NCBI RefSeq assembly: GCF_000019085.1
Contig: NC_010321.1
Span: 1,747,001 to 1,811,000 of the forward strand
Reading direction: 5' to 3'
Length of the DNA: 64,000 bases
From: Thermoanaerobacter pseudethanolicus ATCC 33223
GTDB taxonomy: Bacteria; Bacillota; Thermoanaerobacteria; Thermoanaerobacterales; Thermoanaerobacteraceae
Within the stretch, counting starts at the first letter, position 1; the number at the start of each line of letters is the position of its first letter. The notes below the pieces were generated by a model, which was not told where the DNA came from, did no database searches, and saw only the letters and a list, made by a program, of their open reading frames with translations. The position numbers and the translations under genes were made by a program. Shown here in pieces: positions 1-64,000 of the stretch.

Positions 1-1179
1 TTGCGTAGGTGCTTTTTTAGTAACTACTTTCAAATTATTCTCATCTAAATCTATTTCATCTTTTTCTTGTACTAAAAGTCCGCCTTCTACTTTCTTTAAA
101 TCATATTCTTTTTCATATCCTTCTTTTAACCTCAATATCCTTAAGTTTTTCTTTTTCTTTAAAATCTCAAAGGCCTCTTCTTCAAAGTCTGGAGCAATTA
201 CTATTTCTAAGAATATTTTTATAAGTTCTTCAGCTGTTTTAACATCTACAGTTCTATTTAATGCTACAATTCCCCCAAAAATAGAAACAGGGTCACTCTC
301 ATAAGCTTTTAAGTAAGCATTGTATATATTATCTGCAATAGCTACTCCACAAGGATTTGTGTGCTTTACGGCAACTGCTGCAGGCTCTTTAAACTCTCTT
401 AAAAGTTCTATTGCGGCATTTGCATCGTTTATATTGTTAAAAGAGAGCTCTTTACCGTGCAGCTGCTCACATTCTGCAATGCCATAGGCTTTTATGGGAT
501 TTTTGTAAAAAGCCGCCTTTTGATGAGGATTTTCACCATATCTCATGTCTTGAGCTTTTTCATAGGCAAAGGCCATAACTTCGGGAAACTCTATGTTATT
601 TTTTTGTATCAAATAATTGTATATCAAAGAATCGTAAAGGGCTGTATGGCCAAAAGCTTTTGCTGCCAGATAAAATCTCGTCTCTTCTTTTGTATTGCCA
701 TATTGTTTTATTTCTTCAATGACTGTATCATAATCCTTTGGATCTACAAGAATAGTTACATATTTGTAGTTTTTAGCTGCAGCCCTTATCATTGAAGGAC
801 CGCCAATGTCTATATTTTCTATCGCTTCTTCTAAAGTCACATTTTCTTTGAGGATTGTTTCTTTAAAAGGATATAAATTTATGACAACTATATCTATTGG
901 TTCAATGCCATGTTCTTTAAGAGCTTTAATGTGCTCTTCATTGTCTCTTATTGCAAGAAGCCCTCCATGAATTTTAGGGTGAAGCGTCTTTACTCTCCCG
1001 TCCATAATTTCAGGGAAACCTGTTATGTCTGATACCTTTACTACATTTACTCTATTTTCTTTAAGAAGATTATAAGTCCCACCTGTTGATATTATTTCAT
1101 ATCCTAATTCATTAAGCTTTTTAGCAAATTCAACTATGCCTTCTTTTTTTGAAACACTTATTAACGCTTTTTTGGCCAT
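1..1179 (-). CDS. purH: Bifunctional AICAR transformylase/IMP cyclohydrolase, C-terminus off the window
   Basis: PurH performs the last two steps of IMP synthesis: formylation of AICAR and ring closure. My translation from the ATG at 1179 gives [14 protein letters not shown], then the cyclohydrolase (MGS-fold) domain with STGGTYNLL and HPKIHGG, then the transformylase domain with the Lys-His pair in [14 protein letters not shown] near residue 270. About 393 of roughly 510 residues are present; the rest lies beyond base 1. It has a good GGAGG site and follows purN by 35 bp as the last visible gene of the operon. purD could follow outside the window. Identity is firm. Confidence 0.96.
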
Positions 1180-1214
1180 AGAATTGCCTCCTTTTTACAG
1201 TTTTATAATCCCTT

Positions 1215-1829
1215 TTAAAACTTTAATATTTTCACTTTTCTACCTTCGACTTTTAACTTCCCCTCTGTAAAAAGCTTAACTGCATAAGGTAAAACTTTGT
1301 GTTCTACTTCCAGTACTTTTTTTGCAATGGCCTCTGGCGTATCCTCTTCATCAATTTTCACAACTTCTTGAAGAATAATAGGTCCGGTATCAGCACCACT
1401 GTCCACAAAGTGAACAGTACAGCCGGTGTATTTTACTCCGTATTCATAGACCGCCTGATGTACCTTCATTCCATAAAATCCTTTGCCACAAAAGGCAGGG
1501 ATAAGTGAGGGATGTATATTTATTATCTTGTTTTCAAATCTTTCTACAATTTCTCCACTGAGAATTGTCAAAAAACCTGCAAGAATTATTCCATCCGGAT
1601 TCAATTTTTCAAGAAGTTTTAATAACTCTCTTTGGAAATTTTCTTTCAATTCTTTTTTGGGAAGGCAGTAAGTAGCAATTCCGTGTTTTTTTGCCCTTTC
1701 AAGAGCATAAGCTCCTTTTTTATCGCTAATGACGGCAATTATCCTGGCATTTATATATCCTTCTTCAATGGCATCAATTATTGACTGCAAATCAGTCCCG
1801 TTACCTGATGCCATCACCACAAGGTTCAT
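1215..1829 (-). CDS. purN: Phosphoribosylglycinamide formyltransferase
   Basis: PurN transfers a formyl group from 10-formyl-tetrahydrofolate to GAR, the third step of purine synthesis. The 204-residue length is normal. The catalytic set is visible: Asn104 and His106 in NIHPSLIP, and Asp147 in VDSGADTGP. The N-terminal nucleotide loop reads SGNGTDLQ, a small variation on the usual G-S-N-L-Q loop. The start overlaps the purM stop codon by 4 bp (ATGA type), which indicates translational coupling inside the operon. Confidence 0.96.
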
Positions 1830-2836
1830 AAAATTACACCGCCTTCGCTTTCTACTATCTCCCCTATTACATAAGCTTTTTCACCTATGCCATTTAATTT
1901 TTCTAAAGCCTTATCTACATCAGAAGGGTCTACTATAACTACCATGCCAATCCCCATATTAAAAGTGCGATACATTTCTCTTTCTTCAATATCTCCCAAT
2001 CTTTGAATCAAGTTAAAAATGGTTGGAATTTTCCAACTTCCTTTATTTATTTTTGCAGCTATACTTTTTCTTAGTATTCTTGGAATATTGTCAATAAAAC
2101 CTCCTCCGGTAATATGAGCCATTCCTTTAATTTTTAACTCTTTTAAAGCCTCTATTGACTTGACATATATTTTTGTAGGGGTAAGGAGTGCATCTCCTAA
2201 ATTCATGCCAAGCTCTGGTATAAAGTCTTTTACTGAAAAATTGTTTTTCTCAAAAAAGACTTTCCTCACTAAAGAATAGCCATTGCTGTGAATTCCAGAA
2301 GAGGCAAGCCCAATTATGGCATCTCCTTCTTTTATTGATTTTGTATCAATCAGCTCTTCTTTTTCTACAATTCCTACACAAAAGCCTGCTAAATCGTACT
2401 CTCCTTCTTTATAAAAACCTGGAAGTTCTGCTGTTTCTCCTCCTATCAAAGCACAACCGGCTATTTTACAACCCTCTGCTATTCCTTTGATTACTTCTAC
2501 TGCCACTTCACTTTTTAACTTTCCAGTAGCAAAATAGTCAAGAAAAAACAAAGGCTTAGCACCAGTTACAATAATGTCATTTACACACATAGCTACAAGG
2601 TCTATTCCTACAGTATCGTGTTTGTCCATCATAAAGGCTATTTTAAGTTTTGTCCCAACTCCATCAGTGCTTGACACGATTACAGGGTTTTTGTAATTTT
2701 TTATCTCAAAAAGAGCTGCAAATCCCCCAATGCCTTCCAAAACATTGTCTGTCAAAGTCTTTTTTGCAATAGGTTTTATCATTTCCACCAGTTTATTGCC
2801 TTCATCTATATTTACCCCAGCATCCTTATAATTCAT
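1826..2836 (-). CDS. purM: Phosphoribosylformylglycinamidine cyclo-ligase (AIR synthetase)
   Basis: PurM closes the imidazole ring of FGAM to AIR using ATP. The protein carries the family motif [11 protein letters not shown] near residue 60, [11 protein letters not shown], and [13 protein letters not shown]. Two in-frame ATGs lie close together; the second (2836) is better spaced from the AGGTG ribosome site, giving 336 residues, so the first (2842) is less likely. It sits between purF and purN, with the purN start overlapping its end. Confidence 0.96.
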
Positions 2837-2853
2837 AATCATACACCTACTTT

Positions 2854-4251
2854 TTATTTTTTCTCAAAAAGATACTTGCTTCCTTCTTTTAGAACATACA
2901 TAGGATAGTTGCCATCAAAGCAACCTGTGCAAATAGATTTAAGTCCTACACTTTTTATAAGCCCTTCAATACTTAAAAACTGTAGGCTGTCAGCTCCTAT
3001 TAATTTGCATATCTCTTCAACTGACATCCTCGTCGCTATCAATTCTTTTTTTGTCGGAGTATCAATTCCAAAGTAGCAGGAATATTTAACAGGAGGTGAA
3101 CTTATCCTCACATGAACCTCTTTTGCTCCCCCACTTTTTAATAAACTCACCAATCTCTTCATAGTAGTACCTCTAACAATTGAATCATCTATTAAAACTA
3201 TCCTCTTGCCTTGAACCAATTCTTTTAAGACATTTAGCTTTATCCTCACACCTGTCTCTCTATCCCTTTGGTCGGGAGCAATAAAAGTCCTTCCAATGTA
3301 TTTATTTTTTATAAGTCCTTCACCCATTGGTATACCTGTTTTGAGAGAGTAACCTCTTGCAGCGGCAATGCCTGAATCTGGAACTGGTACTACCAAGTCT
3401 GCATCTACAGGTGCTTCTTCAGCTAATCTTTTCCCCATCTCCAATCGTGTAAAATAAACACTTTTTCCATCTATGACACTGTCAGGTCTAGCAAAATAGA
3501 TGTATTCAAAAACACAAGGCTTCTTTTTTTCTTCTACTTCTAACTTAACAGAATCTATTCCTTTTCCATCAATTATAACTATTTCTCCTGCTTCTACATC
3601 TCGTATCAACTCTGCTCCTATTACGTCAAAGGCACAAGACTCAGAAGATAAGAAATAAGTGTCATCTTTTTTACCTATACAAAGAGGCCTTATACTGTTT
3701 ACATCTCTTATCCCTATTAATTTATTGTCTGTTAAAATCACCAAAGCGTATGAACCTTTTATTTGTTTTATTGTTTCCAAAAGGGCTTCTATTAAGCCCT
3801 TTTGGAAATTCTTTGCAATTAAATGAAGAATTATTTCACTATCAGTTGTAGTTTGAAATATTCTGCCGTCCTCCTCCAATTGGCCTCTTAGCTCTTCTGC
3901 GTTTATCAAATTGCCATTATGGGCAAGAGCCATATATTCATTTTTAAAATTAGCAACGAGGGGTTGAGCATTTATAATGTCATTGCTGCCTGTAGTAGAA
4001 TACCTTACATGGCCTATCCCCATTTTTCCCTCTAATGTCTTTAAATTTTCCTTATTAAAGACCTCGCTGACAAGTCCCAACCCCTTAATACAATTTATTT
4101 TTTCGCCATCATAAATAGCTATACCTGAACTTTCCTGCCCTCTGTGCTGCAAGGCTTGTAAGCCATAATAGATATAAGAAGTAACTGAAGTGGACAAACT
4201 AAAGGCACCAAAAACACCACATTCCTCTTTTAATTTCTCTCCATTTCCCAT
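2854..4251 (-). CDS. purF: Amidophosphoribosyltransferase
   Basis: PurF makes phosphoribosylamine from PRPP and glutamine, the committed step. Cys11 in EECGVFG would be the N-terminal nucleophile after removal of a ten-residue propeptide, as in the Bacillus-type enzyme. The PRPP motif is [11 protein letters not shown]. Cysteines in [15 protein letters not shown] and the C-terminal CTGC match the [4Fe-4S] ligand pattern of the Bacillus class, so the enzyme is probably oxygen-sensitive. Length 465 is normal. Its first 22 bases overlap the end of purL. Its substrate PRPP is also the ligand inferred for the second operon riboswitch. Confidence 0.97.
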
Positions 4252-6431
4252 TTTATTCTCCCTCTCCAGCTTTCCTCTAAGACTTCTAAAGGAAGGTCTA
4301 TTATTTTTTTACCATTTACCTCAATTGCAATCTTTTTGCCTTCTACAACTCCTACCTTTTGAGCTGGAACTTGGTATTCATAAGCTATTTTTAATACTTC
4401 CTCTACTTTTTCAGGACTTACAGTAATTAATGCTCTTGGTGGAGATTCAGAGAACAACTCTATATCCTCTCTAAGAGAAGTTTGTAGCGAAATTTTTGCA
4501 CCTTTTTTGCCTGAAATTGCACTTTCAACCAAAGCAGCCGCAAAACCGCCCTCTGATATGTCATGAGAAGAATTAATTAAACCTTTATCAATAAGTTTTA
4601 ACACCAATTCTTGCAATCTTTTTTCCTCTTCCAAGTCTATTTGAGGTGGTTGCCCTTTTACCATTCCAAAGCAAACTTTAAGATACTCACTTCCTCCAAT
4701 CTCTCCTTTATTCTCACCTAAAATTATAATTACATCTCTTTCTTTTTTAAAGTCCATTGTACAAATTTTTGATACATCCTCTATAAGGCCTGCCATTCCT
4801 ATTACAGGAGTAGGATAAATGGCTCCTTCCTCATTTTCATTGTAAAGACTGACATTTCCGCTTACCACAGGGATTTGAAGTGTTTCACAGGCTTTAGCTA
4901 TTCCAAATATAGAATTTTTTAACTGCCAATATATTTCTTTCTTTTCCGGATTGCCAAAATTCAAACAATCCGTAACCCCTATAGGCTTAGCACCAACCAT
5001 GCAAAGATTTCGAGCTGCCTCTGCTACAGCAATTTGAGAACCTATATAGGGATCTAAATAACAATATCTACCATTGCAATCCGTTGTCAATGCAATAGCT
5101 TTTTTTGTACCTTTTATCCTCACAACAGCTGCATCCATTCCTGGAGTTATTGCTGTGTCTGTCCTCACCATATAATCATATTGACTGTATATCCATTCTT
5201 TACTCGCAATATTTAAAGAAGAAATTACATCTTTTAGAGCTTTATTCATATCCTCCGGAGGTTTTACTTCATTTATATTCAACTTATTGACATCTTCTTG
5301 CCATTTAGGCACTTCTTCTTCTCTAATATATTGTGGAGCATCCTCTGCTAAAGACTTAGCTGGAACTTCCGCAACTATTTTTCCCTCTTTAATCACTCTT
5401 ATCATTCCATCATCAGTGATTTTCCCTATTGTGGCGGCATTCAGTCCCCATTTTTTAAATACCTTTTGTACATCTTCTTCCTTACCTTTCTCTACAACAA
5501 CCAACATCCTCTCTTGAGATTCAGAAAGCATTATTTCATAAGGTGTCATTCCCTTTTCTCTCAAAGGCACTTTATCAAGGTCAAGCTCCATCCCAACTCC
5601 ACCGCGGGAAGCCATCTCGCAAGAAGAAGAGGTAAGACCTGCCGCTCCCATATCTTGTATAGCAACTACGGCATCTGTTTCAAAAAGTTCTAAACATGCT
5701 TCCAAAAGCAGTTTTTCCATAAAAGGGTCGCCAACCTGAACAGAAGGTCTTTTTTCTTCTGATTCCTCGCTTAATTCCTGAGAAGCAAAACTTGCACCTC
5801 CAATACCGTCTCTCCCCGTAGTAGCACCTACTATCATAACAGGGTTACCTATACCTTTTGCTATCCCTTTTTTTATCTTGTCTTTTTCTACTATTCCTAC
5901 ACACATCGCATTTACTAAAGGATTTCCTTTGTAACTTTCTTCAAAATAGGTATCCCCACCTACTGTAGGAATTCCTATGCAATTTCCATAATCCGCTATA
6001 CCGGCTACTACGTTTTCGATGAGATATTTAGTCCTTTTATCATCAGGAATTCCAAATCTCAAAGAATCTAAAAGAGCAATTGGCCTTGCCCCCATTGTGA
6101 ATATATCTCTTATTATTCCCCCGACACCTGTGGCTGCTCCTTGATAGGGTTCAATCGCAGAAGGGTGGTTATGGCTTTCTATCTTCATCACAACTGCCAA
6201 ATTATCTCCAATATCCAATACTCCTGCATTTTCTCCCGGTCCTTGTATTACTCTTTCACCTTTTGTAGGTAGATATTTTAAAAGAGGTTTAGAATTTTTA
6301 TAGGCACAATGTTCAGACCACATAACACTATACATACCTATTTCAGTTATATTAGGCTCTCTTCCTAATATCGAAATAATCTTCTCATACTCCTCATCAG
6401 TAAGTCCTAATTCTCTCCATATTTTATCCAT
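4230..6431 (-). CDS. purL: FGAM synthase subunit PurL (small form)
   Basis: This is the ATP-dependent synthetase subunit of the three-part PurSQL complex, which converts FGAR to FGAM using ammonia from PurQ. At 733 residues it is the short form found with separate purS and purQ, unlike the ~1300-residue single-chain enzyme. Visible motifs include [15 protein letters not shown] near the N-terminus, [20 protein letters not shown], and a second AIRS-type half with the motif NFGNPEK. It lies 2 bp after purQ. Confidence 0.97.
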
Positions 6432-6433
6432 CC

Positions 6434-7108
6434 TTAAACCCCGCCTTTTACAAAATTATCCATTATTGACCCTAAGATATAAAGCCCGTCAGTATTACCC
6501 AGCAAGGGGGCATAAGCTCTCTCTGGATGAGGCATCATTCCTAAAACATTTCCTTTTTTATTTATAACTCCGGCTATTCTCTCAACAGAGCCGTTGATAT
6601 TTTCTTTGTACCTAAAAACAATTTGATTGTTTTCTTTTAGTTCTTTTAAAGTTTTGTCATCTACATAATAATTGCCTTCTCCATGAGCAATTGGAAGTAA
6701 AATCTCCTGCCCTTTTTTAAGCCTTGTAGTAAAAGGAGTTTTGTCATTTTCAACTATTATACTGACAGTATTGCAAATAAATTTCAGACCTTCATTTTTT
6801 CTCAAAGCACCCGGCAAAAGCCCTGCTTCTGTAAGTATCTGAAATCCGTTGCATATGCCTATAATAAATTTTCCTTTTTCTGCTTCTTCCCTGACAGCCT
6901 CCATGACAGGCGAAAACCTAGCAATAGCTCCTGCCCTCAAATAATCACCATAAGAAAATCCTCCTGGTAACATTATAACATCGTACTTACTCAAATTTTT
7001 TTCTTGATGCCATACATATTCTACTTCTTCCCCAAGCCCATCTTTAACAGCATAATAGCAGTCCACATCGCAATTGGACCCTGGAAAAACTATAACAGCA
7101 AATTTCAT
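6434..7108 (-). CDS. purQ: FGAM synthase glutaminase subunit PurQ
   Basis: PurQ is the class I glutamine amidotransferase of the PurSQL complex and supplies ammonia to PurL. The nucleophile is Cys86 in GICNGFQIL, and the His-Glu pair is in MMPHPERAY near the C-terminus. The 224-residue length is typical. It sits between purS and purL with 2 bp gaps, as expected for subunits made in fixed ratio. Confidence 0.97.
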
Positions 7109-7110
7109 CT

Positions 7111-7359
7111 TTATCCCTCCACAATTTCAAAGGTGTAATCTTCAATAATTGGGTTTGTCAGTATCCTTTTGCACATCTCATCTACTTTGTCCTTTAGGAG
7201 GGATAAATCGCCATCCTCAAAAGTTAATTCTATATATTTCCCAACCCGTACCTCTTTTACTTCTTCGTATCCTAATGAGTACAAAGCTCCCTTTACTGCT
7301 TTTCCTTGTGGGTCAAGTATTCCTTTTTTTAAAGTTATATAGACTTTTGCAATTAGCAC
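7111..7359 (-). CDS. purS: FGAM synthase bridging subunit PurS
   Basis: PurS is the small dimeric subunit that joins PurQ to PurL. The start is a choice: an upstream in-frame TTG at 7374 exists, but GGAGGT followed by seven bases points to the GTG at 7359, which gives an 82-residue protein beginning [13 protein letters not shown], as expected for the family. GTG, two bases after the purC stop codon, suggests coupled translation. The conserved LDPQGKAV segment is present. Confidence 0.93.
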
Positions 7360-7360
7360 T

Positions 7361-8068
7361 TTACATACCTCCAAGTCTTTTTAAAATTTCTAAATATGCT
7401 TCTTCTACTTTGCCCAAATCTTTTCTAAATCTATCTTTATCAAGTTTTTCCATAGTGTTTTTGTCCCAAAATCTGCAAGTATCAGGAGAAATTTCATCAG
7501 CTAATAATATTCCTTCACTACTTTTCCCAAATTCTAATTTAAAATCTACCAAAATAATGTCTTTAGATAAAAAATATTCTGACAAAATTTCGTTGACTTT
7601 AAACGTCATTCCTGTCATAATTTCAATCTCTTCTTTGGTGGCTAATTCGAGAGCTTGTATGTGATATTCATTAATCATTGGGTCTTTCAATTCGTCATTT
7701 TTATAGGAGAATTCTAACACAGGCGTTTTAAACTTTAGTCCTTCTTCAAGGCCTAATCTTTTACAAATACTTCCTGCTGCGTAATTTCTCACGATAACTT
7801 CTAAAGGAAAAATCTCAACTTTTTTAACCAACATTTCTCTATCACTAAGTCTTTTCACATAATGAGTGGGTACATTATTTTTATCTAATAATGCAAATAA
7901 AATTGCAGAAACTTTGTTATTTACTATACCTTTTTCGGCAATTGTGCCTTTCTTTAAGCCATTAAAAGCAGTTGCATCATCTTTGTATTCGATGATATAC
8001 AAATTCTCTTCATCTGTCTTATAAACTTTTTTGGCTTTTCCTTCATAAAGCAATTCTCTTTTTTCCAT
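7361..8068 (-). CDS. purC: SAICAR synthetase
   Basis: PurC joins CAIR and aspartate using ATP to form SAICAR. The ATG at 8068 ([16 protein letters not shown]) has a GGAGGAG site at good spacing and gives 235 residues; the TTG five codons upstream would bury that ribosome site. Motifs [20 protein letters not shown] and [11 protein letters not shown] are typical. The C-terminal LGGM is encoded by bases that also form the purS ribosome site. Confidence 0.96.
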
Positions 8069-8087
8069 ATTTATCTCCTCCAATCTC

Positions 8088-8549
8088 TTAATTGTTTAAC
8101 ACTTCTTCAGCCATTTTCTCCCTATAATCAGCTAAGGTCTTCTTTAAATAAGTATATTTCAAAGAGAGAATATGACAAGCTAAAAGTGCTGCATTTTCTG
8201 CTCCATCTATGGCTACTGTTGCAACAGGCACACCTTTGGGCATTTGAACAATTGATAAAAGGGAGTCAAGACCATCTAAAATAGAAGACTTTATTGGAAG
8301 GCCAATAACAGGCAAGAGTGTATAAGAAGCAATAACACCAGGCAGATGAGCAGCTTTTCCAGCACCTGCAATGATTATATCATAATATTTATCTGCATTC
8401 ACAGCAAACTCTTGTGTCTCAAAGGGAGTTCTATGGGCAGACAGCACTTTAACATCATAGGGAATTTCAAGTTCTTCAAGAATTTTTGTACATCTTTCAA
8501 CTACAGGCAAATCAGATTTACTTCCAACAACTATAGCCACCTTAGGCAT
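8088..8549 (-). CDS. purE: AIR carboxylase / N5-CAIR mutase catalytic subunit
   Basis: PurE produces CAIR. The protein has VGSKSDLPV at the N-terminus and SAHRTP near residue 40, both active-site loops. Length 153 is in the family range. No purK follows in this operon. Either N5-CAIR is made by a purK elsewhere, or the enzyme uses CO2 directly; the sequence alone does not settle which. A strong stem-loop (8571-8605) lies between the permease and this gene. Confidence 0.95.
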
Positions 8550-8570
8550 TTTTATACCCCCTTTTCTTTT

Positions 8571-8605
8571 AAGACCCCAATTAGATAAGTACTAATTGGG
8601 GTCTT
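8571..8605 (-). other. Stem-loop between permease and purE
   Basis: A 14-base stem (AAGACCCCAATTAG with its complement) and a 5-base loop lie between the permease stop and the purE ribosome site. On the minus strand no run of T follows, so it is not a clear terminator. It may be an RNA processing or stability element that sets different mRNA levels for the permease and pur parts. Confidence 0.55.
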
Positions 8606-8609
8606 ATTT

Positions 8610-9992
8610 TCACTCTGATAAAGTTATAAATCTCAATATGAATAAAATTGCAAGAAAATAAACCATTGGATGAATTTCTTTTGCTTTTCCTGAAGCAATT
8701 TTTACAATAGGATATGCAATAAGACCTGCAGCAATACCATTGGCAATGCTAAAAGTGAAAGGCATAGCAATTATAGTAAGAAAAGCTGGCATAGCCTCTG
8801 TAAAATCTTCAAAATTTATCTTCTTAATAGAACCCATCATCAAAACTCCAACAATAATAAGAGCAGGAGCAGTTGCCTCTGTAGGAACAAGTAAAGCTAT
8901 TGGTGAGAAAAACAATGCTACCAAGAACAAAATACCTGTCACAAAAGCAGTAAGTCCCGTTCTACCACCTTCTGCAATACCTGCAGCACTCTCAACGTAA
9001 GTAGTCACAGTAGAAGTTCCTAAAAGTGACCCTATCGTGGTGGCAATAGCATCCGACATTAGTCCTTTTTTCATATTAGGCATTTTGCCATTTTCATCTA
9101 ACATTCCTGCTTTTGATCCTGTTCCTATAAAGGTCCCTATGGTATCAAATAAATCTACAAAAGCAAACGACAACACTACATATAGCACACTTGTAACTAA
9201 AGAAATAAAGCCAATATTCTCACCAATTCCCAAAAGCCCTTTTATATCAAGTTTAAGAAATGTTGGTGCAAGACTTGGTGGCATTTTAATTACACTAAAA
9301 TCAGAAGGTAATTTCACTATTCCAGTAAAAAGTCCCAATACTGTAGTAATTAATATTCCAAGAAGTATAGATCCTTTGATATTTCTCGACATTAATATGG
9401 CTGTTATAAAAAGACCCGCAATGGCAAGAAGTGTCCCAGGATTAGTCAAATCACCAAATCCAATGTAAGTTGCTTGATTTGCCACGATTATACCAGCATT
9501 TTTAAGTCCAATAAAAGCTATAAATAAACCTATTCCTCCACTTACTGCATATTTTAAAGACATAGGTATAGCATCAACAATCATTTCCCGTATTCCAAAC
9601 AAAGTAATCAAAATAAATATAATTCCTGAAAAGAAAACTGCAGCCAAAGCCTGTTGCCAGGTATAACCCATTGTCAAAACAACAGTATAGGTAAAAAAAG
9701 CGTTAAGTCCCATACCTGGAGCCTGTGCAAATGGGTAATTAGCATAAAAAGCCATCATGAAAGTTCCAATAGCTGCTGAAAGACAAGTAGCTACAAATAC
9801 CGCTCCTGCGTCCATCCCTGCTTCTTTTAGTATAATGGGATTCACAAACATAATATAAGCCATTGTTATAAATGTGGTAATCCCAGCTAATATCTCTGTT
9901 TTTACATTGGTATTATAGTTTTCTAATCTCCATATCCTATTTGCTAGATTTTCTAAAGAATTTTTGTTCCTCACTTTACTCACCTTTTCCAT
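8610..9992 (-). CDS. pbuG: Guanine/hypoxanthine-type purine permease (NCS2, AzgA/PbuG-like)
   Basis: This is a polytopic membrane transporter for purine bases. Hydrophobic segments run through the whole 460 residues, and the motif AQAPGMGLNAFFTYTV near residue 95 is characteristic of the AzgA/PbuG branch of NCS2 carriers. The second of two adjacent ATGs is best spaced from AGGAGG. It is the first gene of the purine operon, right behind the tandem riboswitch, so import and synthesis share one control. Substrate preference (guanine, hypoxanthine or adenine) cannot be read from sequence; the guanine-type riboswitch favours guanine or hypoxanthine. Confidence 0.88.
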   Translation of the reverse strand: MEKVSKVRNKNSLENLANRIWRLENYNTNVKTEILAGITTFITMAYIMFVNPIILKEAGMDAGAVFVATCLSAAIGTFMMAFYANYPFAQAPGMGLNAFFTYTVVLTMGYTWQQALAAVFFSGIIFILITLFGIREMIVDAIPMSLKYAVSGGIGLFIAFIGLKNAGIIVANQATYIGFGDLTNPGTLLAIAGLFITAILMSRNIKGSILLGILITTVLGLFTGIVKLPSDFSVIKMPPSLAPTFLKLDIKGLLGIGENIGFISLVTSVLYVVLSFAFVDLFDTIGTFIGTGSKAGMLDENGKMPNMKKGLMSDAIATTIGSLLGTSTVTTYVESAAGIAEGGRTGLTAFVTGILFLVALFFSPIALLVPTEATAPALIIVGVLMMGSIKKINFEDFTEAMPAFLTIIAMPFTFSIANGIAAGLIAYPIVKIASGKAKEIHPMVYFLAILFILRFITLSE

Positions 9993-10047
9993 CATAATCC
10001 TCCTGTTCTATATTATTTTGCAACTTCTACAAGAATTTAAAACAAAT

Positions 10048-10107
10048 AAGCCCGCAAAGAATAGATTTCACAAATTAAACACGAGTGAAACCTATCCTCC
10101 CGGGCTT
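10048..10107 (-). terminator. Riboswitch-controlled terminator of the purine operon
   Basis: On the minus strand AAGCCCG (10107-10101) pairs with CGGGCTT (10054-10048), and an inner arm GATAGGTTTCAC pairs with GTGAAATCTATT, making a long hairpin followed by a T-rich stretch. The 5' arm AAGCCCG is part of the conserved 3' end of the PRPP aptamer, so aptamer folding and terminator folding exclude each other. This is the expected expression platform. Confidence 0.85.
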
Positions 10108-10188
10108 TTGTCCCTAAGGTGTGGTATATAAAATATACCTGTACCGCTCGGTCCGAACACCTATAAATAGGCTGGAACCCTAGGTACA
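10095..10188 (-). promoter_or_regulatory. PRPP riboswitch (ykkC subtype 2b), second aptamer of a tandem
   Basis: The minus strand carries the ykkC-class core: CTAGGGTTCC, then TTCGGACCGAGCGG, then ACACC, and GGGACAAAAGCCCGGGAGG at the 3' end. ykkC RNAs comprise guanidine, ppGpp and PRPP sensors. Position in front of de novo purine genes and directly behind a guanine aptamer matches the described tandem guanine-PRPP arrangement. PRPP binding should disrupt the overlapping terminator and turn the operon on. The subtype call rests on context and tandem layout. Confidence 0.88.
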
Positions 10189-10192
10189 CTTT

Positions 10193-10264
10193 CACTCATA
10201 GTCGAACAATTTACGGTTGTTCGGTAGAGACTCTCGAGCCATATTCTCGAGATTATATGAGTGC
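10193..10264 (-). promoter_or_regulatory. Guanine riboswitch, first aptamer of a tandem
   Basis: The purine aptamer core is complete on the minus strand: P1 arm CACTCAT, then ATAATC, ATATGG, the TCTACC junction, CCGTAAA, and GACTATGAGTG closing P1. The base that pairs with the ligand (position 74 in xpt numbering) is C in GACTAT, which specifies guanine or hypoxanthine rather than adenine. It lies about 18 bases after the -10 box and 4 bases before the PRPP aptamer; no terminator separates the two. Confidence 0.95.
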
Positions 10265-10288
10265 TTTTTATTCAATTGTCACACTTAT

Positions 10289-10317
10289 ATCTTATCAACT
10301 TTTTTAATATTAGTCAA
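10289..10317 (-). promoter_or_regulatory. Promoter of the purine operon
   Basis: A -35 box TTGACT (10317-10312), a 17-base spacer and a -10 box TAAGAT (10294-10289) form a sigma-A-type promoter. Transcription would start near 10282, shortly before the guanine aptamer. Confidence 0.8.
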
Positions 10318-10365
10318 CCTTATTTGCGAATTTTTTTATAAAAAACTAAATTAATGTTCGGATTT

Positions 10366-11904
10366 TTATTCCCATTCTATGGTAGCAGGAGGTTTAGAAG
10401 TAATGTCGTAAAGCACTCGATTTACTCCTGGAACTTCATTAGTAATGCTAGTAGATATACTTTCTAAAATTTCATAAGGAAGCTTTGTCCAATCCGCCGT
10501 CATCCCGTCGTAGCTATCTACTACCCTCAAAATTATCGCATAAGCGTATGTCCTTTCATCACCCATAACACCAACGCTCTTTATTCCAGGCAATACAGCA
10601 AATGACTGCCACACTTTATTATACCATCCAAATTTTTTCATCTCTCTTAGAACTATGCTGTCAGCTTGTCTCAAAATTTCTAACTTTTCTTCTGTAACTT
10701 CTCCAAGAATTCTGACTGCAAGGCCTGGTCCAGGGAAAGGCTGCCTATACAATATTTCCTCAGGGATTCCTAATTCTTTACCTACTTGCCTTACTTCGTC
10801 TTTAAAAAGCATCCTCAAAGGTTCAATAAGTTCAAAACCTATATCTTCAGGCAAACCTCCAACATTGTGGTGACTTTTAATAGTAGAAGACACGCCATTG
10901 CCACTTTCTATTACATCAGGATACAAAGTACCCTGCACCAAAAATTTCACATCTCCTATCTTTAAAGCTTCTTCTTTAAAAACTTCTATAAAAACATTAC
11001 CAATAATTTTTCTCTTTTCTTCTGGATCCGTAACTCCCTTAAGTCGTGACAAAAATCTATCCTTTGCATCTACCCGGATTATGTTCATGTCATAATTTTT
11101 TCTAAAAGTTTCAATAACCATATCTCCTTCGTTTTTCCTTAAAAGCCCTGTATCAACAAAAATGCACACCAATTGGTCGTGAATGGCTCTGTCTACTAAA
11201 ACAGCAGCCACTGAAGAATCTACACCACCAGACAGAGCACATACAGCTTTGTGTTTTCCTACTTTCGCTTTTATTTCCTTTACTGTCTGCTCAATCAAAG
11301 AATCCATTGTCCAATCTGCCGCGCAATCACATACTTCAAAAAGGAAATTTCTTATAATCTCTGTTCCTCTATGAGTGTGTGAAACTTCAGGATGGAATTG
11401 AACCGCATACAATTTCTTTTCTACATTCGCAATCGCTGCGATAGGACAATTGTCAGTAGAGGCTACTACCTTAAAATCTGGAGGAGGAAGTTCTATGTGG
11501 TCAGTATGGCTCATCCAAACAACAGTGTCTCTTTCTATCCCTTTAAACAAAGGAATAGTATTATTTAAGACAATTTCTGTCTTGCCATATTCCTTCACAG
11601 GTGCTGGCGCAACTTTTCCGCCTAAAAGCTCTGTCATAAGTTGTGCACCATAACATATACCTAATACAGGATAGCCTAACTCAAAAATTTCCTTATCGCA
11701 TTTAGGAGCATTTTTTGCATATACACTGGCAGGTCCTCCAGAAAGCACAATTCCCTTTGGCTCTTTTTTTCGTATCTCCTCTGGAGAAATATTGTAAGGA
11801 ACAATCTCGCAAAAGACATTTGCTTCTCTTATTCTTCTCGCAATTAATTGTGTGTATTGGCCTCCAAAGTCTAAAACTAACACTACTTCCCGTTTAATCC
11901 CCAT
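10366..11904 (-). CDS. guaA: GMP synthase (glutamine-hydrolysing)
   Basis: GuaA converts XMP to GMP. The glutaminase domain has Cys84 in LGICYGAQL and the His-Glu pair in [10 protein letters not shown]. The ATP pyrophosphatase domain has [10 protein letters not shown] near residue 225, followed by the dimerization domain ending in KPPATIEWE. Length 512 is normal. It starts 13 bp after guaB and is the second gene of the guaBA operon, so it falls under the guanine riboswitch upstream of guaB. Confidence 0.97.
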
Positions 11905-11917
11905 TAAAATCCTCCTC

Positions 11918-13453
<1,536 letters not shown>

Positions 13454-13476
13454 TTATAGTCCTTTATAAATTAAAA

Positions 13477-13502
13477 GCCTGAGGGCAGAATTTCCTCAGG
13501 CC
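13477..13502 (-). terminator. Attenuator of the guaBA operon
   Basis: On the minus strand GGCCTGAGG and CCTCAGGC form a strong stem around a short loop, followed by TTTTAA. It lies between the guanine aptamer and guaB, so it is the likely ligand-controlled terminator. Confidence 0.85.
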
Positions 13503-13523
13503 AAAAAGGCAACAACAAATTCC

Positions 13524-13592
13524 ACCCATAGTAAAGCAGTTTACGGCTGCTTTGTAGAAACTCCCGTGCCATATTCACGGGATTATATGAGT
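13524..13592 (-). promoter_or_regulatory. Guanine riboswitch of guaBA
   Basis: A second purine aptamer: P1 arms ACTCAT/ATGGGT, with ATAATC, ATATGG, TTTCTAC, CCGTAAA and the 3' junction TACTATGGGT on the minus strand. The ligand-pairing base is again C, so guanine is the expected ligand. Guanine should favour the terminator at 13477-13502 and lower IMP dehydrogenase and GMP synthase expression. Unlike the pur operon, no PRPP aptamer follows. Confidence 0.93.
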
Positions 13593-13637
13593 TCCTCTAA
13601 TAAAACTATTAACTTGTTAATGAATAAGTTATTATTC

Positions 13638-13666
13638 AATATATCAAATTTACATGTCTATGTCAA
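13638..13666 (-). promoter_or_regulatory. Promoter of guaBA
   Basis: TTGACA (13666-13661), a 17-base spacer and TATATT (13643-13638) on the minus strand make a near-consensus sigma-A promoter upstream of the riboswitch. Confidence 0.82.
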
Positions 13667-13704
13667 CAGTACAAAAACTGCAAAAACTAATCTTTCATAT
13701 AAAG

Positions 13705-13741
13705 TAAAAAAGGATTCCAACTATAAAATAGTCAGAATCCT
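13705..13741 (-). terminator. Terminator of the tRNA-Arg gene
   Basis: AGGATTC pairs with GAATCCT, with an inner ACTAT/ATAGT stem, followed by a run of T on the minus strand just past the tRNA 3' end. Confidence 0.8.
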
Positions 13742-13765
13742 GCCTATTACTAATTTCTATGGCAA

Positions 13766-13842
13766 TGGTGCGCCCGAGAGGACTCGAACCTCCGGCACGC
13801 AGTTTAGGAAACTGCTGCTCTATCCTGCTGAGCTACGGGCGC
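13766..13842 (-). tRNA. tRNA-Arg (anticodon CCU)
   Basis: The minus strand folds as a complete cloverleaf: acceptor arms GCGCCCG/CGGGCGC, D-arm GCTC/GAGC, anticodon stem GCAGT/ACTGC with loop TTCCTAA (anticodon CCT), and T-arm with TTCGAGT. The CCA end is encoded. It reads AGG codons for arginine, common in AT-rich genomes. It has its own terminator. Confidence 0.95.
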
Positions 13843-13901
13843 CTAAAAATGTTACATGAGTATTTTATCAGACAATTTAAAAGCTGTCAAGGCCAAAACT
13901 T

Positions 13902-13933
13902 AAAAAGGGCTAAGCTTTCGCTCAGCCCTTTTT
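13902..13933 (-). terminator. Terminator of groESL
   Basis: AAAAAGGGCTGAGC, a short loop and GCTTAGCCCTTTTT on the minus strand lie directly after the groL stop codon and end in a T-run. Confidence 0.88.
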
Positions 13934-13934
13934 A

Positions 13935-15566
<1,632 letters not shown>

Positions 15567-15574
15567 CTACCTCC

Positions 15575-15859
15575 TTATTCTATAATTGCTAGAATATCGC
15601 TTTCTCTTAAAAGTAGATATTCTTCACCATCTAACTTAACTTCTGTCCCAGCATATTTGGAGAAGATTACTCTGTCACCGACTTTTACTTCTAATTCTAC
15701 CTTTTTGCCGTCTATGTATTGTCCTGTTCCTACTGCGACAACTTCACCTTGTTGTGGCTTTTCTTTTGCTGTACCTGGTAAAATAACCCCACCTTTTGTA
15801 ACTTCTTCTGCCTGGATTACTTTGACCACAACTCTGTCTCCGAGTGGTTTTAATCTCAT
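15575..15859 (-). CDS. groES: Co-chaperonin GroES
   Basis: GroES caps the GroEL chamber. The ATG at 15859 gives 94 residues beginning [13 protein letters not shown], the usual start; the longer frame upstream would run into the CIRCE element. The mobile loop region ([19 protein letters not shown]) is visible near residues 17-35. Confidence 0.97.
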
Positions 15860-15885
15860 ATACTTTATCCCTCCTTCTTCATTTA

Positions 15886-15912
15886 TTAGCACTCAACTTA
15901 TGTGAGTGCTAA
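15886..15912 (-). promoter_or_regulatory. CIRCE operator of groESL
   Basis: A perfect CIRCE element: TTAGCACTC, nine bases, GAGTGCTAA. It lies 27 bp upstream of the groES start and is the binding site of the heat-shock repressor HrcA, which is not encoded in this window. Confidence 0.97.
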
Positions 15913-16094
15913 TCCTAATCTCTATATTAATTTAAGTGGTAAAACATATCAAACTTTATTATAGCCTATTTTAGGCCGTATAGTCTGATTATCTATGATT
16001 TTACCCAAATATTTTGATTTTATGCCATTATTTATTGATTTAGACTACGTTTCTGTAATTTGTATTTAAAAATAAAAAAAATACAGGGAAATAT

Positions 16095-17084
16095 TTATTC
16101 CCCTTTTTCAAAATCACTTTCTTCTTCTTTTTCTTTATTAGACAAATTGACCAAACCCTGTTGTTTCAGGTAATTTATCATGTTATACATGTATTGCTGT
16201 TGCTCCTTTGTCAGCATAGATTTTAAATTGTCCAAAACTTTTAACTGCTGATCAGACAAGCCTTGAGGCAATAAATTCTTTTCTCCCTTTGGCAATTGCT
16301 GTTGTGTTTCTTTTTCATCACTTTCTTCCTCTTTTTCTTCAACTTCTATTTCTTTTATTTCTTCGTTTTTTTCTTCTTTCTCTTCTGCTATTCTTTCTTC
16401 ATGAAAATCTCTGGTCGCTTGTTGAGATTGTTTTTTCTCCTCTTTCATACTATTCATAATTCCTTCTGCTTTATTTAATACTTCCAATAATTTTATATTC
16501 TTTGCAATTTTATCAGTTTCTTCTATTTTTTCTTCCGGTATTATAGGCCGTATAGCCTCATAAATATCTACTATTTTATCAAAAATGTTATTTTTATCCC
16601 CTTCTTTTGTGTATTTTTCTAGTTTTTGTTGTAAATTTTTTAACGCCTCAAAGAATTTCAAAAATTTATCTATTACAATTTTCTTGTCTTCTGCTATGTA
16701 AGGTTTTATTGCTTTTAAAATCCCTATTTTGTCTACCTCAACTTTGTCTAATGCTTCAATTTCTTCTTCCGAAAGATTCACTAAATTTTTTTGTATCTCA
16801 ATTATTTCTGCCATTTTAGAAAAAATATCTACATAATACTGGTCTCTTTTGCTTAAATAGGGTTTTAGGCTTCCTACAAAATCTTTGCCTTTTGTTACCA
16901 CTTCATACAAATCAATTGTCGACTTTTTGTCTTCTTGTGGTGGCGATAACTTGTTTTTATCATCAGTACCTGTAGAAAGTGTAGTCTCATTTTTTTCTTT
17001 TTCTATACCCATCACTTGAAATCTCACAAAAGCTACTATCAAAAGTTCTACAGCGAGTATTTTTAATAAAATCTCCTTTTGCAA
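16095..17084 (-). CDS. Membrane-anchored helical repeat protein, function unknown
   Basis: I do not recognise this 329-residue protein. A TTG start spaced eight bases from GGGGG gives an N-terminal hydrophobic anchor (about residues 5-25, reading ILAVELLIVAFV). The rest is charged and helical. A segment of about 50 residues seems repeated: SLKPYLSKRDQYYVD, AIKPYIAEDKKIVID and AIRPIIPEEKIEETD all share a K/R-P core followed by charged residues and a long helix. A Glu/Lys-rich linker (about 225-260) precedes a last helical part with SMLTKEQQQYM. The anchor suggests an extracytoplasmic location. It stands alone between groES and the small hydrophobic genes. Confidence 0.7.
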   Translation of the reverse strand: MQKEILLKILAVELLIVAFVRFQVMGIEKEKNETTLSTGTDDKNKLSPPQEDKKSTIDLYEVVTKGKDFVGSLKPYLSKRDQYYVDIFSKMAEIIEIQKNLVNLSEEEIEALDKVEVDKIGILKAIKPYIAEDKKIVIDKFLKFFEALKNLQQKLEKYTKEGDKNNIFDKIVDIYEAIRPIIPEEKIEETDKIAKNIKLLEVLNKAEGIMNSMKEEKKQSQQATRDFHEERIAEEKEEKNEEIKEIEVEEKEEESDEKETQQQLPKGEKNLLPQGLSDQQLKVLDNLKSMLTKEQQQYMYNMINYLKQQGLVNLSNKEKEEESDFEKGE

Positions 17085-17126
17085 AACAAATTCCCCCTAT
17101 TTTTAATAATCTCTTACTAATATATG

Positions 17127-17161
17127 TAAGGGGCTAGTCTATTATTATAGACTGCCCCTTA
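17127..17161 (-). terminator. Possible terminator hairpin
   Basis: AAGGGGC and GCCCCTT enclose an inner AGTCTA/TAGACT stem, just downstream of the 36-residue gene. The T-rich side faces the plus strand, so its role as terminator for the minus-strand genes is uncertain. Confidence 0.5.
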
Positions 17162-17168
17162 TTTTTGT

Positions 17169-17279
17169 CTAATTTTTTTCCCAAATAATTATTCCTGGAA
17201 CAAATAGAAGTATTAAAATTATTATTATAAAAATCCAAAACCAACCTCCAACAAATCCTATTCCTTTTTCTTCGGGCAT
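17169..17279 (-). CDS. Tiny hydrophobic protein, WFW family copy 1 (36 aa)
   Basis: This short frame has a strong GGGAGGT site seven bases before its ATG. The product starts MPEEKGIGFVGGWFW, then one hydrophobic helix of Ile and Leu, then the FVPGIII motif and a charged end. It is a clear paralogue of the gene at 17840-17956: both share the G-W-F-W block, the helix, and LLFVPGII. A single membrane-spanning peptide is expected. The general shape resembles small hydrophobic sporulation proteins of Firmicutes, but I cannot assign a function. Confidence 0.75.
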   Translation of the reverse strand: MPEEKGIGFVGGWFWIFIIIILILLFVPGIIIWEKN

Positions 17280-17356
17280 AAATACTACCTCCCTTCAGAT
17301 AGGTAAATAATAGGGAAATAAATTTTTCATCTTTAGCTAATATATAATACGTAATT

Positions 17357-17551
17357 TTAAGAATTTGTGTTACCAAGATTAATACCTGTTAATGACCACA
17401 AAAATCGCTTTGCTTTTTTTCGCGGTTTTTCTTCCTGTAAAATTACAAGTATTAAAAAGAAAAACAGTAGACTTTCAAGCTCAAATCTTACATCCAGCAG
17501 CAAAGTTAAAATTACAAAAAAGAACAACAGAGTATCTCCAGAAAAAGACAT
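17357..17551 (-). CDS. Small hydrophobic protein, LLFFF family copy 1 (64 aa)
   Basis: The product contains two hydrophobic blocks, TLLFFFVILTLLL and SLLFFFLILVIL, separated by a short charged turn, and a basic tail. It is a paralogue of the 60-residue protein at 17623-17805, which has the same doubled LLFFF block. A GTGGAGTGAT ribosome site precedes the ATG. Two antiparallel membrane helices are likely. Function is unknown; location among similar tiny genes suggests a shared role, perhaps in sporulation. Confidence 0.65.
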   Translation of the reverse strand: MSFSGDTLLFFFVILTLLLDVRFELESLLFFFLILVILQEEKPRKKAKRFLWSLTGINLGNTNS

Positions 17552-17589
17552 ATATTATCACTCCACACATATCAAATTTATCAAATAAA

Positions 17590-17617
17590 AATGGCTCTAT
17601 CGCAGGATAGAGCCATT
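17590..17617 (-). terminator. Terminator after the 60-aa small protein
   Basis: AATGGCTCTATC and GATAGAGCCATT form a 12-bp stem with a 4-base loop, six bases after the stop codon, followed by TTTTATTTGAT on the minus strand. The symmetric stem could work in both directions. Confidence 0.8.
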
Positions 17618-17622
17618 CAAAA

Positions 17623-17805
17623 TTACTTGAGTTCATTGAAGAACCAATCAAAACCGCCGTCCATTATTATTACAAGGAGTATAAAGAAGAACAACAATGT
17701 CTCTAAAGACCATACATTAAGCTGGCTTCCACCAAGCGCTAATACAAGTATCAAGAAGAAAAACAGCAAATTGCTTTGCCCAAAAACTGAACTTGTTCCT
17801 GCCAT
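17623..17805 (-). CDS. Small hydrophobic protein, LLFFF family copy 2 (60 aa)
   Basis: The ATG follows AAAGGGGGAT. The product has two hydrophobic blocks, NLLFFFLILVLAL and TLLFFFILLVIIM, joined by a turn with Asn and Trp, and ends in GGFDWFFNELK. The doubled block and length match its neighbour at 17357-17551, pointing to duplication both within the protein and between genes. It lies 34 bp after the 38-residue WFW gene and ahead of a strong terminator. Confidence 0.7.
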   Translation of the reverse strand: MAGTSSVFGQSNLLFFFLILVLALGGSQLNVWSLETLLFFFILLVIIMDGGFDWFFNELK

Positions 17806-17839
17806 ATTGATCCCCCTTTAAACAATTTTCAATACCTAA

Positions 17840-17956
17840 TCAAGCTTTTGGTTCTTCAACAATAATCCCTGGGACAAACAACAAGATCAATAGTATGATG
17901 ATTATAATCCAAAACCATCCACATCCATATCCTGCTCCACTTTTATCTACTGGCAT
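17840..17956 (-). CDS. Tiny hydrophobic protein, WFW family copy 2 (38 aa)
   Basis: The ATG is preceded by AAAGGAGG. The product starts MPVDKSGAGYGCGWFW, has a run of Ile/Leu, then LLFVPGIIVEEPKA. The match to the 36-residue protein at 17169-17279 extends over nearly its whole length, which supports both as genuine genes. It is the first of the four tiny genes in transcription order. Upstream (17990-18015) lies an imperfect hairpin around GGTCTTTAAAGACC. Confidence 0.75.
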   Translation of the reverse strand: MPVDKSGAGYGCGWFWIIIIILLILLFVPGIIVEEPKA

Positions 17957-18117
17957 AAATAATTTTCCTCCTTTCAAGTCTCATCCTTTTCTATGTGGGT
18001 CTTTAAAGACCTACTACATAATATGATATAACTTCATACGGTGACACTTTTTAAATTTCCACTAACAAATTTTTATATTTCACATATTGTGTTAATAGCA
18101 TGAAAGGAGGTACGCTA

Positions 18118-19356
18118 ATGAATCTTATTCCAATGTTTGCTTTTTCTAAAATAGCAAAGGAAATTTATGTATCAAATAAAATCGATAAAAGGCTTTTAAA
18201 AAAAGCATTATATTTAAGAAGTGAATGTGTTCCTGTAATTTTGTATTCCCATTTATCTTATGACATTTTAAAAGAAAAAATCGAAAAAATGGGAGGAAGT
18301 ATAAAATTTGAACTACCAATCATAAAAGCCTGGTCAGTAAATTTACCTTGTGATAAATTGAAAAATTTCGCTACATTAAAAGGAATTCATTTTATAGCAG
18401 AAGACTCCGCTGTTAAGCTGCAGCTTTATATTGCCACTCAAGAAATCGCCTCTCGAAATGCGAACGATTTAGGCTACACCGGTAAGGGAGTAACAATTGC
18501 CTTTTTAGACACTGGAATATATCCTCACCCTGACTTTACCAAGCCTAAAAACCGCATAGTGGCATTTCACGATGTAGTAAATGGAAAAAAACAACCTTAC
18601 GATGACAATGGCCACGGCACTCATGTAGCTGGTGACGCTGCTGGAAATGGATATGCTTCTAATGGCAAATACAAAGGCGTAGCCCCAGAAGCTAATATAG
18701 TAGCAGTAAAAGTATTAGATGCCTATGGCAGAGGTTTATCCTCTGACATATTAGCAGGAATGCAATGGATTTTAGACAACAAAGACAAATACAATATACG
18801 GGTAGTTTCTCTGTCAATAGGTGAAACTCCTTCTCTTCCTGCTTTTTTAGACCCTTTGGTGAGAGGAGTAGATACTCTTTGGAGAAATGGATTAGTAGTA
18901 ACTGTTGCAGCCGGAAACTCAGGTCCTAATTACAACACAATAACTTCCCCTGGCACCAGTAAAAATGCCATAACTGTAGGAGCAGTAGATGACAAAAGAA
19001 CCTCCGACATAAGTGATGACGAAATAGCTCAATTTTCTGGAAGAGGTTCGCCTTATCTATACAAACCAGACATAGTAGCACCAGGTGTAAAAATAGTCTC
19101 TACTGCTTCAGAAAATGTACCTTTTGGTGCAGATGAAGTTACGATAAATAAAGCATATAGAACAGCAACAGGGACTTCTATGGCGACTCCAATGGCAGCA
19201 GGAGCAGCAGCTCTACTCCTTGAAAAAAATCCTAATTTGACTAATGTACAAATAAAAAATATTTTAAAATCGACAGCAATAAAAATTGACGATGCAGGTC
19301 TATGGACACAAGGCAGTGGAATGATAAATATAGAAGAGGCGTTAAAAAAAGTATGA
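18118..19356 (+). CDS. Intracellular subtilisin-like serine protease (S8, AprX-like)
   Basis: The ATG at 18118 has GGAGGT seven bases upstream and gives 412 residues; a frame opening at 18100 would overlap that site. No signal peptide is seen, so the enzyme is probably intracellular. An N-terminal propeptide-like part (about 1-100) precedes the catalytic domain. The triad is Asp131 in LDTGIYPHP, His166 in GHGTHVAG and Ser354 in TGTSMATPMA, with oxyanion Asn267 in AAGNSGP. It is the only plus-strand gene in the first 32 kb and is followed by a structured repeat. Confidence 0.92.
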   Translation: MNLIPMFAFSKIAKEIYVSNKIDKRLLKKALYLRSECVPVILYSHLSYDILKEKIEKMGGSIKFELPIIKAWSVNLPCDKLKNFATLKGIHFIAEDSAVKLQLYIATQEIASRNANDLGYTGKGVTIAFLDTGIYPHPDFTKPKNRIVAFHDVVNGKKQPYDDNGHGTHVAGDAAGNGYASNGKYKGVAPEANIVAVKVLDAYGRGLSSDILAGMQWILDNKDKYNIRVVSLSIGETPSLPAFLDPLVRGVDTLWRNGLVVTVAAGNSGPNYNTITSPGTSKNAITVGAVDDKRTSDISDDEIAQFSGRGSPYLYKPDIVAPGVKIVSTASENVPFGADEVTINKAYRTATGTSMATPMAAGAAALLLEKNPNLTNVQIKNILKSTAIKIDDAGLWTQGSGMINIEEALKKV

Positions 19357-19659
19357 GGGGGTTAACCCCTCATTTCAGTTTGTTCATAAAGCTAAAAATA
19401 TTCAAAGGAGATATTTTGCATCGTCACTCCGATGTTCCAAAGCGACAAAACTAAACTCGACCTTCGGGTTCCGGCAGGGTACCGGGCACATTCGACATCC
19501 TTGTCTTAGTGCCCGCCTCCGCCATCCGTGGCTACGGCCCTGCCTCCACCCTCGGTCTTGCTAAGTTTTGTTGCCGCTTTGTAACAAGTCACTCCTTATG
19601 CAAAATATCTCCTTTGCGAAAGTTTGTCAACAGTCTGAGTATGAGAGGTTAACCCCTTA
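19356..19659. repeat. Structured inverted-repeat element, copy 1 (~300 bp)
   Basis: This element fills the space between the convergent subtilase and hutP genes. The arms include a perfect 19-bp pair, CAAAGGAGATATTTTGCAT (19403-19421) and its complement (19598-19616). Inside are CAAAGCG/CGCTTTG, GGCAGGG (19473)/CCCTGCC (19538) and GGGCAC (19484)/GTGCCC (19509). The outer ends both carry GGTTAACCCC. The centre is GC-rich compared with its surroundings. A diverged copy lies at 52174-52540. No convincing protein is encoded. It could be a structured RNA or a fold-back mobile element. Confidence 0.8.
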
Positions 19660-20070
19660 TTTTAATGACCTATGTCCTAGTCCAATTGCCACTTCATTTA
19701 AGTTTAGCATCCCTACAGCAAAAAACACACAAACACAAAGATGCTCATCAGCATAGGCAATGCCTATTTTTCCACCTACATTAAGTCCCATAGCTTTGTT
19801 CATGACTTGTATAGCAGCCTCATGCGCAGCTCCTGCTACAGCTCCTTCTGCAGCGTGTGTGTCTTCTATAATTCCTTCTCTTTTAGCCGCTACTACCGCT
19901 CTTTCAATAATTTTAGATATAGAATTTACGTATTCTCCACCATAGTCAACAGCTGCAACTTTTACTCCTTGTTTCCAATATTTGTTTTTTAGTATTTCTT
20001 CCTCTTCTCTTGTAGACATGGCCATTTTTACAGCAATTCTGGCTACATCGATGCTTTTTAGTAGTTTCAT
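19657..20070 (-). CDS. hutP: HutP family protein
   Basis: The 137-residue protein resembles the HutP family of RNA-binding antiterminators, with helix REEEEILKNKYWKQG, GAAHEAAIQVMNKAMGL, and the C-terminal AYADEHLCVCVFFAVG and NEVAIGLGHRS. In Bacillus HutP binds histidine and Mg2+ and allows read-through of the hut operon. No histidine-degradation operon is nearby, so its RNA target is not evident. It is the last gene of an ogg-DUF554-hutP group (gap 11 bp). Confidence 0.78.
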   Translation of the reverse strand: MKLLKSIDVARIAVKMAMSTREEEEILKNKYWKQGVKVAAVDYGGEYVNSISKIIERAVVAAKREGIIEDTHAAEGAVAGAAHEAAIQVMNKAMGLNVGGKIGIAYADEHLCVCVFFAVGMLNLNEVAIGLGHRSLK

Positions 20071-20081
20071 ATCCGCACCGC

Positions 20082-20777
20082 CTAAAATCCTTTTATAATG
20101 TTTAGTAAAATCTGATAAAAAATGGGTATAAAAATAGCCGGTAATAAATTCCCTACTTTTATATTCTTAATCTCTAACATATTCAAAGAAATCGCAAATA
20201 TCAATACTCCTCCTACAGCTGTCATGTCGTCAATCACTGGTTTTGTCAAAAGCCCTTGCAAAAAAGATGCACCTAATGAAATAGAACCTTGATACAAAAA
20301 TACCGAAATAGCTGAAAAAACAACACCTAATCCAAAAGTGGAAGCAAAAATTATTGAGGAAATTCCATCTAGAACAGATTTAGCAAATAGTATACTGTGA
20401 TCTCCAGAAAGTCCATCTTTTAAAGCACCTACAATTGCCATAGCACCAATGCAGTATACCAAACTTGCTGTCACAAAACCTTTGCTAATTGTAGAACTGT
20501 TATCTTTACTTAATTTTTTTTGAAATGTATCTCCTAACTTATTTAAATATTCTTCAATATTTAAGGCTTCTCCTATAATACCACCTATTACAAGGCTCAC
20601 GATCACTACCATTAAATTATTAAATTGAAGGCCACTAGAAATTCCTATTATCATAACGCTTAAGGCGACACCCTGCATGACTATATTTTTAAACCTTTCT
20701 GGAATTCCTACTTTAAGAAGGGTACCAATAGTACCACCCACAATTATTGCAATTGAATTTACAATAGTTCCTAGCAT
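20082..20777 (-). CDS. DUF554 family membrane protein (YdfK-like)
   Basis: A 231-residue polytopic membrane protein beginning MLGTIVNSIAIIVGGTIGTLL, the typical N-terminus of DUF554. Several further hydrophobic segments follow, with VYCIGAMAIVGALKDGLSGD in the middle. Transport is often suggested for this family, but no substrate is established. It starts immediately after the ogg stop codon with a GGAAG site, so the two are co-transcribed. Confidence 0.85.
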   Translation of the reverse strand: MLGTIVNSIAIIVGGTIGTLLKVGIPERFKNIVMQGVALSVMIIGISSGLQFNNLMVVIVSLVIGGIIGEALNIEEYLNKLGDTFQKKLSKDNSSTISKGFVTASLVYCIGAMAIVGALKDGLSGDHSILFAKSVLDGISSIIFASTFGLGVVFSAISVFLYQGSISLGASFLQGLLTKPVIDDMTAVGGVLIFAISLNMLEIKNIKVGNLLPAIFIPIFYQILLNIIKGF

Positions 20778-21686
20778 CTATTTCTTCCTTTCGTTAAAGA
20801 TTTTTTTCCCCATCTCCCTACCATAATAGAATAAATACTGTTGCGCAAAACCAGACAAATCTCCAAATTTATCTATTGCAAATAGTTGAATCTCCAAAGG
20901 GGTTCCCTCTCTTTTTAAATACAAATATTCAACAATTCTTTTTATCCATACATCTGTAGGAAAAGTGTCATATCTCCCTATTGAATACAAAATGACACAA
21001 TCTGCAACTTTAGGACCCACTCCGTTTATATTCATAAGAATATCTCTTATGTCATTAGTGCTGTATTCAAACAATTTTAAAAGATCTATTTCTCCAGAAA
21101 AAACTTTAGAAGCCGCGTCCAGTATATATTTCGCTCTAAAACCGCATTTTGTCTTGGCAATCGTCTCAACATCAAACATAACTAATTCTTCTGCTTTAGG
21201 AAAAGTGTAATAGATTTTTCCTTTGTACTCAATTGGCTCTCCAAAGGAACTAGCAAGATTTTCTATAACTTTTTTTATTTGGGGTATTCTATTATTTTGT
21301 GAGATTATAAAAGAGACTAGAGTTTCCCATGTATCTTGGCGCAAAATCCTTATACCTTGCCCATATTGAATTGCTTCTTTTAATATGGGATCTCTTGAAA
21401 GATTTTCTTTTATTTGCTTATAATCCCTTCCCAAATCAAAATAGTCAAACCAAATGTCATAAAAGTCATTTAAATCTGTATTGTCAATTATCAACATGTC
21501 TTCTTCCAATTTCACGTTTATGACTCTATCGTAAGCAACTCCTGTATAGCTCCCATCCTCTTCTTCATTCCATCTAAAACACTGTCCGCATTCAAAAGTC
21601 TCCTTAAGATTAAAGTCTTCAATCCCCCTTACAATTACCTTTGTCCCCTTTTCTTCCACACTATATTTCATCTTCCTCACCCACAT
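20778..21686 (-). CDS. ogg: 8-oxoguanine DNA glycosylase (OGG1-type)
   Basis: This bifunctional base-excision enzyme removes 8-oxoguanine and nicks the strand. The HhH-GPD fold is complete: helix-hairpin-helix INGVGPKVADC holds the catalytic Lys226, and Asp245 is in FPTDVWIKR. The N-terminal OGG_N-like part includes FECGQCFRW. Length is 302 from the first ATG, or 297 from the ATG at 21671; neither has a clearly better ribosome site. Most Firmicutes use MutM, so an OGG1-type enzyme is typical of clostridia and thermophiles. Confidence 0.9.
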   Translation of the reverse strand: MWVRKMKYSVEEKGTKVIVRGIEDFNLKETFECGQCFRWNEEEDGSYTGVAYDRVINVKLEEDMLIIDNTDLNDFYDIWFDYFDLGRDYKQIKENLSRDPILKEAIQYGQGIRILRQDTWETLVSFIISQNNRIPQIKKVIENLASSFGEPIEYKGKIYYTFPKAEELVMFDVETIAKTKCGFRAKYILDAASKVFSGEIDLLKLFEYSTNDIRDILMNINGVGPKVADCVILYSIGRYDTFPTDVWIKRIVEYLYLKREGTPLEIQLFAIDKFGDLSGFAQQYLFYYGREMGKKIFNERKK

Positions 21687-21760
21687 TGAGTTTATTTACT
21701 TACTAACTATCATATTTCTCTATCCTGTTAATTATTATTATATAATTTTTTCTGTACAAA

Positions 21761-21784
21761 AAAAAGCCGAAAATCGGCTTTTTT
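21761..21784 (-). terminator. Terminator after the FMN glutamate-synthase-like gene
   Basis: AAAAAGCCGA and TCGGCTTTTT with a three-base loop form a classic rho-independent hairpin on the minus strand, 110 bp past the stop codon at 21895. Confidence 0.85.
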
Positions 21785-21894
21785 TCTCAAATAAGTGTAG
21801 AGATATTTACCACTTAGAAAATAATTGTAAGAGTATTGAAGAAAAAAACACCATAAAAAGAATAGAGTCTGCCCCTATAGAGAGACCTATTATT

Positions 21895-23535
21895 TTAAGA
21901 ATTTAAAATATCTCTCGCAACATCATTCCTTATATCTGTGATAAATGGTATCCCAGTTTCCCTTTCAGTTTCCCTGTTGGCCGAAGCAATATCTTCTCTT
22001 GAAATTGCTTTGAGAGAAAACTTTCTTGCTCCCGCCATCAGCTGTTGCAAACCTGCAGCCAATTTATCCGCTAAAGTCCATACGGCTATAGCTCCATAAG
22101 GTATATTTTTCATTTCATTTTCTCCCACTTTCTTTTTCACCTCATAGTAACCTGCGAAAATTTCCTCTGCTTTGAGGCCAAGCTGAGAAACCGTCGGCGG
22201 CAAGCTGTCCCAATTTCCATTTACCTTGCCTTTCCTTTCCGGATGCAGTACCCCTTCTATATTCGAACCTACAAAGGCTGGTATCATTAATGCTCTTCCC
22301 ATGCAAACTAACTTTGTAAATGGTGCTCCCAGCGCAAGGGCTTTAAAAACATGGTCTTCTCTTGCAAAACCACCGGCAAAGGCCATATCAACCACTTTCT
22401 GCCCTTTATTTGCGAGGATTGATGCGTACTCATATGCTTTCGAATGCAGAAGTATAGACGGTACACCCCATGTCTGCATCATATTCCACGGACTCATGCC
22501 AGTTCCGCCGCCTGAACCATCGATTGTGAGCAGATCAAGTTTTGCTTCGGTAGCAAATTTTATAGCCATAGCTAAACTATCCATACTATAAGAGCCGGTT
22601 TTTAATGTGATTTTTTTATACCCGATTTTTCGTAAATACTCTACGGTTTTCATAAATTCTTCCCTCACTTCTTCAGGGGAAGATAGATGAGTATATCCGA
22701 GTCTACTGTGCCTTGCAAAAGATTTTACAGCACCGTTTTTAAATCCTTCAACAATTTCAGGCTTTTCTGGATCAGGATCGACAATGTAACCCCTCTTTTT
22801 TAAGAAAGTAGCATATTCAATATCCTTAACTTGAATTTCGCCACCAATACTTTTTGCACCCTGTCCCCATTTAAGCTCTATTATTACCTTATCAGCGTAC
22901 TTTTCAATAACATATTCTGCCACACCGTTCCTTAAGTCTTCTACATTCACCTGGACAATAATAGCACCATATCCATCAAAATAACGAAGATAAGTATTTA
23001 TTCTTCTGTCTAGTTCCGGTGCCTTTTTAATTCTGCCATTTTCTATTACTGCCTCCTTATCAATACCTGCCACATTTTCGCCTATTACTATCGGAAAGCC
23101 TACAAGAGCCGCACCTATAGCTAATGGGTCCCAGTACTTTGCTGCAATAAAAGTCGACCCGAGAGCACCAGTCATAATAGGAATTCTTGATTTTGTTTTT
23201 TCTTCACTACCAAATTCAGTTTCAATATTTACATTTGGGAATATGCAGTCATCAGAAGAATTGGAAATATTTTGACCTAACCCATAAGCACCGTAATTAT
23301 ATCCCATTATCCTCAATGAATTGTAAGATACGCCAATGGACGTTGTGTTGCTGCTTCCAGCTGTTACCATACCAAAATCTCTAGGGTACAACATTTTTCT
23401 GCCCAGAAGACTAGAAAGCCAGGTTTCGCACTTTCCCTGGCAATCCGCCATGCAAAGTGTGCACAAGCCGGATTCCGCTGGATTTCCTCTGTTTACTGTT
23501 CCTAGTACATCATTTGATTTTGACCATATGGTCAT
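21895..23535 (-). CDS. FMN-binding glutamate-synthase-domain protein
   Basis: The 546-residue protein matches the FMN/3Fe-4S (GltS central) domain family, with the FMN-barrel motifs KWGQGAKSIGGEIQ, TIDGSGGGTGMSPW and AGGFAREDHVFKALALGA. It lacks the glutaminase domain and the beta-helix domain of full glutamate synthase. An N-terminal Cys cluster, CTLCMADCQGKCETW (near residues 25-40), could hold an iron-sulfur centre. NfnAB, which resembles the small GltS subunit, is encoded upstream, but a 300-bp gap with a terminator separates them. The real substrate is unknown. Confidence 0.85.
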   Translation of the reverse strand: MTIWSKSNDVLGTVNRGNPAESGLCTLCMADCQGKCETWLSSLLGRKMLYPRDFGMVTAGSSNTTSIGVSYNSLRIMGYNYGAYGLGQNISNSSDDCIFPNVNIETEFGSEEKTKSRIPIMTGALGSTFIAAKYWDPLAIGAALVGFPIVIGENVAGIDKEAVIENGRIKKAPELDRRINTYLRYFDGYGAIIVQVNVEDLRNGVAEYVIEKYADKVIIELKWGQGAKSIGGEIQVKDIEYATFLKKRGYIVDPDPEKPEIVEGFKNGAVKSFARHSRLGYTHLSSPEEVREEFMKTVEYLRKIGYKKITLKTGSYSMDSLAMAIKFATEAKLDLLTIDGSGGGTGMSPWNMMQTWGVPSILLHSKAYEYASILANKGQKVVDMAFAGGFAREDHVFKALALGAPFTKLVCMGRALMIPAFVGSNIEGVLHPERKGKVNGNWDSLPPTVSQLGLKAEEIFAGYYEVKKKVGENEMKNIPYGAIAVWTLADKLAAGLQQLMAGARKFSLKAISREDIASANRETERETGIPFITDIRNDVARDILNS

Positions 23536-23638
23536 TGCAATTACCTCCTGTTCAATATTTTGTGATTAGTTTTAAAATCTAATTTTTTCGCTAAATTAAG
23601 TTGTTTTAATGTTATTTCTAAATAAAGGTTCGTATAAT

Positions 23639-23656
23639 AATGCATTTAAATGCATT
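23639..23656. promoter_or_regulatory. 18-bp perfect palindrome upstream of the FMN gene
   Basis: AATGCATTTAAATGCATT lies about 105 bp upstream of the gene start at 23535, next to a possible -10 (TATTAT, 23639-23634). Perfect symmetry and position suggest a repressor site, but AT-rich sequence makes chance palindromes more frequent. The rest of the 23536-23851 gap shows only the hairpin at 23726. Confidence 0.4.
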
Positions 23657-23725
23657 TTATCACATTTTTTTCTTTTGTGAAAGTTTTTTTATTGTAAGTT
23701 TTCTATTTTTTTTAATCATTTTAAA

Positions 23726-23753
23726 AAAATATACCCGTTTATGGGTATATTTT
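23726..23753 (-). terminator. Terminator after nfnB
   Basis: AAAATATACCC and GGGTATATTTT with a six-base loop are followed by a run of T on the minus strand, about 100 bp past the nfnB stop. Confidence 0.72.
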
Positions 23754-23851
23754 ACATAATATTCTAATTGTTATACCATTTCTTATATCATTTGTAAATG
23801 TTACAAGATATTTTCTGCATAATAATTCATATTTTTGATATATTATACTAA

Positions 23852-26078
<2,227 letters not shown>

Positions 26079-26079
26079 A

Positions 26080-26910
26080 TCACACACCCTTTTCTCCAAT
26101 ATTTGTTTTTTCTATATGCAGATTTTTTACATAAATGTCCATTTGTAGGACATTTAAGGCCGTCATATACTCCAATTGTTTTTTTATATTTTTCATAGCT
26201 TCTTTTAATACAGGTATAATTTGGCATCCATACCTCATTGAAACATCTATTTTTAAAATTATTCCTTCAGGTCTTTTTTCCGTCAAAACTCTATTGACTT
26301 TGTAGACCTCCCTAAACAAAATAAGTTCATAAGCCACTATTGAATTTATAACACTTTCAGAAATAGTGTATTTTCCTAAGTAGCTGTAATTAGGCCTTAC
26401 TATTGTCTTTTCAAAATAACCACCTTTATTTCTTCTAAAAATCCTGAGAGGGTCTAAAAAATAGCCTGAGAACTGCTTTTTAACTTCAAAAGTTGGAACA
26501 GGTATTACATGTTTTCCTTCCAACAATCGTTTTTCACGCGCTATTTCAATCTGTTTAGGGGAAACTACATCTTCAATATATACCCTTACACTCACTGGCG
26601 GAAGCCCCAATTTTTCGGCTATAGCATCCACCATTTTATCAGAAGTACCTATTATGAGGATTTTATCCGGTTTCGCCTCTTCAATAGCTTTTTTTACTTC
26701 CTCTACATGCGTAGGATCAGTAAATAATGCTCTTTTTATAGCTCCAATTTTTGTAGCCTCTTTTTTGGCAGAAACCCCCGCAATAATGTTATTACCTTTT
26801 ATTAAAATTCCATCATCAATGATATACCTAATGCCATACTTGCCAGCAATAAAAGAAGCATGATGGCTTTTACCCGTCCCACTTTCTCCAACTAAAGAAT
26901 AAACCTTCAA
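26080..26910 (-). CDS. P-loop ATPase with C-terminal Asp23-like domain
   Basis: A TTG start behind GGGGG gives 276 residues. The N-terminus has a Walker A, GESGTGKSHHAS (Lys14), and a nucleotide-kinase-like core (ILIKGNNIIAG, KILIIGTSDKMVDAI). The C-terminal 100 residues, with ILKIDVSMRYGCQIIPVLKEAMKN, LEYMT and VLQMDIYVKNLHI, look like the Asp23/Gls24 (DUF322) envelope-stress domain. Function is unknown. It is immediately upstream of nfnA. Confidence 0.7.
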   Translation of the reverse strand: MKVYSLVGESGTGKSHHASFIAGKYGIRYIIDDGILIKGNNIIAGVSAKKEATKIGAIKRALFTDPTHVEEVKKAIEEAKPDKILIIGTSDKMVDAIAEKLGLPPVSVRVYIEDVVSPKQIEIAREKRLLEGKHVIPVPTFEVKKQFSGYFLDPLRIFRRNKGGYFEKTIVRPNYSYLGKYTISESVINSIVAYELILFREVYKVNRVLTEKRPEGIILKIDVSMRYGCQIIPVLKEAMKNIKKQLEYMTALNVLQMDIYVKNLHIEKTNIGEKGV

Positions 26911-27202
26911 CAGAGTAACCCCCTAAAAATGCAATATAAAAACCAACCAATAATCTTTTGAATTGTTTTACAATATTAATTATACGGTTTTATATAAATT
27001 TTTCAATCACAAAAAATAGTATTGCTTCAACATGTTATCGAAAAAATTAGCAATATATACCCCCCTATCCTATACCCCTACAAAGCTTATTATAACTTTC
27101 TTACTATTTTAAAGTCAAGACTATCCCCTTAAATCTCTTTCATCAATTCTATTATTTAAGCAAAAATTATACCAATAATTTCTTAAAATACTAAAATAAA
27201 AA
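26911..27202. other. AT-rich intergenic gap
   Basis: Between the P-loop gene and the agrD terminator I see AT-rich sequence without a good reading frame, clear hairpin or repeat. It must hold the promoter of the P-loop/nfnAB group, but no near-consensus boxes stand out. Confidence 0.5.
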
Positions 27203-27220
27203 GTGCCGAAAACTCGGCAC
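27203..27220 (-). terminator. Terminator of agrD
   Basis: GTGCCGA and TCGGCAC with a four-base loop, followed by TTTTTATTTTAG on the minus strand, 82 bp past the agrD stop. Confidence 0.85.
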
Positions 27221-27301
27221 AAAATCAATTTAAATCTATGTAAAAACTCAGGAAAATGTTGAAACCCACGAGGGAAGGGTAGAAAAGATCTTTGAGATGT
27301 A

Positions 27302-27433
27302 TTACTTTTTCAACAAAACATCAGGAACTTGCGGCTTATAAAACCAGCCGATGCAAGCAGAAGTTACAAGTCCCAATGTGCCTATAAATGTAAGCAGCGT
27401 TCCTAATAGTGATAGTGGGTTAATTTTTTTCAT
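27302..27433 (-). CDS. agrD: AgrD-type cyclic-lactone autoinducer pro-peptide (43 aa)
   Basis: This short frame starts with ATG after GGGAGGTGAAGTGA. The product has the three AgrD parts: an amphipathic N-terminal leader (MKKINPLSLLGTLLTFIGT), a core around Cys27, and the conserved recognition tail YKPQVPDVLLKK. The ring is expected to join Cys27 to Phe31 (CIGWF) as a five-residue thiolactone. Residues before Cys27 that remain in the mature signal cannot be fixed from sequence. agrB lies upstream, separated by 251 bp that contain a dedicated promoter and operator. Confidence 0.9.
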   Translation of the reverse strand: MKKINPLSLLGTLLTFIGTLGLVTSACIGWFYKPQVPDVLLKK

Positions 27434-27462
27434 TCACTTCACCTCCCACTCATCTTTATCTA

Positions 27463-27527
27463 ATTATACAACATTTAAAACGCTTTGTGTGGATTTCGGA
27501 ACGAAAGTGTCATTTTTGGGAACGAAA
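27463..27527 (-). promoter_or_regulatory. AgrA-type (LytTR) double operator and promoter of agrD
   Basis: On the minus strand TTTCGTTCC occurs twice (27527-27519 and 27506-27498) with a 12-base spacer, a 21-bp repeat period, exactly the geometry of AgrA/LytTR sites. A perfect TATAAT (27468-27463) follows 29 bases later, while the matching -35 position (CACAAA) is poor, as expected for an activator-dependent promoter. Confidence 0.82.
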
Positions 27528-27684
27528 ATGCATTTTTCACCTAAATATATCCAAATATTTACGCAAAATCCCATTTTTTTATGTAATAAATACAATATAT
27601 TCCTTTAAAAACCATTAATTTTTTGTATAAAAATATATTCTTTGCTTAGATTTACATAAAAAGGCTGAAAAAATAAAAAAATTT

Positions 27685-28269
27685 TTATATCCCTGCTTTT
27701 TTAAACAACGTATCTGCAATGTTTACTATAGTTTCTCCTAATGTAGTCCTCATAACAGCTTGTAGTGTAAAACCTATAGATACTAAAAACAATATTTTAA
27801 TATAGAGTATTGAATTGACGAAAAATAAAAAAATATTTATACCAACTAAACTCAGAATTATAACCCTGTAAAATTTATTATCCTTCACTATCGCTAAAAC
27901 TATAAAATATAACAATAGGCTTGTAAAAACTTTAAGTGTTAAAGGAAAATGTGTGTCTATCAACTTTGCTAAAGCAGCAAAAGGTATGAAATAAACTGCC
28001 GTAAAAGTTACACATCTATTATAAGTTGAACAATGAGCTCCTCCTGTATTTATTCTCAAAAAAAGAGCTGAAAGCATTATTACTACAGTGTAAAAGCCAA
28101 ACCCCAATATTAAAGAAATAGCATAAACTAAGGTAAATTCAATTATTACCCCTAAAATTAAGCTTATACCATATTGTATTTTTGCCATTTCAATATCCGT
28201 CAAATTTTGAGTTTTAAACAGTCTTTGTGTCAACTTCTCAGCTAACTTTTCGATATTAATTTTAATCAC
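27685..28269 (-). CDS. agrB: AgrB-family pro-peptide endopeptidase/exporter
   Basis: AgrB is a membrane cysteine protease that cuts the C-terminal tail of AgrD and forms the thiolactone. The 194-residue protein has the catalytic pair in GGAHCSTYNRC: His79 and Cys86, separated by the expected seven positions. Several hydrophobic segments follow. The agrC end overlaps its start by 8 bp. Its substrate agrD is encoded 251 bp downstream under its own promoter. Confidence 0.92.
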   Translation of the reverse strand: MIKINIEKLAEKLTQRLFKTQNLTDIEMAKIQYGISLILGVIIEFTLVYAISLILGFGFYTVVIMLSALFLRINTGGAHCSTYNRCVTFTAVYFIPFAALAKLIDTHFPLTLKVFTSLLLYFIVLAIVKDNKFYRVIILSLVGINIFLFFVNSILYIKILFLVSIGFTLQAVMRTTLGETIVNIADTLFKKAGI

Positions 28270-29125
28270 CCTCCAAAGAAAATTTGGGAATTTCTACAAT
28301 AACGTCAAAATAACCTCCATCGGTTTGTACTTCTATTTCACCGCTATACTTTTCTACTATATTTCTGACAATATACAATCCTTCTCCTCTGCCTCTACCC
28401 TCTTTTGTAGAAAACCCTTCTTCAAAAAAGATGGATGGTTTTACATCTGTTTGAAAATTATATCTATTCTTTATGTGAAATATGTAATCTATTGGGTCTT
28501 CTTTCATCTCTATAATTATGTATTTATCTTTTTCCATTTCATCACAAGCCTCTATTGCATTGTCTATTAAATTTCCTAAAACCGAAACTAAATTAAGCAC
28601 GTGTTTTTTGCTGCACTGGATTTGTGTATCACATTTAAAATCCACTTCAATATCTTTACTCTTAGCATTACTTATTTTCGAATAAAGCAATATATCAATT
28701 TCATTTACACCTGTGTTTATTGTCACTAAATTTTTATCAATTTCTTCCATATATGAAGACAAATAATTCTCCAGTTCACTATATCTTTTTTCCTTGACTA
28801 ATTCAGAAATAATTATCAAGTGATTTTTAATATCATGGTGATTTTGCCTATAGATGCGATTTTGCTCCTCTATGTATTTAAATCTAATACTATTTATCAA
28901 AAATTGGCGTTCTTCTTTATTTTTAGCATACAGCTCTCTTAACACAAAAATAGAAAACCCATTCAATATAAAAATTAAAATTCCTATGAAAATCCTAAAC
29001 AACTCTTGATTTTTGGGCTGAAATACATCAAGACTTTTCATAAAATTGTTGTTTACCAGTATTACTATCAATACCATTTGCACTACATAAATCATCATCG
29101 CATTTTTGTAACTATCCTTAAACAT
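28262..29125 (-). CDS. agrC: AgrC-like GHKL sensor kinase with short membrane part
   Basis: The C-terminal two thirds are a complete GHKL kinase: His in NHHDIKNHLIIISELV, N box NLIDNAIEACDE, and G box GRGEGLYIVRNIVEKYSG. The membrane part is only two helices (about 10-27 and 43-64), whereas typical AgrC has five to seven. A five-helix membrane protein is encoded just upstream of agrA (29877-30335) and may supply the missing sensor part. A GGAAGAGG site precedes the ATG, 19 bp after the agrA stop. Confidence 0.85.
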   Translation of the reverse strand: MFKDSYKNAMMIYVVQMVLIVILVNNNFMKSLDVFQPKNQELFRIFIGILIFILNGFSIFVLRELYAKNKEERQFLINSIRFKYIEEQNRIYRQNHHDIKNHLIIISELVKEKRYSELENYLSSYMEEIDKNLVTINTGVNEIDILLYSKISNAKSKDIEVDFKCDTQIQCSKKHVLNLVSVLGNLIDNAIEACDEMEKDKYIIIEMKEDPIDYIFHIKNRYNFQTDVKPSIFFEEGFSTKEGRGRGEGLYIVRNIVEKYSGEIEVQTDGGYFDVIVEIPKFSLEGD

Positions 29126-29144
29126 AAAACCTCTTCCAATCTAA

Positions 29145-29855
29145 CTATGATTTGTAAATAGCTTTTACTCTCCTCCTAAATTCTTCATACAATTCTTTAG
29201 AGAGATAAGCCTTATAATTTGAACCTTTAAGACGTATCTCAAAGGAAGTCCTATTGTTATCTTTCAACAGCTCAACTTTAAAGAGGTTCACTAGAAAAGA
29301 TCGATTTGTTCTAAAAAACATGCTACTATCTAACAATTCCTCTATTTCTTTTAAAGAATAATCACATATAAATTTTTCTTTTTGGGTATAAACTATGCTC
29401 CTTTTTTTACTGGCTTGAACACAATAAATTTCCTTTGGATTGATAAGCTTTACTCCATCTTCCGTCTTAAAAGGGATGACATTTTCTACTTCCAAAAGTT
29501 TTTTCTTTATCCTATCCAAAGTTTCTCTCAGCCTCTTCTCATCAAGAGGCTTCTCAATATAATCAGAAGCATAAAGTCTCACAGCATCTTTTATGTATTC
29601 CTCAAAGGACGTAATAAAAATTATTTCCAAAAAAGGCATGTATTCTCTAATCTTTTTCGCCACCTCAATGCCCGATATTCCTGGTAATCCTATATCTAAA
29701 ATAGCAACGTCCGGTTTAATTTTAATTAATGCTTCTAATGCGTCATTTCCGTCTCCTGTAGAATATTCAACACTTACGCCTTCCATTGTTAAAAGAATTT
29801 TTATGAGTTCTTTTTTAAAATTTATATCGTCTTCTGCAATAACTATTCTTAACAT
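29145..29855 (-). CDS. agrA: AgrA-like LytTR response regulator
   Basis: The receiver domain (about 1-120) has the acidic pair in VIAEDD, the phosphate-accepting Asp in VAILDIGLPG near residue 55, and the Lys of IEKPLDE. The C-terminal LytTR DNA-binding domain (about 135-236) has FFRTNRSFLVNL, as in AgrA-type regulators. The predicted binding site in front of agrD, two nine-base repeats 21 bp apart, fits this domain class. Confidence 0.9.
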   Translation of the reverse strand: MLRIVIAEDDINFKKELIKILLTMEGVSVEYSTGDGNDALEALIKIKPDVAILDIGLPGISGIEVAKKIREYMPFLEIIFITSFEEYIKDAVRLYASDYIEKPLDEKRLRETLDRIKKKLLEVENVIPFKTEDGVKLINPKEIYCVQASKKRSIVYTQKEKFICDYSLKEIEELLDSSMFFRTNRSFLVNLFKVELLKDNNRTSFEIRLKGSNYKAYLSKELYEEFRRRVKAIYKS

Positions 29856-29876
29856 ATAAATTCATCTCCCAATGCA

Positions 29877-30335
29877 TTACTCTGTAAATAAATAAAGTTT
29901 ATATTTGCGTATAGCAAAAGAAATCAAAATTGCTGTTAATAATTGGGGTAAAAAACACACAAATCGTAAGACATAGTCCTTCAATAAAATTACAGGATCT
30001 ATATCAAATAAAAATTGAATTGCCGTAACATTTAGATATTCTATTATTAAGTAAATGGAGACGGCTAAAATGACGCTCATCATCCCTTTAAAAAAGTCCA
30101 TAACTTTAAATACCAAAAACAAAATCATTAATACCCCGATATAAAGTATAACATTTACAATATAACTACTGACCAACGGCCTTATAAAATACAATATGAT
30201 TCCAGTGAGTACGCTCATATACAAAATCTTTTTTGGCTGAAACTTCACTCCCGCTAAACCAAAAGCAATACTTATTATAACTGCTGCCTCTGGCACCGAA
30301 AACAAAAATACTTCCCAAATCGTCAACCTATCCAT
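29877..30335 (-). CDS. Five-helix membrane protein at the head of the agr operon
   Basis: I do not recognise the 152-residue family by name. It contains about five hydrophobic helices with short connecting loops (starting IWEVFLFSVPEAAVIISI) and no soluble domain. It is 21 bp upstream of agrA. Its size and helix number resemble the N-terminal membrane sensor of AgrC-type kinases, the part that is short in the neighbouring kinase. A detached sensor subunit is my inference; a transporter or an unrelated membrane protein are alternatives. Confidence 0.65.
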   Translation of the reverse strand: MDRLTIWEVFLFSVPEAAVIISIAFGLAGVKFQPKKILYMSVLTGIILYFIRPLVSSYIVNVILYIGVLMILFLVFKVMDFFKGMMSVILAVSIYLIIEYLNVTAIQFLFDIDPVILLKDYVLRFVCFLPQLLTAILISFAIRKYKLYLFTE

Positions 30336-30436
30336 TCTTATCGCCTTTCTACTTTACATAATCTCAAATATAATTGTAATTTTTATTAGTTAGAATGTCA
30401 ATTAAAATAAAATCAATCAAAATTCATGCCAAAATT

Positions 30437-30476
30437 AAAATAGATGGATAGAAAATTTACACTACCCATCTATTTT
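30437..30476 (-). terminator. Terminator of rex
   Basis: AAAATAGATGG and CCATCTATTTT pair across an 18-base loop, starting inside the last rex codons, followed by AATTTTG on the minus strand. Confidence 0.65.
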
Positions 30477-31145
30477 AGCAGTTTCTCCTTTTAACTTTTT
30501 AAAGAGCTCTTCTTCATTTAATCTATATGATACAGTAAATAAACTATCACTTAAATGAACATTTTCTAAAATTACATCATCAGGCACCTTTAAATCTATT
30601 GGCGAGAAATTCCAAATCGCCTTAATTCCCGCTCTCACCAGTCTGTCAGCAGTATATTGAGCATTATCCTTGGGAATACATAAAATACCTATGTCGATTT
30701 TATTACGGGCTATAAAATCTTCTACTGTTTCTATGTCCATCACTTCAACATCTCTAATTTTAAGCCCAAATAAACGAGGATTAATATCAAAAATCCCCTT
30801 TAAATTAAAGCCAGATTTTTCAAAGCTAGTATAATTGGCAATCGCTTGACCAAGATTTCCTGCTCCTATGATGATAGTATTATAAGTTTTATCAAGGCCT
30901 AAAATCTTAGTCAAATTATTATAAAGCTCTTCTACATTATAGCCATATCCCTGCTGTCCAAAACCGCCAAAATTATTTAAATCCTGTCTAATTTGAGAAG
31001 CAGTAACTCCCATTTTTTCGCTTAATTCCCTTGAAGAAATACGCTTTACATCGTTTTTAAGAAGTTCTTCAAGATATCTATGATATCTTGGGAGCCTTCT
31101 TATTACAGCCATTGATACTTTGGTCTTTTTGCTCACTGTCCTCAC
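30462..31145 (-). CDS. rex: Redox-sensing transcriptional repressor Rex
   Basis: Rex represses fermentation genes until the NADH/NAD+ ratio rises. The N-terminal winged helix has VTASQIRQDLNNFGGFGQQGYGY, a family signature, near residues 48-70. The Rossmann motif is IIGAGNLGQAIANY near residue 93. Length 227 is slightly above the usual ~210 because of a longer N-terminus. It is monocistronic here, ending in a hairpin. Confidence 0.96.
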   Translation of the reverse strand: MRTVSKKTKVSMAVIRRLPRYHRYLEELLKNDVKRISSRELSEKMGVTASQIRQDLNNFGGFGQQGYGYNVEELYNNLTKILGLDKTYNTIIIGAGNLGQAIANYTSFEKSGFNLKGIFDINPRLFGLKIRDVEVMDIETVEDFIARNKIDIGILCIPKDNAQYTADRLVRAGIKAIWNFSPIDLKVPDDVILENVHLSDSLFTVSYRLNEEELFKKLKGETAKIDG

Positions 31146-31243
31146 CTCATTCTACTATGTAATTGAATTATATAATATTGTAAATTTTTTGTCAACGTAA
31201 TAAAAACATAGTAGAATATGAGGAATTCTAAAATTTTTTAATT

Positions 31244-31960
31244 TTACTGGCTTTTAGGCTCCCATTTATTATATTCTGTATTCATAATGACAATGTCTAC
31301 TCTTCTATTAAGTCTTCTATTTTCTTCTGAGTTATTTGGAACAACAGGCCTGTATTCCCCATATCCTACTGCAGAAATTCTGGCAGGTTCTATACCTACT
31401 TCATTTACTAATATTTTCACTACATTAGTTGCTCTTATAACAGACAGTTCCCAGTTTGAATCAAATTTATTATTGTGTATTGGGAGGTCATCAGTAAAAC
31501 CTTCCACTCTAATATGATTTGGAAGACTTTTTAACATATCACCTATTTTTATTAAAACCTCTTTCTCTTCAGGACGTACATCAGCAGAACCTAAATCAAA
31601 CAAAAGAGAATCCTGTAAACTTATTACAAGTCCTCTTTCATCTATATAACTGGTTACTGCACCTTGAAGATTGTTTTCTTTTATAAAACCCTTCAATTGC
31701 TTTTCAATTTCTCCTAAACTACTTTTGTCTCCACTGTTACCATCCATAAAACTACTCCCATTATATTGAAATAACACGTAATCGGTCCCTGTAAAAGTTT
31801 TGCTTAAAGAACTGGCAATTTGAGCAAATTTGGTAGCATTAACAGTACTTATTGAGTACAGTACAATAAAAAATACTAAAAGCAAACTCATCATATCAGA
31901 GTAAGTAAGCACCCATCTATCGTGATTTGGTTTTGATTCATCTTCCTCCAACCTCTTCAT
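31244..31960 (-). CDS. motB: Flagellar stator protein MotB
   Basis: MotB has a short cytoplasmic N-terminus, one membrane helix with the proton-carrying Asp22 in TYSDMMSLLLVFF, and a C-terminal OmpA-like peptidoglycan-binding domain (VEGFTDDLPIHN, ELSVIRATNVVKIL, NRRVDIVI). Length 238. Its start overlaps the end of motA by 23 bp, so the stator subunits are coupled. Confidence 0.95.
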   Translation of the reverse strand: MKRLEEDESKPNHDRWVLTYSDMMSLLLVFFIVLYSISTVNATKFAQIASSLSKTFTGTDYVLFQYNGSSFMDGNSGDKSSLGEIEKQLKGFIKENNLQGAVTSYIDERGLVISLQDSLLFDLGSADVRPEEKEVLIKIGDMLKSLPNHIRVEGFTDDLPIHNNKFDSNWELSVIRATNVVKILVNEVGIEPARISAVGYGEYRPVVPNNSEENRRLNRRVDIVIMNTEYNKWEPKSQ

Positions 31961-32762
31961 TTAATTCTACACCACCTTTCTGAGGTGTATTTTTAAGCTG
32001 TGCCTGCGCGACAAATGTCATTAACTTTCTCTCTAATATCCTTGGATTTTCCCCAGCTTGCAGTGAAAGACTTCCTTCTAATATTAATTCTCTTTCAGTT
32101 GTTTTTACTTTAGCCCTATTTTTTAATTTTTGAGCAATAGGAAGGAAAAACACGTTTGCTAAAATGGCACCATACAGTGTAGTTATAAATGCTACCGCTA
32201 CGGCAGGGCCTAATTTGTCCGGTTCAGTTAAATTACCCAACGCTTGAACAAGTCCCATAACTGTTCCTATAAGACCCATTGTAGGAGCATAACCACCCGC
32301 CGACTCAAAAATACCCGCTTCTTTTTTAGCTTCCATATCCTCTACGTATATCTTATTCTCCATAGTCGTTTTAATAAGTTCCATATCAGATCCGTCAACG
32401 ACTAGTTCTAAGCACTCTTTCAAAATAGGATCAAATTTCTTTATCTCCTCAGATTCTATTTCGGATTCAAGGCTTAAAAGCCCTTCGCTTCTGGCTTTTT
32501 GAGCCAAATAAGTAAAATACTTTATTATCTCAAGATAATTATCCTTTTCATTTTTAAAAGCCCTTGCCAAAAGTCTCGGCACTTTTTTAATGTTATCCAT
32601 AGAATAAGTAATTATAGTAGCCCCTATAGTACCCCCCAAAACTATTATAGCAGAAGGTACATCTATTAAAGAAGTAACAGTACCCCCCCCTAATGTAAAT
32701 CCATAAATTATAGCCCCTACTGCAACAACTATACCTACTACTGTAGCTATATCCAAGTCCAT
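31938..32762 (-). CDS. motA: Flagellar stator protein MotA
   Basis: MotA forms the stator ring with MotB. The protein starts MDLDIATVVGIVVAVG at 32762 (274 residues); an upstream GTG would add 14 residues without a ribosome site. Conserved PTMGLIGTVMGLVQAL lies in the third membrane helix, and the loop before it holds the charged residues that contact the rotor. A chemotaxis receptor begins at 63549; no other flagellar genes are in the window. Confidence 0.93.
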   Translation of the reverse strand: MDLDIATVVGIVVAVGAIIYGFTLGGGTVTSLIDVPSAIIVLGGTIGATIITYSMDNIKKVPRLLARAFKNEKDNYLEIIKYFTYLAQKARSEGLLSLESEIESEEIKKFDPILKECLELVVDGSDMELIKTTMENKIYVEDMEAKKEAGIFESAGGYAPTMGLIGTVMGLVQALGNLTEPDKLGPAVAVAFITTLYGAILANVFFLPIAQKLKNRAKVKTTERELILEGSLSLQAGENPRILERKLMTFVAQAQLKNTPQKGGVELNEEVGGR

Positions 32763-32887
32763 CACCTTCCATTTATAAATACACTCATTAATTTTTATCG
32801 ACACATATTTAAAAAAAGTTATAGTTTACTACACTTTTACAAAATAAATTTTTTTGATATATTTAATATGAACAGGAGGTTATATTT

Positions 32888-34780
32888 ATGGCAATCATAA
32901 CAGTAAGCAATGTGACAAAAAGTTACGGTATCGATATAATTCTACAAAATATTTCTTTTATAGTCAATGAAGGAGACAAAATAGGAGTAATTGGCGAAAA
33001 TGGTGCTGGAAAATCCACTCTTTTTAACCTTTTAGCCGGTTTTACTGAAGCTGACAGTGGAACAATTTCAATTTCTACAAATAAAATTGGATATCTACAA
33101 CAAAACACTGTAATTGATTCTGAAAAAAGTATATATGAGGAAGTAAAAACAGTTTTTGATGAAATATTCCAATTAGAAAAACAAATTAAATCTCTAGAGG
33201 AAAAAATCTCACAAACAAAAGATTCACATCTACTTGATAAACTTTTTTTAGAATATTCCTTTTTAACAGATAAGTATAAGGAATTAGATGGTTATTCTGT
33301 AGAAAGTAAAATAAGAGGTGTACTAAATGGATTAGGGTTTGATGTGTCGCAATTTGCTACACCTGTATCAACTTTAAGCGGCGGTCAAAAAACCCGTCTT
33401 ATGCTGGCAAAAACTTTACTTTCTAATCCAGATGTCCTATTATTAGACGAACCTACCAATCACTTAGACATAAACTCAATAGAATGGCTAGAACAATATT
33501 TAAAATTTTATAATGGTACAATTTTAATTATATCCCATGATAGATATTTCTTAGATAAAATTGTCACTCGAATATTTGAGATAGAAAACACTAATCTATC
33601 AGTTTATGAAAGTAATTACACAGAATATTTAAAAAGAAAAAAATTAGATATGGAAGCAAAGTTAAAAGCTTATGAAGAACAGCAAAAAGAAATAAAAAGA
33701 ATTAAATCAATTATACAGATTCAAAAAAACCGCAGAACGGAAAAATCGGTAAAGATGGCGGAAAGCAAGCAAAAACTATTAGAAAAAATGGAATTAATAG
33801 AAAAGCCAGTGATAAATAATAGGTCTATCAACTTGCGTTTTGATTTTGATTTGGAAAGCGGAAATGATGTATTGACAGTCAAAAATTTGTCCTTAAGTTT
33901 TGATAGGCAAATTTTCTCCAATGTATCTTTTGAAATAAAAAAAGGGGAAAAAATTGCCCTTTTAGGCCCAAACGGCATAGGTAAAAGCTCTCTTTTAAAA
34001 ATATTAGTGGGAGAAATCGACAATTTTGAAGGGGAAATTAAATTTGGCACAAACGTAATAACAGGTTATTACGAACAAGAATTTAAAAGTTTAAATGCTG
34101 AAAAAACAGTCATTGATGAAATATGGGATGAAAATCCATATCTTACTCAAACAGAAGTGAGGACACTATTAGCTTCTTTCCTTTTCAAAGAAGAAGATGT
34201 CTTTAAAACTATCTCTACACTAAGTGGTGGTGAAAAGGCAAGGCTTTCATTGCTAAAGCTCATCCTTTCAAAAGCGAATTTTCTACTTATGGATGAACCA
34301 ACTAACCATTTAGATTTAAAAGCAAAAGAAGTATTAGAAGAAGCTTTGTTAGATTATACTGGAACTTTATTATTTGTCTCCCATGACAGATATTTTATAG
34401 ACAAAATTGCTACAAAAGTGATGATTTTGACACCTCAAGGTGTAGAAGTATACTTAGGTAATTACAGCTATTATATAGAAAAGAAAAACCAGCTTAACGA
34501 AAAAAAAGAAGAAACAATCAAAAAAACAAAAACACAGATAAAAAACGAAAGGTATAAAGAAAGATTGGCTAAACTTAAGTTAAAGCAGCAAAAAGAATAT
34601 CTAAAAAACCTTGAAAATTCAATTTATCAAGCTGAAGAAAGAATAAAATATTTGGAAGAAAAAATGTGTGATGCTAAAATTTATAAAACAGGAGAAATTG
34701 TAGAAATACAAAAAGAATACAATGCCCTTAAAAGTAAATTAGAACAAATGTATGAAGAATGGGAAAATTTAAGCGGGTAA
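32888..34780 (+). CDS. ABC-F family ATPase
   Basis: Two ABC domains lie in one 630-residue chain without membrane segments. Domain 1 has Walker A GENGAGKST, signature LSGGQKTR and DEPTNHLD. Domain 2 has GPNGIGKSS, LSGGEKARLS and DEPTNHLD. They are joined by a charged linker helix (about 235-290). A C-terminal coiled coil (about 540-630, reading KLKLKQQKEYLKNLE) follows. ABC-F proteins act on the ribosome as translation factors; the long tail resembles the YdiF/Uup type. A strong AGGAGG site precedes the ATG. Confidence 0.93.
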   Translation: MAIITVSNVTKSYGIDIILQNISFIVNEGDKIGVIGENGAGKSTLFNLLAGFTEADSGTISISTNKIGYLQQNTVIDSEKSIYEEVKTVFDEIFQLEKQIKSLEEKISQTKDSHLLDKLFLEYSFLTDKYKELDGYSVESKIRGVLNGLGFDVSQFATPVSTLSGGQKTRLMLAKTLLSNPDVLLLDEPTNHLDINSIEWLEQYLKFYNGTILIISHDRYFLDKIVTRIFEIENTNLSVYESNYTEYLKRKKLDMEAKLKAYEEQQKEIKRIKSIIQIQKNRRTEKSVKMAESKQKLLEKMELIEKPVINNRSINLRFDFDLESGNDVLTVKNLSLSFDRQIFSNVSFEIKKGEKIALLGPNGIGKSSLLKILVGEIDNFEGEIKFGTNVITGYYEQEFKSLNAEKTVIDEIWDENPYLTQTEVRTLLASFLFKEEDVFKTISTLSGGEKARLSLLKLILSKANFLLMDEPTNHLDLKAKEVLEEALLDYTGTLLFVSHDRYFIDKIATKVMILTPQGVEVYLGNYSYYIEKKNQLNEKKEETIKKTKTQIKNERYKERLAKLKLKQQKEYLKNLENSIYQAEERIKYLEEKMCDAKIYKTGEIVEIQKEYNALKSKLEQMYEEWENLSG

Positions 34781-34790
34781 AAACCCGCTT
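34771..34790. terminator. Bidirectional terminator between convergent genes
   Basis: AAGCGGGT and ACCCGCTT with a four-base loop contain the ABC-F stop codon and the last base of the dehydrogenase gene. T-runs on each side are weak. Confidence 0.65.
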
Positions 34791-35740
34791 TAGTATCCTT
34801 TATCTAAATTCACAATATTTCTTAAAGTTCTTCCTTCTTTATAAGCATCCAAATTTTCTCTCAATATTTCCATCGCTCTTTGCATGTATAGAGGCGTAAC
34901 CCCTGCAATGTGAGGAGTGATTATCACATTTTCCATATCCCACAAAGGGCTGTCTTCCCTTAAAGGCTCTTCTTCAAAAACATCTAATGCAGCCCCTTTT
35001 ATAACCTTATTCTTAAGGGCATTTATAAGAGCTCTCTCATCCACTACTTTCCCTCTTCCAACATTTATAAAGTAACTGCTATTTTTCATCCTATTAAATA
35101 CGTTTTCTCCTATCGAGTGATAAGTATCTTTAGTCAATGGAAGTATAGATATCACATAATCGGCAAGCGACAATACATCACAGTCTTCAATAGAAGTGTA
35201 CATTTTTTCAACATATAAAGAAGGCTTGCCCGAACTTCTTATACCGTAGACCTTCATGCCAAACTCTCTCAAAAGCCTTGCAATTTCTTCACCTATGCTT
35301 CCTACTCCTATTATCAAAGCAGTCTTACCTGTAAGTTCTGAAACCCTAACAGACCTATCCCACACCTTTTTTATCTGATTTCTTAAAAAGGTATTTAAAC
35401 TTCTTTCAAACATAAGCATATAACCTATAACCTGTTGTGAAATTTGATACTTGTGTACGTCTCTAGAATTAGTAACTAATACCTTCATTTTTTTAAGTTT
35501 TTCAAAGGGAAGAGTATCTGCTCCCGCACTCAAAAGATGGATCCATTTAAGGTTTGAAGCCTTATCCACAATATTGGGATGAAAGTCAGAATCAAAGCTT
35601 ATGATAATCTCTGTGTCTTTTACATACTTTTCAGCCTCTTTCTCATTTTGAACGTAAAGAACCTTATATCCCTCCATTTGCTCTTTAATTTCTTTTATGT
35701 AATTGTCATTTAATTTTGTGAAAAGCAAAATATTTCTCAT
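34790..35740 (-). CDS. D-isomer 2-hydroxyacid dehydrogenase family protein
   Basis: An NAD(P)-dependent reductase of 316 residues. The Rossmann motif is IGVGSIGEEIARLL near residue 140; the catalytic Arg lies in NVGRGKVVDERAL, and the Glu and His in FEEEPLREDSPLW and ITPHIAG. The N-terminal lid domain is divergent, so the substrate (glyoxylate, hydroxypyruvate, or another 2-keto acid) is not readable. It stands alone between the ABC-F gene and tsaD. Confidence 0.87.
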   Translation of the reverse strand: MRNILLFTKLNDNYIKEIKEQMEGYKVLYVQNEKEAEKYVKDTEIIISFDSDFHPNIVDKASNLKWIHLLSAGADTLPFEKLKKMKVLVTNSRDVHKYQISQQVIGYMLMFERSLNTFLRNQIKKVWDRSVRVSELTGKTALIIGVGSIGEEIARLLREFGMKVYGIRSSGKPSLYVEKMYTSIEDCDVLSLADYVISILPLTKDTYHSIGENVFNRMKNSSYFINVGRGKVVDERALINALKNKVIKGAALDVFEEEPLREDSPLWDMENVIITPHIAGVTPLYMQRAMEILRENLDAYKEGRTLRNIVNLDKGY

Positions 35741-35834
35741 AATAACCCTCCTAAGCTTTAAAATTTTGATTTATTTTTAATATATTTTTATTCCATTTTA
35801 TTACAGTAAATACAATGAAATATATTTAAGCACA

Positions 35835-35855
35835 ATATCCACAAAGTTATCCACA
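35835..35855 (-). promoter_or_regulatory. Pair of DnaA-box-like sites
   Basis: TTATCCACA (35847-35855), a perfect DnaA box, and ATATCCACA (35835-35843) lie in the gap between the dehydrogenase and tsaD. Whether DnaA binds or controls either gene is unknown. Confidence 0.45.
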
Positions 35856-35909
35856 GACCTTAAAAGGCAGTACATCATAAACTTCGACAGATTTCCACAT
35901 TTTCAACAG

Positions 35910-36932
35910 TCAAATTCTTTCCCCAATCTTTAAGTAAGGAATGGCATTTAAATCCAAGCCAGATGTTTTCCCTTTTATAAAGTCATAATAGGCGGCAGCA
36001 GCTATCATTGCGCCATTGTCTGTACAATAAATTTTATCAGGATAATGGACTCTTATTCCAATTTTTTTTGCTTCTTCTTCTAATTGCTCTCTCAAAAAAC
36101 TATTAGAAGCCACTCCTCCTGCTATAGAAATTTTGTCAATATTTTTCCTCTTTGCCGCATCAATTAATTTTTTTACCAACACCTCCACCACATTTCTTTG
36201 AAAACTAGCCGCCACATCGTAAATATTCACCTCTTCTCCTTTTTGCTTTTGCCTGTTTAAATAGTTTAAAACTGCTGTTTTAAGCCCACTAAAACTAAAA
36301 TCAAAATTTCCTTCCTCCATAAAAGATTTAGGAAACTCAATAGCTTCCATATTCCCCAGCTTTGCAGCCCTTTCAATAGCAGGTCCTCCAGGATATCCCA
36401 AGCCCAAAGCTCTTGCCACTTTGTCAAAGGCTTCTCCTGCTGCATCGTCCATCGTCTGTCCCATTACTTCGTACTCTTCATAATTTTTTACAAAAACAAT
36501 GTGGCTATGTCCACCGGAAGCCACAAGACAAATAAAAGGAGGAGCAAAATCACCCCCTAAGTAATTTGCAGCTATGTGGGCTTCTATATGATTTACTCCT
36601 ACAAAAGGCTTATTTTTTGCATAGGCTAAAGCTTTACCATAAGACAAACCAACTAAAAGAGCACCTACTAATCCTGGTCCATATGTAGCCGCAATTACAT
36701 CTACTTCATCAAGGCGTAGCTGGGCTTTTTCTAATGCTTCTGCCACTACGAAAGATATTACTTCAATATGCTTTCTTGAAGCTATTTCTGGCACTACCCC
36801 ACCATATTTTTTGTGAATCTCTATTTGAGAATATATTACGTTCGACAATACTTCTTTGCCGTTTTTTACAACTCCTGCAGCTGTTTCATCGCAGGAAGAT
36901 TCTATTCCTAAAATAATTATGTCTTTCTCCAT
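35910..36932 (-). CDS. tsaD: tRNA N6-adenosine threonylcarbamoyltransferase
   Basis: TsaD transfers the threonylcarbamoyl group to A37 of ANN-decoding tRNAs. The 340-residue ASKHA-fold protein begins [14 protein letters not shown]. Its metal-binding histidines are in [13 protein letters not shown] near residues 111-115, and the ATP loop is [11 protein letters not shown]. It ends the tsaE-tsaB-rimI-tsaD operon, so three of the t6A genes are together here; the first, tsaC/sua5, is not in the window. Confidence 0.97.
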
Positions 36933-36945
36933 TATTTCACCACCA

Positions 36946-37392
36946 TCACAAGTCGTATTTCCACATTATAATTGCATCCTCATTATTATCTTGATAATAG
37001 CCTTTTCTTCTACCTAATTGTCTAAAGCCATATTTTGCATACAAATGTTGCGCTGTTATATTTGATTCTCTCACCTCTAATGTCATGGCAGTTATTCCAT
37101 TTTTCTTAGCAAGGTCAATTAAACCTTCCATAATTTTACTTCCAATTCCTTTAGATCTGTATTCCGGATGAACTGCTATATTGGTTATATGACCTTCATC
37201 TACAACCACCCAAAATCCTCCATAACCCACAATTTTGTTGTCAACTTCCGCCACTATATACTTAGCACAGCTGTTCTTTGTAACTTCACTTATAAAAGCT
37301 TCTTTAGACCAAGGAGTGCTAAAACTTAGCTTTTCAATTTCCAAGACCTCCTCCACATCTTCTTTCCTCATAGGCCTTATAATAACATCCAT
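36946..37392 (-). CDS. rimI: Ribosomal protein S18 alanine N-acetyltransferase
   Basis: A 148-residue GNAT acetyltransferase with the acetyl-CoA loop [11 protein letters not shown] near residue 80 and the C-terminal [16 protein letters not shown]. The N-terminal [20 protein letters not shown] is typical of RimI. Its place between tsaB and tsaD is standard in Firmicutes, which supports the name. Confidence 0.93.
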
Positions 37393-37395
37393 TAA

Positions 37396-38088
37396 TTAAC
37401 TCCCCTCGCCACTTAAACGAATTTCAGCAGCCGATTTCCTTATATACATCGGCTTGAAATCAAAGTAACTAATCACTTCTCCTTTTTTTATCTTTTGAAT
37501 AGCAAGCTCTCCTATGGAAGCTGCTCTTGCCATGTTATCTTTGTCCTTTGCAAATAAAGCTTTACCCCTTATCATCTCTTGTAATTTATCTTTATAGGAA
37601 TAAACACCCTCTCCTACGAACAACACTTTGTCAGAATAATTGCTTACCAACTCCGTAATTTCCTCTAAAGAATACACCCCAGCATCTATTAAAACTTCAA
37701 AATTACCACCTCTTATCAGCATTCCATAAACATTTTCATTTAAAGCATCTATGACAGGGCATATTAATCCTTCAAATTCACTGACATTATATGCAAGAGC
37801 TAAAAGAGAAGATACTCCTACAATAGGTATGTTAAGAGCATGAGCCAAACCTTTTGCAGTGGCAGCACCAATTCTAAGCCCTGTAAAAGAGCCCGGTCCT
37901 TCTGAAACAGCCACATGAGTTATTTGATTTATCGGTACTTCACACTTTTTAAGTAGTTCATCTATCATAGGCATTAAAATTACTGAATGCCTTAGATAAT
38001 TTATAGAGTATTCTCCTATTATCCCCTTTTCATCTACTAATGCAACAGTAGCAGTTTTAGAAGAAGAATCTATTGCCAAAATTTTCAT
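37396..38088 (-). CDS. tsaB: t6A synthesis partner protein TsaB
   Basis: TsaB is an inactive TsaD relative that forms the TsaBDE complex. The 230-residue protein begins MKILAIDSSSKTATVAL and has the conserved SEGPGSFTGLRIGAATAKGL near residue 65. Its ATG overlaps the tsaE stop by 4 bp. Confidence 0.95.
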   Translation of the reverse strand: MKILAIDSSSKTATVALVDEKGIIGEYSINYLRHSVILMPMIDELLKKCEVPINQITHVAVSEGPGSFTGLRIGAATAKGLAHALNIPIVGVSSLLALAYNVSEFEGLICPVIDALNENVYGMLIRGGNFEVLIDAGVYSLEEITELVSNYSDKVLFVGEGVYSYKDKLQEMIRGKALFAKDKDNMARAASIGELAIQKIKKGEVISYFDFKPMYIRKSAAEIRLSGEGS

Positions 38089-38549
38089 TGCCCCATCTCC
38101 TTTAAAAGCTCCTCATATCGTCTCCCAAAATCTTTAAATAAAATAACTCTTTCATCTTCTTTTTCTCCTTTTTGAATTATCACTTCTAACCTTTCTTTCG
38201 GAAGTAAAGGTCCTAACCTTTCAGGCCATTCAATTGCACAAACTCCTTCGTCATAAAAATATTCCTCATAACCTATGTCATAAAGGGCTGTGTAATCATC
38301 TAACCTATATAAATCAAAATGATAGAGAGGAATCCTGCCTCTATGTTCATTGACTAAAGTAAAAGTCGGGCTGGTAATTGGCTCATTTATTTCTAACCCC
38401 TTTGCAATTCCCTTGGTAAAAACAGTTTTGCCACTCCCCAGCTCACCATATAAAAGAATTATATCTCCACTCCTTAACAGCCTTCCTAATTTTTCTCCTA
38501 AAGCAATGGTCTCATCTCTATTTTTGCAAATATAAGTCTTCTTCACCAA
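38085..38549 (-). CDS. tsaE: t6A synthesis ATPase TsaE
   Basis: TsaE is the small ATPase that drives turnover of the t6A complex. The 154-residue protein has Walker A GELGSGKTVFTKGIA near residue 40, then SPTFTLVNEHRG and YHFDLYRL, and the conserved ICIEWPE-type segment VCAIEWPERLG. It is the first gene of the operon. Confidence 0.95.
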   Translation of the reverse strand: MVKKTYICKNRDETIALGEKLGRLLRSGDIILLYGELGSGKTVFTKGIAKGLEINEPITSPTFTLVNEHRGRIPLYHFDLYRLDDYTALYDIGYEEYFYDEGVCAIEWPERLGPLLPKERLEVIIQKGEKEDERVILFKDFGRRYEELLKEMGQ

Positions 38550-38611
38550 TTCTCACCCCACTCGTTATAACTTTATTATATACTATCTTTTAACAAATTA
38601 AAAAGAAAAAT

Positions 38612-38635
38612 AATCCCCAGCATGCGCTGAGGATT
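38612..38635 (-). terminator. Terminator of ribU
   Basis: AATCCTCAGC and GCTGGGGATT with loop GCAT, followed by ATTTTTCTTTTT on the minus strand, just after the ribU stop. Confidence 0.85.
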
Positions 38636-38645
38636 CTCAAAAAAA

Positions 38646-39230
38646 TCAATGTTTCAAAACTGGTGAAAGCTTTTTATATATCAATAAAGTGATTAACGAA
38701 AGCATAATTCCTTTTAGCACATTGAAAGGAAAAATACCATATGCTATAAGGGTTCTCACATCCACTATGTTTTTATTTGCAGCCTTACTCATACCAATGA
38801 TAGCATCCATAGGCCATCCCATAACTTTTTGGTACAAAGGCAGAAAAACATAATAATTCAAAAGTGAAGCAGTAAAAGCCATCACTACTGTAGCAATTGC
38901 CATAGATATAAGGGCATTTTTTCGCGTCTTATTGAATTGATATATTATGCCTGCTGTGTATACAAATATAGAACCCACAGAAAAATTTGCAATTTCTCCA
39001 ATGCCACCCGATTGAGTTATAGTAGCATGGATTATGTTTTTAATAAGCTCGACCATTACACCATATAAAGGTCCCATAGCAAAAGAAGCAACTAATGCAG
39101 GTACGTCACTAAAATCCAGCTTTAAAAAGCCAGGGAATAGAGGTACCTGAAATTCCAAGTACATCAGTATAAAAGCTGTAGCAGAAAGAAATCCCACTTT
39201 TACTATGGCTTGTGTTTTGGTTTTTTCCAC
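38646..39230 (-). CDS. ribU: Riboflavin ECF transporter S component
   Basis: RibU is the riboflavin-binding membrane subunit used with the shared ECF energizing module (not in the window). The 194-residue protein has about six helices and the motif VPLFPGFLKLDFSDVPALVASFAMGPLYG near residues 30-58, typical of RibU. An FMN riboswitch directly upstream supports the substrate. Confidence 0.92.
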   Translation of the reverse strand: MEKTKTQAIVKVGFLSATAFILMYLEFQVPLFPGFLKLDFSDVPALVASFAMGPLYGVMVELIKNIIHATITQSGGIGEIANFSVGSIFVYTAGIIYQFNKTRKNALISMAIATVVMAFTASLLNYYVFLPLYQKVMGWPMDAIIGMSKAANKNIVDVRTLIAYGIFPFNVLKGIMLSLITLLIYKKLSPVLKH

Positions 39231-39261
39231 AATTCATCCCTCCAATTTTATTTACTAAAAA

Positions 39262-39287
39262 AATCCTGAAGATAAATCTTCAGGATT
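39262..39287 (-). terminator. Riboswitch terminator upstream of ribU
   Basis: AATCCTGAAGAT and ATCTTCAGGATT form a 12-bp stem with a two-base loop plus T-run on the minus strand. It shares the ATCTTC sequence with the FMN aptamer stem, which allows alternative pairing. Confidence 0.88.
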
Positions 39288-39324
39288 TTTGTGATTTATT
39301 TCACAAAAATAGGCACAAAAAGAA

Positions 39325-39437
39325 AATCTTCTCCCCTCCAGACTTTCACTGTCGGCTTTGGAATTTCACCAAATCGACCGCATGCGCGGCTCGCGGGCTA
39401 TACCGCCGGTCGGGAATTTCACCCTGCCCCGAAGATT
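39325..39437 (-). promoter_or_regulatory. FMN riboswitch (RFN element)
   Basis: The minus strand has the RFN core: ATCTTCGGGGCAGGGTGAAA, TTCCCGACCGGCGGT, AGCCCGCGAGC, GATTTGGTGAAATTCC, GCCGACAGTGAAAGTC and GGAGGGGAGAAGAT closing P1. FMN should favour the downstream terminator and reduce riboflavin uptake. Confidence 0.97.
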
Positions 39438-39523
39438 TACCTTCATCTTTTCAATTTTAACTTTATTCTCTCACTTTTATCTCTCTTTGTCAATAGTTTT
39501 TGTGAAAAATTTTTAATTTATTT

Positions 39524-40465
39524 TCATAAGCTTATAACTGTGCCTGCTTTTCCCTCTAAAGCTTCTAATGCTTTGCCTAAAGAAGTAATTATAGCTCGCC
39601 TTCCTACTTTTGACTTTGCAAACCTCACTGCTGCTTTAACTTTTGGAAACATACTGCCTGGTGCAAAATGGCCTTCTTCCATGTATTTTATTGCCTCTTC
39701 CACTGTCATTTTGTCAAGAAACTTTTGATTTGGCTTGTTGTAATTTATTGCTACCTTTTCAACAGCTGTAAGAATTAACAGCACATCTGCATCAATATCT
39801 TCTGCCAATTTTTCAGAAGCCAAATCCTTGTCTATTACGGCAGCTACTCCTTTTAAATTGCCATTTTCCTTAATAACAGGGATTCCTCCTCCCCCAACTG
39901 TTATTACTATTACCCCATTTTTTTCAAGTAACTTTATTGTATTAAGTTCTACAATTTCTTTGGGGTCAGGGGAGGGAACAACTCTTCTGTATCCTCTTCC
40001 ACTGTCTTCCACCATTTCATAACCTTTTTCTTTTATTAAAACTTCAGCTTCCTCTTTTGTATAAAAAGGTCCTATCGGCTTTGTAGGTTTTTCAAAAGCA
40101 GGGTCATTTTTATCCACTACAACCTGTGTTATAATAGTTGCTACTTCTTTTCTGATATTTCTCTCCTTCAAAACTTCCCCCAATGCCTGTTGAATCATAT
40201 ATCCTATCATACCCTGGCTCTCTGCCCCACACACATCAAAAGGCATTGCAGGGACAACTTTTGATGCGACTTCATTTTGTATGACTATATTCCCCACCTG
40301 AGGACCATTGCCATGAGTAATTACAACAGAATACCCTTTTTCAATTATATCCACTAAATACCCCGCTGTCCTCTTCACTACTTCCATTTGAGCCTCTGCA
40401 GTAGGAGGCGTATTCACATCCTGCAGAGCGTTCCCTCCTAAGGCAATAACAACTTTTTCCCTCAT
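39524..40465 (-). CDS. arcC: Carbamate kinase
   Basis: ArcC converts carbamoyl phosphate and ADP to ATP, CO2 and ammonia, the energy-yielding step of the arginine deiminase pathway. The ATG at 40465 follows GGGGAGG and gives 313 residues beginning MREKVVIALGGNALQ. Further motifs are HGNGPQVGNI and ITVGGGGIPV. It is 23 bp after the carbamoyltransferase gene, the last of the arc operon. Confidence 0.96.
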   Translation of the reverse strand: MREKVVIALGGNALQDVNTPPTAEAQMEVVKRTAGYLVDIIEKGYSVVITHGNGPQVGNIVIQNEVASKVVPAMPFDVCGAESQGMIGYMIQQALGEVLKERNIRKEVATIITQVVVDKNDPAFEKPTKPIGPFYTKEEAEVLIKEKGYEMVEDSGRGYRRVVPSPDPKEIVELNTIKLLEKNGVIVITVGGGGIPVIKENGNLKGVAAVIDKDLASEKLAEDIDADVLLILTAVEKVAINYNKPNQKFLDKMTVEEAIKYMEEGHFAPGSMFPKVKAAVRFAKSKVGRRAIITSLGKALEALEGKAGTVISL

Positions 40466-40488
40466 AATGTCCTCCCCTGTAACCAATT

Positions 40489-41430
40489 TTAAAGCAGAGT
40501 AGCAATCATCACAGCTTTAATTGTATGTTTTCTATTTTCTGCTTGGTCCCACACTCTAGATTGTTTACCTTCTATAACATCAAAAGTAACTTCTTGTCCT
40601 TTTACTGCGGGCAGGCAATGCAAAAATATAGTATCTTCTCTTCCTGTCTTTTTCATCATTTCCTCATTCACTTGAAAAGGTCTCAAAAGAGCTTCCCTCT
40701 CTGTAGCCTTTGCTTCTTCTCCCATTGACGCCCACACATCGGTGTAAATAGCATCTGCACCTTCAAGGCCCTCTCCTGGCACACTAGTAAGTTCAAAAGT
40801 TCCTCCATTTTCAGCTGCCATTTGCCTGATTTCATCTATGAACTCCTGTGAAGGCCACAATTCTTTTGGAGAATTAATCACATAATGCATCCCCATCTTA
40901 GCGCAGCCTACCGCTAAAGTATTAGCCATGTTATTCCTTCCATCCCCTACAAATACAAGCTTTCTTCCTTTTAAATTCCCAAATTCTTCTTCTATTGTCA
41001 TAAGGTCAGCCAAAACTTGAGTTGGATGATATTCGTCAGTTAAGCCATTGTACACAGGAACACCTGCATATTTTGCCAAAATTTCCACGGTTTCTTGTTT
41101 AAACCCTCTAAATTCTATTGCATCAAACATTCTTCCTAAAACTCTTGCAGTATCCTCTATTGATTCTTTAGCTCCCAACTGAATGTCATCTGTTGATAAA
41201 AATACTGGATGTCCTCCTTCTTCACCAAAGGCAGTTTCAAAAGCGCATCTCGTTCTTGTGGACCTCTTTTCAAAAATGAGAGCAATAGTCTTACCTAAAA
41301 ATCTTTGATGTACAACCCCTGCTTTTCTCTCTGCTTTTACTTGTTTAGCAATGTCTAAAATATATGTTATTTCTTGAGGGGTGTAATCTTTTAAAGTTAA
41401 TAAACTCCTGCCCTTTAAATTAAATGCCAT
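40489..41430 (-). CDS. argF: Ornithine carbamoyltransferase
   Basis: The 313-residue enzyme interconverts citrulline plus phosphate with ornithine plus carbamoyl phosphate. Carbamoyl-phosphate binding residues are in EKRSTRTRCAFE near residue 55, with HPTQVLAD and the ornithine-site HCLPAV. The start at 41430 is spaced from AGGAGG. Between arcA and arcC it most likely runs in the catabolic direction (arcB role), but it may also serve arginine synthesis. Confidence 0.95.
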   Translation of the reverse strand: MAFNLKGRSLLTLKDYTPQEITYILDIAKQVKAERKAGVVHQRFLGKTIALIFEKRSTRTRCAFETAFGEEGGHPVFLSTDDIQLGAKESIEDTARVLGRMFDAIEFRGFKQETVEILAKYAGVPVYNGLTDEYHPTQVLADLMTIEEEFGNLKGRKLVFVGDGRNNMANTLAVGCAKMGMHYVINSPKELWPSQEFIDEIRQMAAENGGTFELTSVPGEGLEGADAIYTDVWASMGEEAKATEREALLRPFQVNEEMMKKTGREDTIFLHCLPAVKGQEVTFDVIEGKQSRVWDQAENRKHTIKAVMIATLL

Positions 41431-41497
41431 AGTCATCCTCCTTTTAGTAATTTTACTTTATTAATTTTATATTATCTTACCCTATTAGTCAAAAGGT

Positions 41498-42724
41498 TTA
41501 TATATCTTCTCTCTTTAAAGGCATCGACATACACCTTGGGCCACCGCGTCCCCTCACTAATTCAGAGCCTTCAATTTCAATAACTTTTATTCCATGATTT
41601 ACTAAGGTGGTGTTGGTTATCTCATTTCTGTTATATGCCATTACAACTCCTGGAGCAATGGCCAAGGTATTCGTGCTGTCATTCCACTGTTCTCTTGCTC
41701 CTGTTATCTCGTCACCTCCTCCACTTTCAATTAAATTAACTTTATCAAGGCCCAATGAAGTCTCTAAAACTTTTGTAAAGTCTTCTTCTACCTTCACTCT
41801 AATTGTTCCCTTTTCTCCTCTTGTAATCCTATAAACCTTCAATTTTTCTTTTATACCAGGATATATTAAAAATTTGTCCACATCCACCATAGTAAAAACT
41901 GTATCAAGATGCATAAAAGTTCGTTTTTTTGGAATTTCTAAAGCGATTATCTCTTGTAACTCTTCTCCTCTCTCTAAAAGAGTAAGAGAAATTTCTTCAA
42001 TTGCCTGTGGGGAGGTTCTTTCACTTATTCCAATAGCTATTACTTTTTTGCTGAGAACTAACACGTCTCCCCCCTCAATAGGATACTCTGAACGATAATC
42101 ATACCACAATAGATTCTCCTGTACTTTTAAAGTCTTAGAATGCTTAAAAACATACTTAAGCAACATGGCTTCTCTCTTTCGAGCAGTTGTCTTCATACTG
42201 CTTATCATCACACCATTGCCAATGACCGCAGCAGGGTCTCTCATAAAATAGCAGTTTGGCAAAGGATTTATAAAAAATGGGGAATCCTTATAGACATAAT
42301 CCACCAAAGATTGAGGCTCCACCTCATGCACTTCTTTTTTCAAAAGTCCTGCAATAGCGTAGTCCACTATTTCCTTGGGGGTTCTTTCCTTTAAAAAATT
42401 TGTAATTGTTTTCTTAACTTCTAAAGAAGTATTCATATATGAAACCAAATCATATATAAAAAACTCTTTTATTCCAGTATCCTGTAAAACCTCTTCCAAT
42501 AAATCTTCTAAATAATAAACTGTCACTCCGTTTTCTTTTAAAGCTTGCGCAAATTTGTCGTGTTCCTCCTGAATCCTTTTAAGCCAGGGAATATCATCAA
42601 AAAGAAGCTCACTTAAAAACTCAGGGGTCAACCTTTCTAATTCTTTACCAGGCCTATGAAGGAGGACAGACTTTAATTTTCCAATCTCAGAATAGACTCG
42701 CAAGCAATTTGTGTTTTTCTCCAA
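41498..42724 (-). CDS. arcA: Arginine deiminase
   Basis: ArcA hydrolyses arginine to citrulline and ammonia. The 408-residue protein uses a TTG start behind GGGGG. It begins EIGKLKSVLLHRPGKELERLTP; the guanidino-binding FMRDPAAVI, the catalytic His segment MHLDTVFTMVD, and the nucleophile Cys398 in RGGPRCMSMPL are all present. It is the first gene of arcA-argF-arcC, all within 3.3 kb. Confidence 0.96.
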   Translation of the reverse strand: MEKNTNCLRVYSEIGKLKSVLLHRPGKELERLTPEFLSELLFDDIPWLKRIQEEHDKFAQALKENGVTVYYLEDLLEEVLQDTGIKEFFIYDLVSYMNTSLEVKKTITNFLKERTPKEIVDYAIAGLLKKEVHEVEPQSLVDYVYKDSPFFINPLPNCYFMRDPAAVIGNGVMISSMKTTARKREAMLLKYVFKHSKTLKVQENLLWYDYRSEYPIEGGDVLVLSKKVIAIGISERTSPQAIEEISLTLLERGEELQEIIALEIPKKRTFMHLDTVFTMVDVDKFLIYPGIKEKLKVYRITRGEKGTIRVKVEEDFTKVLETSLGLDKVNLIESGGGDEITGAREQWNDSTNTLAIAPGVVMAYNRNEITNTTLVNHGIKVIEIEGSELVRGRGGPRCMSMPLKREDI

Positions 42725-42784
42725 CTCTGTAACCCCCTCTGTCCCTTTTACTATACTACCTATCCATCAACTTTATACACCTAT

Positions 42785-42813
42785 AGTATAAACCAATAAA
42801 ATAACTTTTGCAA
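42785..42813 (-). promoter_or_regulatory. Promoter of the arc operon
   Basis: TTGCAA (42813-42808), a 17-base spacer and TATACT (42790-42785) on the minus strand. Just upstream (42831-42844) TGTAAACGTTTTGT resembles a catabolite-responsive cre site except at its last two bases. The rest of the 42725-43012 gap is AT-rich and featureless. Confidence 0.7.
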
Positions 42814-43012
42814 TTTAACTCAGTAAATTAATGTAAACGTTTTGTATAAAAATAATTTAAAAAAATCTTTTGTTTGTAAAGTTTTAAATAATTATTCAAA
42901 TATCCCAAGATAAAGTCTTAAAAATTCCCCAAATAAAACATGGCATGAATAAAAATAAATCATAGAATTTCAGACTGCATAAAAAATTTTTTAAAGTTAT
43001 AAAAAATTATGA

Positions 43013-43046
43013 GGCTATTTATTCAGACTCCTCTAAATAAATAGCC
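43013..43046 (-). terminator. Terminator of the amidohydrolase gene
   Basis: GGCTATTTATT pairs with AATAAATAGCC, followed by a T-rich stretch on the minus strand, directly past the stop codon. Confidence 0.75.
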
Positions 43047-43056
43047 CCATGACAGT

Positions 43057-44208
43057 TTATGCTTTATGTACTAATTTCCCATTAATAAATACATATTTTG
43101 TCCTTGTCTTCACTTCCAATGGATCTCCATCAAAGACTACAATATCAGCGTCTTTCCCTTTTTCAATGCTTCCCACCCTGTCGTCAACTCCTAAAATTTT
43201 CGCAGGGTTTATCGTGATAGCTTTTAAAGCCTCCATTTCATCCATACCATCCTTTACAGCTAAAGCAGCACATAGAGGCAAGTAATTGAGAGGTATTACA
43301 GGGTGGTCTGTCATTATCGCAACTGTAAGTCCTGCTTTTGAAAGAATACCTGCTGTCTTAAAGCTTAGATTTACAAGCTCAATCTTTGACCTTTCAGACA
43401 ATGAAGGCCCCACAATAACTTTAGCATTTTCTTTCACCAATTCATCAACAATCAAATGGCCATCAGTACAATGGTCAATGGTTATATCTACATTAAATTC
43501 TTTTGCAATCCTTAAAGCGGTAAAAATATCATCTGCTCTATGAGCATGAGCTTTCAGCGGAATTTCTCTCTTTAATACTTTTACCAATGCTTCAAGGCCT
43601 AAGTCCCTTTCAGGCTTTTTGTCTTCCTCTGCATGCTCCATCTTTTCCATGTACTCCTGAGCTTTTATAAGCTCTTGCCTTAAAAGAGCCGCAACTGCCA
43701 TTCTAGTTGAAGGCATTTTATGCTGCTCATGGTAAACGGATTTAGGATTTTCACCAAAAGCAACTTTTATCGCTGCTGGTTCTTTTACTATCATATCATC
43801 TATTCTTTTACCATAAGTTTTTATAATTGCAAACTGTCCTCCTATAACATTAGCACTGCCAGGACCTGTCGCAACTGTCGTAACCCCTGCTTGATAAGCC
43901 TCTTCAAAATATTTATCCATTGGATTTATTCCATCAATTGCCCTAAGTTGCGGAGTTATAGGGTCTGTCGCTTCATTTCCATCTGCTCCTTCAAATCCCA
44001 TAGCATTTTCCCACATTCCAAGATGGCAATGAGCATCAATCAAACCAGGCATAACAGTTAAGCCTTGTACATCAATCACTTCTGCATCTAAAGGAGCAAT
44101 TAAATCTTCTCCAACATCAACAATTTTTCCATTGTCAATGAGTACATCTCCTTTTTCATAAATTTTGCCGGCCATTGTCAGGATTTTCCCACCTTTTAAT
44201 AAGTACAT
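43057..44208 (-). CDS. Amidohydrolase family protein (imidazolonepropionase-like)
   Basis: A 383-residue metal-dependent hydrolase starting MYLLKGGKILTMAGKIYEKG after GGGGGG. Metal ligands are in PGLIDAHCHLGMWE, PLKAHAHRADD, ITIDHCTDGH and the Asp of IMTDHPVIPL; the C-terminus has INPAKILGVDDRVGSIEKGKD. Substrate is unknown; databases often call such proteins imidazolonepropionase-like. It stands alone, upstream of the arc operon. Confidence 0.88.
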   Translation of the reverse strand: MYLLKGGKILTMAGKIYEKGDVLIDNGKIVDVGEDLIAPLDAEVIDVQGLTVMPGLIDAHCHLGMWENAMGFEGADGNEATDPITPQLRAIDGINPMDKYFEEAYQAGVTTVATGPGSANVIGGQFAIIKTYGKRIDDMIVKEPAAIKVAFGENPKSVYHEQHKMPSTRMAVAALLRQELIKAQEYMEKMEHAEEDKKPERDLGLEALVKVLKREIPLKAHAHRADDIFTALRIAKEFNVDITIDHCTDGHLIVDELVKENAKVIVGPSLSERSKIELVNLSFKTAGILSKAGLTVAIMTDHPVIPLNYLPLCAALAVKDGMDEMEALKAITINPAKILGVDDRVGSIEKGKDADIVVFDGDPLEVKTRTKYVFINGKLVHKA

Positions 44209-44333
44209 ATAATTCCCCCCTGAATTCATTATATATTAACATTATAGCACAAAGAAACAATTTTATGAAATCATTAGCTTTACAAAACAAATTCGCTAAA
44301 ATTTTCTGTCCAGCTACTCCAAATTTTACTTTT

Positions 44334-45014
44334 TTAAAGTTTTTTTAACTTTTCCATAATAATGTCTTTTTTATTAACTCCTATTAAAAATAATAATACT
44401 GCGATAATTGCGACAATTCCTGCCATAAAGTAATTTTTATTCCCCAAATTTGCCCCTATATAGGCAGAAAAAAATATGCCTGGAAGTCTCGCAAAAAGAG
44501 TAATGATGAAAAAATTGTAAAACTTAACCGGTGTAATTCCTGCAATGTAGGAAAGGGCATCTTTAGGCATTCCAGGTATAAAAAACAACAAAAAAAGAAT
44601 AGTTTCTCCTTTAGGATTGTTTATAATATAATCAAACTTTTTAAGCTTTTCTTCTGAAACAATGCTTCTCACAAAATTATAGCCTAAAACCCTGGCAATC
44701 AGAAAACAAATTAGAGAACCTATTGTAATGCCTATTACAGAGTACAAAGTGCCTAAAAAAGCCCCGTAGAGGTATCCTCCTGCAATTTGCACTACTTCTC
44801 CTGGTATGACAAATACGATCACTTGAAGTATTTGAACTCCTATAAATACAATAATACCAAGTTTCCCAAAACTGTGTATCCACTCCCTAAATTTATCGGG
44901 ACTGTTAATTAGTATAGTTAAATTCTTCCCAAAAGTCACCATAGCCACTATTAATGCAATGACAAAAATGACTATTAAAATTAAATTTAGTATGTTAGTT
45001 TTGTTAATTTTCAT
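44334..45014 (-). CDS. TVP38/TMEM64 (DedA-like) membrane protein
   Basis: A 226-residue polytopic membrane protein with the VTT-domain signature: IPGEVVQIAGGYLYGAFLGTLY and FLLFFIPGMPKDALSYIAGITP. The ATG at 45014 follows GAGGTGTGGGTGG. The frame continues upstream for 27 codons to an ATG at 45095 with its own GGGGGGAGA site, but that stretch is unusual for the family and holds a 9-bp inverted repeat, so it may be leader RNA. Family members act in lipid or membrane homeostasis; no specific role is seen. Confidence 0.85.
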   Translation of the reverse strand: MKINKTNILNLILIVIFVIALIVAMVTFGKNLTILINSPDKFREWIHSFGKLGIIVFIGVQILQVIVFVIPGEVVQIAGGYLYGAFLGTLYSVIGITIGSLICFLIARVLGYNFVRSIVSEEKLKKFDYIINNPKGETILFLLFFIPGMPKDALSYIAGITPVKFYNFFIITLFARLPGIFFSAYIGANLGNKNYFMAGIVAIIAVLLFLIGVNKKDIIMEKLKKL

Positions 45015-45029
45015 CCACCCACACCTCGG

Positions 45030-45093
45030 GCCAAAAGCACCAAAGATAAATCCAGCTTTACCTTTATTACCTCCAACCCATTTGGCTTTTGGC
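45030..45093 (-). promoter_or_regulatory. Possible structured leader upstream of the TVP38 gene
   Basis: GCCAAAAGC (45093-45085) and GCTTTTGGC (45038-45030) are perfect complements enclosing 46 bases with an internal TTGGAGGTAA. Together with the ribosome site right after, this could be a regulatory RNA; it does not match a riboswitch class I know. The alternative is coding sequence for an N-terminal extension. Confidence 0.4.
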
Positions 45094-45191
45094 ATTTTTC
45101 TCCCCCCGTTTTATTCAAAAATTACGGTCCTATGTTTATAATCCATTATAGAGTTAATATTTTGTTATGTCAATTACCCAGAAATTTTTAA

Positions 45192-45211
45192 AAGCCGGTA
45201 AATACCGGCTT
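45192..45211 (-). terminator. Terminator of the stalk-domain protein gene
   Basis: AAGCCGGTA and TACCGGCTT meet around a two-base loop, followed by TTAAAAATTTC on the minus strand, eight bases past the stop codon. Confidence 0.8.
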
Positions 45212-45219
45212 ATGTATAG

Positions 45220-45951
45220 TTAATCATTATTTTCGTTATCGCTTTGGCCTTGATTATCATTATTTGTATTAATATCCTGGTTTTCTTGAGAATTTTTCTT
45301 TTGTTCTTTTTTCTCTATTTTATTCTGATTTTTTTCTCTTTCTCTATCCTCATTTTTCACTTTTTCTACTTTCTTATCATGTTTTTCTCCTAACACTTCT
45401 GAGAAAAACTTAATAGGCACAAAAGTTGCATTCTCATTCATTTTCTTATCTATTGTAACTTCTACCCCATTTACTAAAGCTTTAGAGTCTCCTAAAGTAT
45501 ACTGTATTGTCTTATCACCTTTTATAACTGTGAGAGTTTTTGTATCAGGGTCCCAAGCTACTTTTGCATCCAATCCCCTTGCAATAGCCTTTACGGGAAT
45601 TAGGGTATTATTTTCTTTTATCACTGGTTGCAAGTCAACTTTCTTGCCATCTTCAACATTTGGAGTTTCTTCTGAGTTTTCATCAACATTTTTATCTTCT
45701 TCTACAGCTTCTTCTTTACCTTCCTGTGATTGTTCCTTTACCGGTTCCTGAGCTTGTACCTGTTCTTGAGCCTCAAGTGTCGTCTGAATCTGGGCTTCTA
45801 CTTTATTTTCTGTAGTTCCTTGTGCTGCAAGTTGAGTTTCTGCCTTTACTGCTACTTCACGCATCCACTTGACACCAGATTTAGCATACCCCGTTAAAAT
45901 AGAGGAAAAAGCAAAAGCACCAATCACAGCAAAAATTAATATTTTTTTCAT
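45220..45951 (-). CDS. Secreted protein with copper-amine-oxidase N-like (stalk) domain
   Basis: A 243-residue exported protein: signal peptide ILIFAVIGAFAFSSILTGYA, a Gln/Glu-rich stretch (about 30-90), a stalk domain with LIPVKAIARGLDAKVAWDPD and KTLTVIKGDKTIQYTLG (about 100-180), and a Lys/Glu then Asn/Asp-rich tail. Stalk domains occur in many clostridial cell-surface proteins; the precise role is not known. The ATG at 45951 follows GGAGGGAGAG. Confidence 0.85.
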   Translation of the reverse strand: MKKILIFAVIGAFAFSSILTGYAKSGVKWMREVAVKAETQLAAQGTTENKVEAQIQTTLEAQEQVQAQEPVKEQSQEGKEEAVEEDKNVDENSEETPNVEDGKKVDLQPVIKENNTLIPVKAIARGLDAKVAWDPDTKTLTVIKGDKTIQYTLGDSKALVNGVEVTIDKKMNENATFVPIKFFSEVLGEKHDKKVEKVKNEDREREKNQNKIEKKEQKKNSQENQDINTNNDNQGQSDNENND

Positions 45952-46036
45952 ATGCACTCTCCCTCCTTTGTTCAACTTTCACTATATATTTCGGAAGGAA
46001 ATATAAATTTTTAGAGAGTAGCAGTAAAAAATTTTT

Positions 46037-48175
46037 TTATTTCATTGAAAGAGAAATTCTATTTCTCTCAATATCAACACTTAAAACTCTAACTTTTACA
46101 ATGTCTCCCACTGAAACCACATCAAGAGGATGTTTTATGTAATTTTGAGACATCTCAGAAATGTGAACAAGCCCATCAGTGTGAACACCTATATCTACAA
46201 AGCAGCCAAAATCAGTGACATTCCTAACTGTTCCCATAAGTTCCATGCCTGGTTTTAGCTCATTTATAGTCATTACATCAGACCTTAAAATGGGCTTGGG
46301 TAAGTCTTCTCTTGGGTCTCTTCCAGGTTTTTTAAGCTCTGAAACTATGTCATAAAGTGTAGGAAGTCCTATATCGTATTCCTCTGAAATCTTCTCTAAT
46401 CCGTATTCTTCTAAAGAATTAGCAAAGTCTTTTAACTTTTTTCTATCTAGTTTTTCTTTCTCATATCTAAATTTTCTCAAAAGCTTTTCTAAGGTTTCGT
46501 AACGCTCTGGGTGAACTGCTGTTGAGTCAAAGATATTGTCACCGTCCAAAATTCTCAAAAAACCCGCACATTGTGTAAAAGTAGTATCTCCTAATCTTTT
46601 TACATTTTTAAGCTGCTCCCTATTTGTAAACTTGCCTATTTGGTTTCGATATTCAACAATATTCTTGGCAATAGCAGCATTTATCCCTGAAACGTATTTT
46701 AAAAGAGATACTGATGCAGTGTTTAAATCAACACCTACGCTGTTTACACAATCTTCTACAACACCGTTTAAAGCATCTCCCAGTTTTTTCTGGTCTACAT
46801 CGTGTTGATACTGTCCTACCCCGATGGACTTTGGATCAATTTTTACAAGCTCTGCCAATGGGTCTTGAAGCCTTCGCGCCAGTGAGATAGCTCCTCTTAA
46901 ACTTACGTTTATATCAGGAAATTCCTCTGTACCTATTTGAGAAGCAGAATAGACTGATGCCCCTGCTTCATTCACTATCACATACTTTACCTCTCTTGAA
47001 AGTTCTTTTATAAGCTCTGCTATAAACATTTCACTCTCTCTTGAAGCAGTTCCATTTCCCAAAGCAATTAAAGTGACATTGTATTTTTCTATTAGCTCTT
47101 TTAAAACCTTTTTAGAATTTTCAAAATCATTTTGAGGAGGAGTAGGATATACTGTAGCAGTGTCCAAAAGTTTTCCCGTTTCATCTACAACAGCAATTTT
47201 ACATCCTGTCCTATAGGCTGGGTCAAATCCCATGACAACATGTCCTTTTATTGGGGGTTGAAGTAAAAGGCTTTTTAGATTTTCTTTAAAAACTATTATT
47301 GCCTTTTCTTCTGCTTTTTCCGTAAGAGTATTCCTTATTTCCCTCTCTATTGAAGGAGCAATAAGCCTTTTATAGGAATCTTCAATTGCTTTCTTGTAAT
47401 ACTCTGCAAATATTGAAGCTTTATTTACTTTTGATTCTATAAGCCTATTTATTATCCTTTCACTATCTATCTCAATTTTTACAGATATGTATTTTTCCCT
47501 TTCTGCCCTATTTATCGCCAGTATTCTATGAGGCGGTATTGTCTTTACAGCTTCTTTATAGTCATAATACATCTCATAGGGAGACCTTTCTTGTTTTAAC
47601 GCTTGTGTCACTATAATTCCGTTATTCCATGTAAAACTTCTTATGTATTTTCTTATATCAGCGTCATCAGATATATCCTCTGCAATTATATCCATTGCTC
47701 CTTGGTATGCTTCTTCAACTGTTGGAACATTTTCATTAAGATAAGGCTTTGCGTATTCCTTTACATCCCCATCTATTACTTCATTTGAAGAAATAACCTT
47801 TGCAAGAGGCTCCAAGCCTTTTTCTTTCGCAATGGTCGCCCTTGTCCTTCTTTTTGGCCTAAAAGGCCTGTATATGTCCTCCACCTCTTGTAAAGTTGTA
47901 GCATTTTCTATTTTTGCTTTTATCTCCTCTGTCAGTTTTCCCTGTTCATCAATTAACCTTATAGTATCCTGTTTCTTCTCTTCAAGGTTTCTCAAATATG
48001 TAAGTCGGTCATAAAAATTTCTTAAAACCTCATCTGACAAGCTTCCTGTTGCTTCTTTCCTGTACCTTGCAATAAAAGGAATTGTATTCCCTTCATCAAT
48101 AAGCTTTATTGTATTTTCCACTTGAAAGTCTTTTAATCCAAATTCTTTCTTTAATATATCTTTTATCCTATTCAT
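46037..48175 (-). CDS. tex: Tex family RNA-binding protein
   Basis: Tex is a nucleic-acid-binding protein linked to transcription and stress. The 712-residue chain has the N-terminal helical region (IPFIARYRKEATGSLSDEVLR), the YqgF-like domain (VMGFDPAYRTGCKIAVVD), helix-hairpin-helix motifs (SLLKYVSGINAAIAKNIVEY), and a C-terminal S1 domain (MGTVRNVTDFGCFVDIGVH). It lies downstream of prfB with a hairpin between. Confidence 0.96.
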   Translation of the reverse strand: MNRIKDILKKEFGLKDFQVENTIKLIDEGNTIPFIARYRKEATGSLSDEVLRNFYDRLTYLRNLEEKKQDTIRLIDEQGKLTEEIKAKIENATTLQEVEDIYRPFRPKRRTRATIAKEKGLEPLAKVISSNEVIDGDVKEYAKPYLNENVPTVEEAYQGAMDIIAEDISDDADIRKYIRSFTWNNGIIVTQALKQERSPYEMYYDYKEAVKTIPPHRILAINRAEREKYISVKIEIDSERIINRLIESKVNKASIFAEYYKKAIEDSYKRLIAPSIEREIRNTLTEKAEEKAIIVFKENLKSLLLQPPIKGHVVMGFDPAYRTGCKIAVVDETGKLLDTATVYPTPPQNDFENSKKVLKELIEKYNVTLIALGNGTASRESEMFIAELIKELSREVKYVIVNEAGASVYSASQIGTEEFPDINVSLRGAISLARRLQDPLAELVKIDPKSIGVGQYQHDVDQKKLGDALNGVVEDCVNSVGVDLNTASVSLLKYVSGINAAIAKNIVEYRNQIGKFTNREQLKNVKRLGDTTFTQCAGFLRILDGDNIFDSTAVHPERYETLEKLLRKFRYEKEKLDRKKLKDFANSLEEYGLEKISEEYDIGLPTLYDIVSELKKPGRDPREDLPKPILRSDVMTINELKPGMELMGTVRNVTDFGCFVDIGVHTDGLVHISEMSQNYIKHPLDVVSVGDIVKVRVLSVDIERNRISLSMK

Positions 48176-48216
48176 GACTTACTCCTTTCTCTTAGGAAAT
48201 ACATAGATTAAATTTA

Positions 48217-48243
48217 AAGGGATACCTTTTTAAGATATCCCTT
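48217..48243 (-). terminator. Terminator of secA-prfB
   Basis: AAGGGATATC and GGTATCCCTT pair around AAAAA and include the prfB stop codon; TAAATTTAA follows on the minus strand. Moderate strength. Confidence 0.6.
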
Positions 48244-49337
48244 GTGATTTTTGCTTTAGATAAGCGTTTATAAATCCATCTATTTCCCCATCCATCACTG
48301 CCTGAACATTTCCCACTTCATAATTTGTCCTGTGGTCTTTAACAAGGGTATAAGGCTGGAAGACATACGACCTTATTTGGTTGCCCCATGCCGCCTCTCT
48401 GTGCTCTCCTTTTAAGTCTTCGATTTTTTCTTTCTTCTCTTTCATCATGAGGTCCAAAAGTTTAGCTTTAAGCATTTTCATGGCAGTTTCTCTGTTTTGA
48501 ATCTGAGACCTTTCACTTTGACAGGAAACCACTATGCCTGTTGGAAGGTGAGTAATCCTTACAGCAGACTCCGTCTTATTTACATACTGTCCTCCCGCAC
48601 CCGAAGCCCTATAAGTGTCAATTTTTAAATCCTCAGGCCTTATTTCCACTTCAATATCATTTTCTAATTCAGGAAGTACTTCCACAAGTGCAAATGAAGT
48701 ATGCCTTCTACCTGCCGCATCAAAAGGAGATATCCTCACAAGGCGGTGAACACCCGCCTCTGATTTAAGATATCCATAGGCAAAAGGCCCTTTTATCATA
48801 AGAGTGACACTTTTTATTCCTGCTTCTTCTCCTTGCAAATAGTCAAGGGTTTCTACTTCAAAACCTTTGTCATTAGCCCATCTTGTATACATGCGAAGTA
48901 ACATCTCCGCCCAGTCTTGAGCCTCTGTACCACCTGAGCCTGCATGAATAGAAAGTATGGCATTGTTTTTATCATAGGGGCCATTTAATAGGGTTTTTAT
49001 CTTTAAATCCTCTAACTTTTTCTTGAGCTCTTTGTATTCCTTGTCTACTTCATCAGTTATCGACTCATCCCCTTCTTCTAAACCCAATTCAATAAGTGTA
49101 CTTAAGTCTTCCCATTTTGACACAAGAGAATTGTACTCTTCTAAAAGTTCTTTTAAGGCTTTTTGTTTTTTAGCTAATTCCTGTGACTTTTTTATATCGC
49201 TCCAAAAAGCAGGATCAGACATCTTTTTGTCTATTTCTTCTATTTCTCTTTTGACACTTTCTATGTCAAAGAGAAACCCCCATTTCTTTTACTTCTTCAA
49301 TCATGTTTGAAACTTCTGCTTTGTAGTCTTGCAACAA
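48230..49337 (-). CDS. prfB: Peptide chain release factor 2, with programmed +1 frameshift
   Basis: RF2 releases peptides at UGA and UAA. The main frame (48230-49265) has the stop-codon-reading SPF in RISPFDAAG and the GGQ loop GAGGQYVNKTES. The N-terminal 23 codons are in another frame: TTG at 49337, with AAGGAGAG, encodes MLQDYKAEVSNM and ends ATGGGGGTTTCTCTTTGA at 49266. This is the classic RF2 autoregulatory site: CTT-TGA-C with an upstream GGGGG that prompts a +1 shift. The two parts join as VSL-DIESVKRE. Confidence 0.95.
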
Positions 49338-49353
49338 ACCGCATCTCTCCTTT

Positions 49354-52047
49354 TTAGTATTTTATATTGGCACCACAACATTTTTTATATTTTTTACCAC
49401 TGCCACAAGGACATGGGTCATTTCTGCCAACTTTTTTGCCTTTAACAACTGGCTGTTTTTTCTCTTCTGCATCTACATTAGTGGAAATAGGTTTCGCCAC
49501 CTGTTCTCTTTGAATCATATTGTCTTTATTAATTTGAATGTGATACAAGAATTTAACAGTATCCTCTTGTATGCTTTGTATCAAGTCTTCAAACATATCA
49601 AAAGCTATTTTTTTGTACTCAATAAGAGGGTCCACTTGTCCATAAGCTCTTAAGCCTATGCCTTGACGCAATTGGTCCATTTCGTCTATGTGGTCCATCC
49701 ACTTAGTATCTACAACTCTTAAAAGAACTATTCTTTCGATTTCCCTCATTTGCTCTGGACCAATTTCTGCCTCTTTTTTCTCATACTGTCTTACTGCCTC
49801 TTCATATATTATGTCAGTTAAAACCTCTTTGTCAAGCCTATCTATATCAACATCAATAACCACGCTGTCTTTTTCAAGGAACATGTCGTAAAGATGGTCT
49901 AAAAGCCCTTTTATATCCCATTCCTCAGGATACTTACTTCCTGCAGTATATATCTCAACATTTCTCTCTATTATACTTTTTACCATCTCAAGAATAGACT
50001 CTTTTAAGTTTTCACCTTCAAGTACCTTTCTCCTTTGGGCATATATTATCTCTCTTTGTTTGTTCATTACATCGTCATACTGCAAAACGTGTTTTCTAGT
50101 GTCAAAGTTTATACCCTCTACCTTTTTCTGGGCCTGCTCTATTTGTTTTGTCAAAATCTTATGCTCTATGGGCTGGTCATCATCAATTCCCAGACTGTCC
50201 ATCATGTTCTTTACTCTTTCTGAGCCAAAAAGTCTCATAAGGTCGTCTTCTAAAGATATATAAAATCTTGATTCTCCTGGGTCACCTTGACGGCCTGCAC
50301 GTCCTCTCAACTGATTGTCTATTCTCCTAGCTTCGTGCCTTTCAGTACCTATAATGTAAAGCCCACCCAGCTTTACAACCTCATCGTGTTCTTTTTCAGT
50401 CTCTTTTTTCGCCTCTTCAAGAAGCTCAAAATATCTCTCGCGGGCTTTTTTAACTTCCTCGCCTGAAACAGGGCCATATCCTGCAGCTTCGTTAATAATT
50501 TCTTTTGAGTAGCCCTCCTCATGCATCTTTTTCTTAGCTATAAATTCAGGATTACCTCCTAAAAGGATATCAGTACCACGGCCTGCCATGTTTGTAGCAA
50601 TTGTAACTGCTCCTTTTCTTCCTGCCTGTGCTATTATCTCTGCTTCTTTTTCATGGTACTTTGCATTTAATACTTGATGAGGTATCCCTCTTTTCTTTAA
50701 CATGGCGCTTAATTTTTCAGATTTTTCAATAGAAATTGTACCAACTAGAACAGGCTGACCTTTTTTATGATGTTCTACAATGTCCTCAACAACAGCTTTA
50801 AACTTGGCTTCTTCTGTTTTGTATATCACATCAGGATGGTCTATTCTTATCATCGGCTTATTAGTCGGTATTACTACAACATCTAATCCATAAATAGCCC
50901 TAAATTCTTGCTCTTCTGTTTGAGCTGTACCTGTCATACCAGCTAATTTTTTATACATTCTAAAGTAATTCTGGAAAGTTATAGTAGCTAAAGTTTTGCT
51001 TTCTCTTTCTACCTTAACTCCTTCCTTTGCCTCAATAGCCTGATGGAGGCCTTCACTGTACCTTCTCCCAAACATAAGCCTTCCTGTAAATTCGTCCACT
51101 ATGATGACTTGACCATCTTTTACCACATAGTCTATATCTCTTTTCATTATGGCGTGAGCTTTCAATGCCTGGTTAATGTGATGAGAAATTTCCATATTTT
51201 CAATATCAGCAAGATTTTTAATTCCAAAAAATTTTTCTGCTTTAACTATCCCTTTTTCAGTCAAACTTACAGCCTTTGCTTTTTCATCAACTACATAGTC
51301 TTCATCTTTTCTTAAAGTCCTCACAAATCTGTCAGCTAATTTATACATATCTGTGGATTTTTCGGCTATGCCTGATATGATAAGAGGAGTCCTTGCCTCG
51401 TCTATCAGTATGCTATCTACCTCGTCTACTATAGCATAATTAAGTTCTCTTTGCACCATGTCTTCTTTGTATATAACCATGTTGTCTCTTAAGTAATCAA
51501 AACCAAATTCATTGTTGGTTCCATAAGTTATATCTGCGGCATAGGCCTTTTTTCTTTCTTCAGGGTCCATATCATGCAATATTACGCCCACGCTTAGACC
51601 TAAAAATTCGTATATCTTGCCCATCCAATCGCGGTCTCTTTTTGCCAAGTAATCATTGACAGTTACAATGTGAACTCCCTTGCCTTCTAAAGCATTAAGA
51701 TATGCAGGTAATGTCGCGACAAGGGTTTTACCTTCACCAGTTTTCATCTCAGCGATGCGCCCTTGGTGAAGAACAATGCCGCCTATCACCTGCACTCTAA
51801 AATGTTTCATTTTAAGAGTTCTCCAAGCGGCCTCTCTTACCACCGCAAAAGCCTCGGGAAGTATATCATCAAGAGTTTCACCATTTTTCAATCTATTTTT
51901 AAATTCATCTGTTTTCGCCCTAAGCTCTGCATCCGTAAGTCTTGCCATTTGATCTTCATATGACAAAACCTTATCGGCAATTGGTTCCAATCTCTTAACT
52001 TCTCTTTCACTGTAGCTGCCAAATATTTTTTCAACTAAGCCTAACAT
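49354..52047 (-). CDS. secA: Preprotein translocase ATPase SecA
   Basis: SecA drives protein export through SecYEG. The start at 52047 ([19 protein letters not shown]) has an AAGGTGA site. Motifs: Walker [12 protein letters not shown] near residue 100, [23 protein letters not shown] and [12 protein letters not shown] of the second helicase domain, and a C-terminal zinc motif [13 protein letters not shown]. Length 897 is normal. It is 17 bp upstream of the prfB start, forming a secA-prfB operon. Confidence 0.97.
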
Positions 52048-52173
52048 TTTTATCACCTTCTAAGGTATTGTTAATCAACTATATATTATATCACTATGAA
52101 ATCTCAATGACAATAAAAAACAGTTTTTTTAAAGAATATTTTACACTCTCTTCATACAATTTTCACAAAAAAG

Positions 52174-52540
52174 AACGCCTCAAAATGATGCATTCTCTGT
52201 CTTAGACAAAGTTCCTTTTTATTGGCATTTTGCATCGTTCGCTCCAGGTGACATCACAGACTAAACTAAAGCTCGACCTCTGACTCAGGCGGGGTTCCGG
52301 GCACATTCGACATCCCTGTCTCAGGTGCCCGCCTCCGCCCTCCTTGGCTTCGGCCCCGCCTTCGTCTGTCGGTCTCCTTAAGTTTCCCGGCACTCAAATA
52401 AACATGTTATATAATCACAAAGCAAAGTAATAGCAAGTTTATTTGAGTGCCGGGCTGTCAAGTCGCTTCACTTATGCAAAATGCCAATACATCATAAAGA
52501 GTTTGTCTACAGACTGAGAACATCTCAAAATGAGACGTTT
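52174..52540. repeat. Structured inverted-repeat element, copy 2 (~367 bp)
   Basis: The outer arms run inward from AACGCCTCA and pair imperfectly over about 60 bp; they include a perfect 16-bp pair TATTGGCATTTTGCAT (52220-52235) and its complement (52474-52489). Inside are GGCGGGG (52288)/CCCCGCC (52354) and GGGCAC (52299)/GTGCCC (52325). The central segment CGGGCACATTCGACATCC is identical to copy 1, while arm sequences differ but stay complementary. It lies between secA and the ECF gene, and is larger than copy 1 because of a nested palindrome. Confidence 0.8.
52386..52454. repeat. Perfect 18-bp palindrome nested in repeat copy 2
   Basis: CCCGGCACTCAAATAAAC (52386-52403) and its exact complement (52437-52454) enclose 33 AT-rich bases. 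The segment has no counterpart in copy 1, so it looks inserted. Confidence 0.75.
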
Positions 52541-52553
52541 CCTTTTTAAAAGG

Positions 52554-53054
52554 TTAATTTTTTATGTCCACAGCTTTAAACTTCAAAATAGGATTTAATG
52601 CGTAAAATAGTGCCAATGCAATTGCAGAATCTATTGTGTGGTGGATCATTGTCCCTACTCCTACAACCACAAAAGACTTGTAAAAATCAAATCCAAAAGG
52701 CATCACCACAATTGCTTCTAAAACAGCATGTATTGGAAGTGTAACAGCTAACGCCACGGGAAAAGAATATCCTCTTTGTATCATTTTAGCTCCAACATAG
52801 CCAAACACTGCGTGAACCGCTGCTCTTGCTGCTATTATAGGTCCCAATTTTATTAAAAATCCTATCGCAGATACAACACCCACAAATACCGCTGTTGCAG
52901 GACTTATAAGCATTGCCAGCATTACAGGTACATGGGATGCCAGTGTGGCTGAGAAAGGCGGAATAACTATCCCTAAAACTCCTCCAAAAGCCAAAGGTAT
53001 AATAAGGGATAGTGCTGCTAAAAGCCCTCCAATAGTAATTTCTCTTGTCTTCAC
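52554..53054 (-). CDS. niaX: ECF transporter S component, probably for niacin
   Basis: A 166-residue membrane protein with about five helices, beginning MKTREITIGGLLAALSLIIP, a typical ECF S-component start. The substrate is inferred from context: a 20-bp palindrome resembling a NiaR operator overlaps its promoter, and niaR lies upstream beyond an insertion element. Direct substrate motifs are not readable. It uses a GTG start behind GGGGG. Confidence 0.75.
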   Translation of the reverse strand: MKTREITIGGLLAALSLIIPLAFGGVLGIVIPPFSATLASHVPVMLAMLISPATAVFVGVVSAIGFLIKLGPIIAARAAVHAVFGYVGAKMIQRGYSFPVALAVTLPIHAVLEAIVVMPFGFDFYKSFVVVGVGTMIHHTIDSAIALALFYALNPILKFKAVDIKN

Positions 53055-53088
53055 GTTAAAACCCCCATTTTTTACTTTTCACAATTAT

Positions 53089-53118
53089 AGTATACACAGA
53101 TGTATATACACCTGTCAA
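53089..53118 (-). promoter_or_regulatory. Promoter with NiaR-like operator
   Basis: TTGACA (53118-53113), an 18-base spacer and TATACT (53094-53089) lie 35 bp upstream of the ECF gene. The spacer is filled by ACAGGTGTATATACATCTGT, a 20-bp palindrome with a single mismatched pair. A repressor bound here would block RNA polymerase. Confidence 0.75.
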
Positions 53119-53144
53119 TAATAAAATAACCACTTTTTAAAAAT

Positions 53145-54653
53145 GGTTCTATAATAAATGTTGGGGTGGGGAAAAAGAAATCTATAAAAAGAGAGCACTT
53201 ATTCTGAATGCCTGCTATAATAGAAGTGGTTAAAATAACCCAACAAAAGGAGGCATCAGAATAAGTGCAAGGTAATTATATCACAAATTTCTTAAAATCT
53301 GAAGATACAATTTTGGAAGGTGTTGTAGAGAATGACAACAGGATAGAGCTTCATATTAAGATGAAACAGAAACCACATATTTGTCCAAGGTGCGGGGAAA
53401 TAACATCTAAGATTCATGATTATAGAGTACAAAGAATAAAAGATGTACCGCTATTCGGGAAACCAACAGTGATAGTACTAAAAAAGAGGAGATACGTTTG
53501 TAAACACTGTGGCAAGAAATTCTATGAACATGTAGACTATTTACCACGTTACCATAGAATGACCAACAGATTATCTATTTACATACTACAACAACTAAAA
53601 AAACAACAAAGCATGAAAGATATATCTGAAGTTACAGGGGTATCAATTACGACTGTGATGAGACTTTTAGACACAATAGGAGTAGAACCTGATTATAAAA
53701 CATTACCGGAAATTATCAGTATAGACGAATTCAAAGGGAACTCTGGAGGCAGGAAATATCATTGCATTATTGTAGACCCAAAAGAAAGAAAAATATTAGA
53801 TATTTTAAAAGACAGAAAACAAGAGAATCTAAGTGAATATTTCAAAAGATTTAAAGACAGGAATAAAGTAAAGTGGGTTATTATAGACATGTGGAGGCCT
53901 TTTTCAGATACAGTAAAAACATATTTCAAAGGAGCTAAAATAGCAATAGACAAATTTCATTTTACAAGATACATATATTGGGCGATAGAAAATGTAAGAA
54001 AGAGAATACAAAAAGAGCTACCAGACAATAAAAGAAAATATTTCAAAAGAAGCCGTAAGCTTCTTCTTGCAAAATATGATACTTTAACAACAGAACAAAA
54101 AGAAGAATTGGAAGTAATGTTCTGGTACAGCGACGACTTAAGAATAGCATACCTTTTAAAAGAAGAATTTAATGATAAAGTATTAAAATGCAAAAATTCA
54201 AAGGAAGCAAAAATAGAATTAAAAAGATGGATACAGTTAGCTAAAGAAAGCAAAATTGATGAATTTAAAAGATGTGTGCAAGTATTTAACCGTTGGTTTG
54301 AAGAAATAACAAATGCCTTTGATATACCATATACTAATTCTGTAACAGAAGGTTACAATAATAAAATTAAGGTGCTAAAAAGGCTTGCATATGGCTATAG
54401 AAATTTTCATCGATTTAGAAAGAGAATATTATATTGTAATGCTTAATGTTCTAACTTAATACTATTTTTAGTGATAAAGGATATTCAAGGATATTATAGA
54501 GCTTTGATGAAAAGGCATAGATAAATATCCACCCATACTTCTAGCTATATCTCTTATCACAACTAACAATTTACAAATATTACCATATTATGTGATAAGA
54601 TTTATAGGTGGGCATTCAGAAAAAATACCCACCCCAACTATTGACAAAGAGCC
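53145..54653 (+). mobile_element. Complete ISL3-family insertion sequence (1509 bp)
   Basis: The ends are imperfect inverted repeats: left GGTTCTATAATAAATGTTGG and right (complement) GGCTCTTTGTCAATAGTTGG, both continuing GGTGGG. The 8-bp target duplication TTAAAAAT flanks it at 53137-53144 and 54654-54661, the expected length for ISL3. An intact transposase gene fills most of it. Identical flanks suggest a recent insertion. About 200 bp after the transposase contain no gene. Confidence 0.93.
53265..54446 (+). CDS. ISL3-family transposase
   Basis: A 393-residue transposase. The N-terminal zinc-finger part has CPRCGEITSKIHDY and YVCKHCGKKF; a helix-turn-helix with KDISEVTGVSITTVMRLL follows; the DDE domain begins IISIDEFKGNSGG, continues WVIIDMWRPFSDTV, and ends with VTEGYNNKIKVLKRLAYGYRN holding the Glu. 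A GTG start lies after AAAGGAGG at a long spacing. No internal stop or frameshift is seen, so it is probably active. Confidence 0.95.
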   Translation: MQGNYITNFLKSEDTILEGVVENDNRIELHIKMKQKPHICPRCGEITSKIHDYRVQRIKDVPLFGKPTVIVLKKRRYVCKHCGKKFYEHVDYLPRYHRMTNRLSIYILQQLKKQQSMKDISEVTGVSITTVMRLLDTIGVEPDYKTLPEIISIDEFKGNSGGRKYHCIIVDPKERKILDILKDRKQENLSEYFKRFKDRNKVKWVIIDMWRPFSDTVKTYFKGAKIAIDKFHFTRYIYWAIENVRKRIQKELPDNKRKYFKRSRKLLLAKYDTLTTEQKEELEVMFWYSDDLRIAYLLKEEFNDKVLKCKNSKEAKIELKRWIQLAKESKIDEFKRCVQVFNRWFEEITNAFDIPYTNSVTEGYNNKIKVLKRLAYGYRNFHRFRKRILYCNA

Positions 54654-54680
54654 TTAAAAATTTTTAAAGTGGTTAAGTCC

Positions 54681-55193
54681 TTATTCTATTAAAAAGCCTT
54701 TTTCCTTTAAGACCTTTTGTATTCTATCTAGTACCTCTTTATTTTCCCCTTCAACAGTGTGAAGATGCACTCCATCCGTCAGAGAAGACAAAAGGGTCGC
54801 TTTTCCTTCTTTTACAAACTCCATGAATTTACTTACATCATACCTTGAAGAAAGCATTAAAAGCCCTTTTATCTCCCCATAGAAGGGATGCTCTACAATT
54901 ACATCTAGCACTTTTCCGCCATTGTCAACTATTAAATTTAACTCCTCCTCTGTCCTGTCATATCCGTGTTTGACAGCAAAAACCCTTTTTACAGTGTTTT
55001 CTTTTACAATGTCTATTATATAACCTTGAGGGGTAGACAATATTTTAATCCCTTTAGCCCTTAAAATAGCTATATCTTGCACAATAATTTGCCTTGTCAC
55101 TCCAAAACTTTTAGCAAGGTCAGAGCCGGATATAGGCTCTTTAGCATTCTTTAAAATTTCAACTATTTTGTTCCTTCGCTCTTGTGCCGTCAT
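54681..55193 (-). CDS. niaR: NAD-biosynthesis/niacin repressor NiaR
   Basis: The 170-residue protein has an N-terminal HTH_11 winged helix (SGSDLAKSFGVTRQIIVQDIAILRAKG) and a C-terminal 3H domain with its His residues in AVKHGYD, VEHPFYGEI and GVHLHTVEG. This architecture is specific to NiaR (YrxA), which represses niacin and NAD genes when nicotinic acid is present. Its start overlaps the DUF5317 gene by 35 bp. Confidence 0.92.
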   Translation of the reverse strand: MTAQERRNKIVEILKNAKEPISGSDLAKSFGVTRQIIVQDIAILRAKGIKILSTPQGYIIDIVKENTVKRVFAVKHGYDRTEEELNLIVDNGGKVLDVIVEHPFYGEIKGLLMLSSRYDVSKFMEFVKEGKATLLSSLTDGVHLHTVEGENKEVLDRIQKVLKEKGFLIE

Positions 55194-55743
55194 GATTTTT
55201 CACCTTTTTAAGCATTGCATTTGTAACAAGTAAAAATGTGCCTGTCGCCATTATAAAATCTCCTATGCTAAAGGTTTTTGGCAATGGATAAGGTTTCGGC
55301 AACACTAAGACATCTGCTAAAAATTTTAACCGTGTAGAACTTGTCAAAACCTGATGTGTAGCAATTTTATTTGCCTGAAGGTCAGGAATGAGATTATTAA
55401 GTCCCGCTACCTTTAAAGCATCAACAGAGACAGGCATCCTTCCTCCGTTGACAAATATAACGATAAAATTTAAAAGCACTCCAATGCTTATTATTCTAAA
55501 ATACCTGTTATCTTTATTGTACCACAGTCCTATGAAAAGCAAAAGATAAACAAAAAAGTGGATATAAGACCGGTATTCCATAATGACGTGAAACTTATTA
55601 GCAAGGTTTAACATACCAAACTCCAAAACAAAAGCAGCTATAAAAAGGCTGGGTTTTTTTATGTCAATATCAGCAATTCCGCTGATTTTTCCTCTTCTTA
55701 AAGTTCCGTAAATTAGAGAAGCACTAAGTGAATCAAATATCAT
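55159..55743 (-). CDS. DUF5317 family membrane protein
   Basis: A 194-residue membrane protein of about five helices, beginning MIFDSLSASLIYGTLRRGK after GGAG. Conserved NGGRMPVS and LKFLADVLVLPKPYPLPKTFSIGD segments match DUF5317, whose function is not known. It overlaps the HD-GYP gene by 11 bp and niaR by 35 bp, so the three genes are co-transcribed. Confidence 0.82.
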   Translation of the reverse strand: MIFDSLSASLIYGTLRRGKISGIADIDIKKPSLFIAAFVLEFGMLNLANKFHVIMEYRSYIHFFVYLLLFIGLWYNKDNRYFRIISIGVLLNFIVIFVNGGRMPVSVDALKVAGLNNLIPDLQANKIATHQVLTSSTRLKFLADVLVLPKPYPLPKTFSIGDFIMATGTFLLVTNAMLKKVKNHDGTRAKEQNS

Positions 55744-57007
55744 GCTTAAACTCCTCCCTATTCTTTTCAAAAGCTTTTTTAAAGGCGTTTATTATTTTAG
55801 GGCTAAACTGCGTCCTTTCATGTTCTAAAATTATTTTATAAGCTTCCTCTTGTGAAAAAGCCTTTCGGTAGGGCCTGTCTGAAACTAAAGCATCGAAAAC
55901 GTCTGCGAGGGAAAGTATCTGCGCTTCCAATGGTATTTCGTCACCTTTTATGCCATCGGGATATCCACTTCCATCGTACCACTCGTGATGGTATTTCACC
56001 CATAGAGAGGCCTCCTTTAAAGCCGGAACATCTCTTAAAATTTCATAGCCTTTTTGGGGATGTTCTTTTATTATGCTTAATTCTTCATCAGTTAACTTCC
56101 CTGGCTTATTTAAAACCTCTTCTTTTACTCCAATCTTTCCTATGTCATGTAAAAGGGCTGCAATCCTCACCATTTCAGTTTGAGACTCACTTAACCCAAA
56201 TTCTCTACAGAGCAAAGCCGCAATTTTTTCAACGTTTTTTGAATGACCCGCTGTATATTTATCCTTTGCATCAAGAGCCTTTACAAGCACATTTATTGTG
56301 TCGTAATAAGACTGCTTTGAGTCCATGTAAAGCTTAAACATATAGCGTATCATTAATAGAGGTATAAAAAGTAAAATGAAACTTATATACCCTATTCTTA
56401 TAAAAGCTTCTGACATAATTATACCCAAAAAGGCAAGAAAAAGAAAGTTTGGAATCATCCATTTAAAATCTTTTGTTAATATATATTTAAAAGACTTATT
56501 TAATAAAAGAGATAATAATATTGCTACAATAAAAGTGTTTAATAGGTAATATACTATTGCTGCTAACACTGCAGACAAAAGATATCGAGGATATATGTAA
56601 GTAGCCGGAATACCCCCAGTATATTCATATGCTAAACCACCAATACCAACACTTAAAGCTAGTTGAGAAGCATTAAATAAAACTTTATAATAAGGTAAAT
56701 TAAATATATGTACTCTCCTACCATCTGGATATTTGGGGAAGCGAAAGGTCATGCCTAATGAGGCAATTAAAGCTCCCTGATAAGGCCCGAAAATAAGAAT
56801 AGCCATTAAATCAATAGCAAAAGCAACAGATACCGCAAGTTCTTTTGTTACATATATTGGCATTGATTCAGCTAAAGCAGCAAAAAAAACGAATAGAATT
56901 ATATCTACAATTCTATTTATAGGAATGTTTAATATAGAATAAATAATAAAAGATAACCCTAAAGCTATTATTATAGAAATGTATATTTTTACTCTTTTGT
57001 TAAGCAT
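55733..57007 (-). CDS. Membrane HD-GYP domain protein
   Basis: A 424-residue protein with about eight N-terminal membrane helices (1-225) and a C-terminal HD-GYP phosphodiesterase domain. Metal and signature residues are in AGHSKNVEKIA, LLHDIGKIGV, KEHPQKGYEIL, HHEWYDGSGYPDG and LADVFDAL. HD-GYP enzymes break down cyclic di-GMP. The membrane part may sense a signal but is not a named sensor domain I can identify. Confidence 0.92.
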   Translation of the reverse strand: MLNKRVKIYISIIIALGLSFIIYSILNIPINRIVDIILFVFFAALAESMPIYVTKELAVSVAFAIDLMAILIFGPYQGALIASLGMTFRFPKYPDGRRVHIFNLPYYKVLFNASQLALSVGIGGLAYEYTGGIPATYIYPRYLLSAVLAAIVYYLLNTFIVAILLSLLLNKSFKYILTKDFKWMIPNFLFLAFLGIIMSEAFIRIGYISFILLFIPLLMIRYMFKLYMDSKQSYYDTINVLVKALDAKDKYTAGHSKNVEKIAALLCREFGLSESQTEMVRIAALLHDIGKIGVKEEVLNKPGKLTDEELSIIKEHPQKGYEILRDVPALKEASLWVKYHHEWYDGSGYPDGIKGDEIPLEAQILSLADVFDALVSDRPYRKAFSQEEAYKIILEHERTQFSPKIINAFKKAFEKNREEFKHDI

Positions 57008-57034
57008 AATAGACCTCCTATTTTCAATCTAAAA

Positions 57035-57221
57035 AACACCTCAAACCGCTTAAACCCACGAAACATTTGCACCTCCTGCTAATGCGAGTGCCATTAAAAC
57101 TAACAATATTTTTATAAGTGTCGTTTTGTTCATCCTGAAACCCTCCTTTGCTGTGATAACTCTTCTGCCCTTAGGCTTCAGGTAACGCTACGCTAAGCAA
57201 CTTTTAAGCGGTTTGGGTGTT
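57035..57221. repeat. Inverted repeat framing the 27-aa gene
   Basis: AACACCTCAAACCGCTTAAA (57035-57054) and its near complement TTTAAGCGGTTTGGGTGTT (57203-57221) lie at either side of the small gene. On the minus strand the second arm ends in TTTTTT, so the pair could act as a long-loop terminator or enclose the transcript in a stem. Confidence 0.65.
57050..57133 (-). CDS. 27-residue hydrophobic peptide
   Basis: An ATG with AAAGGAGGG at good spacing opens a frame for MNKTTLIKILLVLMALALAG followed by GANVSWV. The peptide has a short basic start, one hydrophobic helix and a polar end, like a membrane peptide or a signal-peptide-like secreted signal. Nothing similar is known to me. The inverted repeat around it and the strong ribosome site are the main support. 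Confidence 0.5.
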   Translation of the reverse strand: MNKTTLIKILLVLMALALAGGANVSWV

Positions 57222-57227
57222 AAAAAA

Positions 57228-57869
57228 CTAACGGGACGTAATTGACATTACACGCCTGTTGACGGCGTCTAATGTGGCTTTTACCACAGCCTCCCCTTCA
57301 TCTTTTTTTATAAGACAAGACCCGGTAAGGAGTTCCTCCTGGTTATTTGTTACATGAGTAACCCCTACAACTATTATCCTGTTTTTTGCTATATTAAATA
57401 TATCGACATCTTCCAATAAAAATAAATGGTTTTTGGGAATCAATTTAGAAATAGAGTCCAGTGTAGCATTGGCAATTATTTTATATTTATTACTTGCAGT
57501 ATTAGGTCCTTCAGCATATCCTTCAAAAACCTCATCGCCTCTTGTGAGGATAACTCTTGCTTCACTGGTAAGTCCATTATTTATAAATGAATAGCTTGAA
57601 AAAACAAGCCTCTGTTCTCCTTGGAGATTTTCTCCAGTATCAATTTGCGCTACACTGACAATCTTGTGATTTATATCAATTCCAAACTGCGCCATTATGA
57701 CAGATTGCACATCTCTTGCAATCTGCTTTGCATTCCTTGTACTGTCAGCCAACACGTGAATTTCTGTTATTTCACCATTCTCTACAACTACCCTACTGGA
57801 TAGTACTCCTTGAATTTTATTTATATACCCTTCCATCGAATTTACTGTATCTTTTGTTATTTCACCCAT
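57228..57869 (-). CDS. Conserved hypothetical protein, function unknown
   Basis: A 213-residue soluble protein beginning MGEITKDTVNSMEGYINKIQ after GGGTG. The first part (SRVVVENGEITEIHVLADS, RNAKQIARDVQSVIMAQFG, INHKIVSVAQI) and the last part (RIIVVGVTHVTNNQEELLTG, EAVVKATLDAVNRRV) each look like mixed alpha-beta domains. No catalytic motif or membrane segment is visible. I cannot name the family. It is followed by one arm of the inverted repeat around the 27-residue gene. Confidence 0.75.
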   Translation of the reverse strand: MGEITKDTVNSMEGYINKIQGVLSSRVVVENGEITEIHVLADSTRNAKQIARDVQSVIMAQFGIDINHKIVSVAQIDTGENLQGEQRLVFSSYSFINNGLTSEARVILTRGDEVFEGYAEGPNTASNKYKIIANATLDSISKLIPKNHLFLLEDVDIFNIAKNRIIVVGVTHVTNNQEELLTGSCLIKKDEGEAVVKATLDAVNRRVMSITSR

Positions 57870-57946
57870 TATCTTCACACCCTATTAAAATTTGTCCACA
57901 CTAAAAATATATTCTATACAAAATTTAAAATTCCTTCTTTTTAGAC

Positions 57947-57984
57947 AAAAAAATTGGGGATAGAGCCTATCCCCAATTTTTTTG
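57947..57984 (-). terminator. Terminator of hpf
   Basis: AAATTGGGGATAG and CTATCCCCAATTT with a three-base loop, T-run on the minus strand, 15 bp past the stop codon. Confidence 0.9.
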
Positions 57985-57998
57985 TTTCTTATGCAGTT

Positions 57999-58544
57999 TT
58001 ATTCTAAAGGCTCTATTAAGCCATATTTCCCGTCTTTTCTTTTGTATACGACATTTATAGTGTCAGTGTCGGCATTTGTAAATACAAAGAAGTTATGTCC
58101 CAAAAGGTTCATCTGAAGAATCGCTTCCTCAGGTGACATAGGCTTTATGGGGAACCTCTTTGTTTTAACTATTTCAAAGGAACCCTCTTCCTCTTCTCCC
58201 TTAGCTTCTTCATAAGCAGGTGGAATTTCAAACCTTATTGACTCATTAGAACCAAATCTATTTTTAAGCTTTGCCTTGTGTTTGAGTATTTGTTTTTCTA
58301 TTTTGTCTACAACCCTATCAATTGACACATACATGTCATCGCTGACTTCTTCAGCTCTAAATATAATACCCTTAAAAGGTATTGTGATTTCCGCAATGTG
58401 ATTGTTTTTCTGGACACTTAAAACAGTCCTAACTTCAGTATCTTCTGGAAAGTATTTGCTTAACTTGCTCACATTTTTTATAACCGCATCCCTTAGTCCA
58501 TCTGTAACTGCCATGCCATTTTTACCGCTTACTGTGATATTCAT
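57999..58544 (-). CDS. hpf: Long-form ribosome hibernation promoting factor
   Basis: The 181-residue protein combines the N-terminal ribosome-binding domain (MNITVSGKNGMAVTDGLRDAV, about 1-100) and the C-terminal dimerization domain (VKTKRFPIKPMSPEEAILQM, HNFFVFTNADTDTINVVYKR). Long HPF pairs ribosomes into inactive 100S dimers in stationary phase. It stands alone between the unknown gene and the ABC transporter. Confidence 0.95.
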   Translation of the reverse strand: MNITVSGKNGMAVTDGLRDAVIKNVSKLSKYFPEDTEVRTVLSVQKNNHIAEITIPFKGIIFRAEEVSDDMYVSIDRVVDKIEKQILKHKAKLKNRFGSNESIRFEIPPAYEEAKGEEEEGSFEIVKTKRFPIKPMSPEEAILQMNLLGHNFFVFTNADTDTINVVYKRKDGKYGLIEPLE

Positions 58545-58628
58545 AGTATCAAACCCCTCTCATTATCCTTCTATTTAATATAATTCTACATAAAAAACAA
58601 TATTCCTGCAATATGTGGAAACAAAAAA

Positions 58629-58644
58629 CACTCCTTTTGGAGTG
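58629..58644 (-). terminator. Terminator of the amino-acid ABC operon
   Basis: CACTCC and GGAGTG with a TTTT/AAAA loop, followed by TTTTTTGTTT on the minus strand. Confidence 0.82.
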
Positions 58645-58647
58645 CCT

Positions 58648-59370
58648 TTACAAAATCTTACTTATAAATTCTTTTGTCCTTTCATTTTTTGTATTGTAGA
58701 AAATATCTTCTGGCGTCCCTTCTTCAATTATCATTCCATCGTCCATAAAAATGACTCTATCCCCTACTTCCCTCGCAAACCCCATCTCATGAGTGACAAC
58801 TACCATAGTCATCCCTTCATTTGCCAGGCCTTTCATGACGTTTAAAACTTCTTTTACCATTTCAGGGTCAAGGGCTGATGTGGGCTCATCAAAAAGCATA
58901 ATATCTGGCTGCATAGCTAATGCCCTTGCGATTGCAAGTCTCTGCTTTTGACCGCCTGATAGCTTAATAGGGTACTCGTCCTTTTTGTCTAAAAGACCTA
59001 CTTTTTCAAGTAAGCCCAAAGCTATATCTTCAGCAGTTTTTTTGTCCATCTTCTTCACTTTAATAGGAGCTAACGTTACATTTTCAAGAGCCGTCAAGTG
59101 AGGAAATAAATTAAAGTGCTGAAAAACCATCCCTACTTTTTGCCTTATCTTATTGATGTTTACTTTTTTGTCGTTTATTTTGATCCCTTCAATATAGATT
59201 TCTCCTTTAGTAGGCACCTCTAAAAGGTTTATACACCTTAAAAGGGTACTTTTCCCTGAACCGCTTGGTCCTATTATTACAACAACTTCTCCTTTATTTA
59301 CATTTAAACTTACACCTTTTAATACTTCTAAATCCCCAAAGGTTTTATACACCTCATTAACGCGTATCAC
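58648..59370 (-). CDS. Polar amino-acid ABC transporter ATPase
   Basis: A 240-residue ATPase with Walker [14 protein letters not shown], signature [16 protein letters not shown], Walker [13 protein letters not shown] and the switch His in VVTHEMGFA, typical of the GlnQ/HisP class. The GTG at 59370 ([12 protein letters not shown]) fits the family start and overlaps the permease end. Exact amino acid is not readable. Confidence 0.92.
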
Positions 59371-60019
59371 CAGCCCTAAGCCTCCTTTCAAAGATTCCAA
59401 GGAGTCTTGAAAAGATGAAGGTCATTATAAAATATATAGCTGCAATGATGATGTAAGGCTCGAAATACTTATAAGTAATGCTTTGTATAATATCTGCTTG
59501 CCTTGTAAGGTCTGCAAAACCTATTACTGATATAATAGCTGATTCTTTGAGCATCACGATAAATTCATTTCCCAAAGCAGGAAGGATATTTTTTATTGCC
59601 TGAGGAATTATAACGTACCTCATCGCCATAGCATGAGTCATGCCAAGAGAGCGAGCTGCTTCGTTTTGACCAGGGTCTACCGCTTGTATACCTGCCCTTA
59701 TAATCTCTGCAACATAGGCAGCGCTATTTATGGCAAGAGCAGAAACGCCTGCTGTAAAAGCGGGTATATCTATTCCAAATTGCATAAGGCCATTGTATAT
59801 CAATAAAAGTTGTACCAAAAGAGGAGTACCTCTTATAATTTCAACATAGCTTGCGCCTATAAAGCTTATAGGTTTTATAGAAGACATTTTAATAAGAGCA
59901 ACAATCAGACCTAATATAACTCCTATAGTCACTGCTAAAAAGGTGAGTTTTAAAGTCATGAGAAGGCCGCTTACAAATAAATGACTGTATTTTAGCATGC
60001 TCAAAAAATTTATACTCAT
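59357..60019 (-). CDS. Polar amino-acid ABC transporter permease
   Basis: A 220-residue inner-membrane protein with five helices and the EAA loop [33 protein letters not shown], which contacts the ATPase. [13 protein letters not shown]-type segment [19 protein letters not shown] is typical of the HisM/GlnP class. It lies between the binding protein and the ATPase genes. Confidence 0.93.
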
Positions 60020-60083
60020 AAAAATCTTCCTTTCAGCAAAATTTTAGTGGAGAACTGTTTTTAAAATTCTCCACCAAATTTCA

Positions 60084-60869
60084 TCATTGCTTAAACCATT
60101 TATCTATAAGTTTGTCATATTCGCCACTTGCTTTTAACTCTTTTATCACATCGTTTATTATATTCACTAATTCTTTATTTCCTTTAGCTACTGCAACAGC
60201 AGAACCATTTTCTACCGTGTTGATTTCTTTCATGTTAAGTATCTTCATGTCCTTGTATTCTTTGAGATATGCATTTGCTACAGTATTTTCCAATACTATC
60301 GCATCACATCTGCCATTCTTTAAATCCATAAAAGCGTCTCCAACACGATTTAGCTGCTTCAATTTTACATCCGGTATCTTTTTAGCAGCTTCTTCAGAGG
60401 TGGTGCCTATTTGCACTGCAACAGTTTTGCCTTTTAAGTCATCAAATTTGGAAATAGGACTGTCATTACGCACTACTACCACTTGTTTACTATCATAATA
60501 AAGGTCTGAAAAATCAACACTTTTAGCCCTCTCCGGTGTTGGAGTCATTCCAGCAATCGCCATATCTATGCGCCCAGCTTGAAGAGCTGGAATCAATCCT
60601 TTAAAGTCCATATCTTTTATCTCCAGCTTAACCCCTAATTTTTTCGCAATGGCATTTGCTATATCAACGTCAAAACCCACTATTGTATCTTTGTTTCCTT
60701 CTACTTTATGGAACTCATAAGGTGGAAAATCTGCACTTGTTCCCATTACGATAACGCCTTTTTCCTTAATTTTGTCCAAAGTATTAGCTGGTTTGTTGCC
60801 ACAAGCGGATAAAATTAAACCCAAAATAATTGTCATTGTTAAGAAAACAAATAATGTTTTTTTATTCAT
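60084..60869 (-). CDS. Amino-acid-binding lipoprotein of the ABC transporter
   Basis: A 261-residue solute-binding protein of family 3. The lipobox LILSACGNK places the lipid-modified Cys at residue 23. The mature part has GVIVMGTSADFPPYEFH, VGFDVDIANAIAKKLGVKLE and DMAIAGMTPTPERAKSVDFS, the typical amino-acid-binding fold. It is the first gene of the operon. The 60870-61060 gap upstream shows no riboswitch or T-box. Confidence 0.93.
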   Translation of the reverse strand: MNKKTLFVFLTMTIILGLILSACGNKPANTLDKIKEKGVIVMGTSADFPPYEFHKVEGNKDTIVGFDVDIANAIAKKLGVKLEIKDMDFKGLIPALQAGRIDMAIAGMTPTPERAKSVDFSDLYYDSKQVVVVRNDSPISKFDDLKGKTVAVQIGTTSEEAAKKIPDVKLKQLNRVGDAFMDLKNGRCDAIVLENTVANAYLKEYKDMKILNMKEINTVENGSAVAVAKGNKELVNIINDVIKELKASGEYDKLIDKWFKQ

Positions 60870-61067
60870 TTTTCTTCTCCTCTCCTCTTAATAAAAATTT
60901 TGTAAATTCATAAAAAATGTCAATTATAAATAACTGCTACAAATAGATTTTCTGACCTTTTGCTTTCATAATTATAATATCATATGAATAAAATTTCAAT
61001 ATTTTTTTCTTTAAAGAGGACAGGAAATTTTTTTAGAAAGAAAAAAATATGTTGTGAAATAAAAATC

Positions 61068-61097
61068 TGTGGATAATGTGGATAAGTTTGTGAATAA
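61068..61097 (+). promoter_or_regulatory. Cluster of three DnaA-box-like sites
   Basis: TGTGGATAA (61068-61076) and TGTGGATAA (61077-61085) are two perfect DnaA boxes (TTATCCACA on the minus strand) directly adjacent, and TGTGAATAA (61089-61097) is one mismatch away. They lie between the amino-acid ABC operon and the intron end. Confidence 0.55.
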
Positions 61098-61139
61098 CTT
61101 TTAAATTCGCTTTTAACAATGTGGAAAAAGTTCTGAAGT

Positions 61140-63051
61140 ATCGAGTAGGAGCTGAATAATTATTTTATTCAGCGTCCTCTCACACCACCGTACGTACCGT
61201 TCGGTATACGGCGGTTCATTAGGAATTGTGTACAATTAGATATCTTTGGGATAAACTCTTATAACCTATGCTTTCAAAGTATTTATTTGTAAGAGTCTTA
61301 TTTAGGATTGGGCTATTGGATATTCTCCAGTAGCCTTTCCTTGTATTGGCGTATTCCCAGGCTTTTTGTTCTTCTACTCCTAGTTTTACTAAGTTATCAT
61401 GCTTCGTTTTTATCTTCTTCCATTGTTTCCATATACATGCCCTTAGTCTTCGCCTTATCCATTCGTCAAGGGTTTTCATTATGCTTTTCGCGTCTGCTAA
61501 TCCAAAATAGTTGACCCATCCTGTTGTTATTTGATTTAGTCTTTTTATTCTGTTTTCCATGCTTATTCCCTTGTTCCGATTGGTTATTTCTCTTACTTTT
61601 TCCTTAAACCTTTTGATGGATTTTTCATGGATTCTTATTCTTACTTCGTTTTCTTTTGTGTAGAATGAAAATCCAAGAAATTTTCTTCTCCATGGTCTAT
61701 CTACAGCACTTTTTGCTTCGTTGACTTTTAGTTTTAATTTGCTTTCTATGAATTTCTTTATGCTCTTCATTACTCTGTTTCCTGCAGACCTGCTTTTTAC
61801 ATATATGTTGCAGTCATCTGCATATCGGCAGAATTTATGCCCTCGTTTCTCAAGTTCTTTGTCTAGTTCGTCCAACATTATGTTTGCTAATAGGGGACTT
61901 AATGGCCCTCCTTGGGGTGTCCCTTCTTCTGTTGATACTTTGACTCCGTTTATCATTACTCCTGATTCTAAGTATCTTCGTATTAACTTTAGTACCCTTT
62001 TGTCTCCTATCCGCTTTTCTAGTTTGGACATTATTATGTCGTGGTTTACTCTATCAAAGAACTTTTCTAAGTCCATATCTACAACCCATGTATATCCTTC
62101 ATTTATATATGCTTCTGCGGCTTTTATTGCGTCTTTTGCACTGCGTCCTGGTCTAAATCCATAACTGCTATCAGAAAATGTATGGTTGTAGACTCTATTT
62201 AGTATTTGGGCTATTGCTTGTTGTATTAGCCTATCTAGTGCTGTAGGTATTCCTAGTAGTCTTACTCCTCCATCTGGTTTGGAAATTTCTACTCTTCGCA
62301 CTGGTTGTGGTTTGTATTTCCCCTCCAGCAGTTGTTGTTTTATGGTTGCCCAGTTTTCTTTGAGATACGGTAGAAGTTCATCTACTTCCATCCCATCGAC
62401 TCCATGGCTTCCTTTATTTGCAACAACGCGCTTGTATGCTGCTCTCATGTTTCCTCGTTCTACTATCATTTCAAGCATCTTGCTGGTATATCTTTGTACA
62501 TCGTTTCTTCTATCTTTTGACGCCGATGATATACTATGCACTTCCGTTGTCTTTTGAAATTCCATTTCTCTATTCAACGGATAGCCTCTTTGTTGAGTTG
62601 TCTGCAGTCTCTGCATATCTTTCGAGTCCATAAGATTTCCAAAACCTCCTAACGTTCGGCCCTTCCTTATCTATTCATGACTAGATAAGTACTATGACCT
62701 CTGCTGACTTCTCAAGGTTCAACCATACATCACTGTATGGGTTGTCACTTCAGAGTTCACTTTAGTGACTTGTCCTTGAGACCTCCCCGGGTAAGAACGA
62801 TAACTTTCATCTCATATATCTGCCAGATTTACTGTATGGGATTCGGGTAGTGTTGGACTTCGTTTTGTTACGCAAACTCATCCATCCCAATTCAGCCTCT
62901 TATCTGGTTCTTGTTCATCAGACCGAGATTTTGCCTTAAGCTTCCTTCAGATTCCACCTCACGATGGACACCCTTGCTCTTGGCTAGTGGTTCCCACTAC
63001 CAAGCCCACAGCGGACTTTCACCGCCTAGCTATCGCCCATGCCGGGCGCAC
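61140..63051 (-). mobile_element. Group II intron with reverse transcriptase (~1.91 kb)
   Basis: The minus strand begins GTGCGCCCGGCATGGGCG at 63051, a group II 5' end, and ends with domain V (61184-61215: ACCGCCGTA/TACGGTGGT, CG bulge, GAAC loop), domain VI (GCTGAATAA/TTATTCAGC) and CTACTCGAT near 61140. The 5' exon is the tail of a terminator hairpin (63054-63080), the insertion habit of bacterial class C introns. A likely EBS1, GTAACAAA (62871-62864), can pair with the exon bases TTTTTTAC at seven of eight positions. The exact 3' end may be off by a base or two. Confidence 0.9.
61219..62631 (-). CDS. ltrA: Group II intron reverse transcriptase/maturase
   Basis: The 470-residue intron-encoded protein has the RT domain with GVDGMEVDELLPYL, LGIPTALDRLIQQAI, YGFRPGRSAKDAI, GTPQGGPLSPLLANI and the catalytic FCRYADDCNIY. 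The maturase (X) domain follows, ending RKGYWRISNSPILNKTLTN. No HNH endonuclease domain is present, in line with class C-like introns. No stop codon or frameshift interrupts it, so the intron may be mobile. Confidence 0.95.
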   Translation of the reverse strand: MDSKDMQRLQTTQQRGYPLNREMEFQKTTEVHSISSASKDRRNDVQRYTSKMLEMIVERGNMRAAYKRVVANKGSHGVDGMEVDELLPYLKENWATIKQQLLEGKYKPQPVRRVEISKPDGGVRLLGIPTALDRLIQQAIAQILNRVYNHTFSDSSYGFRPGRSAKDAIKAAEAYINEGYTWVVDMDLEKFFDRVNHDIIMSKLEKRIGDKRVLKLIRRYLESGVMINGVKVSTEEGTPQGGPLSPLLANIMLDELDKELEKRGHKFCRYADDCNIYVKSRSAGNRVMKSIKKFIESKLKLKVNEAKSAVDRPWRRKFLGFSFYTKENEVRIRIHEKSIKRFKEKVREITNRNKGISMENRIKRLNQITTGWVNYFGLADAKSIMKTLDEWIRRRLRACIWKQWKKIKTKHDNLVKLGVEEQKAWEYANTRKGYWRISNSPILNKTLTNKYFESIGYKSLSQRYLIVHNS

Positions 63052-63053
63052 GT

Positions 63054-63080
63054 AAAAAAGACACCAAAATGGTGTCTTTT
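63054..63080 (-). terminator. Terminator of the zinc-ribbon gene and intron target
   Basis: AAAAGACACC and GGTGTCTTTT around a five-base loop, T-run on the minus strand. The intron begins three bases after it. Confidence 0.88.
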
Positions 63081-63120
63081 GTATAATCCTCTTTACTTTT
63101 CTTGCGAAAAAGTAAGGGGA

Positions 63121-63318
63121 TTATCTGCTCATGCCAAAAGCTTTCTTGTCTCTTCTAGCATTGTACTGATGGTTTCTTCTTTTTTTCGCTTCTCTGCACG
63201 CTTTACATCTTACAGGCTCATTTTGAAAGCCTTTCTCCGCATAAAACTGTTGTTCTCCTGCTGTCCACACAAACTCTTTTCCACAATCTTTGCACACTAA
63301 CACTTTGTCTTGATACAT
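63121..63318 (-). CDS. Small zinc-ribbon domain protein
   Basis: The ATG at 63318 follows GAGGGGAT and gives 65 residues. Two cysteine pairs, LVCKDCGKEFVW and VRCKACREAKK, form a zinc ribbon of the zf-trcl type, followed by a basic tail (RRNHQYNARRDKKAFG). Such proteins may bind nucleic acid, but no function is established. A terminator follows, into which the group II intron inserted without breaking the gene. Confidence 0.82.
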   Translation of the reverse strand: MYQDKVLVCKDCGKEFVWTAGEQQFYAEKGFQNEPVRCKACREAKKRRNHQYNARRDKKAFGMSR

Positions 63319-63463
63319 AACTAATAATCCCCTCACTTTGAATTTTTGGTTCAATATAATCTTTCGATTATATTATACGTGTATTATATCACCTTAAACC
63401 TTAAATAGCAATAAAATTTTAATAAAATTTTTACGATCTCAAAATACAAATTCCGACATTTTA

Positions 63464-63492
63464 TTGTAAAATCCATCTAACAGTGGTATAAT
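63464..63492 (+). promoter_or_regulatory. Promoter of the chemotaxis receptor gene
   Basis: TTGTAA (63464-63469), a 17-base spacer and TATAAT (63487-63492) on the plus strand, 57 bp upstream of the ATG. It looks like a sigma-A rather than a flagellar sigma promoter. Confidence 0.75.
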
Positions 63493-63548
63493 ATATTTAT
63501 ACAACCGCTTGCATAACTTAATTCACCCATTTTGGAGGTGTTTGACTA

Positions 63549-64000
63549 ATGAAAAGGCAAAAAGGAATTCAAAAGAAAGAGTTAAAACTAAGGTTCCCTA
63601 AAATTTCGTTTTTTAAAATTCCTAAGGCAAACGTTAGACTAAATCTTTCAAACAGTGGCAGCGGCATATTTGCTAAATTAATGACCTTCATAGCCTTTAT
63701 AATAATCGTACCTCTCGCTTTCACTGGTTATATGTCTACAAGCAAGTCAATAAAAATTTTACAAGATACTATTAACATCTCTAATGCTGATACATTAGGA
63801 CTAATAAATAATTATGTAGACCTTTTCAAAAATGATATTGAAACTCAACTTATTATTCTCTCTGCCAATCCTCAAATTCTAAATTTTGGACAAGGTGATT
63901 TTGAAACTGATAAAAAGAATTTACAAGATTTATTTACAACCATTTTAAAAGCAAAAAGTACTAAAATATCTCTTATTTATTTTGCAACACCAGATAAAAA
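63549..64000 (+). CDS. Methyl-accepting chemotaxis protein, N-terminal part
   Basis: The ATG at 63549 follows GGAGGT at ten bases and opens a frame to the window end (150 codons). A basic cytoplasmic start (MKRQKGIQKKELKLRF) is followed by a membrane helix (about 44-62) and an extracytoplasmic sensor region with NYVDLFKNDIETQLIILSAN, like the helix that opens double-Cache domains. The signalling domain is outside the window, so a Cache-type kinase or diguanylate cyclase cannot be excluded. Confidence 0.72.
   Translation, partial: MKRQKGIQKKELKLRFPKISFFKIPKANVRLNLSNSGSGIFAKLMTFIAFIIIVPLAFTGYMSTSKSIKILQDTINISNADTLGLINNYVDLFKNDIETQLIILSANPQILNFGQGDFETDKKNLQDLFTTILKAKSTKISLIYFATPDK

Follow-up and report, generated by a model that had tools for sequence, protein, structure and literature searches.

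Between a subtilase gene and groESL in Thermoanaerobacter pseudethanolicus ATCC 33223, four very small hydrophobic reading frames lie side by side, raising the question of whether they are genes and, if so, what such a set could do for the cell. They were analyzed within a 64,000-nucleotide stretch of contig NC_010321.1 (here called the window) and compared with their counterparts in other genomes. At the level of sequence, this comparison establishes the genes, the selection acting on them, their synteny, and their promoters and terminators. The reading that we favor, with a probability of roughly 60%, is that of a late-sporulation gene cluster encoding tiny membrane proteins, made under sigma-K, for the spore envelope.

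Four tiny genes in two paralogous pairs

A first-pass annotation, made from the letters alone, described four open reading frames at positions 17169 to 17956, in the order WFW, LLFFF, LLFFF, WFW. This arrangement was borne out: all four (P4, P3, P2, and P1, counted from the subtilase side) lie on the minus strand and form two paralogous pairs (Table 1). The outer pair, P4 and P1, has in common a Gly/aromatic start, GWFWI (W-F-W-I), an isoleucine-rich span, and LLFVPGII, in line with the shared G-W-F-W and LLFVPGII that had been claimed, and the WFW proteins are built around a W-x-W-I-I-I-I-I core followed by an acidic tail. The inner proteins, P3 and P2, align at about 45 to 54% over ~40 amino acids with two LLFFF blocks in each, which agrees with the doubled block reported for them. 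From its ATG, P4 measures 38 amino acids, and an extension to 45 amino acids from a TTG is possible. The purine-rich ribosome site that had been claimed for each gene was found at 4/4, the weakest being that of P2 (GGAG). Scans of P1 to P4 against Pfam and NCBIfam returned no significant match.

By hydropathy, P4 and P1 each have one predicted membrane span; for P3 and P2, two short hydrophobic segments apiece are predicted. In the AlphaFold models of P3 and P2, which are of low confidence (pLDDT of 66 to 67), two helices occupy the hydrophobic segments and a further helix lies at the C terminus.

Table 1. Genes and putative regulatory elements of the cluster (window coordinates)
Feature	Position	Strand	Remarks
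Subtilase (Peptidase_S8), divergent	18118..19356	+	Always present; conserved upstream CATATT element
P4-P3 promoter, sigma-K-like	18018..18047	-	GTGTCAC - 15 nt - CATATTAT
5' leader inverted repeat GGTC-TTTAAA-GACC, conserved	17998..18011	-	Just past expected start site of P4-P3
P4, WFW-type, 38 aa	17840..17956	-	One predicted membrane span, Gly-rich N terminus, EEPKA tail
P3, doubled-LLFFF, 60 aa	17623..17805	-	Invariant MAGTSS start, two hydrophobic helices (predicted)
Intrinsic terminator between P3 and P2	17589..17618	-	Stem kept via paired changes in Thermoanaerobacterium
P2, doubled-LLFFF, 64 aa	17357..17551	-	Basic KPRKKAKRFLWSL tail
P1 promoter, sigma-K-like, conserved	17344..17371	-	AACA - 16 nt - CGTATTAT
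P1, second WFW-type, 36 aa	17169..17279	-	
Hairpin after P1, end of P1 transcript	17130..17159	-	Overlaps 329-aa gene promoter; stem re-paired in Thermoanaerobacterium
329-aa gene promoter, sigma-E-like	17119..17145	-	ATA - 16 nt - CATATATT
329-aa charged protein	16095..17084	-	One N-terminal membrane span; invariably the next gene

Conservation and purifying selection

P3 was present in 20 of the 20 Thermoanaerobacteraceae genomes, which cover three genera, and so was a WFW protein. Start codons, frame, ribosome sites, and lengths are kept across the relatives of P1 to P4, and the four frames thereby passed the test on which the first-pass annotation had made them depend, namely, conservation of frame and ribosome sites in related genomes. 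Pooled pN/pS values equal 0.19 for P4, 0.23 for P2, and 0.31 for P1; the value of 0.26 for P3 is inflated by one mis-picked T. wiegelii sequence. Within P3, the string MAGTSS.FG..NLLFFFLILV is kept without exception. Judged by these comparisons, P1 to P4 are real genes under purifying selection, far beyond chance. Chance open reading frames, which short length and low complexity might suggest, are ruled out with near certainty by the kept frame, starts, and ribosome sites and by a pN/pS of 0.19 to 0.31 in three genera.

The distribution of the inner pair is narrow. In a scan of about 85,000 species, with one genome per species, P3 was confirmed only in Thermoanaerobacter, Caldanaerobacter, and Thermoanaerobacterium; the matches include a bin labeled "Clostridia bacterium" with the same gene order. 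No LLFFF pair was found outside Thermoanaerobacteraceae.

Genomic neighborhood and variation of the set

In every main locus from the three genera with enough sequence to show gene order, the order is fixed: divergent subtilase, P4, P3, P2, P1, 329-aa gene, groES, groEL. A search for the block in related genomes, as proposed at first pass, thus recovered it from subtilase to groESL in Thermoanaerobacter, Caldanaerobacter, and Thermoanaerobacterium. The 329-aa protein, which has no known domain, evolves faster than its tiny neighbors P1 to P4, yet it is always present.

As a set, the four genes vary more than the first-pass annotation implied. P1 is degenerate in Caldanaerobacter (L104), was not found in T. 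thermocopriae (L102), is split by a frameshift in the bin of one relative (L101), and has two copies in genus g2 and some Thermoanaerobacterium.

Several further rearrangements were observed. Two Thermoanaerobacterium genomes carry second copies of the cluster elsewhere (L066, 2101-2829; L070, 2754-5382), in the order WFW, LLFFF, partial LLFFF (partial P2), WWIW. The P3 and P2 genes of T. wiegelii are separated by a group II intron (Rfam matches at L069 4481-4790 and 9446-9522), and a second D1-D4 match set follows groEL and a tRNA in the same locus. Outside the cluster, a candidate TwoAYGGAY RNA (RF01731; window 19431-19588, minus strand) scored 35.8 bits, below the gathering score of 43; it adjoins a HutP-family gene at 19657-20070.

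Putative mother-cell promoters

In the aligned gap between subtilase and P4 of 13 genomes, GTGTCAC and CATATTAT are invariant at 15/15 positions, whereas the spacer between them is invariant at 0/15. The putative P1 promoter follows the pattern AACA-N15/16-CGTATnAT across relatives; its -10 box starts with CG, not CA, in most genomes and reads CATATAAT in one relative. The 329-aa gene is preceded by ATA-N16-CATATAT, and upstream of the subtilase conservation of the -35 AC is not strict. These sites were judged against the mother-cell consensus of Clostridioides difficile, in which CATATTAT is described as the canonical -10 box of mother-cell promoters, CATATAAT together with AC marks a promoter of sigma-K, and sigma-E promoters have ATA as their -35 motif (PMC3789822). 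In Bacillus subtilis, the gap of sigma-K promoters is 14 to 16 nt (PMC517825). The cluster displays CATAnnAT-type -10 elements combined with AC (sigma-K) or ATA (sigma-E) at -35, the P1 -10 element being mostly CGTATnAT.

Sporulation control of the cluster, as judged from promoter sequence, is therefore well supported. The first-pass annotation had raised the possibility of sigma-E/K-controlled membrane peptides, and such control is supported by the deeply conserved mother-cell-type promoters and by the presence in the genome of sigK, above its NCBIfam cutoff, and of SpoIVA. When the whole genome was scanned for the exact P4 promoter pattern, six sites emerged but no regulon, because five of them are copies of two repeated sequences.

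The P4 promoter also fits a weak sigma-A pattern (9/12), and this reading of the site is possible, although weaker than the mother-cell reading. Small single-span subunits are common in membrane complexes, and together with the sigma-A match this would suit a vegetative, sigma-A-driven role as small subunits of some ordinary transporter or membrane enzyme. With no partner enzyme gene nearby, and with promoters of mother-cell type ahead of P4, P1, and the 329-aa gene, we regard such a function as unlikely.

Transcription units

A single four-gene operon is ruled out, because a conserved terminator splits P3 from P2 and P1 has its own promoter. In Thermoanaerobacterium, the stem of the P3-P2 terminator is re-paired (GGCTCTATC/GATAGAGCC versus GGTCCTATC/GGTAGGACC). 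From this terminator and the hairpin after P1, it follows that P4-P3 form one short unit and P1 another. No promoter of its own was seen for P2 when its upstream region was judged by eye, and P2 probably depends on read-through of the P3 terminator.

WFW-like proteins beyond the family

A widened WFW profile matched 40 of the 398 sampled genomes of the phylum (about 10%), in 31 of 266 genera. Most of the matches, MPEAKFDGWWWWIIIIIIIIFLFCFLFPWN among them, are tiny ORFs in their own right that have ribosome sites; a minority of those listed sit inside long frames and may be false. Mother-cell-like -10 elements of the form CRTANNAT occur upstream of 8/23 distant WFW-type genes, compared to 10/89 longer control ORFs from the same loci (P = 0.011) and to about 1.2 expected in shuffles. 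This enrichment is taken as supporting evidence only, since the motif was chosen after P4 and P1 had been seen and two of the eight matches come from one genus. SpoIVA is found in 38/40 WFW-bearing genomes versus 336/398 overall (P = 0.03), a weak co-occurrence given how common SpoIVA is across the phylum.

A third WFW paralogue, MSDKHKHHENQWIWIIIIILIILLFVPGIIICEEPKNTI, stands alone elsewhere in the genome (L061 5890-6009; G000:C1 near 763900) and is kept in related genomes; CATATTATA lies upstream of this gene. Another clostridial genome (L075, 380-1842) contains a tandem array of at least six genes for tiny hydrophobic proteins rich in Gly, Tyr, and Trp; at least one of these genes is preceded by a mother-cell-like -10 element.

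Comparison with known small proteins

The YjcZ family (PF09680, including the SscA/SscB-type proteins of B. subtilis) resembles the WFW proteins in its tiny size, its Gly/aromatic N terminus, and its one hydrophobic stretch; a single hydrophobic segment in a tiny protein, as in YjcZ_2, characterizes P4, P1, and the third WFW paralogue. In addition, B. subtilis yjcZ is sigma-K controlled (PMC517825), and the annotation of sscA and sscB names them as proteins of spore assembly and germination (PMC5743806); at P4 and P1, putative sigma-K control was read from promoter motifs. However, YjcZ_2 (PF09680) did not match P1 to P4 even at an E value of 10, and when PF09680 was run against whole genomes, 0/20 exceeded the Pfam cutoff, the weak matches lying elsewhere than the cluster. 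Membership in the YjcZ family is thus not supported by sequence, and the resemblance is one of type rather than of family. The WFW proteins differ from YjcZ in their Trp/Ile core and acidic tail, and we know of no YjcZ-family counterpart of the two-helix LLFFF proteins.

SpoVM, which acts at the forespore membrane, is likewise a very small mother-cell sporulation protein. It forms an amphipathic surface helix, whereas P1 to P4 are predicted to span the membrane.

Two other kinds of small hydrophobic protein have to be weighed. Late mother-cell lysis or permeabilizing peptides, holin-like and made under sigma-K, would free the spore by weakening the membrane of the mother cell. The promoters at P4, P1, and the 329-aa gene would serve this function equally, the spans are short and strongly hydrophobic, and paired paralogues could tune activity. 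Yet pore peptides usually need less sequence constraint than the extreme conservation of P3 (invariant MAGTSS and LLFFFLILV), and beyond the subtilase the cluster holds no lysis enzyme; we consider this role quite improbable. Type I toxins with an antisense RNA are more improbable still. Those of the Firmicutes (TxpA/BsrG, YhzE) are also small hydrophobic single-span proteins, Trp-bearing tiny hydrophobic proteins are typical of them, and the B. subtilis YhzE family is listed among type I toxins (PMC6563280). At P1 to P4, the Rfam scan gave no antitoxin RNA match (one chance histone-stem match was returned), and sigma-70-like sites on both strands are no commoner than in shuffles, although an antisense RNA of a novel kind may exist. 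The genes also keep a single chromosomal location under purifying selection and have mother-cell promoters, and a search for phage carriage confirmed no relative in viral contigs.

Proposed role in the spore envelope

If the cluster belongs to late sporulation, as we favor, sigma-K RNA polymerase in the mother cell would use separate promoters to transcribe P4-P3 and P1, and P2 would be transcribed mainly by read-through past the P3 terminator. We infer that the four proteins are expressed and reside in a membrane, where P4 and P1 would cross once, P3 and P2 would fold as two short hydrophobic helices, and the basic tail of P2 may hold the membrane surface. Produced from short terminated messages, P1 to P4 would insert into that membrane around the forespore which faces the mother cell. 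Our guess is that Trp and Phe-rich faces let them pack against each other and that they end up in the spore envelope, with a small structural or assembly function modeled on the one envisaged for the tiny YjcZ/SscA proteins of Bacillus. The first-pass annotation had suggested that such a set may coat or seal a spore membrane or may form a membrane peptide complex.

More tentatively, we hypothesize that across spore-forming Clostridia the mother cell makes a large, unmodeled class of Trp/Ile-rich tiny membrane proteins, of which the WFW proteins form one branch, and that in Thermoanaerobacteraceae a private two-helix LLFFF partner joins them in building a defined membrane lattice around the spore. 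We hold this wider proposal to be possible, if rather doubtful.

Clostridial spore envelopes have few recognizable proteins in common with those of Bacillus. The two conserved families described here, which comprise tiny membrane proteins, have putative mother-cell promoters, and lack a Pfam or NCBIfam model, are direct candidates for the missing spore-envelope parts. Since the WFW class reaches about one in ten of the sampled genomes of the phylum, a test of one such protein could inform many species.
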